A DNA stretch of 64,000 bases from Amyelois transitella (lineage: Eukaryota; Arthropoda; Insecta; Lepidoptera; Pyralidae), in assembly GCF_032362555.1 (NCBI RefSeq), contig NC_083523.1, forward strand, positions 9,337,501 to 9,401,500, given 5' to 3'. The notes under the pieces are model-generated. The model searched no databases. It was not told the origin of the DNA and worked only from the letters and a program-made list of their open reading frames with translations. Positions 1 through 64,000 of this stretch are shown one piece after another. A program made the position numbers and the translations under genes. Positions within the stretch are counted from its first letter, which is position 1. Every line of letters begins with the position of its first letter.

Positions 1-1938
1 TATAGCCTCCTTCTCCGGAACTTTTTTGACTTTGGTCACATATTGCTGCAGATTTATCAGCTCGGAACACTTCTCGCTGAACTGATGAGAGGTCACGCAG
101 TCCAGAACTAGGAATAACCTCTGTCGGACCCGGCCTGTGTATATGAACCCTGGGCCTGTGGGGTTGGGGATTTCTTCTAGAGCGTGGTCCTGGAATTTGG
201 GGATTTTGGGTGTATGTATTTAAATAAACTAAGCAACTGGTCGGTCATTCCGTGACAACATAACATGAATTGAAATGTCCGAGACAAACAAATTTGATAC
301 CTGTTTTATTTATTAATAGTACAAGACAATGTGAAAGCTTAAAATCAGTTCCAGCTATGATGCTTACAAGACCTCTTGCACATTTTTTTCTATAAAGCAG
401 TAAATCAATTGTTAATTTTCTTATAAAGCCTTTTTTGTATTTAAAACCAGGTTACTTTTTGTTTGCCTTTGTAGCCAGTCATGCGCTTGTCTGTGACACA
501 GTAGGTCCTAGGGCCTAATCAGACAAGTTGTTCGAATTGGTCTCGGTCTTGGATGTTTATGTCAGTATTTATTATAGAATATAGTATTTTTGAGTTAGTA
601 TCTCCGAACACAAGTCTCATACATAGTTTGAAGCTAACTCAACCTGTTCCTTTAAGGATAGGAGGATTACGCCTTCTTCAAAGCTCACCTTAAACAAGCC
701 GTGGTGGTGTATGACTCCCTCCTGATCTTTCAGCAGGGACAGTAACGAGTACTCAGTGTGCAATAACATCTTGCCTTGCCGGTCGTCCTGCGTCTCCGGC
801 TGGCCTTCATTCTTTAAAGTTAATATTTTTACCTGTTGACAAACAATATTTAAATGGTTATAAAAATATTTGAAATTATTTCAAATGCCAAATTTTAATA
901 AAAATGATTGAGTATGGGACATTTCATAGATCACTTATTAATTGTTATATATTTTGGTTTCACAACATTGGTTGATATCGAATATATTACTTAAAACTGA
1001 GTTTATTTCAACATTTTCTACAATAATGTCAACTTCAGAATTATCCAAACTTAGAATTAAAAATGTGGATAAGGGAATACTTTGCTTATCATAATATATT
1101 TTGTTTTTATTTTTTCTAGCTTAATGACTGCTACTCCTGCCCTCCTTTCTTCACAAATTTCTGTCATCCATTAGCAGAATTCTGCCAACCACTGGTTAAA
1201 AAACAGTGTCTTTAAAATCTGGCCATATATAAATTTGCTAACTTCAGAACCAATTTTAATGACATTTGGCATATGAAGTATGCAAAGATAGTAGCAAGTG
1301 GAAAGATGTAGTCTCTGCCTACCCCTCTGGGAAAAAGGCGTGATTTTTTATGTATGGCATTGCTACCTTCAGGACTAAATAGACTAATTATATTAAAATT
1401 CTTATGGGAGAAAAGCTTTTGGAAAGTCTTATATGAATAGAACCTGATAAATAGAATCTATTAAACTCTCTCATCTTTGCACATTCCCTGATACATCCAC
1501 ATATAGGCACTTTGTTTTGTGGACAATGGTCTTTAACCATTCTATCACATATTCCATTACAAGTAAGAATCAGTCTAAACTTTATTCACAACAGTAACAT
1601 ACTTGGTAAAAATCATCAGTTTTCTCTTTCCTTGCGAGACACTGCACTATACTTTTCACTGGACTAGGGCCTAATTTAGGACCTAGCAAGAAAGGCCCCG
1701 CCTTTCTAACATATTTATCAGGCACAGGAGTCCCTGGGGCGGGCACATCACTCTTATTATAAGTCACATTACACTTCTTAGGAGAATTTGGTGATAACTT
1801 CTTAGAACTTTTTGGAACCCCACTGGAAGTGGAGCTGGCGTATGCGGAGACCCTCGCGATCTTCGGACTTGGCTGCAGGAGCAAAGGTCGCGTCCTCTTC
1901 CCGGGATTTGTACTACTTTCAGGTCTCTGTTGGTCCAT
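1..1938 (-). CDS. STK40: Serine/threonine-protein kinase 40 (STK40), 5' three coding exons, partial
   Basis: Minus-strand gene running off the left edge. Coding exons: 1603-1938 (112 codons, ATG at 1938), 689-832 (48 codons), and 1-189 (63 codons, incomplete). All junctions are phase 0 with GT/AG ends. The spliced product reads AGPFLLGPKLGPSPVKSIVQ near residue 80, then a VKIL lysine (K114), HTEYSLLSLL (E139), HHHGLF, and FLVLDC followed by ELINLQQYV. This matches the STK40 family, a kinase-like protein with an atypical glycine loop. Vertebrate work links it to signalling and to COP1-mediated degradation; that role is known for the family and not shown here. The N-terminal extension rich in Ser, Pro and Lys (about 75 residues) is longer than in vertebrates. 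The catalytic loop lies outside the window. Intron 1 carries a short RTE tail and intron 2 a decayed SINE-A. Confidence 0.93.
468..652 (+). repeat. SINE-A copy, decayed
   Basis: In STK40 intron 2. The tRNA-like head is eroded (CTTGTCTGTGACAC is visible) but the body with GAGTTAGTATCTC and GAAGCTAACTCAA is recognisable. Confidence 0.7.
1270..1352 (+). mobile_element. RTE LINE 3' tail fragment
   Basis: About 80 bases matching the last codons and 3' end of the RTE element seen at 59.9 kb (AAGTGGAAAGATGTAGTCTC, then a GGCGTGATTTT end). It is in STK40 intron 1, antisense to the gene. Confidence 0.75.
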
Positions 1939-3244
1939 AACGTTTCGAAACTAAAATGGAATCTCGATTTGCCTCCACAGGCCGTATCTGCGAAAGGAAG
2001 ACACGTTTGACGTGAGGGATCATGAATTAATTAATGATACTGTCTAAACCACAAAAATCGGGATTAATTCGTAAAAAAGGAAATTTTTATCCATATTTAC
2101 CTGTGAAACTTGAAAATGTCTGTCTGAATTTCGTTCAGAAATTGAATAAAAATATAGTTTGCGTTATATTGACAACATTGACAACCTACAGAACATAAGT
2201 TGACACTTTAGAAATTAATGAAAAGGGCGCGCCTAGTGTGCTGAAGTTAAGAATTAAGGAACTTAACTTGTTAAAAATTATTTTTTATCAAGTTCAGTTC
2301 CTTATAAATTAATTAAAATTTAATTTAATTTTAAATGAAATTTATCAAAAAAAAAGAATGTGCTTATTTTGCTAAATCTGAAAACATTAGATTTGGCTCA
2401 ACTTTATCTCGAGATTTTATTACTTTTAAAGATAATCAAGCACTGAAATTTCATTTCTCTTCGCATTAGGTAAGCTGACAAAACTTGAGCTTATTGATTT
2501 ATTACCTTTTCTTATTAGACAGTGTCTAAAATATGAAATAAGTGATGAGAGAAACGGCTCATATCTCGTGTTCAGGAGGTTCTAAACTTGTACAAAAGAT
2601 AGCGGATGCCATTCAGCGCGGGAATGCAATCTGTGTTCTTGACGCCCATGCCGCAAGAGCACTAAATTTTTTTCGATTATTAATTATTATAATATAATTT
2701 TCCTTTTTTAGATCAATTTTAATTATAATCAGGTTAAGTTTATTTTTATTAAATTACATCAGCTAAATGTCGTTTATCTGGAGCGTTCCTACACACGCTA
2801 TTTAATATATTTGTTATATAGTTGTCTTCAAACACATGGCTAATTGAAAGAAAATAAATTATTTTATTGGTTCACAAAATACTAATAAACTTAAAATCTT
2901 ATTATATAGAACATAAATAGGCTACCAAAAGATTCCACGTACCTAGCTTATGCCATGACGCTGGTTTCACTGAAAACATACGTCCCAAAACTGACTATTT
3001 TGTAAATTGAAAATCCATTCTAAATCTCGATCAAATCGTGATAAAATTATGAACGTAATGACCAATGTGAATGTCAAAAAAATTGACATTATTACATCTG
3101 TCTTTTGACAAGAATTTTATAACCAAACCATGTTTCTGTCATGATTTCTCGATAGATTTTCGTGATTCAATTTGTTGAGCGGTTGTGCAACATTCATTAA
3201 AAACATTAAAATATATCATTAAATATAAAGTGAAGTCAATCAGC
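1939..3244. promoter_or_regulatory. Divergent promoter region STK40/AFG3L2
   Basis: The 1.3 kb between the two divergent start codons must hold both promoters and 5' UTRs. It is AT-rich with no repeat I recognise. Two clusters of the hexamer TTGACA or its complement TGTCAA are visible: three at 2169-2205 and three at 3072-3110, the latter 135-173 bases upstream of the AFG3L2 ATG. No clear TATA box or initiator could be fixed, so transcription starts are unknown. Confidence 0.45.
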
Positions 3245-6200
3245 ATGTGGAAAGGTCTTAGATTAACGCAATCTCAGTTATCGAAACTCCATTTCAATGG
3301 GCATAAACTTCAGCCTGTCGGTGTGCCAGCCTTAGATTCAGTGTTAAATCAGTGGTACGAATTCTGTAAAAAGCCACCGAAGGGTTTCGAGAAGTATTTC
3401 CAGCCGGGAACGAGTCAGAAACAGCCTAAAATTCCGGACAAGGAGGGTTCACCCGGTCCGTCTAAAAGTGCCTCACCGTCTCCAAAACCTAGTAGTTCGG
3501 ACAAATGGAACATAAATATGTTTTCAAACACAGGCGGTGGCCGCGGCGGTGGTGGAAGAGGAGGCTACGAAGGCCAGGACCGAGAGAAATGGATGATGTT
3601 CAGTGCAATGGGCGTAATGACATTGCTTGCCTCATTTGCGTATTTTGAAATGAGATACAAGGAAATAAGTTGGCGCGACTTCGTTAATTTATACCTAAAC
3701 AAAGGCACAGTTGAAAAACTCGAAGTTATTAATAAGAAATGGGTGCGTGTGAAGTTGCAACCTGGGTCAGCCTTGGAGAACAAGATTATTTGGTTTGCTA
3801 TCGGCAGTGTGGACTCTTTTGAGAGGAATTTGGAGAATGCACAGACGGAAATAAGTGTTGATCCTCCAAATTTTGTTCCTGTAATTTATAGGACTGAAGT
3901 AGAAGCTGCTAGTTTGACTGGATTGCTTCCGACATTGCTTATTATAGGATTTTTGATTTATATGATGAGAAGATCTGCTGACATGATGGGACGTGGCGGT
4001 AGGAAAGGAGGTGGTCTGTTTGGAGGTGTCATGGAATCGACAGCTAAGCTTATAAACCCTACAGACATTGGTGTAAAATTCCAAGATGTAGCTGGCTGCG
4101 AAGAGGCCAAAATAGAAATAATGGAGTTTGTCAACTTTCTGAAGAATCCACAGCAGTACATTGACCTCGGAGCCAAGATTCCCAAAGGAGCTTTGCTAAC
4201 AGGACCGCCTGGTACTGGTAAAACGCTTTTAGCAAAGGCAACAGCCGGAGAAGCAAATGTTCCTTTCATAACTGTATCTGGATCTGAATTCTTAGAGATG
4301 TTCGTTGGTGTCGGTCCTTCCAGAGTGCGTGACATGTTTTCAATGGCCCGTAAACATGCTCCGTGTATTCTATTCATAGATGAAATTGATGCTGTTGGCA
4401 GAAAGAGGGGAGGCCGTAGTTTCGGAGGTCATTCGGAGCAGGAGAATACTTTAAATCAACTTCTAGTTGAAATGGATGGTTTTAACACAACAACAAATGT
4501 AGTAGTGCTAGCGGCGACGAACAGAGTTGATATTTTGGATAAAGCTCTACTCAGACCGGGAAGATTTGACCGACAGATATTTGTGCCCGCCCCAGATATT
4601 AAAGGAAGAGCTTCCATTTTCAAAGTGCACTTAGGCCCACTCAAGACTAGTTTGAATAAAGAAAATCTGGCGAGGAAAATGGCTGCTTTAACACCAGGTA
4701 CATTTATTTGGAGCACTTTCCTATCAGTCATGTTATTTAACCTGCCATCTTTAGGCAGAGTTCAATGAAAGTCAGGTAGGTAAAGTAACATAACATACAT
4801 ACACATATATAATCATGGCTATATCCCATGCCAGGTACACAGCTAAGAGTTTTGAAAAGACTGAGGCCTGTTTGAGCGAATGGGCCTAAAGGTAATGATA
4901 ATAAATATAAAATCGATGTGTCTGTTTGTCGCATCATAGCTCACAAACGGATGAAGCGATTTCAATTTAGTTTTTTTAAGGTGATTTACGTGCAATTGTT
5001 CTTATGTAAAAAGAGAACTACCTCCAATCAATATCCACCTTTTAGAAGTCAGTTAGATTTCTAAAACCTCCCTAAGTTCCCTGAAAATCCCATATGGATG
5101 TCGTTAAGGCGACTAAGGGATCCCTCTTGTTAGATGTGCTAGCAATCTATGTGACCCTTAATTCTCTTTTGCCATACAACTAAACGTGGCCTTTCAGTCT
5201 TTCCGAAATTGTTGTCTCTGTCTACCCCGCAAGGAATATAGACTGAAAGCACACGATTAGCTGTTCAGCTTAAGATGGAATTGAGATTCAAGCCAAAAGA
5301 GAGCCTTTTCCTTAGTCGCCTTTAACAACATCCGTGGGAAACCACACGGCACAATCGCCAAAAAGTTCAAGGTATTTGGGCCTATCAGAGCGCGCCATTT
5401 GAAGCTGCGAACTGAATGGTCCGCTATTTTCCCGTCATACAAAATTTAACTTCTGCTCAGATAAATTGGTGTTACTTCAGTAGTAAGTCGGTAAGTAAGT
5501 TGTCCCTGCCGAAGACTTAACCGCTGAACAACAATAAAATAAATAAATAAGTATATACGGGACAAATTACACATATTGAGTTAGCCTCGAAGTTAGTTCG
5601 AGACTTGTGTTACAAGATACTAACTCAACAATACTATATTTTATAATTAAATAAAGACTTATATAGATAAACATCCAAGACCCAGGCCAATCAGAAAAAG
5701 TTGCATGCCTTGCCGGGATTCGAACCCGGGACCTCAGGTATCACAGACAAGCGTACTACAGCTGCGCCACAGAGGCCGTCAATACCAATAAGAATACTTA
5801 CATACATACATACATATGATCACGTCTTTATCCCTTACGGGGTAGACAGAGCCAACAGTCTTGAAAAGACTGATAGGCCACGTTCAGCTGTTTGGCTTAA
5901 TGATAGGATTGAGATTCAAATAGAGACGGGTTGCTAGCCCATCGCCTAAAAGAAGAATCCCAAGCTTATAAAGCCTATCCCTTAGTCGCCTTTTACGACA
6001 TCCATGGGAACGAGATGGAGTGGTCCTATTCTTTTTTTTTTTTATTGGTGCCGGGAACCACACGCCACAACAATACTTGATAGTTACAAATTGAATCCCA
6101 ATTGTTCCAGGCTTCACCGGCGCTGACATAGCGAACGTGTGCAACGAAGCCGCCCTCATCGCAGCCAGGGAGCTGGCCACGGGGATCACGATGAAGAACT

Positions 6201-6973
6201 TTGAGCAAGCCATCGAGCGGGTCGTCGCCGGCATGGAGAAGAAGTCCAACGTTCTCCAACCGGACGAACGCAAGATTGTCGCTTACCACGAAGCAGGACA
6301 CGCCGTGGCCGGGTGGTTCCTGCAACATGCCGACCCGCTACTCAAAGTCTCCATCATACCGAGAGGCAAAGGGTTAGGGTACGCACAGTACCTGCCGAAA
6401 GAACAGTATTTGTACAGCAAGGAACAGCTGTTCGATAGAATGTGCATGACGCTCGGTGGGAGGGTGAGCGAGGAGTTGTTCTTCGGAAGGATCACCACAG
6501 GAGCTCAGGACGATTTGAAGAAGATAACGCAGAGCGCGTACGCACAAATAGTACACTACGGCATGAACCCGAAAGTCGGTAATGTGTCATTCGAAATGCC
6601 ACAGCCGGGAGAAATGGTTATAGATAAACCTTATTCGGAAAAAACAGCGGAGTTGATCGATTCTGAAGTGAGAGATTTGATTTCGACTGCGCATAGGCAC
6701 ACGACTGATTTGCTGACGAAGCACAAAGATAATATAACTAAAGTAGCGGAGAGATTATTGAAACAGGAGATTTTGAGTCGAGATGACATGATTGAACTGT
6801 TGGGGCCTAGGCCGTTCCCGGAGAAGAGTACTTATGAGGAGTTTGTTGAAGGCACAGGGTCTTTGGAAGAAGATACGTCATTACCTGAAGGTTTGAAAGA
6901 TTGGAATAAAGAGAAGCAGCCGACGAATCCGCCAGCGGAGAGCATACCGACGGGCGCAAGTAGTAAAAATTAA
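3245..6973 (+). CDS. AFG3L2: AFG3-like protein 2, m-AAA protease subunit
   Basis: Two exons, 3245-4697 and 6111-6973, give 771 residues, close to the ~800 of animal AFG3L2. The open frame extends up to 3185, but only through a GTG; the first ATG is at 3245. Order: Ser/Pro/Gly-rich N-terminal (presumably mitochondrial targeting) region; membrane segments about 117-134 and 224-241 flanking an intermembrane-space domain; AAA module with Walker A GPPGTGKT (320-327), Walker B ILFIDEID (375-382) and RPGRFDR (437-443); M41 peptidase with HEAGH (544-548, zinc ligands H544, H548, third ligand probably D619). The family forms ring hexamers in the inner mitochondrial membrane that process and degrade membrane and matrix proteins. 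All catalytic residues are present. The junction is split-codon TP-G/FTGAD. The single intron holds one SINE-A and one SINE-B, the latter ending 42 bases before exon 2. Confidence 0.97.
5535..5780 (-). repeat. SINE-A copy in AFG3L2 intron
   Basis: Full copy in reverse: the tail (ATAAATAAATAAGTATATAC) comes first and the tRNA-like head ends at GAGGCCGTC. The box B complement GGATTCGAACC is intact. Confidence 0.85.
5801..6068 (-). repeat. SINE-B copy in AFG3L2 intron
   Basis: Nearly full length, reversed: CATA-repeat tail at 5801, head CCGGGAACCACACG at the right end. It lies 42 bases before the exon 2 acceptor and directly abuts the SINE-A on its left. Confidence 0.85.
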
Positions 6974-7157
6974 GTAGGAATATTGTTAGGTTGATGTACG
7001 AAAAAGGTGGATGATTCAATACTGAAGACGAATTTACTTTGTGGAATTATACAGTCGCTTGTAGATAAGATGTAGTAGGTATTATGAACCCAATCTTCTA
7101 AAATATTAGGTTCTAAACGCGAATGTAAATGATACTCAACACTCTGTGAAAAGGCCC

Positions 7158-7163
7158 AATAAA
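7158..7163 (+). terminator. Candidate AFG3L2 polyadenylation signal
   Basis: AATAAA 185 bases after the AFG3L2 stop codon. Another AATAAA is at 7981-7986. Which one is used cannot be told from sequence. Confidence 0.4.
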
Positions 7164-7199
7164 CTATTATATGATAATACTTTGGTCCATAACAAAGTT

Positions 7200-8346
7200 A
7201 TTTTACAGAGCTGTGAATATTTGGGATAAGTAAAGGGAATTTTGAGACTCATTTCCGTGAATTTCCGGAACGTGCATTTATTGAAAATGTTCATGGGCAA
7301 GTTAAGAATTATTCTTTTTATTATCTAGCCGCTTCAAAATAAGATTTCTATCATTGCATAATATAATGGTCACAACACAACATACGCAGAATGGATACAA
7401 CTTTATTCAGATGCCATGTAGACAAGAAAATACATTGATTGATTTATCGTACAAATATAATTTGTAAAGCACAATGTGCGGATTTAATGCTAAAAGCGTC
7501 ATCTTGTTTTCGTTGCGACAATTTAAGTACTCGACAACTGTTAAACAAATTTGGAAGACAAAAAGGGGTATTTTAATAGGATTTCGCTCTTTCGAGCAAA
7601 GAATAAGATAGAACCTTTGTGTTAGAGGCAAGATCTTTGCCACTGCGGCAAGGTGCCACCAATGTATGTAGCTGACCTAATTAATAACTTTTATAATGAG
7701 CATGCGTGTTTGCAAAACTTTTGCCAGTAACGTGAATGATATAGTCCACCTTTATTGTACGTCAATTGATTGTTGATCAACTTGTGAATTTACCTATAAG
7801 AGGTTTGTTTGTTTTGTTAATGTTTATGTGTAGAAAGTGTTAGATTATTTTGTTGCAACTGGCAATACAGTATTTTTTTAGTCTGGTAGCCCGAAACGAA
7901 ATCAAGAACAAAATTAGGGCTGCTCGCATTTCTTAACGTGTAATATAGCCTCCGTTGTGTAATACGCTTTTTGTAACATAAATAAATTCTAGTTAAATAT
8001 TTTTCGCATTCGTTTTATTTTTACTGCTAGATACTTGCTGATGAAAGCTGTTAGAAAAGCTGCCGGCCTTCAATTGTCACTTTATTATTTTTTTTTAATA
8101 GCTACTACTTGAATCTTAAACGAAATCTGAAAATAGGGACCCTTGTATTGCCCCTTAAAGGGGTGAGTGGGGGGAGAAGTTTTTGTGTACTTACCAGTTT
8201 TTATGTAAGACCAAACTATGCCTAACACTTCCGATAATACCGCATTCGGCGCAGTAGCATATTTTTTTTAATAAGTTCTTTTCATTTCCTCTTTATAATA
8301 AGTGTATGTTTAACCTGTCTGTAAGTACCTACGCACCTATTTATTT
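7200..8346. other. Intergenic, mostly unassigned
   Basis: AT-rich sequence downstream of AFG3L2 with no convincing ORF. 7395-7500 weakly resembles the reversed LINE 3' end family seen better at 8347 and 32724. Confidence 0.4.
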
Positions 8347-8430
8347 AAACTTTATTGTACAAAATATAAATGTTTAGCACAATTGGCGGACTTAATGCTT
8401 GAAGTATTATCTACCAGTCAACCAATGGAC
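8347..8430 (-). repeat. LINE-like 3' end fragment (reverse)
   Basis: Contains TTTATTGTACAAAATATAAA, then GGCGGACTTAATG and CTACCAGTCAACCAA. The same motif series recurs at 32724-32815 and 35655-35775, so it is a dispersed family. Orientation is inferred from the TTTATT start, a reversed poly(A)-signal-like end. Confidence 0.55.
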
Positions 8431-8471
8431 TTACATATTTTTCGTATTTATATTTATGTACGCCTGTTATT

Positions 8472-8730
8472 TGGCCGTGTGGTTCCCGGCAGCAATACAA
8501 AAAAGAATAGGACCACTCCATCTCTTTCCCATGGATGTTGTAAAAGGCGACTTAGGGAAAGGCTTACAAACTTGGGATTCTTTTTTAGGCGATGGGCTAG
8601 CAACCTGTCACTATTTGAATCTCAATTCTATCATTAAGCCAAATAGCTAAGTGTGGCCAGTCAGTCTTTTAAAGACTGTTGGCTCTGTCTACCCCGCAAG
8701 GGATATAGACGTGACCATATGTATGTATGT
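8472..8730 (+). repeat. SINE-B copy
   Basis: Full-length copy between AFG3L2 and TAF3, from the GCCGTGTGGTTCCCGGC head to the TATGTATGTATG tail. Confidence 0.9.
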
Positions 8731-9073
8731 AGGCATGTTATTTGATAGGTGGCTTTCACTAAATATTCTCCTACTAGCCCGCAACAAATTCTTAACAAAC
8801 GAAATATTGTTGTTGTTGGCCGCCTTTTGTACGTTCTGCATAGTTACTTCTTTCGCTTCATTCACATTTTCGGGTACTCTTGACCCTTTATTTGATCAAG
8901 ATACGTGAAATTTTATATGCAATAAAGTGTATTCTATCTATCTATCTATCCTGTGAAAATATACTTAGATCTTCCATGCTGGTCTGGAAGAGAATAAAAA
9001 CATATCGTGTTCCAGTTGCTTACATGGGAATTTATTGGGTATTTTCCCAATTTGCCTTAAATGCCGGAGCATT

Positions 9074-9345
9074 GACGGCCTCTGTTGCGCAGCGGTAATA
9101 CGCTTGTCTGTGACACCGGAGGTCCCGGGTTCGAATCCCGGCCAGGGCATGATGAGAAAAGAACTTTTTCTGATTGGCCTGGGTCTTGAATGTTTATCTA
9201 TATAAGTATTTATTATAAAATATGTATTACGAGATACTAACTCAACGATATTCGTTGAGTTAGTATCTCGTAACACAAGTCTCGAACTTATTTCGAGGCT
9301 AACTCAATCTGCGTAATTTGTCCCGTATATATTTATTTATTTGTC
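9074..9345 (+). repeat. SINE-A copy, full length
   Basis: Reference copy of the family. The tRNA-like head starts GACGGCCTCTG, with box A-like TTGCGCAGCGGTAATACGC and box B GGTTCGAATCC inside a perfect 5-bp T-stem (CCGGG/CCCGG). A body with inverted GAGTTAG/CTAACTC follows, ending in a TATTTATTTATT tail. Insertion created a small local inverted duplication near 9240. Confidence 0.9.
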
Positions 9346-10509
9346 CATCTCTACGCGTGTTCACGTTGCGGAGACCGGATTATTGAATGTGTTCCCGTCT
9401 CGATGCGTGAACCGTACGTACGGCTTAGTCGCTCTAAAGCGGGTCCTGCGCCTGCGTCCGTTACTATCAGACTTATATGGATAACTAAGATGCATCGGTA
9501 CAGCCTACCGCACGTCAAGTTACCCTAACTTAAATGTTATGCTGTTGACTGTACATGATAACCGTAAGATTCAAAGTTAAACTACCTACACCATAACCAT
9601 TTTTTCCTAATAAGTTTGAGTTCCCAGGGGAACTATTCCACTTTATGTAGTTAACTACGAATAGGATTTTTATAGGCTCAATCAACCTTCTCTCAGGGCC
9701 TTCTTTAAAAGCTGTTTGCCTAACAAACTAACATAGCTTAAAATAATGAGGTAAATAACGGACTACATTTTCAAGTACCAATATATTTAATTGGCCACTG
9801 GCTGAAATCAAATTTACATTTGCCTTCCTCCACTTATTTAATGCATTAGGGCGGGCACACTCTCAAATATGTAGTTAACCGGCGAAATGTGAAAGCATGG
9901 TATACCACCATTTTTCAAACCTAGCAACGGAAAAACATGGCGGTCCAGTATAACATTTACATTTGGCCGGTAATAGTGCTTTAGTTCATTAAAAAAAATA
10001 TACCACGCAAATTAGAGGCAGTGCTAGCCCTGTACATGAAGGAACAACTTCAACAAAAAAAAAAACAGGGTTATATTAAAATTATAATATGAAAATATTC
10101 AAATAATAGCTGAAAATACATCCAGCCTTCTTTCTGTTTATTTAAATATTCACTACATTAACTTTATACATCACCAATATCTTAAGTAAATTCAGTTTTT
10201 GTACAATATAAAAAGAATCTTATAATATTATATCTATGTCCGCGAGCTGTACGCCCGCAACTTGATCTGACGAGCGAACGACGAATAAGTGAAATCGTAA
10301 CAAAATATTTTAAAATTATGGTAATTATTACAAGTAACTACACTATTTATGTTCAACATTTTATGTCAATATTCAATCATTATCTATACTTAAGCCTAGC
10401 CTACGATATAACATTATAAATGATGAAAACATTTCTCGATATCATTCAACAATAATCCATAACAATCGCGCCTCGGAATTGCAACTAAATTAATCTCAAC
10501 AACAAGACA
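9346..10509. other. TAF3 3' UTR and convergent intergenic sequence
   Basis: Holds the minus-strand TAF3 3' UTR on its right side. 9350-9530 is less AT-rich and unassigned. No further ORF with support. Confidence 0.4.
10137..10142 (-). terminator. Candidate TAF3 polyadenylation signal
   Basis: TTTATT on the plus strand (AATAAA on the minus strand), about 370 bases beyond the TAF3 stop codon. Confidence 0.35.
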
Positions 10510-13500
10510 TCAGTGGGCCTCTCGCGACCGCTCTCCTTTGGGTTTTCTGCCGCGTTTCTTCCCAGACTGAGTGACTCCCGCGAGGGCCATCCCCGCTCGC
10601 TTCGTCACACAAGTTTTGCAAAACCAATCTTCTGTAGAACTAGGTTCTTCTCTGATCCCCACGCATATCCAGTGATACCAGAAGTCACAGCCGTCGCAGC
10701 CGATCATCGGCGAGCCGTTATCGGGCCGGCCACAAGGCGGGCAAATCCAGATCTGATTGCCCTGCTCGTCTACATAATACGGCGTGGGTAATGGCTTCTC
10801 CGTCGCCACTGGTGCGGGCGTCGGGGGCAACGGTTCTTCCGATATCGATACGTCGTCATCGAAACTCTCAACGTTGCCTTTCTTCGACAGCGGCTTTATC
10901 AGAATCCTCTTGTACTTCGAATGGCTAGAAGGCGGGTGATTCTTTCTCGTGGGTGAACTACCGCCCGCCGGCGGCGACGCTTGCCCCTCGGTTTCCGAGA
11001 CGTGATTGTGTTTCGAGTGTTTCGGTTTCGGCGGCCGCGTCACCAGCGCCGATATCTGCGCGAGTTCCGGCGACCGGCTGTGCTCACGAGAAACGATCTC
11101 CTGCTTCGGCGAACTCACATCTTCGTCCTTTTTGACGATCGGTTTGATGTTCAGTTTGAAGATGTCGGGCGAGCTCGGCGGCATCGGGGAGTTGGAGTTG
11201 GACGAGTTCAGTTTCAACGTGAGCTTCGGCACCAAGCCGTCGGCGGCTTTCTCTCGTTTCTTCTCCTTTTTCTCTTTCTTAATTTTATCCTTCAGCTCTT
11301 TCATCTCGGATTTCTCCTCCTTTTCCCGTTTCTTCTCTGACTTTTCCTTACTCTTATCCTTTTTATCTTTCTTCTTCTTGATTTTGATTCCATCTTTGTC
11401 CTTCTTTTCCTTTTTATGTGACTTATCTTTCTTTCTTTCTGTTTCTGGATCTTTGTCTTGTTCAGGTTCTGGCGCGGGTTCTACTTTAACAGGTTCTGGT
11501 TTGGGTTCTGGCGCGGGAGGAGGCTCAGGTGTTCTGACGCGGACCGGCACTGGCATCGGTCGTGGCGGCGACGACCTCACTGGCTCGCTCTTAGGAGGGT
11601 TTAACTCTATCGTTATATCAGGTTGAACGATAGGCATTTTGAATAGATTCGATTTATGTTCTTTATGCGATTTCTTGTGTTTCTGCAAGATATTTGGAAT
11701 GGTAAGAGATTTGTGTTTATCGTGGCGATCTTTCTCTCGCGAGTTTTGAGACTTGTGCATCCCCCGGTCTTCGTCGTTATCGACAGGAATTACCTCTAAG
11801 CTCGGGCGCCGTAGCATTGAAGGGATTTTCATCGATCTCGAACTATGAGGAAAGTTGCCCATGGGCATGAGAGGGTTGGGCAAACCTTGTCCCAAATTTC
11901 CTGGTAAGAAAGCTGGATTTGAAAGCCCACCTAAAGCAAATGGATTTGACAATAAATTGGGTGGCGCTAGGCCCCGTAATGCAGGATTATTGGCTAAGCC
12001 GTAGAAGTCTGCTCCAGGTATGAGGCCAGGGTTAGGTATTAACCCAGGCCCAGGCATCAAGCCTCTATTAGGGGCCATGCCTGGAAAGAATGGAAATCCA
12101 GGTGGAAACTGTGGTAATTTTTCCTTTTTGCTCTTTGAAGGTTTACTATTAGGTATTTTTACATTTTGCTTCTCCATTTGGGCCATCTCTAGCGCTAGTT
12201 GCTGTTGCTGTTTCTTCAACAGCTTGGCTTCGAGTTTAGCAGCTTTATCCTTCTTATCTTTGTGCTTCTTTTCTTTCTTTATTTTTGGACTCACACTAGC
12301 TATTTCTTTGGGGAAAGGTACTTGCAAAGATTTGTTTATTGATATACTAGGGCGAGGTTCCGAGTGCGTTTTGTTTTGGTGCGCGTGCGTGGGCGGGACT
12401 AAGTCCATAGAGTCTTCATCAATGCTTATTACTTCATTAGTTCTTAAATCCATAACTTTAGACAAATCTACAGCACTATTATCATTATTATTAACAACTA
12501 AATCTGATTTCACTCTTATACTTTCATGGGATCTATTATCGATAGAATTTTCGTGTGCAGAATTTTGCAACCTTGAGATCATGGGGTCAGACTGTGATTT
12601 GTCTGCAACAACCTCTGGAGTGCTTCTATCTTCTTTTGATTTGTTCGATATTCTTTTAAATATATTAATTTTTGATCTATCTGGTTGAGAAGCTAACTTC
12701 TCTTCTTCGTCAATAACCTCTTTCTTGATTTCTGTTTCAGGCATTAATGGGTTTTTATGAAGGGGCGCTGAGACAAGTGGTGATTTTGATATTGGTATTT
12801 TTCGTGGAACAGGTATAGAATCTTCTGCCATAAAACTTCTAGATGACACAGGGGATGGTGGATCCAACGGCTCCTGCTTAATGACTGGCCTGATAGGTTC
12901 TGGAACTGGCAATGGTCTTGATGGAGGAGGCATTGTATTCTTTACAGGTGGCGGCATCACAGGCTTGGGCAGGTGTGCCAAGGGTTTTGGCGCCGGCATT
13001 GTTACATGATTATGATGTGTCGGATGAACATCTCTGCCCTTCATTGGATATCCAGGTGGATGCTTATTAATTATTTTACTATCCTTAGACTTACTACTTT
13101 CACTCTTATGACTTTTATCTTTTCGTTTACTCTTCATAATTTTACCATTCAATAACTTTTTCTTCTTAGATTTCTTATCACTTTTGTCTAATATTGGTTC
13201 TTTCATAGGATTAGAATGATGCGAGTTTGGTTTGTGTTTGTCGATGTGTTTCTCTGAAACAATTGTTGGTGGACGAGCCTCTGGCAGCTTGCCCTCCCGG
13301 GCAGGGGACAGGAAGCCAGACATGGTCATCATTACACTACTAATTTCTCTTGTTCTTTCCTCCTCGTCCAAGCGTATCTTCGGTCTCTTGCTATTTGGTA
13401 ATGACACAGGGTCAATGGGCCTTTTGAATATATCTTTTTGTTTCTCTGGACTGTCAGTGACTGATATCTCCGGGCTTGCGCATGTGTTGTGGTTGTCAAT

Positions 13501-13956
13501 GCCATTTTGTTGGATTTCGACCGTCCCTGCAACAGCAGGTGTGTCTCTTTCCTTCTCCGGGTACATAGGAGGGAGATGTTCATGAACATGCATTGGCCTT
13601 GTGACAACTTCATGACTGCCAGGTTTGAGGAAATTCAAATTAGATTCCTTGGGTTTGGGAAACTTCTCTGTAGTGACGGGCGGCGGCACCGGCGGCACAC
13701 AACGCGTGTACTCTGCGAGCTCGGGCAACTGAACTTGTAAATCACGAAATACTAATCCTAAATCATGTAAATTTGGTTCAGTCCTATTAAATTGTTCGGC
13801 GTATCTACTAGCTTGTGTACCAAGTGACTGAATGTACTTTTCCAACACATGCACCAAAATGTCCAAAGGTGTGGAGTTTATACCGTTCCATCCTATTGTT
13901 TGGCATATTTGCGCAACATTCCTTCGAAGTATCTCTCGGGCGTACGCCTCTGACAT
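10510..13956 (-). CDS. TAF3: TFIID subunit 3 (TAF3) with histone fold and PHD finger
   Basis: One long exon. I place the start at ATG 13956 (MSEAYAREILRRNVAQICQT, 1148 residues), because animal TAF3 begins at this point and because GTTTGTTCCAG just upstream is a good 3' splice site. The frame stays open to ATG 13986 (1158 residues), so the longer start is the alternative if transcription is unspliced there. Residues about 1-85 form the Bromo_TP-type histone fold that pairs with TAF10 in TFIID. The middle is a long disordered region with Lys/Glu-rich stretches, a short poly-Gln, and Pro-rich patches. A C-terminal PHD finger (about 1069-1118) has C4HC3 ligands C1072, C1075, C1087, C1090, H1095, C1098, C1113 and C1116. 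In this family it reads H3K4me3 at promoters. The last residues (KKRGRKPKGER) are basic and AT-hook-like. Insect orthologues are also called BIP2. Confidence 0.95.
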   Translation of the reverse strand: MSEAYAREILRRNVAQICQTIGWNGINSTPLDILVHVLEKYIQSLGTQASRYAEQFNRTEPNLHDLGLVFRDLQVQLPELAEYTRCVPPVPPPVTTEKFPKPKESNLNFLKPGSHEVVTRPMHVHEHLPPMYPEKERDTPAVAGTVEIQQNGIDNHNTCASPEISVTDSPEKQKDIFKRPIDPVSLPNSKRPKIRLDEEERTREISSVMMTMSGFLSPAREGKLPEARPPTIVSEKHIDKHKPNSHHSNPMKEPILDKSDKKSKKKKLLNGKIMKSKRKDKSHKSESSKSKDSKIINKHPPGYPMKGRDVHPTHHNHVTMPAPKPLAHLPKPVMPPPVKNTMPPPSRPLPVPEPIRPVIKQEPLDPPSPVSSRSFMAEDSIPVPRKIPISKSPLVSAPLHKNPLMPETEIKKEVIDEEEKLASQPDRSKINIFKRISNKSKEDRSTPEVVADKSQSDPMISRLQNSAHENSIDNRSHESIRVKSDLVVNNNDNSAVDLSKVMDLRTNEVISIDEDSMDLVPPTHAHQNKTHSEPRPSISINKSLQVPFPKEIASVSPKIKKEKKHKDKKDKAAKLEAKLLKKQQQQLALEMAQMEKQNVKIPNSKPSKSKKEKLPQFPPGFPFFPGMAPNRGLMPGPGLIPNPGLIPGADFYGLANNPALRGLAPPNLLSNPFALGGLSNPAFLPGNLGQGLPNPLMPMGNFPHSSRSMKIPSMLRRPSLEVIPVDNDEDRGMHKSQNSREKDRHDKHKSLTIPNILQKHKKSHKEHKSNLFKMPIVQPDITIELNPPKSEPVRSSPPRPMPVPVRVRTPEPPPAPEPKPEPVKVEPAPEPEQDKDPETERKKDKSHKKEKKDKDGIKIKKKKDKKDKSKEKSEKKREKEEKSEMKELKDKIKKEKKEKKREKAADGLVPKLTLKLNSSNSNSPMPPSSPDIFKLNIKPIVKKDEDVSSPKQEIVSREHSRSPELAQISALVTRPPKPKHSKHNHVSETEGQASPPAGGSSPTRKNHPPSSHSKYKRILIKPLSKKGNVESFDDDVSISEEPLPPTPAPVATEKPLPTPYYVDEQGNQIWICPPCGRPDNGSPMIGCDGCDFWYHWICVGIREEPSSTEDWFCKTCVTKRAGMALAGVTQSGKKRGRKPKGERSREAH

Positions 13957-15570
13957 TATTACACCAAAGTTATCTGGAACAAACATAATACACCATCAGA
14001 AAGACATCCAATTCCATTTAAATGAGTAGGCGAAATGTAAAAATTCGAGATGAACACTCTCACATATCCACTGGATCATGTTACCAGCGATAGCATAGCT
14101 AAAACAGCAATTCTCATGATTTTCATACCTGCAAGTGTCTAGTAGTACAGAGACGTGAATACGAACAGGTGGAAACTTCGAACTTGGAACACACATGTAT
14201 GCGTTAATCGATTCTTTAAGAGTCACAGGTAATTTATATAAACACAAAAATCAGTTTCCGTGCAAAATAATGATGTGTTTACGTAAAAACTTCTTAGCAT
14301 TCTAAAAACACAGTACCCCGTGCGCCATGATTGCATTTTGGGTTGTCAATGTTCAGTGTTGCCAACTAATACCGTAGAATGGCGGTATCCACGGGTTGCG
14401 TTCAGAAAGATAAATATGTATCATTAACAAACTATTTTATTATAAAGTAAGAAAACTTTTTAAACTGAACTTAAATTTGTGTGGTTCCCGGCACCAATAC
14501 AAAAAGAATAGGACCATTACATCTCTTTCCCATGGATGTCGGAAAAGGCGACTAAGGGATAGGCTTACAAACTTGGAATTCTTTTTAGGCGATGGGTTAG
14601 CAACCTGTCATTATTTGAATCTCAATTCTATCATTAAGCCAAATAGCTGAACGTGGCCATTCAGTCTTTTCAGGACTGTTGGCTCTGTCTACCCCGCAAG
14701 GGATATAGACGTGACCATATGTATGTACCTATGTTTGTACTTAAATTTGGGCCGGATATTTTTTTTAATTTTTAATTTAATTTGCATTTGATGTTTATTA
14801 TACTAACATAATATTAATATGTATATTCTTGTCGAAAATTTGTACTAATTTATCAATCCATCAATATTCTCTTTCAGTGAACTGACACATACATCCACAC
14901 ACACAGACACACAAACACATTTGTAACTTATCTCCCTTTTACATCGAGGGTTAAGCTAAGAATACTCTCGATTAAACTATTATTATTCTTTATCAATAAT
15001 CTTCTTGAGTATATTCGCCGAAATTCGATATTCTTTTACCAATTTCTATACGCACCATTTTTAAATGGCTCAACCCCAAACATATTAATTATAAAGCAGT
15101 CAAGACATATTTTTGTATGTGTTTATCTCGTGATAATATACACTTTATCACTTTAACTCTTAAGACATTTTTGTATGTTCTACTTTTTACCATTACGCTT
15201 GATTTAACAAAGTAGAAGGTAGATTAAATTATTACTTGTAGAAGCCAAAAGGTACCATATTCGTAAATAAAAACCGATATAAGAGTAGGTTTAAACATCA
15301 CTACGTAGATTTTGACAGTTTGTCAAAACTGCAAATGGATGTCGGTCAGCGATGTGCTTTTTTTGCAGAAAGAATTTCAAGATTCACGCGTTTTGTACAA
15401 AAATGAAATGATTTTAGCTCGTCAACGCCAATTAAACGACAATATATTCTCAAATAAAAAGTATAAAGTGATTATTGAGTAGTTTTCTCTTTCTGTGATA
15501 TCTGAAGTTGGGACTTGGAAGTAACTTTGTATTGCCTTACCGTTTGTGGTGTTGTTTGGAAATATTTAAA
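13957..15570. promoter_or_regulatory. Divergent promoter region TAF3/GTF2H1
   Basis: 1.6 kb between the divergent starts. A full SINE-B sits in the middle (14479-14728). On the GTF2H1 side lies a perfect inverted repeat, TTTTGACA GTT TGTCAAAA (15310-15328), about 245 bases before the ATG; a TGTCAA is at 14344-14349 on the TAF3 side. TAF3 probably has a 5' UTR exon here, given the acceptor just before its ATG. Confidence 0.45.
14479..14728 (+). repeat. SINE-B copy between TAF3 and GTF2H1
   Basis: Head GTGTGGTTCCCGGCACC, tail GACGTGACCATATGTATG. It separates the two promoter halves. Confidence 0.9.
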
Positions 15571-18500
15571 ATGACGACGTCTTCAGAGGACGTTCTGCTA
15601 AGCGTAGGTCATGTTAGGTACAAGAAGGGTGATGGAACTTTATATGTTATGAACCAGAGATTAGCATGGATGCTTGAGAATCGAGATACAGTGGCTGTTT
15701 CCCACAAATATGCGGACATCAAAAGTAAGTTCACTTAAAAACGTTTTCTGACTATTACCATACAACACACACTACAACACTTGTCTCAATATTGTTATTA
15801 CATTGCTTATACAATTTTATGTTGAGCGACTTCTAAACTTAGTATATTTTATATCTCTAAAAACCAGTGTAATTGTGGCTCTCACTGCAAACTATAGCAC
15901 ATTCTGCTATCGTGCCCAAGGAACTCAAGCATCAGCTCCATAGTAAACCAACTCATACATGGCTATCTGAGTCAGTCAAATATATCTATTGACAAAAAGG
16001 AGAAGATAAAACCTTCAGACCATGTTCAAATTCTTAAAGGCGCTTCATTCTTAAGGTTAAGCATAAAATTGAGTGATTGAGAGATCATTTGGCTAAGAGT
16101 CAGTTCATGTTAGATATTAAAGCAAGACTTAGAACCAGGACTAAAAAATAACGGTTCTATACCAATATTTTAAAGTTCTTTTGATTTTGTTACCTGGGTA
16201 CCTGTTCTAGATAAGTTACGGTACCTCATTAAGGTACATTAATAGAGGTCACTAGACATAAAGTTCAGTCATAAAATAGAACAACATAGCTTTGTAAATC
16301 TTTGTGAATAATGACAAAATAATATGGCGGCCTCTGTGGTGCAGCGGTAATACGCTTGTCTGTGACACCGGAGGTCCCGGGTTCGAATTCCGGCCAGGGC
16401 ATGATGAGAAACAAACTTTCTCTGATTGGACTGAGTCTGGGATGTTTATCAATCTAAGTATGTATTATAAATATAGTATCGTTGAGTTAGTATCTCATTA
16501 CACAAGTAACAAACTTACTTCGAGGCTAACTCAATCTGTGTAATTAATCCCGTATATATTTACTAGAGGCCGCCCGCGACTTCGTCCGCATGGAAACCCT
16601 ATCAATCCCGCGGGAACTCTGGGATAAAAAGTAGCCTATGTGTTATTCTGGGTCTTCAGCTACCTACATACCAAATTTCATGGTAATCGGTTCAGTAGTT
16701 TTTGCATGAAAGAGTAACAAACATCCATACAAACTTTCGCCTTTATAATAGTAGTAGGATATCGACGGTCCCAGTATGCTTGTCTGGTACGTACTGATAG
16801 TACATCTGGTATTACATAATGTTTAATGGTACAGGTATAAAAAATATCAGCATTGTATAAAAGGAAGTTTTAAGATTGTAGTACTTCATACTTTCAATTG
16901 CCTTAATGTGTTTGTTTTCTTTCACTGCTAGAGTTTTAGTTGGCCAATCAAACCAATTTATTTGAAGAGCAATTGATACATGGCTGTGGAAGCCATTGTA
17001 TGTAAGATGATTGTAATCCATAAGTTTCTTTTTCGACACAGCGCAAAAGATCTCACCAGCTGGTAAACCAAAGGTCCAGTTACAAGTAGTCCTCCATGAC
17101 GGGACATGTTCCACGTTTCACTTCGTCAACCCAGCCGGTGCAGAAGCCCAGGCTAAAGACAGAGATCAGGTGAAGATGTTGCTACAGGATCTCTTGCCGA
17201 AGTTCAAGAGGCAAATTGATGGAGAATTAGAAATGAAATCTAGGTGAGGGGTTTGTCTTTGATTTATCTACCATTTTGCTAAAGGTTAAATAAATTTAGA
17301 AAAAGAAATTTATTTAGGTTAAAGAATAAATGCAGTGGAAATGAGAGCGTTAAGGAGTATGATGGGTGTGAAATTGAGTGACAGGATAAGGAACAGCGTG
17401 ATAAGGGAATGTTGTGATGTGAAAGAAGATGTAGTTACAGGAATAGAAAAGGGTATGTTAAGATGGTTCGGTCATGTGGAGAGGATGAATGAAAGCAGGT
17501 TGACTAAGCAGATATACAAGGAGAGTGTGGAGGGAAAGTTCGGAGTGGGAAGACCTAGACGAACGTATCTTGATCAAATTAAGGACGTCCTGGTAAAGGG
17601 TCAGGTCAAAAGTACCCGAAACCGCCGAGCTTGTATGAAGAGAGTTATGAATGTGGACGAAGCGAAAGAAGTATGCAGAGATCGTGGCAAGTGGAAAGAG
17701 GTAGTCTCTGCCTACCCCTCCGGGAAAGAGGCGTGATTTTATGTATGTATGTATGTATGTATGTTGCTAAAGGTTCTCTTTTTACAAAAGTAATCATTCA
17801 ATAACTTTTGTTTGCCAGTCAGCCAAGGCCTCCATCTTTTCCATTCCTTCGGCCCTCTGCACCATATTGTTATATTTATTTTTATAAATAGGTTTGAAGG
17901 AAATTAAAGGTAACCAGAGATCATTCCTACATATCTAATATATGAATACAAAAATCGTAACAGACCACAATACTATGATTTTTGTTCTGTATACATACAT
18001 ATAGTCATGTCTACATCCTTTGCATGGTAGATAGAGCCAACAGTCTGGAAATGACTGAAGGCCAAATTCAGTTGTATGGCTTAATAGTGGAATTGAGATT
18101 CAAATAATGACAGGTTGCTAGCCCGTCGCCTAATAGGAGAGCCCAAGTTTATTAGCCTATCCATTAGTCTTCTATGAAAAAGATGGAGTGGCGGTGGATT
18201 TCTGTAAAATATAACTTTTCTACGGTCTGCACCGGTTTTTGTAAAATTGAATCTGTTACATGGAAGGCCCTTCCATTCGCAAATGTAATTTTCCTATGAA
18301 TTTTTTAAGTGGGAAACTCAGACCTGCTTATATAGGAAATTAAAGTTTCTTCACTCATTATATATTTCTCGTTTTGATTACAGGTTATTATCCCTTCACC
18401 CATCATTGAAGCATTTATATGAAGACTTGGTGATATCCAAGGTGATAAGTAGTGAGGAATATTGGAATACACCCACGCTTAAACAATATACAGACTCCAA

Positions 18501-21500
18501 TAATATTAAACAGGAAGCAGGTATTATTATACATTGACTAAATAAGCTATTAATTTAATTAATTTATACAGGACAAATTACCAGAAGGAATGGCTTGACC
18601 CATTCTCATGAAATTTTGTGAGCATATTGAGTAGGTCTGAGAATCGGCCAACATCTATTTTCCTTACCCCTTAGTGATAAGGGTTGTCCACCCTTTTTTT
18701 CTTTTTTTAGTAGAAATTACTTAAAATTATATGGCAAAACAACGTTTGCCAGGAGAGCTACTATAATACATAAGTGACAAATAACACAGTTTGAGTTAGC
18801 CTCGAAGTAAGTTCGAGACTTGTGTTACAGATACGAACTCAACGATACTATATTTTTTAATAAATACTTGTATACAGATAAACATCCAAAACCCAGGCCA
18901 ATCAGAAAAAGTTCTTTTCTCTTCATGCCCTGGCCGGGATTCGGGACCCGGGATCTCCGGTGTCATAGACAAGCGTACTACCGCTGCGCCACAGACGCCG
19001 TCAAAATATTAATTCTATTATTAAAAGGCAAAAAAAAAAAAAGTATAGGACCACTTCATCTTGTTCCCATAGATGTCGTAAAAGGCAACTAAAGAATAGG
19101 CTTATAAACTTGGGATTCTTCTTTTAGGCGATGGGCTAGCGACTCGTCACTATTTGAATCTCAATTCTATCATTAAGCCAAACAGCTGAACGTGGCCTAT
19201 CAGTCTTTTCAAGACTGTTACCTCTGTCTACCCCGTAAGGGATAAAGACGTGATCATATGTATGTATGTAACAGTTTTAACCAAATTTCCCAGGTGTATC
19301 AGGAGCGTTTTTAGCCGACATCCAACCTCAAACGGATGGCTGCAACGGTCTCAAATACAACCTGACTCAGGACATAATAGATGCTATATTCAAAACGTAT
19401 CCGGCTGTGAGGAAGAAACACATAGACTACGTGCCCAGTAAGATGACAGAAGCTGAGTTCTGGACCAAATTCTTTCAGTCACATTATTTTCACAGGTATT
19501 ATTCTATCATTAAACCAAACAGCTGAACGTGGCCTATCAGCCTTTCAAGATAGTTGGCTCTGTCTAGCCTGCAAGGGATATAGACGTGATTATATTATGT
19601 GCCGTTTGGTTCCCGGCACCAATAAAAAAAGAATAGGACCACTCCATCTCGTTCCCATGGATGTTGTAAAAGGCGACTAAAGCGATAGGCTTATAAACTT
19701 GGGATTCTTCTTTTAGGCGATGGGCTAGTAACCCGTCACTATTTGAATCTCAATTCTATCATTATGCCAGACAGCTGAACGTGGCCTATCAGAATTTTCA
19801 AGACTGTTGGCTCTGTCTACCCCGTAAAGGATAAAGACGTGATCATATGTATGTATGTTATATGGATCGATAATTCGGCTGGACCGCCACCAAAGGGAAG
19901 ATCTTCCACCAGGCTAGGTGTGATGCCTGGGGAACCGCGCGACCTACAATGTTGTGTTGAGGGTTATATATACGCTCAAATCCGTGAAATCTTTGCTTGC
20001 GCGATTAAGGCTCTTCGCTGTTTTTGGCTGATGATTTTTTGTTGCTATTTGTAGCGTACAGATGTCGCCACACATGTATAATTATAATTAGAATAGATTT
20101 ATTTTCAAAATTTGGTTACAACATATCACTTTTTGACGTCACAACACTTATATCTCATCATAACTACTGCCGCTTCCAAAGCGCACGTGTGCAACAAGAA
20201 GTAGCGGCGGAACAAACTACACTGCAGCATTGCACCGCAATAATGTTTGTTGCAGAGACCGCATAGCCTCCTCTTCGAGTAAGGACCTTTTCGGGGAGTG
20301 CGCCAAGATGGACGACCACGCCATTGCGTCCGCCATGAGGCACACCACTTTGGATCTGTCAGTGAGTGAAATACATATAAATAAATAAATATAAATATAT
20401 ACGGGACAAATTACACTGATTGAGTTAGCCTCGAAGTAAGTTCGAAACTTGTGTTACGAGATACTATATTTTTATAATAAATACTTATATAGATAAACAT
20501 CCAAGACCCAGGCCAATCAGAAAAAGTTCTTTTCTCATCATGCCCTCGCCGGGATTCGAACCCGGGACCTCCGGTATCGCAGACAAGCGTACTACCGCTG
20601 AACCACAGAGGCCGTCGACATACATACATATGGTCACGACTATATCCCTTGCGGGGTAGACAGAGCCGACTGTCTTGAAAAGACTGTGGAATGGCCGCGT
20701 TCAGCTGTTTGGCTTAATGATAGAATTGAGATTCAAATAGTGACAGGTTGATAGCCCATCGCCTAAAAAAGAATCTCAAGTTTGTAAGCCTATCCCTTAG
20801 TCGCCTTTTACGACATACATGGGAAAGGGATGGAGTGGTCCTATTATTTTTTCTATTGGTGCCGGGAACCACACGGCACAAATCCAAATATGTATAAACA
20901 TAAATATACATACATACATATGGTCACGTCTATATCCCTTGCGGGGTAGACAGAGCCAACAGTCTTGAATAGACTAAGTGGCCGCGTTCAGTTGTTTGGC
21001 TTAATGATAGAATTGAGATTCAAATAGTGACAGGTTGATAGCCCATCGCCTAAAAAAGAACCCCAAGAAATATATCACATACATACATACATAAAATCAC
21101 GCCTCTTTCCCGAAGGTGTAGGCAGAGACTACCTCTTTCCACTTGCCACGATCTCTGCATACTTCCTTCGCTTCATCCACATTCATAACTCTCTTCATGC
21201 AAGCTCGGCGGTTTCGGGTACTCTTGACCTGACCCTTTACCAGGACGTCCTTAATTTGATCAAGATACGTTCGTCTAGGTCTTCCCACTCCAATCTTTCC
21301 CTCCACACAAATAATATATACCTATCACATACAAATCATAATTATTATTTTCAGGTAGATTTACCTCAGTTCAGCGAAACTATACCTCTACAGGAAGAGG
21401 AAACGGTGGAGCGCGACAAAACGGATAACAACTCCATACATCGCAATATGATTAAGCGGTTTAACCAACACTCCATTATGGTATGTCATAAATATAAATA

Positions 21501-24500
21501 GTAAATAAATAAATCTATACTAACATTATAAAGCTGAAGAGTTTGTTGGTTTGAACGCGCTTATCTCAGGAACTACGGGTTCGAATCGAAATAGACAATT
21601 TATCGAGAAAGGCTTTAGGCTATATAACGTTATACTGCAACTACAAGGAGCAAAGAAATAATGGAAAATGTGAAAAAACCACGCGGACGAAGTCGCCGGC
21701 ACTACTGGTAAATATATACGTGTCAAATTACACTGATTGAGTTAGCCTCAAAGTAAGTTCGAGACTTGTGTTATGAGATACTAACTCAACGATACTATAT
21801 TTTATAATGAATACTTATATAGATAAACATCCAAGACCCAGGCCAATCAGATCGTTTCTCATCATGCCCTGGCCGGGATTCGAACCCGGTACCTCCGGTG
21901 TCACAGACAAGCGCACTACCGCTGCGCCACACAGGTCGTCAAATAAAATTCTCGTGTCACAATGTTGGTTCCCGTACTCCTCCGAAACGGCTTGACAGAT
22001 TCTCATGAAATTTTGTGAGCATATTGAATAGGTCTGAGAATCGGCCAACATCTATTTTTCATAGAGGGTTGTCTACACTCAACATTTTTTTAACAAGAAA
22101 TTACTTTAAAAAAATATTTATATGGCAAAACAACGTTTGCCGTTGACAGCTAGTAAAATATATAAGTGACAAATTACACAGATTGAGTTAGCCTCGAAGT
22201 AAGTTCGAGACTTGTGTTACGAGATACTAACTTAACGATACTATATTTCTTAATGATAATATGATAATTAATAATAAAGTGCCGTGTGGTTACCGGCACC
22301 AATAAAAAAAAAGAATAGGACTACTCCATCTCTTTCCCATGGATGTCGTTTAATGCGACTAAGGGATAGGCTTATAAACTTGGAATTCTTCTTTTAGGCG
22401 ATTGACTAGCAACCTGTCACTATTTGAATCTCAATTCTATCATTAAGCCGGACAGATGAACGTGGCCTATCAGTCTTTTCAAGATTGTTGGCTCTGTCTA
22501 CCCCGCAAGGTATATAGACGTGATTATATGTATGTATGTATTATATTATTAAGCCAAACAGCTGAACGCGGCCTTTGTCTTTTCAAGACTGTTGGCTCTG
22601 TCTACCCCGCAAGGAATATAGACGTGATTGTACGAGTATGTATGTTTGTATGTATTTATATTCATTTCAGGTGCTCAAAGCTAGTCAAAAAACAAATAGT
22701 AATAATAATAACACGAACAACAATAGCAGTAAGACAAACAATAACAAAGTGATCGAGAACGGCGTCAAACAAACGAACGGAGAAAACAAAGAACACGGGG
22801 AACCGCCGCCGGAGAAGAAGCGCAGGATACTGGAGAAGATACATTACGAAGATCTAGTGGAAAGCGGCGAGGATCGAGATGTGCAAGAGTTGAAATTGTC
22901 CAAAGTGAGTGATTTTTATGTTACATTTATTTGTTTTTATCTGCCGTGCGGTTCCCGGCACCGTTACAAAAAAGAATAGGATCACTCCCATCTCTTTCCC
23001 ACGGATGTCGTAAAATGCGACTAAGGGATGGGCTTATAAACTTGGGATTCCTCTTTTAGGCGATGGGCCAGCAACCTGTCACTATTTGAAACTCAATTCT
23101 ATCACTAAGCCAAACAGCTGAGCGTGGCCTATCAGTCTTTTCTAGACTGGTGGCTCTGTCTACCCCGCTGGGGATATAGACGTAATCATATGTATGTATG
23201 TTTATTTATCTCTATTCTGTCATTAGGCATTTAACAGCTGAACGCGGCCTGCCAGTCTTTAAAAGACTGCTGGCTCTGTCTACTCCGCAAGTGGTATAGA
23301 TGAGATTGTGCGAATGAATGAGGGAACACGCAAAGGTGTATTCTCTCGTCCAGATTTCTATCCTAAGTTTGGATAATTGTGAAGTTGATGTTGTTGAAGA
23401 AAATGCTGCAGTGCGGTTTGTTACCGCTGCCTTTGCACTGACGCTTTGGAGGCGGCAGTAAACTTTGCTTTAAGTATTTTTTTTGACGTCAACCAATGTT
23501 ATGAAACCAAAAGTTATGACAACTATTAAGTGATGTTTGAAATGTTCCTTAATGTACCTATAATAGTTTAAAAGTGGTACAGCTGGCCACAAAGAAAATA
23601 AAAAAGAACAAAAAAATAGAATTAAAAAAAAAAATAGAATCTTAAAAAAATTGAATTTAAAAAAAAACCGCGCATGTTACAATGTATCTAATTTAGTTCA
23701 CTTTTTAAAATGTCATACATGTTATACCTTATATTTAAAATACTAAATACTAAAAATAGAAGTTCAGTGATTTATTTCAGAAAGTGCAGTTTTAATTTAA
23801 ATCTAAACAAGTTCCGACAAAGATCAACAAATAGTTCTGTATTAAGCAAATAATGAGAATAAAAATTTAGAATTTGAATTCATATTAAAAAAATATATTC
23901 ATTACTAGCTGTGCCCGCGACTCCGTCCGCGTGGAATAGTTATTTTGGGCATCATTGAAGCCCTCAAGGATGAATAATTTTCCCCGCTTTTTTCACATAT
24001 TCCATTATTTCTTCGCTCCTAAAAGTTGCAGCGTGATGTTACATAGCCTAAATCCTCGATAAATGGTCTATTCAACGCAAATATTTTTTCAATTCGAACC
24101 AGTAGTTCCTGAGATAAGCGCGTTCAAACAAACAAACAGCTTCAGCTTTACAATATTAGTATTATACAGTTTTCATATCTTTTTGTTTCACAACATTGGT
24201 TGACGTTGAATGAATGACTTAAAATTAACATTGTGCCGTGTGGTTCCCGGCACCATTACAAAAAAGAATAGGACCACTCCATCTCTTTCCCACGGATGTC
24301 GTAAAAGGCGACTAAGGGATAGGCTTATAAACTTGGGATTCCTCTTTTAGGCGATGGGCTAGCAACCTGTCACTATTTGAATCTCAATTCTGTCTTAAGG
24401 CCAAATAGCAGCTGAACGTGGCCTATCAGTCTTTACAAGACTGTTGGCTCTGTCTACCCCGCAAGGGATATAGACGTGATTATATGTATGTAAATTAACA

Positions 24501-27500
24501 TTACTAATCAATTTCGCTCGTCAGGTAGAGAGATATCTGCTGGGCCCCTCGTCTCAGGTGAGCCAGAGCAGCGCCCAGCTCAACAATCAGCCGCCGCTGT
24601 CTGCGCTCGCCTCTATATGTCAGGTGAATATAATGTGAACATAGTTTAGTTCTGCGCCGTGTGGTTCCCGGCACCAATACAAAAAAAGAATAGGACCACT
24701 CCCATCTCTTTCTCATGGATGTCGTAAAGGCGTAGGCTTACAAACTTGGGATTCTTTTTAGGCGTTGGGTTAGGTTAGGATAGGTTAGCAACCCCGCAAG
24801 GGATATAGACGTGACCATATGTATGTATGTATATATTCTAAATAGGATAAAAGGTAGGCAATAGATGAATCTACACAAGATATGAATACTAATTGATATT
24901 ATTAACGTGAAAAGTTAGTTTATTTATTTGTAAGCTTTTCAAGGATTATCTATTGAATTAATCTTCTTGAAATATAAAGTACCTATGTATCATTAGGAGT
25001 CTGGAGAAGGACATAGGGTAACTTTCATATGGGTAAAAGCTATAGTTTTTTTTTAAACCTGTATTCTTTTGTAAGTGGCGCTAAATTCGTCGCTTTTTGT
25101 AGATGGCGCTAAGCGGGTAATAAATTATCTGCATATTGTTTTTATTAATTATTAAAAGTCGATTTTGGAAATGTTACAGCATATAATATTATGATGTGTG
25201 AGTTCCCGCTAAAAAGTAGTGACAACTTTTCCGCGATAAGATTGATCGCTTTATGTTTCCTCACGCGTTTTACTCCATATATTTCTCATGAGTATCGTAA
25301 AAGGGATATAGACGTGACTATTATGTATGTATGATAGGCCTCTTAAATGATTGTGCATTTTTGGCTTGATGTTGACGTAAGTTTTATCTTTATTTATTTG
25401 ACGAAATATTCGTATTGAAATCGTTAGTTTTACATTCATTCATGTTTTTTAACGTAGACAATGTGCATTCGTCCACGATTTAGATTTAAGACATCTATAT
25501 TTGTCAATTGACACATAAATATATATAGTCACGTCTATAACCCTTGCGGGCTAGACAGAGCCAACAGTCTTGAAAAGACTGACAGGCCACGTTCGGCTTT
25601 TTGGCTCGATGATAGAATTGAGATTCAAATAGTGAGAGGTTGCTAGTTCATCGCCTATAATAAGAATCCCAAGTTTATAAGCCTATCTCTTAGTCGCCTT
25701 ATACGATATCCATGGGAACGAGATGGAGTGGTCCTATTTTTTATATTGGGGCTGGGAACCACACAGCACATTGTAAATTGACGTCCGGTGAAAATGCCGC
25801 AGTGTAGTTTGTTCCGCCGCTTCTTGTACACATGCGCTTTGGAAGCGGTAGTAGTTATGATTAGATTGAAGTGATGCGACGTCTATAAGTAATACCTTGT
25901 GAAAATAAATGTATCGTATTGTATCGTGGTTTTATGTATGAATTTATGTATGTATTAGTCTAAGAGCTAGTGAACTCTCCGAGTAATGGTGTTAATCGGA
26001 GAGTTTACTAGCTCTCCAACTATATGTTTGTATGTGTGTGTATGTCGCCGCGGCAGGCGTGGAGCGGCGGTTAGTCTAGGAGCTAGTGAACCCTCCTAGT
26101 AACTGTGTTCACTAGCTCTCCAACTATGTGTGTATGTGTGCGCGGCAGGCGTGGAGCGGCGGTTAGTCTAAGAGCTAGTGAACCCTCCTAGTAACGGTGT
26201 TCACTAGCTCTCCAACTATATGTGTGTATCGTATGGTGCCGCGCAGGAGTGGAGCGGCGGTTAGTCTAAGAGCTAGTGAACCCTCCGAGCTCTCCAACTA
26301 CATGTGTGTGTGTATGTCGCCGCGCAGGCGTGGAGCGGCGGTTAGTCTAAGAGCTAGTGAACACTCCGAGCTCTCCAACTATATGTGTGTGTGCGCGTGC
26401 GCAGGCGTGGAGCGGCGGTTAGTCTAAGAGCTAGTGAACACTCCGAGCTCTCCAACTATATGTGTGTGTGCGCGTGCGCAGGCGTGGAGCGGCGGTTAGT
26501 CTAAGAGCTAGCGAACCCTCCGAGCTCTCCAACTATATGTGTGTGTATGCGTGTGCGCAGGCGTGGAGCGGCGGTTAGTCTAAGAGCTAGCGAACCCTCC
26601 GAGCTCTCCAACTATATGTGTGTGTATGCGTGTGCGCAGGCGTGGAGCGGCGGTTAGTCTAAGAGCTAGCGAACCCTCCGAGCTCTCCAACTATATGTGT
26701 GTGTATGCGTGTGCGCAGGCGTGGAGCGGCGGTTAGTCTAAGAGCTAGCGAACCCTCCGAGCTCTCCAACTATATGTGTGTGTATGCGTGTGCGCAGGCG
26801 TGGAGCGGCGGTTAGTCTAAGAGCTAGCGAACCCTCCGAGCTCTCCAACTATATGTGTGTGTATGCGTGTGCGCAGGCGTGGAGCGGCGGGCAGGGCTGC
26901 GCGCGGCCGGCGCGCGCGGGCGCGGGCGCGGCCGTGGCGGCGCTGGGCGAGCTCAGCCCCGGCGGCGCGCTCATGCGGCACCACGCGGCCGCTAGCATGG
27001 CGCGTGAGTATGCTTCCGCGCCCCACAGATGGCGCTGTGCGGTTTTAGAACGCGCTATGGGGATTTTTACTGGCGAAGTTATATAGATAAATGCGATACC
27101 GTGTCTAGAGAATAAGCTGCCACCCACCCCAACCCCCTGGTGGTCCAGGCCGCAAACTACACACCAAGACCAGACGCCCCGTTGCGCCGCCGACGCCCGA
27201 GGAGTGTCCTCCACGATCCGGACGACCCCATCACGGTTGCCAACCGCCCCCCCGATAACCCTGCGCCCGCCAGGAGGCAAGGTTATCGATACCGTCCCCA
27301 TCGCGCCCACCGGAACAGGGCGCGAAGAAGTAGGAACAGTAGCTCTTTTTCCAGGTACCGCAATGTACCAGGGCGCTTCACGCCGACACGTTAGGCCCCT
27401 AAGGCAGGCTAGTCAAGATTAGAACCCATAAGGTTGAGCGTTGCATCCGCTCGCGAGTTTGCATTGCTCGCATTGCTCAAAGGCAAAGTCCAAGGCCGAG

Positions 27501-30500
27501 GTTCGTCCCAACTGGGAGCCCCTTGCGCGCTTTTGCCGAAAAGGCTGTTAGGAGGAGCGTCAAGCCCTCGCCTAAAAACGTCCCGCTGTAATAGTGAATG
27601 CCCCTCAGGCAAATTATGTTCTCATAGCCAAAAAAAAAACCGTGTCTTGACCTGGTGTTTTATTTAAGGTTGTCTCTGATTGGAAAACCTTGTGTTTACA
27701 TATATTTATACTAGCGACCCGCCCCGACTTCGCACGGGTGCAAAATAATAAATGTTATTATACATAAAAACCTTCCTCTTGAATCAATTTACCTGTTACA
27801 AAAAACCGCATCAAAATCCGTTGCGTAATTTTAAAGATTTAAGCATACAGACAAACAGACTAAAATAGCGACTTTGTTTTATACTATATAGTACTAGCTT
27901 TCCGCCCGCGGCTTCGCCCACGTGTAATTCGGTTATATATAGCGTTTTTTAATGATCTCGACAGGGCTTTTTCTTCCACAGGCTGAAATCTTGTTACAAC
28001 TGGAATTAAATATAGCCTGTGTTACTCAGGGATGATGTAGCTTTCTAATGGTGAATGTTTGAAATCGATTCAGTAGTTTCGGAGTTTATCGATTACATGT
28101 GTAAACAAACAAACATATAAAAAAATAGAGGGAAATCAAGGGCAAACCTCAAATTTACAGGCAATTACGTTTTTGACAATTTCATAGATCTGTTTAAGTA
28201 TTTGCGTCTGATAGTCATCATCCCATGTGAATGAGCTGATGATGGAAGGTACAACTCCTCAACGGTTAGGAGTTGAAAGAAAATTCTTACGAAGTTATAC
28301 GTACATGTGAGGCTATTAGGTTGACCTGATAATAAAAAGTAAATCTCATTAACGTTAAGAATTTAGGTGAAAATGGATGCGGACAAATTTCATCTCTTCA
28401 CTTGTTTCCTTTTAGCTGTTTGTATGGGTAGTGTTAACACAAAATAGGGATTTAAAGGCGTAATGTTATTAATGTTATGCATGTATGTACATAATTATGT
28501 ATGTTAAAGAGACGACTGAAAGTTGTCATACAAAGTCTTTTTTTTTAAGGATGGGAAATCATCAAATGACCTCTCCCGCTCTGGGTGGAACGGAAGGGAG
28601 TGTCAGACTTTTACTGACTAAAACCCACCTCGTTCCTTCAGTTGCCCTTTGCGTTCCGGGGCCACGGTATCTCGTTAGAACTTTCCCGCAGCCCCGGCTC
28701 AGTTTATCCCGTTTCCCCCCCTTGGGGGTTGACATTTCAAAAATCCCTTCTTAGTGCTCACTTTTGTTACTAAAGGAACCTCTGTTCAAAATCTCAGACT
28801 CCTATACCGAGCGGTTTCGGCTGTGCGTTAATAAATCAGTCACCCAATCGCACCCCCTAAATCACGATTGGAGGGTAGTTTGAAAAAACTTATAATGTCA
28901 AACATATTTACTTGCCTATGTACGTGTTCATGCCAAGTTTCAAGTTTATAAACCCAAGGAATAAGATTTTTCATAGAAACGTTTTTACCCCTTTTCCCCC
29001 CCTTGGGGGTTGAATTTCCAAAAATCCTTTCTTAGTGCTCCCCTACATATCCCAAGGAACCTACATTCCAAATTTCAGCTGTCTACGACCAGTAGTTTCG
29101 ACTGTGCGTTGTCTGTCAGTCAGTCACTCAGTAACGGAAGAGTTTTATATATATAGATAGTATAGTACTTAGTATACATATGTCGCGCGAGCTACACCGC
29201 CTCTACTTATCGTGCGGGGAGTTGCTGCGGGGTCTTGTAAAGACTGATAGACTACAGTCTTTTTAAGACTGTTGTCCCTGTCTACCCCGCAAGAGATATA
29301 GATGTGATTATATGTATGTACTAGCTTTCCCCCGCGACTCCGTCCGCGCGGATGTCGGTCTTCGCGTAGATGGTTTATTTCTCCATTTTATTTTCAGTCC
29401 GGTCAATTTAGACCAAAAAATAGGAATGAAGCTACATTAATTCCCTTCAAGCTGAAAATGAGTATAATTGTTTAAAACACAATCAAAAGCATTATTTCAA
29501 AATTCCCCATGATTCCGGTTTAAGGAAAAAAATTACCCAAGGTCAAAGGTAAGAAAATGGGATTTTCACGATTTTCTTCAAAACGGTAAGTTTTATAGGA
29601 AAATTACCTCAGACATAGATTGTAGATCATAAAGATATCTATAAAAAGGAATCAATATTTTTTTTCAATAAAGCTACCGTTTCTGAGATATTACCATGCA
29701 AAAAGTTGCAAGCGTCATAATATGCATAAGCACGTCTCGTATATACTCTATGTAGCAGTAATATAAGTAAAAATATTGTTCTGTCGGTAATTTTAACTTG
29801 AATTCAAAATATAAAATATACATAAGTATAATGAAACCCAGTCCCTTCATTTATACTGTAGTGAAACCTTGAGACAACATCTGTCTCTCTGTTTAATTGT
29901 GTACGTGGCTAGGGTCGTATAGCTGCTTTATCTCAGAATGCTCAACACATGAAATACCGTTAGTCTTTAATAATAGTTGTCCTTGCGGGGATACCGTTGT
30001 CGGCTATGGACACCACGGCCTCTCATGCCCTAGGAGTGCCGGCCGTTTAGGGCGCCATGCCGCCCTAAATGATACAATCCTCCGTGCTCTTGCCACCATC
30101 CATGTTCCAGCCGTTCTAGAACCAAACGGTCTGGCTCGGGATGATGCCAAGAGACCGGATGGTATGACTTTGGTACCCTGGAGATTGGGGCGGCCTTTGG
30201 TGTGGGATGCTACTTGTGTCGACACACTTGCGCCGTCTCATCTTCAGGTTACTAAACCTAAGGCCGTTCTGATTCAAATGAGGCAAAAAACCACAAAAGG
30301 CGCAAATATGTAGTTATCGGGATCAAAGTTTACAACAGATGGCAAGTGTGATAGTGATATTGAAAGGAGAGTGAACGCGGGGAACATGGTGAATGGAGCT
30401 TTGCATGCCTTTATGAGCAGTCAGAAACTATCCAAACAGGCTCGACTGGCGGTGCACAGGGGCGTGTTGGTCCCGACATTAATGTATGGGAGTGAAAGTT

Positions 30501-33500
30501 GGGTATGGCAAAAGAAGCACGAAAGCAGAATAAATGCAGTGGAAATGAGAGCGTTAAGGAGTATGTTGGGTGTGAAATTGAGTGACCGGATAAGGAACAG
30601 TGTGATAAGGGAATGTTGTGATGTGAAAGAAGATGTAGTTACAGGAATAGAAAAGGGTATGTTGAGATGGTTCGGTCATGTGGAGAGGATGAATGAAAAC
30701 AGGTTGACTAAGCAGATATACATGGAGAGTGTGGAGGGAAAGGTCGGGGTGGGAAGACCTAGACGAACATATCTTGATCAAATTAAGGACGTCCTGGTAA
30801 AGGGTCAGGTCAAAAGTACCCGAAACCGCCGAGCTTGCATGAAGAGAGTTATGAATGTAGATGAAGCAAAGGAAGTATGCAGGGATCGTGGCAAGTGGAA
30901 AGAGGTAGTCTCTGCCTACCCCTCCGGGAAAGAGGCGTGATTTTATGTATGTATGTATGTAGTTATCGGTAATATCTATACTTTTGAACCTTTTGGGGTA
31001 GAAACTCTGGGACCGGGGGGCCTATCTGCCCATCAGCTTTTCCGACAATTGTCTAAAAAGCTAATTGAGGTATCTCTTGACCGGAGGGCTGGAAATTATC
31101 TGGCTCAGAGAATCAGCATTGCCATTCGAATTGGCAATGCGGCCAGCCTACTGGGCACATTCCCGCATGTTGATGCTATGCAAGGACTGTACAATTTATA
31201 AATTAAATTTTAGTTTGTAGTCATCTTTTTTCTTTCTTTTTATAAGTAGTTTTAGTTTTAATTTGATTATTGCATTGAATTTGATAATTATAATCTCTAT
31301 TATTGTCCTAAGATGATTTTCTTCACTTAGGGTTATTCTATTTTTTTAAATAATAAATGCGAAAGTTAGTCTTGAGTGCCACTGCGTAGTGAAAACACGT
31401 GTTTATTTTAACCTATTTCAGACTTTTTCAAGTTTAATAATAAAAATTTAAAAAAAAAACGCGCTAATAGTACACTACCTCAGAGGTGAGAAGGAAACGG
31501 ATGCATATTATGACGCTTGCAACTTTTTGCATCGTTATATCACAGAAACGGTAGCTTTGTTGAAAAAAATTATTGATACCTTTTTTATAGATAACTTTAT
31601 GATCTACAATTTATGTCTGAGGTAATTTTCCGATTTGAAAAACTTACCGTTTTAAAGAAAATTGCGATACACCCATTTTTTACCTTTGACCGTGAGTAAT
31701 TTTTTTTCCTTAAACCGGAATCATGGGGAATTTTGAAATAATGCTTTTGATTGTGTTTTAAATAATTATACTCATTTTCAGCTTGATTGGAATTAATGTA
31801 GCTATGAAGTATTTTTTTCATAGTAATTAGTAGCGGCCCGCTTGTGCAGCAAACGGTTCAAGCCAAAGCCGACTTTAGGCGCTACAGGTTACGGCGCTAA
31901 ATCCACTGCGGGTAACGCAACGTGTGTTCGCGGTTCTACAGAACAACGTCTATGTATAAACTGAAAAATTAAGATTTTTTTTTTCTTAGTATTTTTTCGG
32001 GATAAAAAGTATCCTATTTTACGCCCAGGATAATAAGGTATAATTATACCAAGTTTCATCAAAATCGAACCGTTAGTTTTCACGTGATGCCTGAACATAC
32101 AGACAGACAGACAAAAATTTTTTTAATCACATTTTTGTGTTTGGTATCGATCCAGTAACACCCCCTGCTATTTATTTTTTCAATATTTTCAATGTACAGA
32201 ATTGACCTTTCTACAGATTTATTATATGTATAGAAGATTTATCGCTCCGTCCAGAACTGATCCCCCCGGACGTGTCGCGCGAACTACACCGCCTCTACCT
32301 ATCCTGCGGGGAGTTACTGTGGAGTAGACAGAGCCAACAGTCTTGTAAAGACTGATAGGCTACAGTCTTTACAACACTGTTGCCTCTGTCTACCCCGCAA
32401 GGGATATAGACGTGACCATATGTATGTATGTATGTGGTACTTAGTAGCCATGTTACGAGAATTCGATTCGTATGTATTAGTACTCTCTACCCAAGGGATA
32501 TAGACGTGACCATATGTATTTCCCACTCCGTTCAGAACTAATCCCCCCGGACGTGTCTCGCGAATTACACCGCCTCTACCTATCGTGCGGGGAGCTGCTC
32601 CGCTCGCTGTGGCGCGCGCTGCCGCCGCCCGGCGCGGCCGAGGACGGCGCGCGCGCAGCTCTCTTCTACGAGGCGCTGCTGCGGTTCCGCAACGTCAAGC
32701 TGAGGCCTTTCGAGGTTGGTTTATTTATTTAAACTTTAATGCACAAAAAACAAAAATGTACAAAAGGCGGACTTAATGCCGTTTGGCATTCTCTACCAGT
32801 CAACCAGCTGACCAAACAGAAAAAACTTTTGGTTGGTGGTGCGATAAAGTGCACATGCATAGGTACTGACAAAATACATACATTACAAAAAAAATGCGTA
32901 AATACATACAAGATATACATACATAATATACACTATAAATACATATACATACATAAAATATATCATTAATCTGCCGAAGAAAGAACCCCTTCACAGCATG
33001 TTTGAACGCAGAGCGACTAGGAGCTCTCCTAATCATTTCAGGAAGAGCATTTCAGAGCCTTATAGCCTGAACCTGGAAAGATTTCTCCAAAAAAGTAGAC
33101 AGAGGAGTACGCAAAGTCAGGTTGTCTGAAGAGCGAAGAGAACGGGAATGGGTGGAACTCAGAAGCGGGAATTTAGATTTTAAGTAAAGAGGAGAGTGAG
33201 CATCATTGAGTAGAGAGTACAACAAACAAAGAATTGGATTTGGTTGTGGATGATGTATACAACTGCCGTGGTGTATAACTAAAATGCCGTTATCTGATTT
33301 ACATCAGGATTTTTCACCTTTTTTACCAGTAGTAGCGAAGGAAATATGCAGAGATCGTGGTGGATAGAGGTAGTCTCTGCCTACCCCTCCGGGGAAGAGG
33401 CGTGATTTTACGTATACATACATAAATACATATGATCCGTCTTTATCCCTTACGGGGTAGACAGAGCCAACAGTCTTGAAAAGACTGATAGGCCACGTTT

Positions 33501-34492
33501 TTATGTATGTATGTATGTTTACTAGTAGAATAAGAAAAAAATCTCTTTCGATCTGTATGTATATATACGACTTTTTGGTACCTTTAAGTCATGAATAGGC
33601 GTTCTCATTGATGAATGGCATCAGTTTAAATTTTTTACCGCATTTCTGACGTTTTACTTAAAACAAGGATTTGGCAGATAACGGCATTTTAGTTATGCCA
33701 GGGCAGCAGAATAGAATAGAATAAATTTATTTTCAAAATTGGATACAAGGTATCACTTATTGACGTCACATAACTTAAATCTAATTATAACTACTAGTAT
33801 AGGTATAGGTATCTGTGTGTGTGTATGTGCCGGCGCCGATAGAGAAGAGGATAGCTCCATGTGTTTCCCGTGGATGTTGTTAGAGGAGACTAAGGGATGG
33901 GATTATTTTTTTTTCATTATTAGAGGATACTTCATATCGCTTGATAATTGTGAAATCTTTTGGTTTCACAACATTGGTTGACGTCAAATAAATTACTTAA
34001 ATCTAATAAGTTTACTGCCGCTTCCAAGGCATCAGTGCAGAAGAAGCGGTAACAAAGCACTGTAGCATTTATTTTTCTTATATAATTGGGATTCCACTTT
34101 TAGGCGATGGGCTGGCAACCTGTCACTGTTTGAATGTCAATTTTAATGCATTAAGCCAGGTGGCTGAACTTGGCCTTTTAGTCTTTGATGACTGTTGACT
34201 CTGTCTACCCGTAGGGGATGGAGACGTGATTATATGCTACGACGGAGTCGAAAAACATCTACTAATATAATCCAAACAGAAAGTCGGTTCAGTAACAGAA
34301 TCAGGTTGCTAGTGAATGCCCTTCATCAAAATGAAATATCTAACTCGACAATCGTCTTATTATCTACAGGAGAAAATGCTACGCGATTTGACACCGTTAG
34401 CGGCGACACTCACCCGCCATTTGAATCAAATGATAGACACGGCATGCAACAAATACGCGATGTGGCAACAGAGGCACGCCAAACTCAGGTAG
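15571..34492 (+). CDS. GTF2H1: TFIIH core subunit p62 (GTF2H1/Tfb1), 11 coding exons
   Basis: Exons: 15571-15724, 17042-17243, 18384-18520, 19294-19495, 20256-20361, 21355-21480, 22671-22904, 24525-24623, 26877-27003, 32536-32714, 34370-34492. All have GT/AG ends and compatible phases. The product is 562 residues (human p62 is 548). It begins [20 protein letters not shown]. Residues 1-~108 form the PH-like domain (HKYADIK... [10 protein letters not shown]); BSD domains are at about 120-160 (SSEEYWNT) and 170-232 ([14 protein letters not shown]); the C-terminal half includes ELSPGGALM and [20 protein letters not shown]. p62 is a structural subunit of TFIIH, used in transcription initiation and nucleotide excision repair, and contacts activators, TFIIE and XPC/XPG-type partners. 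Exon 7 encodes an Asn-rich run. The final exon ends HAKLR-stop; the stop overlaps an unused GT. Introns 8-9 and the 3' flank contain duplicated exon edges. Confidence 0.96.
16325..16562 (+). repeat. SINE-A copy, GTF2H1 intron 1
   Basis: Complete copy with TGGTGCAGCGGTAATACGC and box B GGTTCGAATTCC (one change). Confidence 0.88.
16563..16765 (-). mobile_element. Helitron-like/MITE repeat
   Basis: Starts CTAGAGGCCGCCCGCGACTT, contains GTAATCGGTTCAGTAGTTTT, and ends CTTTATAATAGTAGTAGGAT. It resembles the reversed CTAG-ending Helitrons elsewhere in the window but with a different body. Confidence 0.5.
17276..17775 (+). mobile_element. RTE LINE, 5'-truncated, in GTF2H1 intron 2
   Basis: Encodes the last ~133 residues of the RTE ORF, from [20 protein letters not shown] to YPSGKEA-stop, followed by GTGATTTT and (ATGT)n. 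It is flanked by a 12-bp target duplication TTGCTAAAGGTT (17276-17287 and 17764-17775). About 40 AT-rich filler bases precede the LINE sequence. It lies 32 bases after the exon 2 donor. Confidence 0.9.
17992..18195 (-). repeat. SINE-B copy, decayed, GTF2H1 intron 2
   Basis: Reversed; the tail side (ATAGTCATGTCTACATCC) is diverged and the head is lost. Confidence 0.75.
18773..19002 (-). repeat. SINE-A copy, GTF2H1 intron 3
   Basis: Full length, reversed; the T-arm is mutated to GGATTCGGGACCC, which breaks the TTCGA core of box B. Confidence 0.85.
19031..19270 (+). repeat. SINE-B copy ending 23 bp before exon 4
   Basis: Lacks its first ~25 bases. The tail TATGTATGTATGTA is followed by only ACAGTTTTAACCAAATTTCC before the CAG acceptor of exon 4. 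Confidence 0.87.
19500..19860 (+). repeat. Two consecutive SINE-B copies after exon 4
   Basis: The first copy (19500-19598) is 5'-truncated and begins within 5 bases of the exon 4 donor; the second (19599-19860) is full length. With the copy at 19031, exon 4 is bracketed by SINE-B at under 25 bases on each side. Confidence 0.85.
20088..20250 (+). repeat. SINE-C copy abutting exon 5
   Basis: Contains AATAGATTTATTTTCAAAAT, TGACGTCACAAC, GCCGCTTCCAAAGCGC and AGAAGTAGCGGCGGAAC. The same words recur at 23355, 25772, 33715 and 54935. Orientation is arbitrary. The exon 5 acceptor follows directly. Confidence 0.6.
20380..20616 (-). repeat. SINE-A copy, GTF2H1 intron 5
   Basis: Full length, reversed, starting about 20 bases after the exon 5 donor. 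Confidence 0.87.
20617..20880 (-). repeat. SINE-B copy, GTF2H1 intron 5
   Basis: Full length, reversed; directly abuts the SINE-A head on its left. Confidence 0.88.
20905..21066 (-). repeat. SINE-B copy, 5'-truncated
   Basis: Reversed copy keeping only the 3' ~160 bases. Confidence 0.85.
21073..21332 (-). mobile_element. RTE LINE 3' fragment, GTF2H1 intron 5
   Basis: Last 69 codons of the RTE ORF on the minus strand with a CATA-repeat tail. It is flanked by a 10-bp target duplication TATCACATAC (21073-21082 and 21323-21332). It ends 22 bases before exon 6. Confidence 0.9.
21506..21713 (+). mobile_element. Non-autonomous Helitron copy
   Basis: Starts TCTATACTAACATTATAAAG and ends with the hairpin GCGGACGAAGTCGC followed by a degenerate CTRR end. 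Confidence 0.75.
21708..21940 (-). repeat. SINE-A copy, GTF2H1 intron 6
   Basis: Reversed full copy joined to the Helitron 3' end. Confidence 0.86.
22160..22262 (-). repeat. SINE-A copy, 5'-truncated
   Basis: Only the tail half, without the tRNA-like head. Confidence 0.8.
22279..22660 (+). repeat. SINE-B full copy plus truncated second copy before exon 7
   Basis: 22279-22540 is full length; 22550-22655 is a 5'-truncated copy in the same direction whose TATG-type tail ends about 16 bases before the exon 7 acceptor at 22670. Confidence 0.87.
22942..23310 (+). repeat. SINE-B full copy plus truncated copy, intron 7
   Basis: 22942-23212 is full length and starts 38 bases after the exon 7 donor; 23215-23310 is a diverged truncated copy. 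Confidence 0.85.
23355..23560. repeat. SINE-C copy, intron 7
   Basis: Carries TTGGATAATTGTGAAGTTGA, GCGGCAGTAAA and GACGTCAACCAATGTTATGA, shared almost word for word with 54935-55155. Confidence 0.6.
23905..24168 (-). mobile_element. Non-autonomous Helitron copy, intron 7
   Basis: Reversed: CTAGCTGTGCCCGCGACTCC at the left with the terminal hairpin, and AATATTAGTAT at the right. Confidence 0.8.
24232..24492 (+). repeat. SINE-B copy ending 32 bp before exon 8
   Basis: Full length with an intact GTGCCGTGTGGTTCCCGGCA head. Confidence 0.9.
24654..24832 (+). repeat. SINE-B copy with internal deletion, intron 8
   Basis: Head and tail are present; about 90 internal bases are missing. Starts 31 bases after the exon 8 donor. 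Confidence 0.85.
25520..25770 (-). repeat. SINE-B copy, intron 8
   Basis: Full length, reversed, moderately diverged. Confidence 0.86.
25772..25920. repeat. SINE-C-like copy, intron 8
   Basis: Contains TTGACGTCCGGTGAA and GCGCTTTGGAAGCGGTAGTA. Confidence 0.5.
25957..26890 (+). repeat. Minisatellite made of the exon 9 splice-acceptor region
   Basis: Eleven AG|G-type junctions sharing CAGGCGTGGAGCGGCGG (one has AGTGGAG). Exon-like starts: 26057, 26149, 26247, 26328, 26405, 26482, 26561, 26640, 26719, 26798, and the true exon 9 start at 26877. Spacing falls from 92-98 bp (distal) to 77 and then exactly 79 bp for the five junctions nearest the exon. Each unit is acceptor, 14 exon bases, TTAGTCTAAGAGCTAG, then GAGCTCTCCAACTATATGTG and a GT-rich run. 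In the long distal units GAGCTAGTGAAC and GTTCACTAGCTC form an inverted repeat that the short units have lost. Confidence 0.95.
27105..27640 (+). mobile_element. GC-rich retro-inserted fragment, intron 9
   Basis: A 500-base GC-rich block ending in an A-run (about 27630-27638). A short frame reads [20 protein letters not shown], but no known domain is visible. The A-tail suggests reverse transcription; the family is unknown. Confidence 0.4.
27708..28140 (-). mobile_element. Two adjacent CTAG-type repeats
   Basis: 27710-27893 starts CTAGCGACCCGCCCCGACTT and is the same family as 43170-43366. 27894-28140 starts CTAGCTTTCCGCCCGCGGCT and ends in a distinct body. Both have the Helitron-like reversed end. 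Confidence 0.5.
28540..29160 (+). repeat. Composite repeat, intron 9
   Basis: 28545-28690 (GATGGGAAATCATCAAATGA... GGGAGTGTCAGACTTTTACT) looks like a very common lepidopteran interspersed repeat. It continues into a block holding two copies of CCCCCCTTGGGGGTTGA (near 28715 and 28998), each followed by AAAATCC and CTTAGTGCTC. Confidence 0.5.
29181..29230 (+). pseudogene. Partial copy A of GTF2H1 exon 10
   Basis: Fifty bases encoding [16 protein letters not shown] in frame, the same peptide as residues of true exon 10, with seven synonymous third- or first-base differences and no splice acceptor left. A SINE-B fold-back follows at once. Confidence 0.85.
29231..29322. repeat. SINE-B tail fold-back after copy A
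   Basis: Short inverted CTTGTAAAGACTGATAG / CAGTCTTTTTAAGACTG structure, then the plus-strand SINE-B 3' end. The same junction follows exon copy B at 32320. Confidence 0.75.
29897..31201 (+). pseudogene. Retroelement-type CCHC/PD-D nuclease-like ORF, split by a LINE
   Basis: Part 1 (29897-30313) has C-x-C-G at [17 protein letters not shown] (a CCHC-like knuckle), [21 protein letters not shown] and VWDATCVD. Part 2 (30953-31201) continues [14 protein letters not shown] and [20 protein letters not shown]. The two halves join across an RTE insertion with TSD TAGTTATCGG and one frame slip in an A-run. The pattern (CCHC then RPD...D-x-T) resembles the restriction-like endonuclease end of RLE-type non-LTR elements; similar ORFs are common in invertebrate genomes. 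No reverse transcriptase is visible upstream. Function is inferred and the gene is dead. Confidence 0.6.
30311..30969 (+). mobile_element. RTE LINE 3' part nested in nuclease-like ORF
   Basis: About 189 codons of the RTE C-terminus ([20 protein letters not shown] to YPSGKEA-stop) and an (ATGT)n tail, flanked by the duplication TAGTTATCGG (30311-30320 and 30960-30969). Confidence 0.92.
31830..32160. repeat. Unclassified dispersed-type repeat
   Basis: Starts AGCGGCCCGCTTGTGCAGCA and contains AAGTTTCATCAAAATCGAAC and CATACAGACAGACAGACAAA, typical of short lepidopteran non-autonomous elements. Confidence 0.4.
32241..32322 (+). pseudogene. Partial copy B of GTF2H1 exon 10 with splice acceptor
   Basis: An acceptor CTCCGTCCAG (true exon: CTCCGTTCAG) is followed from 32255 by the first ~65 bases of exon 10. 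The in-frame peptide [22 protein letters not shown] is identical to true exon 10; all six base differences are synonymous. It then runs into a SINE-B fold-back and a stop. Confidence 0.9.
32320..32436. repeat. SINE-B fold-back after copy B
   Basis: GTAGACAGAGCCAACAGTCT inverted against AACACTGTTGCCTCTGTCTA; ends GACGTGACCATATGTATG. A further short SINE-B tail (32490-32519) leads directly to exon 10. Confidence 0.8.
32722..33260 (-). mobile_element. LINE-like 3' region, reverse, intron 10
   Basis: Starts 8 bases after the exon 10 donor. Contains AAAGGCGGACTTAATGCC, CTCTACCAGTCAACCAG and a long antisense stretch with no open frame. Longest copy of the family also at 8347 and 35655. Confidence 0.6.
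33325..33500. mobile_element. RTE tail (+) joined to SINE-B tail (-)
   Basis: 33330-33412 is a plus-strand RTE 3' end (GGTAGTCTCTGCCTACCCCT); 33417-33500 is a minus-strand SINE-B 3' end. They meet head to head at their microsatellite tails. Confidence 0.75.
33715..34072. repeat. SINE-C copy, interrupted, intron 10
   Basis: GAATAGAATAAATTTATTTT at the left and GGTTTCACAACATTGGTTGA ... AGAAGCGGTAACAAAG at the right, with other sequence between. Confidence 0.5.
34086..34236 (+). repeat. SINE-B 3' half, intron 10
   Basis: Diverged copy from AGGCGATGGGCTGGCAAC to GGAGACGTGATTATATG, 130 bases before exon 11. Confidence 0.75.
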
Positions 34493-34745
34493 TACCCGCC
34501 CATAAACAATGTAGACTTGACATAGACAATCGTGATGAACATTTGTGGTTTATTGTTGTGCAGTTGAAATGATGCTAATGTGCGAAATAATGCGTTCTGG
34601 CGCGAAGATATTTGATTTTTTGTGAGTTGAAGTGAATTATACTTGAAATCCCTTATATTCCATAGACAATTCGGTTGATAAGACATTGTAATTGTTAATT
34701 ATTTGTTAACATAATTGAAAAAATACGCTTTGAATCATTTATACC

Positions 34746-34862
34746 AAATGATGGATAAGGCGTGCAACAAATACGCGATGTGGCAATAGAGGTACGCCAA
34801 ACTCAGGTAAAACACGCCCATAACCAATGTAGACGTCACATAGACAATCGTGATGAACATTT
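34746..34862 (+). pseudogene. Duplicate of the 3' edge of GTF2H1 exon 11
   Basis: Matches 34428-34545 (last ~62 coding bases, stop, and ~55 bases of 3' UTR). The peptide is [10 protein letters not shown] followed by an internal TAG, so it is not usable as a terminal exon. A third, more decayed copy lies at about 36008-36060. Confidence 0.85.
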
Positions 34863-34915
34863 AAGCAATTAGAATGATACCGAAGTGAATAATACTTTGA
34901 TATACTCTTTATTGC

Positions 34916-34921
34916 AATAAA
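34916..34921 (+). terminator. Candidate GTF2H1 polyadenylation signal
   Basis: First AATAAA after the stop codon at 34490-34492; it lies just after the duplicated exon edge. Confidence 0.35.
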
Positions 34922-35654
34922 AATCTTTGATTTGCAGTCTCCACAGACATTTCAGGTAACATTTGTGATAAATGTGCAGTTAAAATGTTACTTGTAATAT
35001 TTAAAATAGACATTTTTGTTCATTAATTATAGGTAAATGGTAAATGAGGTGAATTATCTGTTAACAATACTATAAAAATACTCTTTCCGCCATTCAGACC
35101 AGATCACATTAACATGCAGTAACAAAAACTCAAGGAGTGTAAAAATCATAGTCAACTTTCCGTAGACTTTATTTTGCTGAAATAAATTACTTATAATGAA
35201 AAATACGCTTTAAGGCATAAAATATCTCATTCTGAATTGCTGTATTATAATGAAATTAGTTTAGTTATGCAAAATAACAGTGCAGTTCAAATACTATTCT
35301 CGATGTTAATTATCTGTAAAATTTACAAATACGGCTATTTATGGCATAACGAATATGGTTAAATTCATATCGAGTTCCATAGACATTGTGAAGAGTTCTT
35401 GTGCACTTAAAATGTTGTAGAACTGAGTTATTAATTCAGAATACAAAAATACAAAAAGACGCCTTTTCCTTTAATAGTTTTGAGACCAATTAAAAATGTT
35501 GTTGTACTGGATTATCTCATGATATAAACGATGTATAAAAATGAAATACGCTTTTTGACATACCTACCAAGTTTTTCAAGTTGTTTTCATAATCGAGTAT
35601 GGATTTTTTCGATCACATTTGTAGTACATAGTGCAGTTCATATGGTTTGTTTGT

Positions 35655-35775
35655 TTGTAAACTCTTTATTGCACATAAAAATAAATAAAACAAATTACAA
35701 AACAGTTATTGGATTTAGAAGAATATGTACAATGGCGGACTTATCCCCAATGGGATTTCTTCCAGTCAACCAAAA
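35655..35775 (-). repeat. LINE-like 3' end fragment (reverse)
   Basis: AAACTCTTTATTGCACATAA then CAATGGCGGACTTATCCCCA and CTTCCAGTCAACCA. Confidence 0.55.
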
Positions 35776-36069
35776 TATGGTATACTTGAATTGAAATATC
35801 TTTGTCATGATATAATTCGATTTTTGTCAATGTATTCTAAGTATTGAAAAGTTATTTGTCATGATTTATAAAATATAGTTAAATCAAAAATATTATATAC
35901 GGCTTACTTAACTATTTTAGTGTTAAAACGTATATCGATTATCCATATCTCTTTGTGATACAAATTTATGTTAAATAATCACCAATTGATATATTTCTTG
36001 AGAGGCTTGCAATAAAAAATACACAATTTGGCAACGAGGTAAATAAAGATATGCCAATATTAACTATCA

Positions 36070-38980
36070 ATAATAAAAATGGTTATTTTATGTCCTGTAA
36101 AAGAAAAGTGGAGTTGTATTTGATTTGAAATATGATTTATAAGTAGGTACAGTCAACCGCATATCAAATTATTTAGCATGGAACCCTATGGAACCCTATG
36201 TCGCGGTAGTAGAGGTGAATTTGCAGTAAATTTGGATAGGTTGATATCCTTAATCAATTTGAGGCAACATCGTTCGTATTGGGAAATGTTTGAAAGATAA
36301 AGATTTGGTGCTTAAGTGGCAATAATGATTTGAAGTGTATGTTACTATCACGAGCATTAATATGTACAGTCGCATGTATAGTAACATGCCCCTATCTTAA
36401 TACAAACAAAAAGAATAGGTCAAGTTTATGTGCAAAATTTATGCTTCGTTGTTATACTGATGCTTGTGAGTGTACAGTAGGCCACGTAGAAAAGTATACA
36501 GCCTATAATAAAAAATAATAAACTTTTCTATGCGGTACACTGTACATTATTTTAAGAAGTGTCATTTAGCCATTGGGCGGAACGGATAGAGGCACGGAAT
36601 TAATAGAAATATCACAAATGAATTGTACTCGTTAAAGTCCTATTTATTTCAACTCTCTAAAAACCCAAAGAGGTTATATAACGGACTGTTAAAGGCGGCC
36701 ATTTTGTGAACGATATCAAAATGGCGCCCACTTAGATAAGCTAATAATTAAATAAATTACTATCTTATGTTTCGATGTAAAAATTGTAAATAATGTCCAC
36801 TGTACAATATGCGTCTGTGAATATGATTATTGATAAATAAATTTTAGTTAAGCAATTAATGCATTTTATAAACCAAATCTAACTGAATGTGTGTGAAACA
36901 GGAGTTTTTTCAGATTGCAGTACTGTCATTTGACGGATTAATCATTTGAAATGAAATATTATTCCATCATTAAGCCATCCAGCTAAACGTGGTCTTTTCG
37001 GGACATCTCTGTCTACCCCGTATGGTAAAAAGACGTCATTTTTGTATGTATGTTTAATTTTATAACAATACTCATCGGGCCATTAAGAAAGTTGGTGGTA
37101 AATTAGTTTACGTATCAAACTCGTGAGTTTAAATTTAGTCTGGTTTGAATCTAACTCTGACCAAGTTCCAAAGACTCCTTTTTAACCAACTTCAACAAGG
37201 CAGAGGATTTCTTTTAGGCGGTGAAAGTTGTCGCAACTTATTTGAAACCCTAACACGTAAGAGGAATAAGGTTCAATTTATGATAACATTTTTCTATTCT
37301 TAAAATAACAGCACTGCTTTTTGAAGTATACCCAAGATTTAGCCTTAAGTTTTTCTATCTACAGTCGTGTACATAAGTGTTTCTTGAAATTAAAATGAAT
37401 TGAAGAAATTCCATAAATATGCGAATATTTGTTCCCTAATACCTAAGTTAATGTTAACTTGTGAAAGTTATTTCTAAAATCACTTGAATAATTTTTCTTT
37501 TTAACGACTTATTTATTTTTAGGCCGTGAGTTTGAAACAGTTTCTCAGCAGTAATATAAAAAAGATTAAAAAAAATACGAAATGTAACCTTTTTCGGCTT
37601 TTATCTAACCAAATAATAGGAAAAGAAAAAGGACTTAGACCAACTAAGAAAGATGGATAGACCAATTAAAATAAAATGTTAATAAAAAAAACAAAATCCA
37701 TTTAATTTCAATTCCAAAACTGATATTGCGAGTGGTACTGGAAAATTATAATAATAACTTGTTCGTTCCTTATAATATAATAAATAAAAAAAGTAATTTA
37801 AGAAAAAAGGCGACAATAATCGCATTAAATATAGTTTTGTAAGTTATTCAAAAATTTTACGTTACCACTTTTGATTTGTTTATTAAGAAATGTAAAAAAA
37901 ATTAAGGTTATGTTTAAATTTGTTGGATCGATTTAGTTGAGTGGTACTCATGGCAATAATATAAGAATTTTGATTTTTAATGTAAATTACTGTTAAATAG
38001 ACTGAATTATCCAGTCTGACAGCAGTAAAAATGGTTTTATTCAAATCTTAAATTTGTAATTTGCATAGTTTGATTGTAAACCTTTAATTTTGTTCACTTT
38101 TTTTGTCATCGAATGCTGCATCTATAACTAATTATAAAAAAGATGAGACACGAAATAATTTCAGGCATTTGACTGTGTATGTCAGGGTCTAAAACCGATA
38201 TTAAATCAATTAAAATTTCTTAAATGACAGATACTCAAACCATGTCATCAGCATTTATCTAAGCGATATGACTTACATAAGGTTCAATATTCAATAGCCA
38301 TTTATTTTGTTTCACAGAGTCGTATCGTTTTTTTTGTATTGTAGTATAATAGTTACTTCACCACTGTACTTATTCGGCAGTATTTATGAAATCATTGTAT
38401 TACATTATGAAATATGTATTACAGTTAATAGAAATATTTGTGATCTGAAACTGTAATCGCCCGTACTTGAATCCGAGATCTCTTTGTGTATGTTCCTTTT
38501 AGTGTTCAGTTATAGTATTACCACTTTTTTAAGTTACACCCATGTGCGCCTGCGCATAAGTCAGTAATGTTTGGATTGCGCGAAATTATAAAAAAAATTG
38601 TTTATTTATGTACTTTACCAGAATCAAAGATCTTATTATAACTAGGTGTTGAAGTCTCCTTTTAGGCATTTAAAAAATCCTTTGCCAGCAGGATCTTCTC
38701 TTCTTTACAGTATAATTATACAGATGATGATTTTTGATTGAGCCAATCACAGCGCGTCATTTGAACCCGCGAACTGAACTGTCCGCTGTTACGAGCGAGA
38801 CAGCTGCAGACATATTGTTTTTGGATTTTAAGTTTAATGTACTCGTAATAAAATCGTTATTTCAATTGAGTTTGATTAGACGGTAAGTTGAGATATTGCG
38901 CGCCGTCAATACTGCCGATGCGACTTATAGAAGTGGGAGTACTGTATTTGGTTAAATCTAAAAATGAATTGGCAAATAAA
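36070..38980. other. Intergenic, no gene seen
   Basis: AT-rich. Holds a small SINE-B relic at 36960-37050, a duplicated GGAACCCTAT at 36180-36199, and an inverted GCCATTTTG/CAAAATGGC pair at 36694-36728. No ORF with coding character. Confidence 0.5.
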
Positions 38981-38981
38981 T

Positions 38982-39070
38982 AGCTGAACGTAGCCTATCA
39001 GTCTTTTCGAGACTGTTGGCTCTGTCTTCTTCGCAAGGGATATAGACGTGATTATATGTATGTATGTATA
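38982..39070 (+). repeat. SINE-B 3' end
   Basis: TAGCTGAACGTAGCCTATCA to the (TATG)n tail. Confidence 0.8.
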
Positions 39071-40959
39071 AAAATGAATTTTTAAAGTTGGCGTCCCTGG
39101 GCTAAAGATAAGAATGTGGCCCTTTGAACCAGGGACGATGACCTTTTTTGGTCACCAGTATGTTAAATATCCTATAAAAAAAATACATTATGCCAAGTTT
39201 CAGACGAGAAAAATTACTCCATCTCCTTCTTATTAGCGTAATTAGAAAGAGACGGAGAGAAAACATAATATGTCTCATTCTAATTGGGCTATTTTAAAAG
39301 ATATGGAAAGGAAAAATTTCATTTTATGTTCATATGATATTTTTTGATTTGATTAATAAAAAAGTTTAAAGCAGTTGAAATATTTGATTAGTAAGTCGGT
39401 CTCTTCTTACATATTTCAGAGCAAAATAAATCTTTGGAAATTTTCTCTACATCATAGCGACCCTTAATTTTGTTTGTGATGTTCACTTTTAGATTTGACA
39501 ACTTCTAACATTGTGTAACAAAACAATTACCTATTGAAATTGTTTACGAAAGTTATAAAAGTTCATACTTTTTAATAAAGCTTTTTTTTTGTGTAATAAT
39601 TATTATGTATTGTTTTTTGTTTTGTTATACGATGCCTTGTATGTTCAATGTTTAATTGGTAAATTATTATTTTATGTACCGTAACGATTACGAACGCAAT
39701 AAAACGATTTTTGAAGGTATGTGTCGTATTTTTTTATATAATTATCATTTTATTATATATTATGTGTTGCCAACTGCAGAACTACAGTTGCAAATAGATC
39801 ATGTTACTATGGAAAACAATTTGATGATCTGGAAGTAAAATAATTTCTTACCTTGGAAACCGTAAAAGTAGATCAGAGAATTAAATATGCAAACATTTGT
39901 ACAACCACTTACCTTGAAATCCCAAACGTGACTTTATGTGCGAGTCTCTTATATATATGACTTTGTTTACCCCGTAAGCAATAGAGACGTGATTTGTGTA
40001 CCTATATAAGAAAATTAAAACACAATTTGGAATGTTTCCATATTTATTAGGAGATAAACATTTACGAGAATCTATATACAAGAATATAAAAATCCTACGT
40101 TAACACAAATAACATTATTATATAATCGTCTACATTATAAGGCCTTACACAGCGATTAAATAAATCAAAATCAATTACATATTATTATGTAATACTTTTC
40201 CTATAATACAATTAACATAACACAAAGTATACAATAAAATTAAGTAGTATAATTTATTGGGTTTATATTATTAGTTTTAAATCTAAAAATTTCTCAACAG
40301 TCTCAAAAGACTTTTTTATAGTGCATTTAAGACCTTTTTTTTTAAAGTTTTTAATTTATATAAATCAAAAGAGAAAAAATATTGCATTTTACGATCCTAT
40401 AAGTATTATGATGTTATTTTAATACGATAAAATAACACAAAATACATTTCATTAAAAAGAGTACAGTTAAGTTAGGTACTTCAATTCCAAAACATAATCA
40501 CAGATTTAAGACCATTTTAATTCATTGTTTAAATATTTTTTTCTGTTTTTAGTTAAGAGTATCATTCAACTCTTTTCTAAGTAACATATCTACATACATC
40601 AATATAACAACCGATGTGCGAGGGAAAAAAATTTTGAGTAAATCTTCATACATTCAGGCACCTGGATGTATAACCATGATTCAATATAAGTCAGGTTTCC
40701 CTGCAAAAGTTGCGGAGGTCAGATGGGAGTCGCTTCGTGTAAAAACCTGACTCGCCCAATCCAGGATCCATGGTCAAAGGCACACCCCGGGCTCCACAGG
40801 CTCACGAAAGGAATTTATAAGGCTGAGCTGACTGTAAAGGGGCAGGGACAGCTTTTTGAATTTTTAAATTTTGAATTTGAATTTTGTCCGGCTTCGTCGA
40901 ACTTTCAAGGACCAAATTTCGAATGTCTTGCAAAGGGGAGATGTTAGGGGCACTTGTAA
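39071..40959. other. Intergenic between GTF2H1 and Syx7, no gene seen
   Basis: Strongly AT-rich, especially 40000-40650, which could hold the far end of the Syx7 3' UTR. A SINE-B tail relic is at 39955-40000. Nothing else is recognised. Confidence 0.4.
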
Positions 40960-41484
40960 TCTATACTAATATTATAAAGCTGAAGAGTTTGTTTGTTTTA
41001 CATACATATAATCACGTCTATATCCCTTGCGGGGTAGACAGAGCCAACAGTGTCGAAAAGACTGATAGGCTATGTTCAGCTTTTTGGCTTTAAAATAGAA
41101 TTGAGATTCAAATAGTGACAGGTTGCTAGCCCATCGCCTAAAAGAAGAATCCCAAGTTTATAAGCCTACCAGTCGCCTTTTACGACATCCATGGGGGCGA
41201 GATGGAGTAGTCCTATTCTTTATCTATTGGTGCCGGGAACCACACGGCAGGTTTTGTTTGTTTGAACGCGCTAATCTCAGGAACTACTGGTTCGAATTGA
41301 AAAATCGTTTTTGTTTTGAATAGAACATTTATCGAGGAAGGCTTTAGGCTATATAACATCACACGCGGAGCGAAGAAATAATGAAAAATGTGAAAAAAAA
41401 AACGGGGAAAATTATTAATCCGTGAGGGCTTCAATGATGCCTAAAATAACTATTCCACGCGGACGAAGTCGCTGGCACAGCTAG
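40960..41484 (+). mobile_element. Complete non-autonomous Helitron with nested SINE-B
   Basis: Begins A|TCTATACTAATATTATAAAG and ends hairpin GCGGACGAAGTCGCTGGC, ACAG, CTAG|T: the 5'-TC, 3' hairpin, CTRR end and A/T host flanks expected of Helitrons. A reversed SINE-B (about 41001-41250) interrupts it inside a GTTTGTTTG run that is repeated on both sides. Confidence 0.85.
41001..41250 (-). repeat. SINE-B nested in Helitron
   Basis: Full length, reversed; therefore younger than the Helitron around it. Confidence 0.88.
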
Positions 41485-41608
41485 TCATCGAATATGCATG
41501 AAAAGAGTTACGAGTGTAGAGGAAGCGGGAGAGTTCTGTAAGGAAAATAGCAAGTGGAACTCCATAGTCTCTGCCTACCCCAATGGGAGACACGCATGAC
41601 GGTACAGT
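41485..41608 (+). mobile_element. Diverged RTE 3' end
   Basis: ATGCATGAAAAGAGTTACGA ... GTAGTCTCTGCC-like end; more decayed than other copies. Confidence 0.6.
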
Positions 41609-41884
41609 ATACATACATACGTATACATACATACATATGGTCACGTCTATATCCCTTGCGGGGTAGACAGAGCCAACAGTCTTGAAAAGACCGAATGACC
41701 ACGTTCAGCTATTTGGCTTAATGATAGAATTGAGATCCAAATAGTGACAGGTTGCAAACCCATCGCCTAAAAAGGAATCCCAAGTTTGTAAGCCTTTCCC
41801 TTAGTCACCTTTTACGACATCCATGGGTAAGAGATGGAGTTGTCCTATTCTTTTTTGTATTGGTGCCGGGAACCACACGGCACT
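41609..41884 (-). repeat. SINE-B copy just beyond Syx7 stop
   Basis: Full length, reversed (sense to Syx7), 32 bases past the Syx7 stop codon, so part of its 3' UTR. Confidence 0.88.
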
Positions 41885-41916
41885 AGACCTGTATGTATGT
41901 ATGTATGTCATTTCAT

Positions 41917-44900
41917 CTATCTGAAAGTCCTAACGATCCACACGACGAAAATTATAGCTATAATGACGGCAATAATGATCAGTATAAACATCTTCCGCCT
42001 GTATCTGCGCTGATACTCGGCCGCTTTGGCCAACTCGTCCGCGCCGGACTCCACACCCGCCGCCGCAGAGGAGATGTGACTCTCGACGGTGTCTGGAAAT
42101 TGTACATACATACACGGTCACGTCTATATCCCTTGCGGGGTAGACAAGAGCCAAAGTCTTGCAAAGACTAAATGGCCACGTTCCAAGCTATTTGGCTTAA
42201 TGATAAAATTGAGACATACATACATATAGTCTATATCCCTTGCGGGGTAGACGGAGCCAATAGTCTTGAAAATACTGAATGGCCACGTTCCAAGCTATTT
42301 GGCTTAATGATAGAATTGAGACATACATACATATAGTCTATATCCCTTGCGGGGTAGACGGAGCCAACAGTCTTGAAAGACCGATCGGTCAGTTTCAGCC
42401 GTTTGGCTTAATGATAGAATTATTATTTTACTATCCATATTAATCCCAAGTTCATAAGCCTATCCCTTAGCCGCCTTTTACGACATCCATCAACGAGATA
42501 GTGGTCCAATTCTTTTATTTTATTGGTGCTAGGAATCACATGGAACGACAAATTGTACATACATTTATATAGTGACGTCTATATTCCTTGCGGGGTAGAC
42601 GGAACCAACAGTCTTGAATTGACTCAAAGCCTACATTCAGTTGTGGGTTTTAATGCAGAAATTAAAATTCAAACAGTGACAGGTCGCTAGTCCAACGCCT
42701 AAAAGAATCTTTTCGTAACAAATACATACATACATATAGTCACGTCTATATCCCTTGCGGGGTAGACGGAGTCCATAGCCTTGGAAATACTGATAGGCCA
42801 CATTAACTGTAAGACGTAATTATAGAATTGAAATTCAAACACTGACTGGTCGCTAGCCCATCGCCTAAAAGAATTTTTACTTAACAAATACACAATATAT
42901 AAATAAAATAAATATATAGGTACGGGACAAATTACACAGATTGAGTTAGCATCGAAGTAAGTTCGAAACTTGTGTTACGAGAAACTAACTCAACGATACT
43001 ATGTTTTATAAAAAAAAAATACATCCAAGACGCAGGTCAATCAGAGAAAGTTAGTTTCTCATCATGCCCTGACCGAGATTCAAACCCGGGACCTCCGGTG
43101 TCACAGACAAGCGCACTACCGCTGCGCCACAGAGGCCGTCAAATATTTTTTTGTTATTTATTTATGTATTACTAGCGACCCGCCCCGGCTTCGCACGGTT
43201 GCAAAATTATAAATGTTATTATACATAAAAACCTTCCTCTTGAATCACTCTACCTGTTACAAAAAACCGCATCAAAATCCGTTGCGTAATTTTAAAGATT
43301 TAAGCATACAGACAAACAGACTGAAATAGCGACTTTGTTTTATACTATGTAGTGATATAAAATATGACCTCACCGACAATCTGACCCTGTTCGCTGACCA
43401 TCTCGGCAAGGTCCTGCATTATCTGTGCCACATCCAGCACATCTGCCTCAATCTTGTTCATATATGCTTCTCTCTCTATCAACATGCTCGTCTCGAACTC
43501 TACCAAACGGGCCTGCAAAATAGATATATGATATATATTAGCTGTGCCCGCGACTCCGTCCGTGTGGAATAGTTATTTTGGGCATCATTGAAGCCTGCAA
43601 GGGTGAATAATTTTCCCCGTTTTTTTTTTCACATTTTCCATTACTTCTTCGCTCCTAAAAGTTTGTTAAATAGCGTGATGTTATAGAAACCCTTCCTCGA
43701 TAAATGGTCTATTCAACACAAAAAGAATTTTTCAATTCGAACCTGTAGTTTTTGAGATTGGCTCGCTCGCTCAAACAAACAAACACACTCTTCAGCTTTA
43801 TAATATTAGTATAATATATACGGGACAAATTACACTGATCGAGTTAGCCTCGAAGTAAGTTCGAGACTTGTGTTACGAGATACTAACTCAACGATACTAT
43901 ATTATATAATAAATACTTATATAGATATACATCCAAGACCCAGGCCAATCGGAGAAAGTTCGTTTCTCGTCATGCCCTGACCGGGATTCGAACCCGGGAC
44001 CCCCGGTGTCACAGACAAGCGCACTACCGCTGCGCCACAGAGTCCGTCACGAGTATAGATGTTAGTTGGGACACAAAAGATCTCTGGAGCAGAGATTCAC
44101 AGACCTGCGCCTGCTGATTGTCCACGAGCGCCGCCTCCTCGTCGGCGGGCGGGTCGTGTGGCGCGGCGCTGCGCACGCGCGGCGGCCGCGGCATGTGCGC
44201 CGCCATCTTCTCCGATATTTGCTGACAATCAGAGTGTTTATAAACTAGCGGTTCACTCGCGAATTTACACCTGGCGAACTCTATTATTTATGAACAAAAC
44301 TTTGGGTATCTCAAAAACAAGTTAATAGTCGTTTTTGTTTTACCTGCACCAATAAAAAAAGAGAACGGATGGTCCCATTCTCTTTTTTAATTGGCCTCAG
44401 TCTCGTCTCATGGATGTCGTTAAGGCGACTAAGGGATAGGTTTACAAACTTGGAATTCTTTTTTAGGCGACGGACTAACAACGTGTTACTATTTCAATCT
44501 CAATTCTACCATGAGGCCAAACAACAGAACATAGCCCTTCAGTAGGTATTTTCAATTAGCTTTGTCTACCCCGCAAGGGATATAGACGTAATTATAATGT
44601 AAGCATAATTACCTTCCGTTGGGCGAAGACTAAATTTTCACCTACTCTTCTTTTTGTTTTATATTAATTTATAATAACAAGTAGTAAGGAAGTATGCAGT
44701 GATCGTAGCAAATGGAAAGAGGTAGTCTCTGCCTACCCCTCCAGGAAATAGGCGTGATTTTATGTATGTATTCCTTCGCTTCATCCGCATTCATAACTCT
44801 CCTCATACAAGCTCGGCGGCTTCGTTTTATGTACGAGTATGTATATATTATATTGTGTGCTAATACTAGAAAAGAGTTTATAATCTACATATATATTATA

Positions 44901-46200
44901 TCACTGAATGTTTTGTCATCGATCAATCGTATTCAGCAGCCAATGAAAAAAGCAAGCGTAAGGTAGAGCTTCTCACAACTGGCGAGAATGTCTCATTGTA
45001 ATCTACATATTAATTTATACCACTGATGAAACTTACCTTTTGCACGGCAGTGTAATTAGCCAAGGAGTCTCTGAAGGCCTGCGTGAGCCTCTCCACCTGC
45101 AGCTTCTGCGGCTTGTCCCCGCGCCGCGCCACCACGCCCAGCCGCTGGATGTCGCGGGCGGTCGCTGACACAGAGGCGTTGACGCTTTGTTGGCTCTCGT
45201 GGCTGGAAATTTCCATCACAGATTACGAGACAAGCCATAATTAGAACTGTATTTGCTTGCTGTGTGATGTGTCTGTGAATTCATATAAGAAAGATGTAGG
45301 CTCTGCCTACCTCTCCGGGAAAGAGGCGTGATTTTATGTATGTATGTAACAATCTTCTTCCCAAAACATGTGTTTAACTACCTATTCTACCAAAACCATA
45401 TACACATATCAATTCAATTATAATCATACTTACAGCTGAACAAAACTCTTGGCTCTGTCTACCCCGCAAGGGGTATAGACGTGATCATAAGTATGTATGT
45501 GTTATATGTATATTAGTTGAGAATGAGATAGTAGTAATACTCGTATAGTATATTATTAAATCCAATAATTAAAATCTGAAGATACTTTTTATCCCAGTAA
45601 AAACTATAATTCCCCTGGGATTTGTGAAAAACCTGTATTAACTTCACTACCTAACTAGTTTAAAAAATTTATATTTTATTACCTAACTAGTTTAAAACAT
45701 TCCTTATGACAGGAACAGGACACATACATATATATTTCATGTTTACAAATATTCCCCAGAACATACTGTAAAGAAATCACTTCAACCTGAAAATGTGTGT
45801 ATTAGCCACTTATCAGTAATTGATTGCGTTTTGAAAATGTACAAGGCATTATTTGAGCTTGCGTGAACCACCTTAGGCCTCATCTTGCACCAGGCAGATT
45901 GCTGTCAAACACACTCAAATAATTATTTAAAAAAAAAAACACAATATTTGCTTGTAAAAAGAAACAATTAACTTACATTTTGTCCCTCAGCTGCACACTA
46001 TCATTCGGCCCTCCTATTTGCTTATTCATCTTCTCCAAACTCCGGAGCCCCGCATTAATGGTGGTGACATTCCCCGCTATACTCTCAGTGAGGTTGTACA
46101 ACTCCGTAGGACTGAAGTCAACAAATCCAACGGCGGGTACGACAGCAGATGTGGAGCCATAATCCTGGCTTGAACCGCTTATTGGATCTTTTTCTGACAT
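41917..46200 (-). CDS. Syx7: Syntaxin 7/12-type Qa-SNARE, 5 coding exons
   Basis: Exons on the minus strand: 45977-46200, 45037-45202, 44105-44221, 43374-43512, 41917-42092; phases close and give 273 residues (human STX12 is 276, STX7 261). N-terminal half: short Ser-rich leader, then Habc-type helices (TELYNLTESIAGNVTTINAG, LTQAFRDSLANYTAVQ). Exon 3 encodes a Pro/Ala/Arg-rich linker. SNARE motif about 181-241 (IEREAYMNKIEADVLDVAQI ... MVSEQGQIVDTVESHI) with zero-layer Gln at about Q211. Tail anchor 250-269 (MFILIIIAVIIAIIFVVWIV), followed by RTFR. The family drives early/late endosome fusion; the fly orthologue is avalanche. A possible 5' UTR acceptor (TTATTCCAG) sits 7 bases before the ATG. 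Introns 3 and 4 are full of repeats; a Helitron ends 25 bases upstream of the exon 4 acceptor. Confidence 0.94.
42104..42885 (-). repeat. Cluster of five truncated SINE-B copies, Syx7 intron 4
   Basis: Reversed copies beginning at about 42104, 42213, 42321, 42556 and 42722, each starting with a CATA-type tail. The first two keep ~110 bases; the third keeps more of the head side. All are sense to Syx7. Confidence 0.85.
42898..43140 (-). repeat. SINE-A copy, Syx7 intron 4
   Basis: Full length, reversed; box B complement altered to GATTCAAACC. Confidence 0.87.
43170..43366 (-). mobile_element. CTAG-type repeat, Syx7 intron 4
   Basis: CTAGCGACCCGCCCCGGCTT start; same family as 27710-27893. It ends 7 bases from the exon 4 donor side. 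Confidence 0.6.
43538..43812 (-). mobile_element. Non-autonomous Helitron, Syx7 intron 3
   Basis: TTAGCTGTGCCCGCGACTCC start with hairpin; AATATTAGTATA end. Confidence 0.8.
43813..44048 (-). repeat. SINE-A copy, Syx7 intron 3
   Basis: Full length, reversed, directly joined to the Helitron end; head ends 56 bases from the exon 3 donor. Confidence 0.88.
44340..44602 (+). repeat. SINE-B copy, Syx7 intron 2
   Basis: Diverged, with a small local inversion at the head (GAGAACGGATGGTCCCATTC region). Confidence 0.75.
44685..44830. mobile_element. Opposed RTE 3' end fragments
   Basis: 44690-44768 plus-strand RTE end meets 44770-44825 minus-strand RTE sequence (TTCCTTCGCTTCATCCGCAT). Confidence 0.7.
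45290..45502 (+). mobile_element. RTE tail and SINE-B tail, Syx7 intron 1
   Basis: 45290-45350 is an RTE 3' end; 45435-45502 a SINE-B 3' end, both with TATG-type tails. Confidence 0.75.
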
Positions 46201-47160
46201 CTTGAAACTGGAATAAAGTTTTTTTTTTAATTGATCAACTGTTATGAGACCATGACACTGTATTATAAAACAAGATTAAATATCTTAACAATTTTATGAA
46301 GAAAGAAGAAGTTTCTTAAGAAAAAAGTTAATAATTCCTAAAATTAAAATTATTAAGTGTTGTTTGTAATGTCCCTTAATAATGAATAAGTGGAAGGTAG
46401 ATGTGTCTTTTAAATGAGTACTATAAAAATTATAATTTTTAGTTAATTAAAGTTTCTGATAGAAATATTCTAATAGAAAAAAGGCAATCTTCTGCAAGAT
46501 TTCAATCTGATCAGATCTGTGGATTACTTACAAAATATTTATTTTTGATAAAATAGATTACTTTTTGCGTAAACAGATTAAATTGAGAAAGCACCAAAAA
46601 TCTGTAGGAGAGTTTTACAAGAACTTATTTTGACAAAGTTAAATAACACTGTTTGTTTGTTTATCATTACTGAAAACTTGGTGATTCATGCTTTTCATGT
46701 CTTTGTCATGGAAAATTAAAACAAAAGGCAAAACTTTTAGCAAGTTGATAATTAAAATGCATACCTTAGAACGATATTAAAAAACTTCTTAGGACGTTTT
46801 TTACGTTTATGATTTACGTCGTAGATGAGGAAAGTATAATATTTATTTACATTTGCCAACAAAAATACTACAAGTGCTGATAGCAAGAAGGAATTTGTCG
46901 AATTACGTTCCTCGAATAATAAGGAACAGGTTACAAGTAGTGGGCCAGATAAACCGGATAGTTGAATAACTTTACCTTTTAGATGCAACGTAATATGTTT
47001 ACGTACAACGTTATATCAGGTTTTATTCACTTTTGTAAGAAACACAAGTCGAGACTTGGTTGGAGATTTTGACTGACAGAAGAAATGACGTTTTTATATT
47101 TGTACATCCATTGACATTTGCTATAATTCAATGTCATGAGATCAGCTGTCGCATGGAAAG
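46201..47160 (-). promoter_or_regulatory. Syx7 upstream region
   Basis: AT-rich without recognisable repeats. 46970-46990 reads, on the minus strand, as AAAAGGTAAAG, a possible 5' UTR exon donor. TTGACA is at 47111-47116 and ATGTCA at 47131-47136, similar to the other promoter regions of the window. Confidence 0.35.
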
Positions 47161-48268
47161 TTTATTTTCTGAATTAATGATATGAAAATTATAAAGAAAA
47201 CATATCGAAAATAGCATTATGTAGGTAAATAATCAACATGGTATATTTAAACTAAATATGTCTTAATTGTAATAAAATTCATGTTCCTAGTTCTGAACTT
47301 TGTTTGACTGCTGGATAGCATAGGAAATACTTTATCAAAATCATGATAGATGTCGCTATGACAGTTCTTTTTCGTTTTATCCCCCGAAAGAACTGTTGGG
47401 TACTAGTAGTGTGTTATGTTTGTCTGACAATGTATCCAGCGGACATGTCGGACTACGTTCTATCTTCCAACCACCTTGATTGACAGTGATATTTAATTAC
47501 TAATAAAACCTACACTTATAACGATTTTAATGCCTAGGTATTCCAATGAAAGCAGATTCAAAAACTAAAAACCATAAGGTGGTATTTTTTTTAATATTGA
47601 AAAATTGGTTCAGTCATTTTTGACTTATAAAGGTGTATACTTATTACACGACATAAGTACGAACCTAGTTTTGTATACATACTTATAAGACCAATAATTA
47701 TTGGTGACCAAGAGAGCAAGATTTTTTTTAATGCATATTCTTGCACATAGTCACCTACGGTGGTATTTTCTGTGAAATTCTCTCGCCAGGACGCATAAAG
47801 TAGCGAAATAGAGTTAAGTATTCCCGCGCTGGGGCGATGCGAAAGGAATGGATAATTACACATATTTTTCGTTATTCTGTATCCAAGAAAAAACGTAAGT
47901 ACTTTTATGTTGTCAGTTGCTTGCTTTCTTATGCAGATCCTGAATATGAATAAACTTTTTTTTTCTTTTAAAATGGGCTACAGTTACAAGTCATAGGTAT
48001 AAATTTAGTATCTCTGAAATGCCGTGGTCTTTGTGACTATAAAAATAAAAATGCCTTGTAAAAATGTAAATAAATTGTAATTAAGTAAATGTAATTGTGT
48101 ACGCGATTTATGTTTCATGTTACCCGACTGCGAAAGAAGCAGGTGTAATGTCAACATCATCTCCATTTGCGTGTATTTTATGTTCTCAAGTTATGGGTAG
48201 GTAGGTATGTAATGTTGCTTTAGAACTTTGGCTTTGGGTCCGCTAAGCAAAGCCAGATGATTTTTTTA
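47161..48268. other. Intergenic, nothing recognised
   Basis: AT-rich single-copy-looking sequence without a supported ORF. Confidence 0.4.
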
Positions 48269-48502
48269 TATAGAGCCCTCATACATACATACATACATAA
48301 AATCACGCCTCTTTCCCGGAGGGGTAGGCAGAGACTACCTCTTTCCAATTGCCACGATCTCTGCATATTTCCTTTGCTTCATCCACGGGTACTTTCGACC
48401 TGACCCTTTACCAGGACGTCCTTAATTTGATCAAGATACGTTCGTCTAGGTCTTCCCACTCCGACCTTTCCCTCCACACCCTCCATGTATAGAGCCCTCA
48501 TA
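48269..48502 (-). mobile_element. RTE LINE 3' fragment with internal deletion
   Basis: Flanked by a 15-bp target duplication TATAGAGCCCTCATA (48269-48283 and 48488-48502). About 35 bases that encode [12 protein letters not shown] in other copies are missing near 48385. Confidence 0.9.
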
Positions 48503-48539
48503 GAGCCATAAATATTACCTATATATTGTGTTCTGTGTT

Positions 48540-48720
48540 TAGAATAGAACCACTCCATTATAAATAACACTTGAGATTCCTCTTGCAGGCGATGCGCTAG
48601 CAACCTGTCACTATTTGAATCTCAATACAGCTGAACGCGGCCCTTCGTGGTCGTGTTGGGGCTGTCCACCCCGCAAGGGATATAGACGTGACGTGTCGAC
48701 GTGATATATGTATGTATTTT
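48540..48720 (+). repeat. SINE-B copy, 5'-damaged
   Basis: GAATAGAACCACTCC start; internal gap; TATGTATG tail. Confidence 0.75.
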
Positions 48721-48787
48721 GTGGCGGTCTCTCGTCTTACTTCCACAACTTAAATGTTAAACCAAAATGACGCATGATGGATTTACT

Positions 48788-49033
48788 TTACATACATACA
48801 TACGATCACATCTATATCCCTTGCGGGGTAGACAGAGCAAACCGTCTTGAAGACTGATAGGCCACGTTCAGCTGTTTGGCTTAATGATAGAATTGAGATT
48901 CAAATAGTGACAGGTTGCTAGCCCATCGCCTAAAAGAAGAATCCCAAGTTTATAAGCCTATCCCTTAGTCGCATTTTACGACATCCACGGGAACGAGATG
49001 GAGTGGTTCTATTCTTTTTTTATTGGTACCACA
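48788..49033 (-). repeat. SINE-B copy
   Basis: Nearly full length; last head bases lost. Confidence 0.87.
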
Positions 49034-49249
49034 CGATTTACTTTCATTGTTTATTTAGCTTTTATCGACGTCCACGGAAAGATTTCTGGATCTTAAAAGG
49101 GACAAATGTTTCGTAAAATTAGAGCTTCAACGGTTGAACTTTATATTAAAAGGGTATAAAACGCATAAATCGTACCCGTCTTTTGCGATCGGTCAACAAG
49201 ATCATAACAGTAAGTTCACACTCCATTCGTCAGTAACCACGGACAATGG

Positions 49250-49500
49250 CATACATACATACATATGGTCACGTCTATATCCCTTGCGGGGTAGACAGAG
49301 TCAATAGTCTTGAAAAGACTGAATGGCCACGTTCAGTTATTTGGCTTAATGATAGAATTGAGATTCAAAGAGTGACAGCCCGTCGCCTAAAAGAAGAATC
49401 CCAAGTTTATAAGCCTATCCCTTAGTCGCCTTTAACGACATCCACGGGAACGAGATGGAGTGGTCCTATTCTTTTTTGTATTGGTGCCGGGAACCACACG
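49250..49500 (-). repeat. SINE-B copy with apparent target duplication
   Basis: Preceded by CGGACAATGG (49239-49248) and followed by CGGACAATGG (49499-49508), a likely 10-bp target duplication. Confidence 0.88.
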
Positions 49501-49657
49501 GACAATGGCGCCGTATATTTTTACAAGTAATAACCATCAATGTAAGCGGTTTCCTGTTTTAACGCAATCAAAGGGATTTTCTCAATTAGTGTGTTTGTTT
49601 TCGTAATTTAGTTGGGAGTTAATTTAAGTCTTAGTTGCGTAAACCACTTTTCTATTT

Positions 49658-49910
49658 GACGATGGCCTCTGTGGCGCAGCGGTAGTGCGCTTGTCTGCTG
49701 CACCGGCGGTCCCGGGTTCGAATCCCGGTCAGGGCATGATTAGAAAAGAACTTTCTCTGATTGGCCTGGGTCTTGGATGTTTATCTATATAAGTATTTCT
49801 TATAAAATATAGTATCGTTGAGTTAGTATCTCGTAACACAAGTCTCGAACTTACTTCGAGGCTAACTCAATCTGAGTAATTTGTCCCGTATATATTTATT
49901 TATTTATTAT
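49658..49910 (+). repeat. SINE-A copy
   Basis: Full length with intact TGGCGCAGCGGTAGTGCGC and GGTTCGAATCC. Confidence 0.9.
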
Positions 49911-49985
49911 TTGAGTCTTTGGCTGCGTGAATGATAGACGAAAATCAGTGTAGATTGCTTCTTATTATATCCATGCTAATATGAC

Positions 49986-50205
49986 AACATACATACATAT
50001 AATCACGTCTTTATCCCTTGCGGGGTAGACAATATTAACAGTCTCGAAAAGAACGAAAGGCCGCGTTCAGTTATAAGTATGGCATAATGATAGAATTGAG
50101 ATTCAAAAAGTGATAGGTTACTAGCCCATCGCTAACAAGAAGGGTCCCAAGTTTATTAGCCTTTCCCTTAATCGCTCTTTACGACATCCATGGTCCAATT
50201 CTGAA
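49986..50205 (-). repeat. SINE-B copy, diverged
   Basis: Reversed copy lacking the head. Confidence 0.8.
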
Positions 50206-51250
50206 GTACGTAAGGGGAAAGGTAAGTAACTTTTTTTTTATTGTTTGTTTTCCACTCATGGTGGAATTGTTTTTTAACTGTCAATTTCGCATAAAGAGAG
50301 TTATGAATGTGGTTGAAGCGAAAAAAGTATGCATCCAGAACTAAAGCATTGTCAATTTGAAACTACGTTGCTACCGCTGGGAATCAAACTCAAGAGACTG
50401 GCTTAACAAGTTCAACCACTACTTCGCTGGAGCAGTAGACTTAACCTCAGGAGTGAATTTTATTAATTTAATACCACAATACATTTGTCAAACGCGTGAC
50501 TCACTTGCCATTATAATTAATTAAGTATCTGCGCATGCGCATGCGGCGAGGAATCCACAATTTATGGCAACACCGTGCGACCGAGCGACGACAGGAGAGA
50601 ATTATAGTGCTATTTATGACGCGGGGGTAATAATGAGCTTGGTACATCAAGAAAGGGTTAGGAAAGTCGCGGGATTAAATATAGTATACTATATAGTTGC
50701 AAGCTGCTTCATCTGCATAGCTTTAGAACGCGTCAAAACTTTCTCATAGAAATATGAATAACTTTTTAAAAAATAGAACCGCCTCCAATCGATAACCTTC
50801 TTTTTGAAGTCGGTTAAATTTCCAAAGCCTACTCCTAAGTGTTACAAACACTTTCTTGAAAACCACATCAAAATCGGTTCAGTGAAAGGCAAAATAATCG
50901 CGGACAAAATAATACGTAGACACATACATACCTATACACTACACTCATAATACACCTTATTCTTGAAGGCGGTTAAAAACGCGTCGAATAAGTACCTACG
51001 TATATGTATTTTATTTTATTAGTTTCATGGAAATACGTATAGAAGTTTTTGCGTGAAAGATTAACATACGCACACATATCTACTTATAAGTACTATACTT
51101 ATCCTAATAAAGAAAATTGATAAATTCAGTTCAGTTTCAACTCCAAACTAAGTAATTTTCATGTGAGCTTGTGTACTGAGTGTTCTTTAGTTTCCTCTTA
51201 CGATACGTCATTTACAGCTTGTCATGTTTCTGTTCTATCCTGTATTCGTA
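50206..51250. other. Intergenic with small relics
   Basis: A 50-base RTE relic at 50293-50335 (AGAGAGTTATGAATGTGG). 50520-50640 is less AT-rich (GCGCATGCGCATGCGGCG) and carries a 61-codon frame with no recognisable domain. Confidence 0.35.
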
Positions 51251-51254
51251 TCCT

Positions 51255-51505
51255 ACATATATGTGCCCGCAACTTCGTTCGTGTGAAATAGTTATTTTGG
51301 GCATCATTGAAGCCCTCAAGGATGATTAATTTTCCCCGTTTTTTTCACATTTTTCCATTATTTCTTTGCTTAAGCAAATAGCCTAAAGCCTTCCTCGACA
51401 AATGGTCTATTCGACGCAAAAATAATTTTTCAATTCAAACCAGTAGTTCCTGAGATTAGCGCGTTCAAACAAACAAACTCTTCAGCTTTATAATATTAGT
51501 ATCTG
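51255..51505 (-). mobile_element. Non-autonomous Helitron, decayed end
   Basis: GTGCCCGCAACTTCGTTCGT start, AATATTAGTAT end. Confidence 0.7.
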
Positions 51506-51751
51506 TAGATTACTCTGGTACGGTAAATAACTAATTGCCATTGCGGATAATTTGTCCGTAATCAACGTTTAATTTGCGGATGCTTAAATTCCTGAATTCC
51601 ACGACTTGTGCGAAGAATTTCATGAATTGCAACTTATGGCCTGATATATACTTATATGTTGTTTTGCCACATAGTAAAAGTCGCTTTCCTCAAACCTGAT
51701 CTAACGTTTCAAAATATACGAAGTAATAATTACTTTTTTTTATTAGTACCT

Positions 51752-52215
51752 ACGGTGTGGATCCCGGCACCAATAAAAAAAAAATAGGACCATTCCATCT
51801 CGTTTCCATGGATGTAGTAAAAGGCGACTAAGGGATAGGCTTATAAACTTTTGATTCTTCTTTTAGGCGATGGGCTAGCAACCTGTCAGTATTTGAATTT
51901 CAATTCTATCGTTAAGCTAAACAGCTGAACGTGGCCTATCAATCTTTTCAAGACTGTAGGCTCTGTCTACCCCACAAGGGATATAGACGTGATGATATAT
52001 ATGCATAATTACTGGAGAAAAATTGAGTAACTAATTAAGACTTGTACACATACATACACTTATTATCACGTCTACATCCCTTGCCGTGTAGACAGAGTCA
52101 ACAATATCTCAAAAACTGGAAGGCCACGTTTTGTTAGTAAGGGGTAGCTAGCCCATCACCTAAAAGAAGAATCCCGCAAGTTTATTACCCTATCCCTTAG
52201 TCGCCTTTTTTAAAA
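51752..52215. repeat. SINE-B pair (+ then -)
   Basis: 51752-52004 plus, full length; 52050-52215 minus, diverged. Confidence 0.8.
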
Positions 52216-52597
52216 GCTTGATACCACATCCATTCTTCATTCTGAATCCAATTTAGCAGGAAACTGACACTGTTTCCTCGCCCGCGGGTTGTTTTGCTCG
52301 ACATTCAGCTATTTCTGCACACTACATAGCGTAAACCGCTTTGATATTAAAACTAGCTCGGATCTTGGTTACAAAATACAGTTGCCCAAAGGTTTTCCCT
52401 TATAATACATATTTTTAACATACACACACATATCTGTATCAAATAGCAGCGATACCCATCAACGCTACATTTTGTTCACAAATTAACAGTATAACAAATT
52501 TTGGAAAATTCACGCCAACTGAAAAACTTTAGTATTAAAAAACAAAAAAAAACATACATACCTACACATTATGACGTCTATATCTATCACGTATATT

Positions 52598-52840
52598 TTG
52601 ATGGCGTTTGTGGCGCAGCGGTAGTACGCTTGTCTGTGATACCGGAGGTCCCGGGTTCGAATCCCGGCCAGGGCATGATGAGTAAATAACTTTTTCTGAT
52701 TGGCCTGGGTCTTGGACGTTTATCTATATAAGTATTTATTATAAAATATAGGTGAGTTAGTATCTCGTAACGCAAGTCTCGAACTTACTTCGACGCTAAC
52801 TCAATCAGTGTAATTTGTCCCGTACAAATTTATTTATATC
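52598..52840 (+). repeat. SINE-A copy
   Basis: Full length with intact boxes A and B. Confidence 0.88.
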
Positions 52841-52847
52841 ACTTAGG

Positions 52848-53015
52848 TAGACAGAGTCAACAGTCTTGAAAAGATGGAGATAATGACAGGTTGCTAGCCC
52901 ATCACCTGCACGTAGAATAATAATTGCAAGTTTATTAGCCTATCCCTCAGTCGCCTTTTACGACATCAATGGGAAAGAGACGGAGTGGTCACATTCTTTA
53001 GTGCCGGGGACAACA
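52848..53015 (-). repeat. SINE-B copy, deleted
   Basis: Missing its middle and tail microsatellite; joined to the SINE-A tail. Confidence 0.75.
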
Positions 53016-53202
53016 TGGGAGACTTTTTAAAACTTTGACATTTACTAATCTTTTTTTTAATAACAGACTCAAATCGACTGATGAATCTTATTACTCTTAA
53101 CTGAAAAGCTACCCAATTCAGTATGGTTAAAGTTATAGGTAGGTAAGTACCTACCGATGATGTATTTTGCAATTTACGGACATGGTTCTTCTCATTTTTA
53201 CA

Positions 53203-53446
53203 TACATACATAAGGTCACGTCTATATCCCTTGTGGGGTAGACAGAGCCAACAGTCTTCAAAAGACTGATAGGCTACGTTCAGCTATTTCGCTTAATGAT
53301 AGAATTGAGAATCAAATAGTGACCCATCGCCTGAAAAAAAAAAACTTAATTTTGTAAGCCTATCCATTAGTCGCCTTTTACGACATCCATAGGAAAGATA
53401 TGGAGTGGTCCTATTCTTTTTTGAACTGGTGCCGGGAACCACACGG
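53203..53446 (-). repeat. SINE-B copy
   Basis: Nearly full length, reversed. Confidence 0.87.
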
Positions 53447-53705
53447 CATTTTTACATAAATAAAAACTGTAAGAGGTGAACAAACTGCATACCAAAATTA
53501 AATGAAGCTGTAAACATGTCGTCTAAACAGATGGCTCTTTACGGCTGTTTGTTTGTGCATTGCACACTCCAAAACTTGGGTGATCTGTAACTTAAAGTCT
53601 AAATTAACAGACACTTTCTTGTCGTGACTAATTTGTCATTTTAATCAGTGTTTTCATTCAAAATTGTAGCATTTTTGTGTCAGGTGGAAGCTAGGTTTCG
53701 ATGGT

Positions 53706-53950
53706 GTGCCGTGTGGTTCCCGGCACAAATAGAACCACTCCGTCTCTTTCCCATGGATGGCGTGAGATGCGACTAAGGTATAGGCTTTTAAACTTGGGAT
53801 TTTCTTTGAGGCGATGGGCTAGCAGCGTGTCACTATTTAAATCTCAATTCTATCATTAAGCAAAACAGCCGAATATGGCCTATCATTTTTTTCAAGATTA
53901 TTGGCTCTGTTTACCCCGCGAGGGATATAGACGTGACTATATGTAGGTAC
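53706..53950 (+). repeat. SINE-B copy
   Basis: Full span, diverged. Immediately followed by an inverted 30-base piece of the tail (53955-53982). Confidence 0.82.
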
Positions 53951-54009
53951 ATACATACAGTCACGTCTATATCCCTCGCGGGGATTCCCTCTCTTCCCAA
54001 TTCCCTCCC

Positions 54010-54043
54010 TTTGCCAATTTACATATATATGTAAATTGGCAAA
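54010..54043. repeat. Perfect 34-bp palindrome
   Basis: Centre ACATATATATGT, arms TTTGCCAATTT/AAATTGGCAAA. Followed at 54069-54094 by a second copy of the right half (ACATATGTAAATTGGCAAAG). Confidence 0.95.
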
Positions 54044-54391
54044 GTTACATACATATTTAAGTTAAAATTACATACATATGTAAATTGGCAAAGTTATCAC
54101 AACCAGACATATCTGATTTCGGTGATCGTTATACGTTTATCCTTTTTTCGCTTCCTACAACATCCATAGAAAATCCACATCCAAAAAGTCATAACCTTGA
54201 CATTTCGCTGCTCGTGCGCAACTAGAAGTTAAACTCTATAGCATTTCAGACCACTCCGCTGTGAAAACAATCACCGCCCCAGATAGTGCACTGGCCTTGA
54301 CATTCTTACCACGAAGATGTGCACCTGTTCCTTAAAATAGATTTTCTTCTGTAGTACATAAATCTATTTAAAATTGGAAATCTATATATAT

Positions 54392-54617
54392 ATGCCGTGT
54401 GGTTCCCGGCACCAATAAAAAAAAAAGAATAGGACCACTCCATCTCTTTCCCATGGATGTCGTAAAAGGCGACTAAGTGACAGGTTGCTAGCCCATCCCA
54501 TAAAAAAGAATCCCAAGTTTGTAAGCCTATCCCTTAGTCGCCTTTTCCGACATCCATGGGAAAGAGATGGAGCGGTCCTATTCTTTTTTGCATCGATGCC
54601 GGGAACCACACGGCACA
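54392..54617. repeat. Head-to-head SINE-B dimer (fold-back)
   Basis: Plus copy of the first ~85 bases (to GGCGACTAAG) joined to a minus copy that ends in the same head. The arms can pair over about 85 bases around a ~50-base centre. Confidence 0.85.
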
Positions 54618-54934
54618 ACAGTTTAAACAAACAAATAGATTTATCTCCTGACTAGAACTAATCATAAATCACAACCACCAAGGCAGGATCTAATCAGATT
54701 AGTTACTTTTTATTGCGACCACACAATAAAGTTTGCCCATTAATTTGTCGGCCATTAGTGACCGGATGTGACCACAATTGATGGGGATGCACTGCTCATA
54801 ATCGATACTAATAAGTAGAAAACTAATGTTAGTACGTTGACCGATGGCCCTTGGCTTGTTTCATACTTAGTTCTTAAAAAAATATATTTAAATTTCGTAT
54901 TAATCAGTTATGTTTAATATAACAATGTATTCTC

Positions 54935-55155
54935 TCGTTCACATTTCTATTCTAAGTTTTGATAATTGTGAAGTTGACGTTATTGAAGGAAATACTAGTA
55001 ATCGCTTCTTCTGCACTGAGGCTTTAGAAGCGGCAGTAAATTTAGTTTTAAATTACTTAAAACTAACTAACTAAACTTATTTGACGTCAACCAATGTTAT
55101 AAAACCAAAAGATATGACAATTACTTCTTGAGTGATGTTAAAATGTTGCATAATA
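54935..55155. repeat. SINE-C copy
   Basis: TTTTGATAATTGTGAAGTTG, AGAAGCGGCAGTAAA and GACGTCAACCAATGTTATAA. Confidence 0.6.
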
Positions 55156-55254
55156 ATGAATAAAATTTTTTAATTTGAATATTTATTTTTATAGTAACAG
55201 CGTTTCTGTGTTAAACTTTAACAAGGCTATACAAGAAGACCTTACTTTAAGCAG

Positions 55255-55385
55255 ACAAAGCGTGCATGAAGAAAGTGATGCAATTGGATGATGCGAAAGA
55301 AGTATAAATATAAAGCATCATCCCAGATGCAGGATGGAAGGATGTAGTTTCTGCCTATCTCTCCAAGAGAAATTCCCAAAAAAAA
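55255..55385 (+). mobile_element. Decayed RTE 3' end
   Basis: GTGCATGAAGAAAGTGATGC ... GGATGTAGTTTCTGCCTA. Confidence 0.6.
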
Positions 55386-55559
55386 AAAGAGTTGAATGCG
55401 TATCTACATATATCACAAATTTAATATACGAGTATACACGTACATATCGCGGCTATATCCCTTGCTAGGTAAACAATGCCAACAGTCTTCAGTTCAACAC
55501 TCGGCACAAAATCATTCATCTACTATTGCCATATAATATACATTGTTTTGTAAGTAGGG

Positions 55560-55641
55560 TGAGCGACCCGGAAGCTGCGTCTGCGCCGGCGCCTGCGCAT
55601 GCAGATGGGACGAGGTGACCGCCGGACGGTCCCTTTGATGG
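55560..55641 (+). other. Candidate unassigned GC-rich exon
   Basis: An abrupt GC-rich patch in AT-rich surroundings, preceded by TTTTGTAAG and ending GATG|GTAAGTC, a strong donor. No product recognised, and each frame is short; a 5' UTR exon of a gene to the right is one possibility, chance another. Confidence 0.25.
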
Positions 55642-56399
55642 TAAGTCTTTAGATGTCATAGACAAGATGCCATAAAATTAGTTTATATCAATTTACATAC
55701 ATATTTCAAGTTTTTAACGGGATAGACAGAGCTAAAAGTTTGAAGACTCAAAATTCACATGTATTTAGAGTTTTTGAATTCATGTCTCTTTCTTTCTGTT
55801 TGTCTGTCTGGTAGTACGTTATAATTTCAACACTCCTCATCGGATTTGAATGCGGTTTTCACCAAGTGGATAATATACCACATAATAAAGAGCGTTGTCT
55901 AAACTTTGTTTTGTCAAGATTAACTAAGGGACATAGAATTTTTGGCCAATTGGAAATGTACTTCAAACAAAGCTTCAAAACTTTTGAACAGAGTTGAATG
56001 CAATTTACATAAACAAATTAAATTTAAAAAATTAGACAAAACTAAAATTTCTACTTTATTCAATTAAAAAAAAAATACACTACCCTCTAACTAACTAACT
56101 TATTGGCTACCCCTGTACTACAATATTCCTTACTTAATATCTCAAGAGCAGTCGTCACTATGCTAATTGAAATGGCGACTAAATCTGAGCATTAACATAA
56201 AATGTTCCCAATAAATCGCAGCCAATCACGGCTGGCCATTAACCGATTGTATTTATCTACAATTGTGTTGTTCCCTACTGTTTCTGCCGATTGATTCCAG
56301 CCATTTTTTTTAAGCTGAACGGGCCTTACAGTATTTTCAAGGCTGTTGGCTCTGTATAACACAATGTATGGCTCAATGATGTTTTTAAACCATTGGCCT

Positions 56400-56590
56400 T
56401 CGGATTGGATGAAAAAAGAACTATTTCTGGTTGGCTTGGATCTTGGATGTTTATCTATATAAGTATTTATTATAAAATATTGTATCGTTGAGTTAGTATC
56501 TCGTAACAAAAGTCTCGAACTTACTTCGAGGCTAACTCCATCTGTGTAATTTGTCCCTTATCTATATATTTATTATTTATTTATTTATCA
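56400..56590 (+). repeat. SINE-A copy without head
   Basis: Begins near AAAAAAGAACTATTTCTGGT; ends in TTTATT tail. Confidence 0.8.
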
Positions 56591-56631
56591 TCTTTATGAC
56601 GTCAAGGCAAATTGTCTCTTGAGTAAAAAAG

Positions 56632-56850
56632 TACATGCATGCATATAGTAACGTCTATATATCTTGCGGGGAAGACAGAGCCAATTGTTTTGAATGATTG
56701 ATACGCCACGTTCACTGGATAGGCTTAATTGAGATTCAAATAGTGACAGGTTGCAAGCCCTATCCCTTAGTCACCTTTCACGACATCCATAGGAAAGAGA
56801 TGGAGTGGTCCTATTATTATTTACATTGGTGCCGGAAACCACACGGCTCT
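56632..56850 (-). repeat. SINE-B copy with internal deletion
   Basis: Reversed; about 30 bases missing before AAGCCCTATCCC. Confidence 0.82.
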
Positions 56851-57339
56851 CTCTCCCGGTCTCTTATTCTACTCCCATTTTATAAAAATACTGTGGGTGG
56901 AATCAAGCGGCGCAAAGCGACACAAATCAATTTCTCTGTATACATTGATGCTTGCACTCTCAGTTGCAATAAATCTGCAGATAGCATTGTTTTATTTGCT
57001 CTTAGCGGCGCCCACGCATGGGACTCGCTGCCCACGACACATTGGAGTGTGTCTGTCTGTTTGTGAGTTCGGAGACAATGGAATGAAACGGCTGGGACTA
57101 ATAATTCGTCTCTTGCGCGTAATTTTCAATAGAAAATGCAAAAAGACGAACTTTTGTGAATGGATTGATTTAAATGTGGAAGCATAGAAGTGCTCTGGCA
57201 TCATGACAGACAAGTGAAAAGATGAAATCTCATGTCTTTTATGAGTGGCTAATGCCGGTTTGACATTTAAAAAAATTTGCCAAGCGGATCATTGTGCAGG
57301 AATTTCATATTTCCCGTAGAAGGCGAAAACATTAATTTA

Positions 57340-57495
57340 TTTGAATAGCAATGCTGCCAGACTTCTGGGCACACTCCCGTAAGTTGATGCTACGCAGTGA
57401 CTACAATTTGTAAATTTAATTTTAGTTTGTAATCATTTATTTTTTCTTTAACAAGTTATTTTAGTTTGTAATCATTAAATTATTAAATACATTTT
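57340..57495 (+). pseudogene. Second copy of the nuclease-like element 3' end
   Basis: GCAATGCTGCCAGACTTCTG and GGCACACTCCCGTAAGTTGA match the end of the ORF at 31130-31200, and the following TTTAGTTTGTAATCAT matches its 3' flank. Shows the element is dispersed. Confidence 0.7.
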
Positions 57496-57519
57496 AAATA
57501 TAAAAAAATGAATATAGTT

Positions 57520-57745
57520 AATATATATCGAAGGGGCAGGCAGTGACTACACTTTCCACTTGTCACGATCCTTGCATATTTTTTTCGCTTCATTCACATT
57601 CGCCATTCTCTGCCTCTCTTCATTTCAGCTTGTGGGTTAAGTACTCTTATATACAACATATAACCACGTCTATTTCCCTTGCGAGGTAGACAAAGCCAAC
57701 AGTCATAAAAAGTCTGAAAGGCCACGTTTAGCTGCAGTGCTTTGT
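57520..57745 (-). mobile_element. RTE 3' relic and SINE-B tail
   Basis: 57525-57640 antisense RTE end (TGACTACACTTTCCACTTGT); 57660-57745 reversed SINE-B end. Confidence 0.65.
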
Positions 57746-58372
57746 GATAGAACCAAGTACTCTTGACTGTTTAAATCTAGAATTAATTACCAATCTGAAA
57801 TATCCAAATAAGCAGCCGAATGTTAAGAAAAAATTGCCATATATTTTGAGGTAAAGGGGTTAAAAATAAGGCACAGTTTTTGAAATTTTTAACCTCAAAT
57901 TACGAAAGCCATGACGCAAATCTCCAGTGTCCAGTCTCCAATCTCCAATACAAATCCTTTAATCCCACTATCCAAAGAAACATTCACAGATCATTGATCA
58001 AATTGACACAGAATCAAAGACAGTTTACAAAGAAATGGCTATAAAAATCAATGGCTACAAACAATTTTACATCTACTTTTTACAAAGACCTTATAATTTA
58101 GACGATAAAGTTGAAATTCAATCGTAGGATATTTTATTTAAATTTGGTGATTTCGGTAAAGTAACAAAAATGAAAGTGCAGTTTGCGACGCGTTTATGAC
58201 TGAAACAATAAAGATGAAAATAGGTTGATACGTATGAAGTTAGTGATTGTTTTCAAACGGTAGCAAAGTTAATCTTTATACTGCCTAATTGTGTGTTATC
58301 AAAGAGTAAGTTATTTGAACCTTTTATAGTCAATACACCCGCATTTATATGGTTTTCTTCAGTTAAACGATT
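57746..58372. other. Intergenic, nothing recognised
   Basis: AT-rich; several AATC/CCAGTCTCCA repeats around 57930, no ORF. Confidence 0.35.
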
Positions 58373-58622
58373 TTACGGCCTCTGTGGCGCAGCGGCAGTA
58401 CGCTTGTCTGTGACACCGGAGGTCCCGGGTTCGAATCCCGGCCAGGGCATGATGAGAAAAGAACTTTTTCTGATTGGCCTGGGTCTTGGATGTTTATCTA
58501 TATAAGTTTTTATTATAAAATATAGTATCGTTGAGTTAGTATCTCGTAACACAACTCTTGAATTTGCTTCGAGGCTAACTCAATCAGTGTAATTTGTACC
58601 GCATATATTTATTTATTCATTT
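58373..58622 (+). repeat. SINE-A copy
   Basis: Full length; head GGCCTCTGTGGCGCAGCGGC. Confidence 0.9.
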
Positions 58623-59412
58623 GATCATGTGTAGAGATGTATTCGATTTACCCGACTGCCGATAGAACAAGTGTTATTGTATAGACCATTTTGGTATAAC
58701 TGTTATCATCGTTAGGTTCTTAAACCGTAAAAAAATTAGAGTAAAAAAAATTCTTCTTATTTTCTTAAATTTAGAGTTACCTCTTATTGATTATATTTTT
58801 TAACGAAATATCTCTACAAGTAAATATATAAATACCTACTTGTTCGCAGTCTTGTCACTTGTAAGTTCTATTTTTTTTAATTCTCATCAGCCCCAAATGA
58901 TATTTTACAATTTCCTTATCTGTTAGTAATTTTTTTTATCAAAGATGTTTATGTAAAAAATATTATTTATCACCATGTAGGTATACAAGCTTTAAAAACT
59001 CAATCGTTTCTCTCTATATATCGATGGTGGAAATGTCAAAGGGCTTAAAGGACAAATTGGCTAAAATCACTTTTTGATGCGGTTTTATAGTACAGTTTAA
59101 GCGCTGCCGATTGGTATTATTAACTTTTCTCTAAGTCAAAAAATGAGAGAGATATTAGACAAGTAAATTTTGCGTTTTTTTCATTTTTTGCATTAAAGGT
59201 CGACATAACAAACAAATTGAATATAACGTTTCGATTTTAATGTGTTCAATGCTTAAAGGACATCACGTAAATTGTGATTATATTTAAAACACAAATAACC
59301 ATATTTTAATTATTAATTATTTACTTAAAGGACACATTGTAATTTACATTAAACGTACGACCCACGGATTTTTTAACAATAAAAAATCTTATAATAACAA
59401 TTAAACTCTTGT

Positions 59413-59865
59413 ATGCCTGTGGACTCCATGCACGCAGTCATCGAGAGGGGAGTGAAGAGACTAATTGTATGGAGTCCATCACAATGGCCAACCTATATTG
59501 AAGCAGCACGCAAAAAGCCTTTTCCTTGTAAAGTAGAAACTCTAGAGTATTCAGACATATTGGATTGGAATGAACTGTCTGTCAAAGCATTATTAGGTGA
59601 TCCTATCAAAGATTTTGGAAAAATGAGAGTGGTTACTATGAAAAAAAATAATTTGAACAGCATTGACATTAAATATTCTATGAAAGATGACGCTAAAACA
59701 ACGGTAGTAAAAATTTTCAAGGTCCCAACTTTGAAGACTAAACGAAGAGGAAAAAAAAGATACCGAAGGCTACCAACAATATTTTAGCTCAGAGTGAGCC
59801 TTACGAAAACATCAATTTGTTGCCGCTTTGTACAAAGCAGCAAACAATTTCTCGGGCAAAATATA
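59413..59865 (+). pseudogene. Transposase-like C-terminal remnant
   Basis: ORF 59413-59787 (124 codons) begins MPVDSMHAVIERGVKRLIVW, then SPSQWPTYIEAARKKPFPCK. A D-x2-H-x2-IE pattern followed by a P-x-QW segment is seen in C-terminal parts of some insect DDE-type transposase-like proteins. A second frame continues LAQSEPYENINLLPLCTKQQ up to the LINE junction, implying a frameshift near 59770. The residues upstream of MPVDS are missing or in a lost exon. Family assignment is tentative. Confidence 0.5.
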
Positions 59866-61240
59866 ATGCATACATACATACATAAAATCACGCCTCTTTC
59901 CCGGAGGGGTAGGCAGAGACTACCTCTTTCCACTTGCCACGATCTCTGCATATTTCCTTCGCTTCATCCACATTCATAACTCTCTTCATGCAAGCTCGGC
60001 GGTTTCGGGTACTTTTGACCTGACCCTTTACCAGGACGTCCTTAATTTGATCAAGATACGTTCGTCTAGGTCTTCCCACTCCGACCTTTCCCTCCACACC
60101 CTCCATGTATATCTGCTTAGTCAACCTGTTTTCATTCATCCTCTCCACATGACCGAACCATCTCAACATACCCTTTTCTATTCCTGTAACTACATCTTTC
60201 ACATCACAACATTCCCTTATCACGCTGTTCCTTATCCGGTCACTCAATTTCACACCCAACATACTCCTTAACGCTCTCATTTCCACTGCATTTATTCTGC
60301 TTTCGTGCTTCTTTTGCCATACCCAACTTTCACTCCCATACATTAATGTCGTGACCAACACGCCCCTATGCACAGCCAGTCGAGCCTTTTTGGATAGTTT
60401 CTGACTGCTCATAAAGGCATGCAAAGCTCCAATCACCATGTTCGCCGCGTTCACTCTCCTTTCAATATCACTATCACACTTGCCATCTGATGTAAACTTT
60501 GATCGTAGATATACAAACTCTTTCACTTGCTCAACTTTTTCTCCTCCAATCAAAATATTACATGCTGTCATTTCTTTCTCCATTTCAAAAACCAGTGTTT
60601 TAGTTTTACTTACGTTCACTTTCATTCCTTTCTCTTTTAAAGCATCATACATACAGTTTACCATCTCCTGTAACTCCTCCGCTGATGACGCCAGTATAAC
60701 CTGATCGTCGGCATAGAGCAGACATTTGACGAGTAACTCATTCATCCTTAATCCACTTTCAGACTCTTTCAAATCTGTCAAACAACTATCCATAAATAGG
60801 TTGAACAGCCACGGTGACGCAATACATCCTTGCCTAACGCCTTTCTCAATCTTAAACCACTCAGTGTGCGCTCCGTTTATCCTGACACAAGCACTCGAAT
60901 CCTCATATAAGGATTTCAGTGCTCGTATTAAAAGACTGCTCACCCCATGCATAGAAATTGCTGACCACAATTCATTCCTCTCAACTCTGTCATAGGCCTT
61001 TTCCAAATCCACGAATGTGCAATAGACTTTTTGACTCTTGGCCAAAAACTTTTTGGCTATGCACCGCAAATAAAAGACCTGATCAGTACATCCCATTCCC
61101 TTTCGAAATCCCGCTTGAGCATCCCATATTTTATGATCAGTTTCATTCCTGACTCTATTTATCAATACCTTAGCATACAATTTGCCAAAATACAATGACC
61201 TAAGCAAATTATGCAACAACGGGACCATACCAAGAATAAT
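59866..61240 (-). mobile_element. RTE LINE, longest copy: reverse transcriptase C-terminal part
   Basis: Minus-strand ORF 59888-61228 (446 codons) plus (CATA)n tail. RT motifs: GFRKGMGCTDQVF, TFVDLEKAYDRV (motif A), GVRQGCIASPWLFNLF (motif B), LLYADDQVIL (motif C), followed by the RTE-type C-terminus with [20 protein letters not shown]. The apurinic endonuclease and N-terminal RT region are missing, so it is 5'-truncated and not autonomous. The frame is intact over what remains, suggesting recent insertion; it lies inside the TIR transposon. Confidence 0.93.
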
Positions 61241-61679
61241 ACTATTAATACCATACTATTAATGAAAATAATAAAAATATTGAAGCATATTTACAGCCTA
61301 AGGGATGTTTTTTTGCTAATGTTAAGAATGTATTTATCTTTTAAGAGCTATAGAAACAATATTGCCGTCTTTTAAGCCTCAAACATTTGTTAATTGCTTT
61401 TCTAATTATGATTTAAAGGACAATATCACCAAAGCACAAAACTTAAAGGACATCTATCTCTTAAAATACGATAGATGGAGTAAATTAAACAATTTGAAAC
61501 GGCTCAGCTCAAAAAGTTAATATAAATGGTCTTTTACATCAAACAGATTGATTAAGAAACAAAAAAGTTATGCCTATAAATCTGTAAAAAAAAGTTTTTC
61601 GGCTCTCCTGAAAAACGGTGATTTGTCCTTTAAGCCCTTTGACATTTCCACCATCGATATTATACTTCTCCTTCTAATG

Positions 61680-61955
61680 GGCTAGCAATCTGTCTATTTC
61701 AATTTCAATCCTATCTTTAAGCCGCGGTTTTTGTCAATTTGTTGGCTCTGTCTACTCTGTAAGGGATAAAGACGTGATTATATATATGTTACCGACATAA
61801 GACACTGTTACTTCTTTAAGGCGATAGGATAGCAACCTGTCATTATTAGAATCTCAATTCTATCATTAAGCTGAACGTGGCCTATCAGTCTTTTCAAGAC
61901 TTTTGGCTCTGTCTACCCCGCAAGGGATATAGACGTGATTATATGTATGTATGTA
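61680..61955 (+). repeat. Two SINE-B 3' parts
   Basis: 61680-61790 diverged; 61805-61955 better preserved, ending TATATGTATGTATG. Confidence 0.8.
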
Positions 61956-62141
61956 GACACTGTTTCCCCGTAAAGAATAAGGACGGGCCTAGTATATGTT
62001 TCGGGTCACGTTATGCAAAGTAATGCAACAGATCAAGGTCACCTTTGTCAATTGCATCGCTGCCAATACTGATTGATGGACTTAGATGCACGATGAATAC
62101 AAAGAAGGCATGTTTATACGTAATTTATTTATATTAAACTA

Positions 62142-62414
62142 CTAGCTGTGCCCGCGACTTCGTCCGCGTGGAATAGTTATTTTGGGCATCATTGAAGCCC
62201 TCAAGGATGATTAATTTCCCTCGATTTTTTCACATTCTCCATTATTTCTTCGCTCCTTATAGTTGCAGCGTGATGTTATATAGCCTAAAGCGTTCATCGA
62301 TAAATGGTCCATTCAAAACAAAAAGAATTTTTCAATTCTAACCAGTAGTTCCTGAGATTAGCGCGTTCAAACCAACAAACAAACAAACTCTTCAGCTTTA
62401 CGAGTAGTATAGAT
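62142..62414 (-). mobile_element. Non-autonomous Helitron
   Basis: CTAGCTGTGCCCGCGACTTC start and hairpin; the other end is altered to GAGTAGTATAGA|T. Confidence 0.82.
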
Positions 62415-62672
62415 TAGCGACCCGCCACGGCTTCATCGGTGGTACATAAATAGTATTAACACCAGCAGATAATGTTGACGGTGAAAGAGTTTTCATGATC
62501 AGTTCAATATTTCCGAATCTCTGCCTACCACTTTGGAAAAAGGCGTGTTGCACTTATGCGTAATTATTAATTTATTTTCAATCTATCTTTTAGTATCAAT
62601 GGGTTAGTATCTCGTAACACAAGTTTCGAACTTACTTCGAGGCTAACTCAATCTGTGTAATTTGTCCCAAAG
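62415..62672 (+). repeat. RTE relic and truncated SINE-A
   Basis: 62515-62552 short RTE 3' end; 62595-62672 tail part of SINE-A. Confidence 0.65.
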
Positions 62673-62689
62673 GTATATAGGTATATATC

Positions 62690-62794
62690 TTAAGGCCAAA
62701 TAGCTGAACGTGGCCTATCAGTCTTTTCAAAACTGTTGGCTCTGTCTACCCCGCAAGGGATATAGACGTGATTATATGTACGAGTATGTATGTA
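62690..62794 (+). repeat. SINE-B 3' part
   Basis: TTAAGGCCAAATAGCTGAAC to GAGTATGTATGTA. Confidence 0.85.
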
Positions 62795-63166
62795 TTATTT
62801 TTATTTTAGGTACCGCAAAATTGAAACTTGACTGAAACTATTAAACCAAGAAAAATCTATCTACAAATTTTTCATAGACTTAACTCTCTGTAAAATAGTA
62901 ATCTTATCAAACAACGTATAATATCCCCAATCTAGAATTTTTTTAGCGATGAACAAGAATTTTATTTAAAACAAATTTGTCACAAAAATGCGGGACGCGA
63001 ATGGAATTCGGCGCGGTCTCGTGGTCCGGACAAACATACGCACAAACACTATTTCTGTTGCTATGAGGAAGGAAATTCAGGTCAGCAACAATGTGAAGTA
63101 ACTATTATATAATATGTGACAATGTCTCCCAATTTTACTTCTGGAATTAGTCGGTTTTTTTTAATT

Positions 63167-63440
63167 GCCTTGTGGTTCCCGGCACCAACAGAAAAAAGAA
63201 TAGGACCACTCCATCTCTCTCCCATGGATGTCGTAAAAGGCGACTAAGGGGTAGGCTTATAAACTTGGGATTCTTCTTTTAGGCGATGGGCTAGCAACCT
63301 GTCACTATTTGAACCTAAATTCTATCATTAACTGAACTGAACCAAATAGCTGAACGTGGCCTATCAGTTTTTTCCAGACTGTTGGCTCTGTCTACCCCGC
63401 AAGGGATATAGACGTGATTATATGTGAATGTGAATGTGAA
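63167..63440 (+). repeat. SINE-B copy
   Basis: Full length; tail mutated to ATGTGAATGTGAATGTGA, a new 6-bp periodicity. Confidence 0.87.
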
Positions 63441-64000
63441 TTAGTCGGGAATAGGTTGAAAATTAATTGCGGATTTGCATGACTCATTTCTGAGGTCTAG
63501 CAAACAGTACGATTGCTTACTGAAGCTGTTACAGTGACAGAAAACATCTTGAGAAAAACTGCAAGTTAAGGCAAAAAAATGTGTCTCTTATTTTTTTATT
63601 ACTTTTTGCCAAAAACATTGATAACTGTAAATCAACCTGTCACAATTTAAATGGCGTTTCAGTATTTTATAGAGTGTACGCTCTGTCTACCCCGTAAGGG
63701 ATGAAGACTTGACTATATATAATGTATATCAACATCACACCTGAATACATCTGGTCTATACTATCTGTGAAAAGTTTCATCGAATCGGTCTTTACATACG
63801 AAATTGGCGAGTCTTGTACGGGCCACTTTAATCACTAACACTCAAAAATTAAAAATAATTAGGAATTCCTAATTCAAAATACAATTATTACATATGGCAT
63901 TTGTGTTTCATTAACCGTTATTCATTTGTTTTCTTTTCTTCTGACATTAAGGTTGGTTCAAAGAAATTAAAAAAAAGGTAAATGTTACCTTGATTCCTTT
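63441..64000. other. Right edge, no gene seen
   Basis: AT-rich; a SINE-B tail relic at 63665-63720; nothing else recognised. Confidence 0.4.

Follow-up and report, generated by a model that had tools for sequence, protein, structure and literature searches.

The structures that resemble the present array most closely appear, by analogy of form, to be the amphioxus mirages, minisatellite-like tandem duplications of an intron-exon boundary in Adh3 and in the globin genes BflGb6 and BflGb9. Mirages are reported to be variable in length, RT-PCR suggested normal splicing with no interference, and their origin was stated as unclear (PMC3087553). In the same text, the BflGb6 mirage duplicates the 3' end of an intron together with the start of the exon, carries splice signals in many units and has been homogenised internally, as is also the case for the array in GTF2H1, while mirage units measure 150–160 bp in the globins or 10–72 bp in Adh3. 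In contrast to the mirages as presented in that source, the GTF2H1 array has an identified seed at a transposon end, ten decoy acceptors, a stop codon provided by the transposon and a host that is not a cephalochordate. The visible transposon seed is what is new in comparison with the known mirages.

In human genes that lie in segmental duplications, variable internal tandem repeats, likewise in the form of minisatellites, occur at exon-intron boundaries and can alter splicing. These repeats belong to recent paralogues in segmental duplications, half of them lie in coding exons and some form new introns (PMC2812944), whereas GTF2H1 showed no paralogue among the matches listed and has its acceptor copies inside the intron. 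Satellites and minisatellites derived from MITEs or other elements with terminal inverted repeats (TIRs), in which the element seeds the tandem repeats as in the GTF2H1 array, are covered by a review (PMC9659126); the GTF2H1 unit differs from them in that it also takes in a splice acceptor together with intron and exon sequence of the host. Introners, many families of which have TIRs and target-site duplications, supply splice signals (PMC9860276). Unlike these, the GTF2H1 element is not in an exon, has made no new intron, is found in this form at a single locus and offers only donor-like sites at its junctions. Identity with an introner was considered and rejected, the element being located between exons 8 and 9 and its tandem form being found, within the spacings and end spellings searched, only at the GTF2H1 locus. 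Partial parallels are provided by intron gain through tandem duplication (PMC3443670) and by a worm minisatellite near alternative exons (PMC4039745). No transposon-seeded boundary minisatellite was found among the matches listed in the open-licence literature.

The window, that is, the whole 64-kb stretch analysed here (C19:9337501-9401500), belongs to a genome of 327 Mb in 33 contigs, which was the genome searched. GTF2H1, encoding the p62 subunit of TFIIH, is located on the + strand from 15571 to about 34492. Its exons were placed by tblastn, using human p62 as query, and the resulting 11-exon model has GT..AG borders in all ten introns and a frame that stays open. The 562-aa model product contains the Pfam domains PH_TFIIH (E 3.3e-22) and BSD (E 4.2e-21), and exons 1–2 match solved human p62 chains with an E value of 8.6e-34; on its sequence, the gene is a complete GTF2H1/p62. 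The genome search returned 13 matches among those listed, all in C19:9353071-9372307, and neither a second copy nor a retrocopy bearing the mature junction was found among them. Since the 13 listed matches fall at one locus, no paralogue is seen that could cover the loss of the correct product.

Exon 8 (24525..24623, + strand) was defined by the gene model and ends with SICQ at 24623, at the donor CAG|GTGAAT. Exon 9 (26877..27003, + strand; 127 nt, donor CGC|GTGAGT) was placed by the frame and by alignment of LSPGGALM, a segment common to human p62. Taken alone, exon 9 gave an E value of 1.3 in tblastn against human p62, and no p62 chain was found when it was compared with solved structures; its placement is therefore based on the SPGGALM match and the frame. 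The trypsin-like matches obtained in the latter comparison (best E 0.67) were weak and were set aside as compositional noise.

A minisatellite of 11 units (25955..26890, + strand) runs into the start of this exon, each unit consisting of a transposon remnant, the 3' end of the intron with its CAG, and the first 14 bases of exon 9. The tandem array itself is real, as direct observation confirmed. Its units are arranged head to tail with lengths of 116, 92, 98, 81, 77 and 77 bp followed by five of 79 bp, and the junctions are spaced by 92, 98, 81, 77, 77, 79, 79, 79, 79 and 79 bp. Tandem Repeats Finder (TRF) independently called a period of 79 with 8.7 copies, 96% matches and a score of 1183 at 26206-26890, as well as an older 92-bp part at 26035-26367. 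The 12-mer GTGGAGCGGCGG occurs 11 times within the 64-kb window, always in the array. Units 7–11 are identical to each other, as are units 5–6, while units 1–4 have diverged, with a mutual difference of 6–16% over ungapped columns. In a TRF background of 39 records and 229,122 bases, partly overlapping and enriched for the transposon family of the array, no other array with a period of at least 30 and at least 3 copies was found.

Much of this had been anticipated by the earlier note, which placed the ten decoy junctions and the one at 26877 exactly where they are found, and described a unit with the exon 9 acceptor and the first 14 exon bases, both copied in the ten decoys. The last five spacings bear out its 79-bp distance for the five junctions nearest the exon, and the identity of units 7–11 agrees with its proposal of a recent homogenisation that took in the real splice site. 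Its array, correctly extended to 26890, has to be moved at the other end from 25957 to 25955, and its account of the unit, right as to acceptor and exon bases, missed the transposon remnant that sets the unit boundary and gives the stop codon.

Judging from nucleotide similarity, the left part of every unit is what remains of a DNA transposon that is dispersed in the genome. Unit 1 contains the founder remnant (25956..26022, + strand), which is 67 bp long and internally deleted, and retains both TIR ends, with 36 of 38 bases on the left and 25 of 27 on the right identical to the family. It is flanked by a TAT target-site duplication, at 25953..25955 on the left and 26023..26025 on the right (+ strand), which has the 3-bp length typical of the family, and its TIRs are common to the dispersed family copies. 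All remnant copies start with TAGTCTA and end with CTCTCCAACTA, their length being 67 bp in unit 1, 55 bp in units 2–3 and 39 bp in units 4–11. The founder remnant stops 34 nt short of the exon boundary of unit 1, and in each unit exon base +14 is followed directly by T-TAGTCTA, which puts the left breakpoint 1 nt outside the transposon 5' end. An exact-end genome search for the 67-bp form gave two matches, both in the array; this form therefore seems to have arisen by deletion on the spot, and descent from a dispersed miniature family was rejected.

The left edge of the array (roughly its first 40–50 bases) recurs in at least 29 other places in the genome. The left end of the family is TAGTCTAAGAGCTAGTGAACCCTCCGAGTAACGG, with TAGCC in many copies, the right end is ..GTTCACTAGCTCTCCAACTA or CAGCTA in the aligned copies, and the TIR core has 64 exact genome matches, 32 per strand. 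Seven examined copies measure 2.1–3.8 kb, with inverted repeats of 439–510 bp in six of them and, in the seventh (L045), of 214 bp together with a displaced piece. Across 15 pairs, paired copies span from about 180 bp to 3.8 kb, and exact 3-bp target-site duplications accompany all but one (L022). By using the end spelling of the array itself, a right end followed by a left end at a spacing of 30–60 was found nine times in the genome, each time in the array, and exact-end patterns at spacings of 0–30 or 61–91 gave no genome match; for the spacings and spellings covered, the idea that the element tends in general to build tandem arrays was rejected. No significant Pfam match to a superfamily transposase, with Academ and PIF/Harbinger considered, was found in the two ORF fragments scanned, and one family ORF fragment may resemble Academ-type proteins. 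A search for relatives in viral contigs gave 94 pattern matches, none of them confirmed. The copies L040, L044, L046 and L047 have inverted repeats of about 440 bp and carry 3-bp duplications as well as ORF fragments, and the L040 fragment contains ..TGCDFNPSFLRRGKKRPFKLL... Right ends with an identical 12-base flank are found 4.7 kb apart in L046 (positions 738 and 5471), which suggests a local duplication.

The array is likely to be a transposon-seeded, mirage-type minisatellite across the intron-exon boundary, probably tolerated and without a regulatory role. It would have started from a short, internally deleted copy of the long-inverted-repeat DNA transposon in intron 8, 34 nt before exon 9, after which the stretch from the transposon 5' end to exon base +14 would have been duplicated in tandem, probably triggered by a break, or by fork stalling, where the palindromic element ends. 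The element core would later have shortened from 67 to 55 and then to 39 bp, a series that is seen in the units and whose order in time is presumed, and the exon-proximal units, again in a presumed order, would have expanded and been homogenised together with the true acceptor.

With a breakpoint 1 nt outside the transposon 5' end, the first duplication is located at this end, and such proximity could be the coincidence of a single event. Palindromes and UG tracts are prone to slippage. Unit 1 holds both a long palindrome and a UG tract, and an ordinary minisatellite might have been produced there by replication slippage, with the transposon remnant as a mere passenger; transposase cleavage, in turn, is not demonstrable from one genome. 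However, the boundary between units is not in the UG tract but 1 nt beyond the transposon 5' terminus, and this explanation appears somewhat doubtful. As for the first duplication itself, a transposase cut, a palindrome-stalled fork or simple slippage may have been the cause.

The position of the array relative to the exon is subject to a second alternative, in which exon 9 begins at an in-frame CAG, GGGCAG|GGC, whose first following bases are 26895..26897 (+ strand). This site is 18 nt downstream of 26877, just outside the array, and preserves the frame; furthermore, in the alignment with human p62 nothing clearly corresponds to AWSGGQ. Use of this CAG as the main acceptor would leave the whole array inside the intron, and the 14 supposed exon bases with it. 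However, 26895 has 4 pyrimidines in 17 upstream positions and an AG-free stretch of 8 nt, whereas the corresponding values are 8 of 17 and 34 nt at 26877, whose AG is also met first; a start of exon 9 at 26895 is unlikely. The exonic nature of the first 14 bases depends on the use of 26877, which is the likely acceptor. With exon 9 starting there, the repeats span the intron-exon boundary of a real gene as in the mirages, with splice signals retained in many units (CAG in all ten decoys, and the next 14 bases in nine of them) and a concerted evolution that excludes edge units, here at the upstream edge only.

The ten decoys, each given from its junction to its stop on the + strand, are found at 26057..26074, 26149..26166, 26247..26264, 26328..26345, 26405..26422, 26482..26499, 26561..26578, 26640..26657, 26719..26736 and 26798..26815. 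All ten reach a stop in phase 0, through AWSGG in nine cases, in accordance with the earlier note, and through EWSGG in the third decoy (26247), which that note had read as AWSGG too. From the model exon lengths and the 562-aa product, a decoy product of 425 residues was derived, with 137 residues lost where about 140 had been estimated. The acceptors 26561, 26640, 26719, 26798 and 26877 share the same sequence across the 23-nt splice-site window, and the identity of the four decoys with the true site extends upstream for 87, 166, 245 and 324 nt, respectively. The acceptor at 26877 has 8 pyrimidines in its 17 upstream positions (9–13 in the other nine acceptors of the gene) and 8 G (0–4 in the others). 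As the acceptor poorest in pyrimidines and richest in G, it could face more competition from decoys of equal strength than was assumed.

The stop codon TAG of the decoys corresponds to the first three bases of the transposon, which would be read after five codons whenever a decoy is used. An exon running from a decoy to the real donor would have 206–947 nt, against 127 nt for true exon 9, and the stop would then be 367–1108 nt upstream of the last junction, a distance at which decay is expected; nonsense-mediated decay (NMD) should remove the decoy-spliced transcripts. The nearest decoys are probably spliced to in some cases, while the true site would probably be chosen mainly because it alone borders an exon of normal size that has a sequence of its own and, at 127 nt, a donor. 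The array would in this way be mostly tolerated, probably with no regulatory role.

The same outcome might be put to use, as the earlier note supposed, if the number of decoys, which might vary between individuals, set the share of messages lost to NMD and the array acted as a regulatory device that tunes p62 dosage. Four of the ten decoys are locally identical to the true acceptor, all ten reach a stop at least 367 nt before the last junction, no second gene copy was seen among the matches listed, and the acceptor at 26877 is weak and UG-rich. Against this, the 14 exon-derived bases show no clear excess of conservation over the remainder of the unit (1 of 14 columns variable versus 16 of 65), and the amphioxus mirages were reported without interference in splicing (PMC3087553); a dosage role is quite unlikely. 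Silencing through the UG tract and TDP-43 was also considered and set aside.

A more elaborate proposal, which we consider very unlikely, takes each unit as an intron-like module of 64–85 nt, so that the array would form ten miniature introns in a ladder, their number shifting by unequal exchange and setting the share of productive message of a general transcription factor. Such a module would consist of a donor-like site made of exon bases and the transposon 5' end, a branch region provided by the transposon 3' end, and the captured acceptor. Each of the ten decoys is followed, 13 nt after its AG, by a donor-like GCG|GTTAGT (for example, GTTAGT at 26811..26816, + strand), with 64–85 nt to the next acceptor. 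This site agrees with 6 of 9 positions of the donor consensus, the score also obtained by seven of the ten real GTF2H1 donors, the rest scoring 5, 7 and 7. Weak donor-like sites are common, 12 of them scoring at least 6 in 24625-25950. Finally, an assembly artefact is exceedingly improbable: five identical 79-bp units are easily mis-counted, and the draft-genome version of one amphioxus mirage is reported to appear aberrantly assembled (PMC3087553), but units 1–4 bear distinct indels and substitutions and the whole array occupies less than 1 kb inside a 9.9-Mb contig.

In GTF2H1, the seed and the breakpoint of a boundary minisatellite can be read directly, and both point to a transposon end. 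A transposon located beside an acceptor can, by this route, multiply the acceptor without moving again. The locus also represents a natural experiment on splice-site choice, with five locally identical acceptors 79 nt apart of which only one leads to the full protein, in a gene for a core transcription factor of which the listed matches show no second copy. The choice among the five, and its cause, would tell the effect of local splice-site strength apart from that of exon context.

Other duplicates of GTF2H1 sequence were noted in the window. A truncated duplicate comprising the acceptor and the beginning of exon 10 (32237..32325, + strand; 89.6% identity over 77 nt to 32518-32594) has its junction at 32255, retains its own acceptor and continues in frame into a dispersed repeat with a stop, which makes it a putative second kind of decoy in this gene. 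Another truncated duplicate of exon 10 is found at 29181-29229, and the stretch 32492-32519, repeated at 32398-32425, ends 16 nt upstream of the real exon 10. At 34736-34862 there is an 88% duplicate, with a stop in frame, of 34418-34544, which comprises the end of exon 11 and the sequence downstream of it. The core of the dispersed repeat, TAGACAGAGCCAACAGTCTT, occurs 18 times in forward and 21 times in reverse orientation in the 64 kb with up to 3 mismatches, for example at 25552 and 32325.
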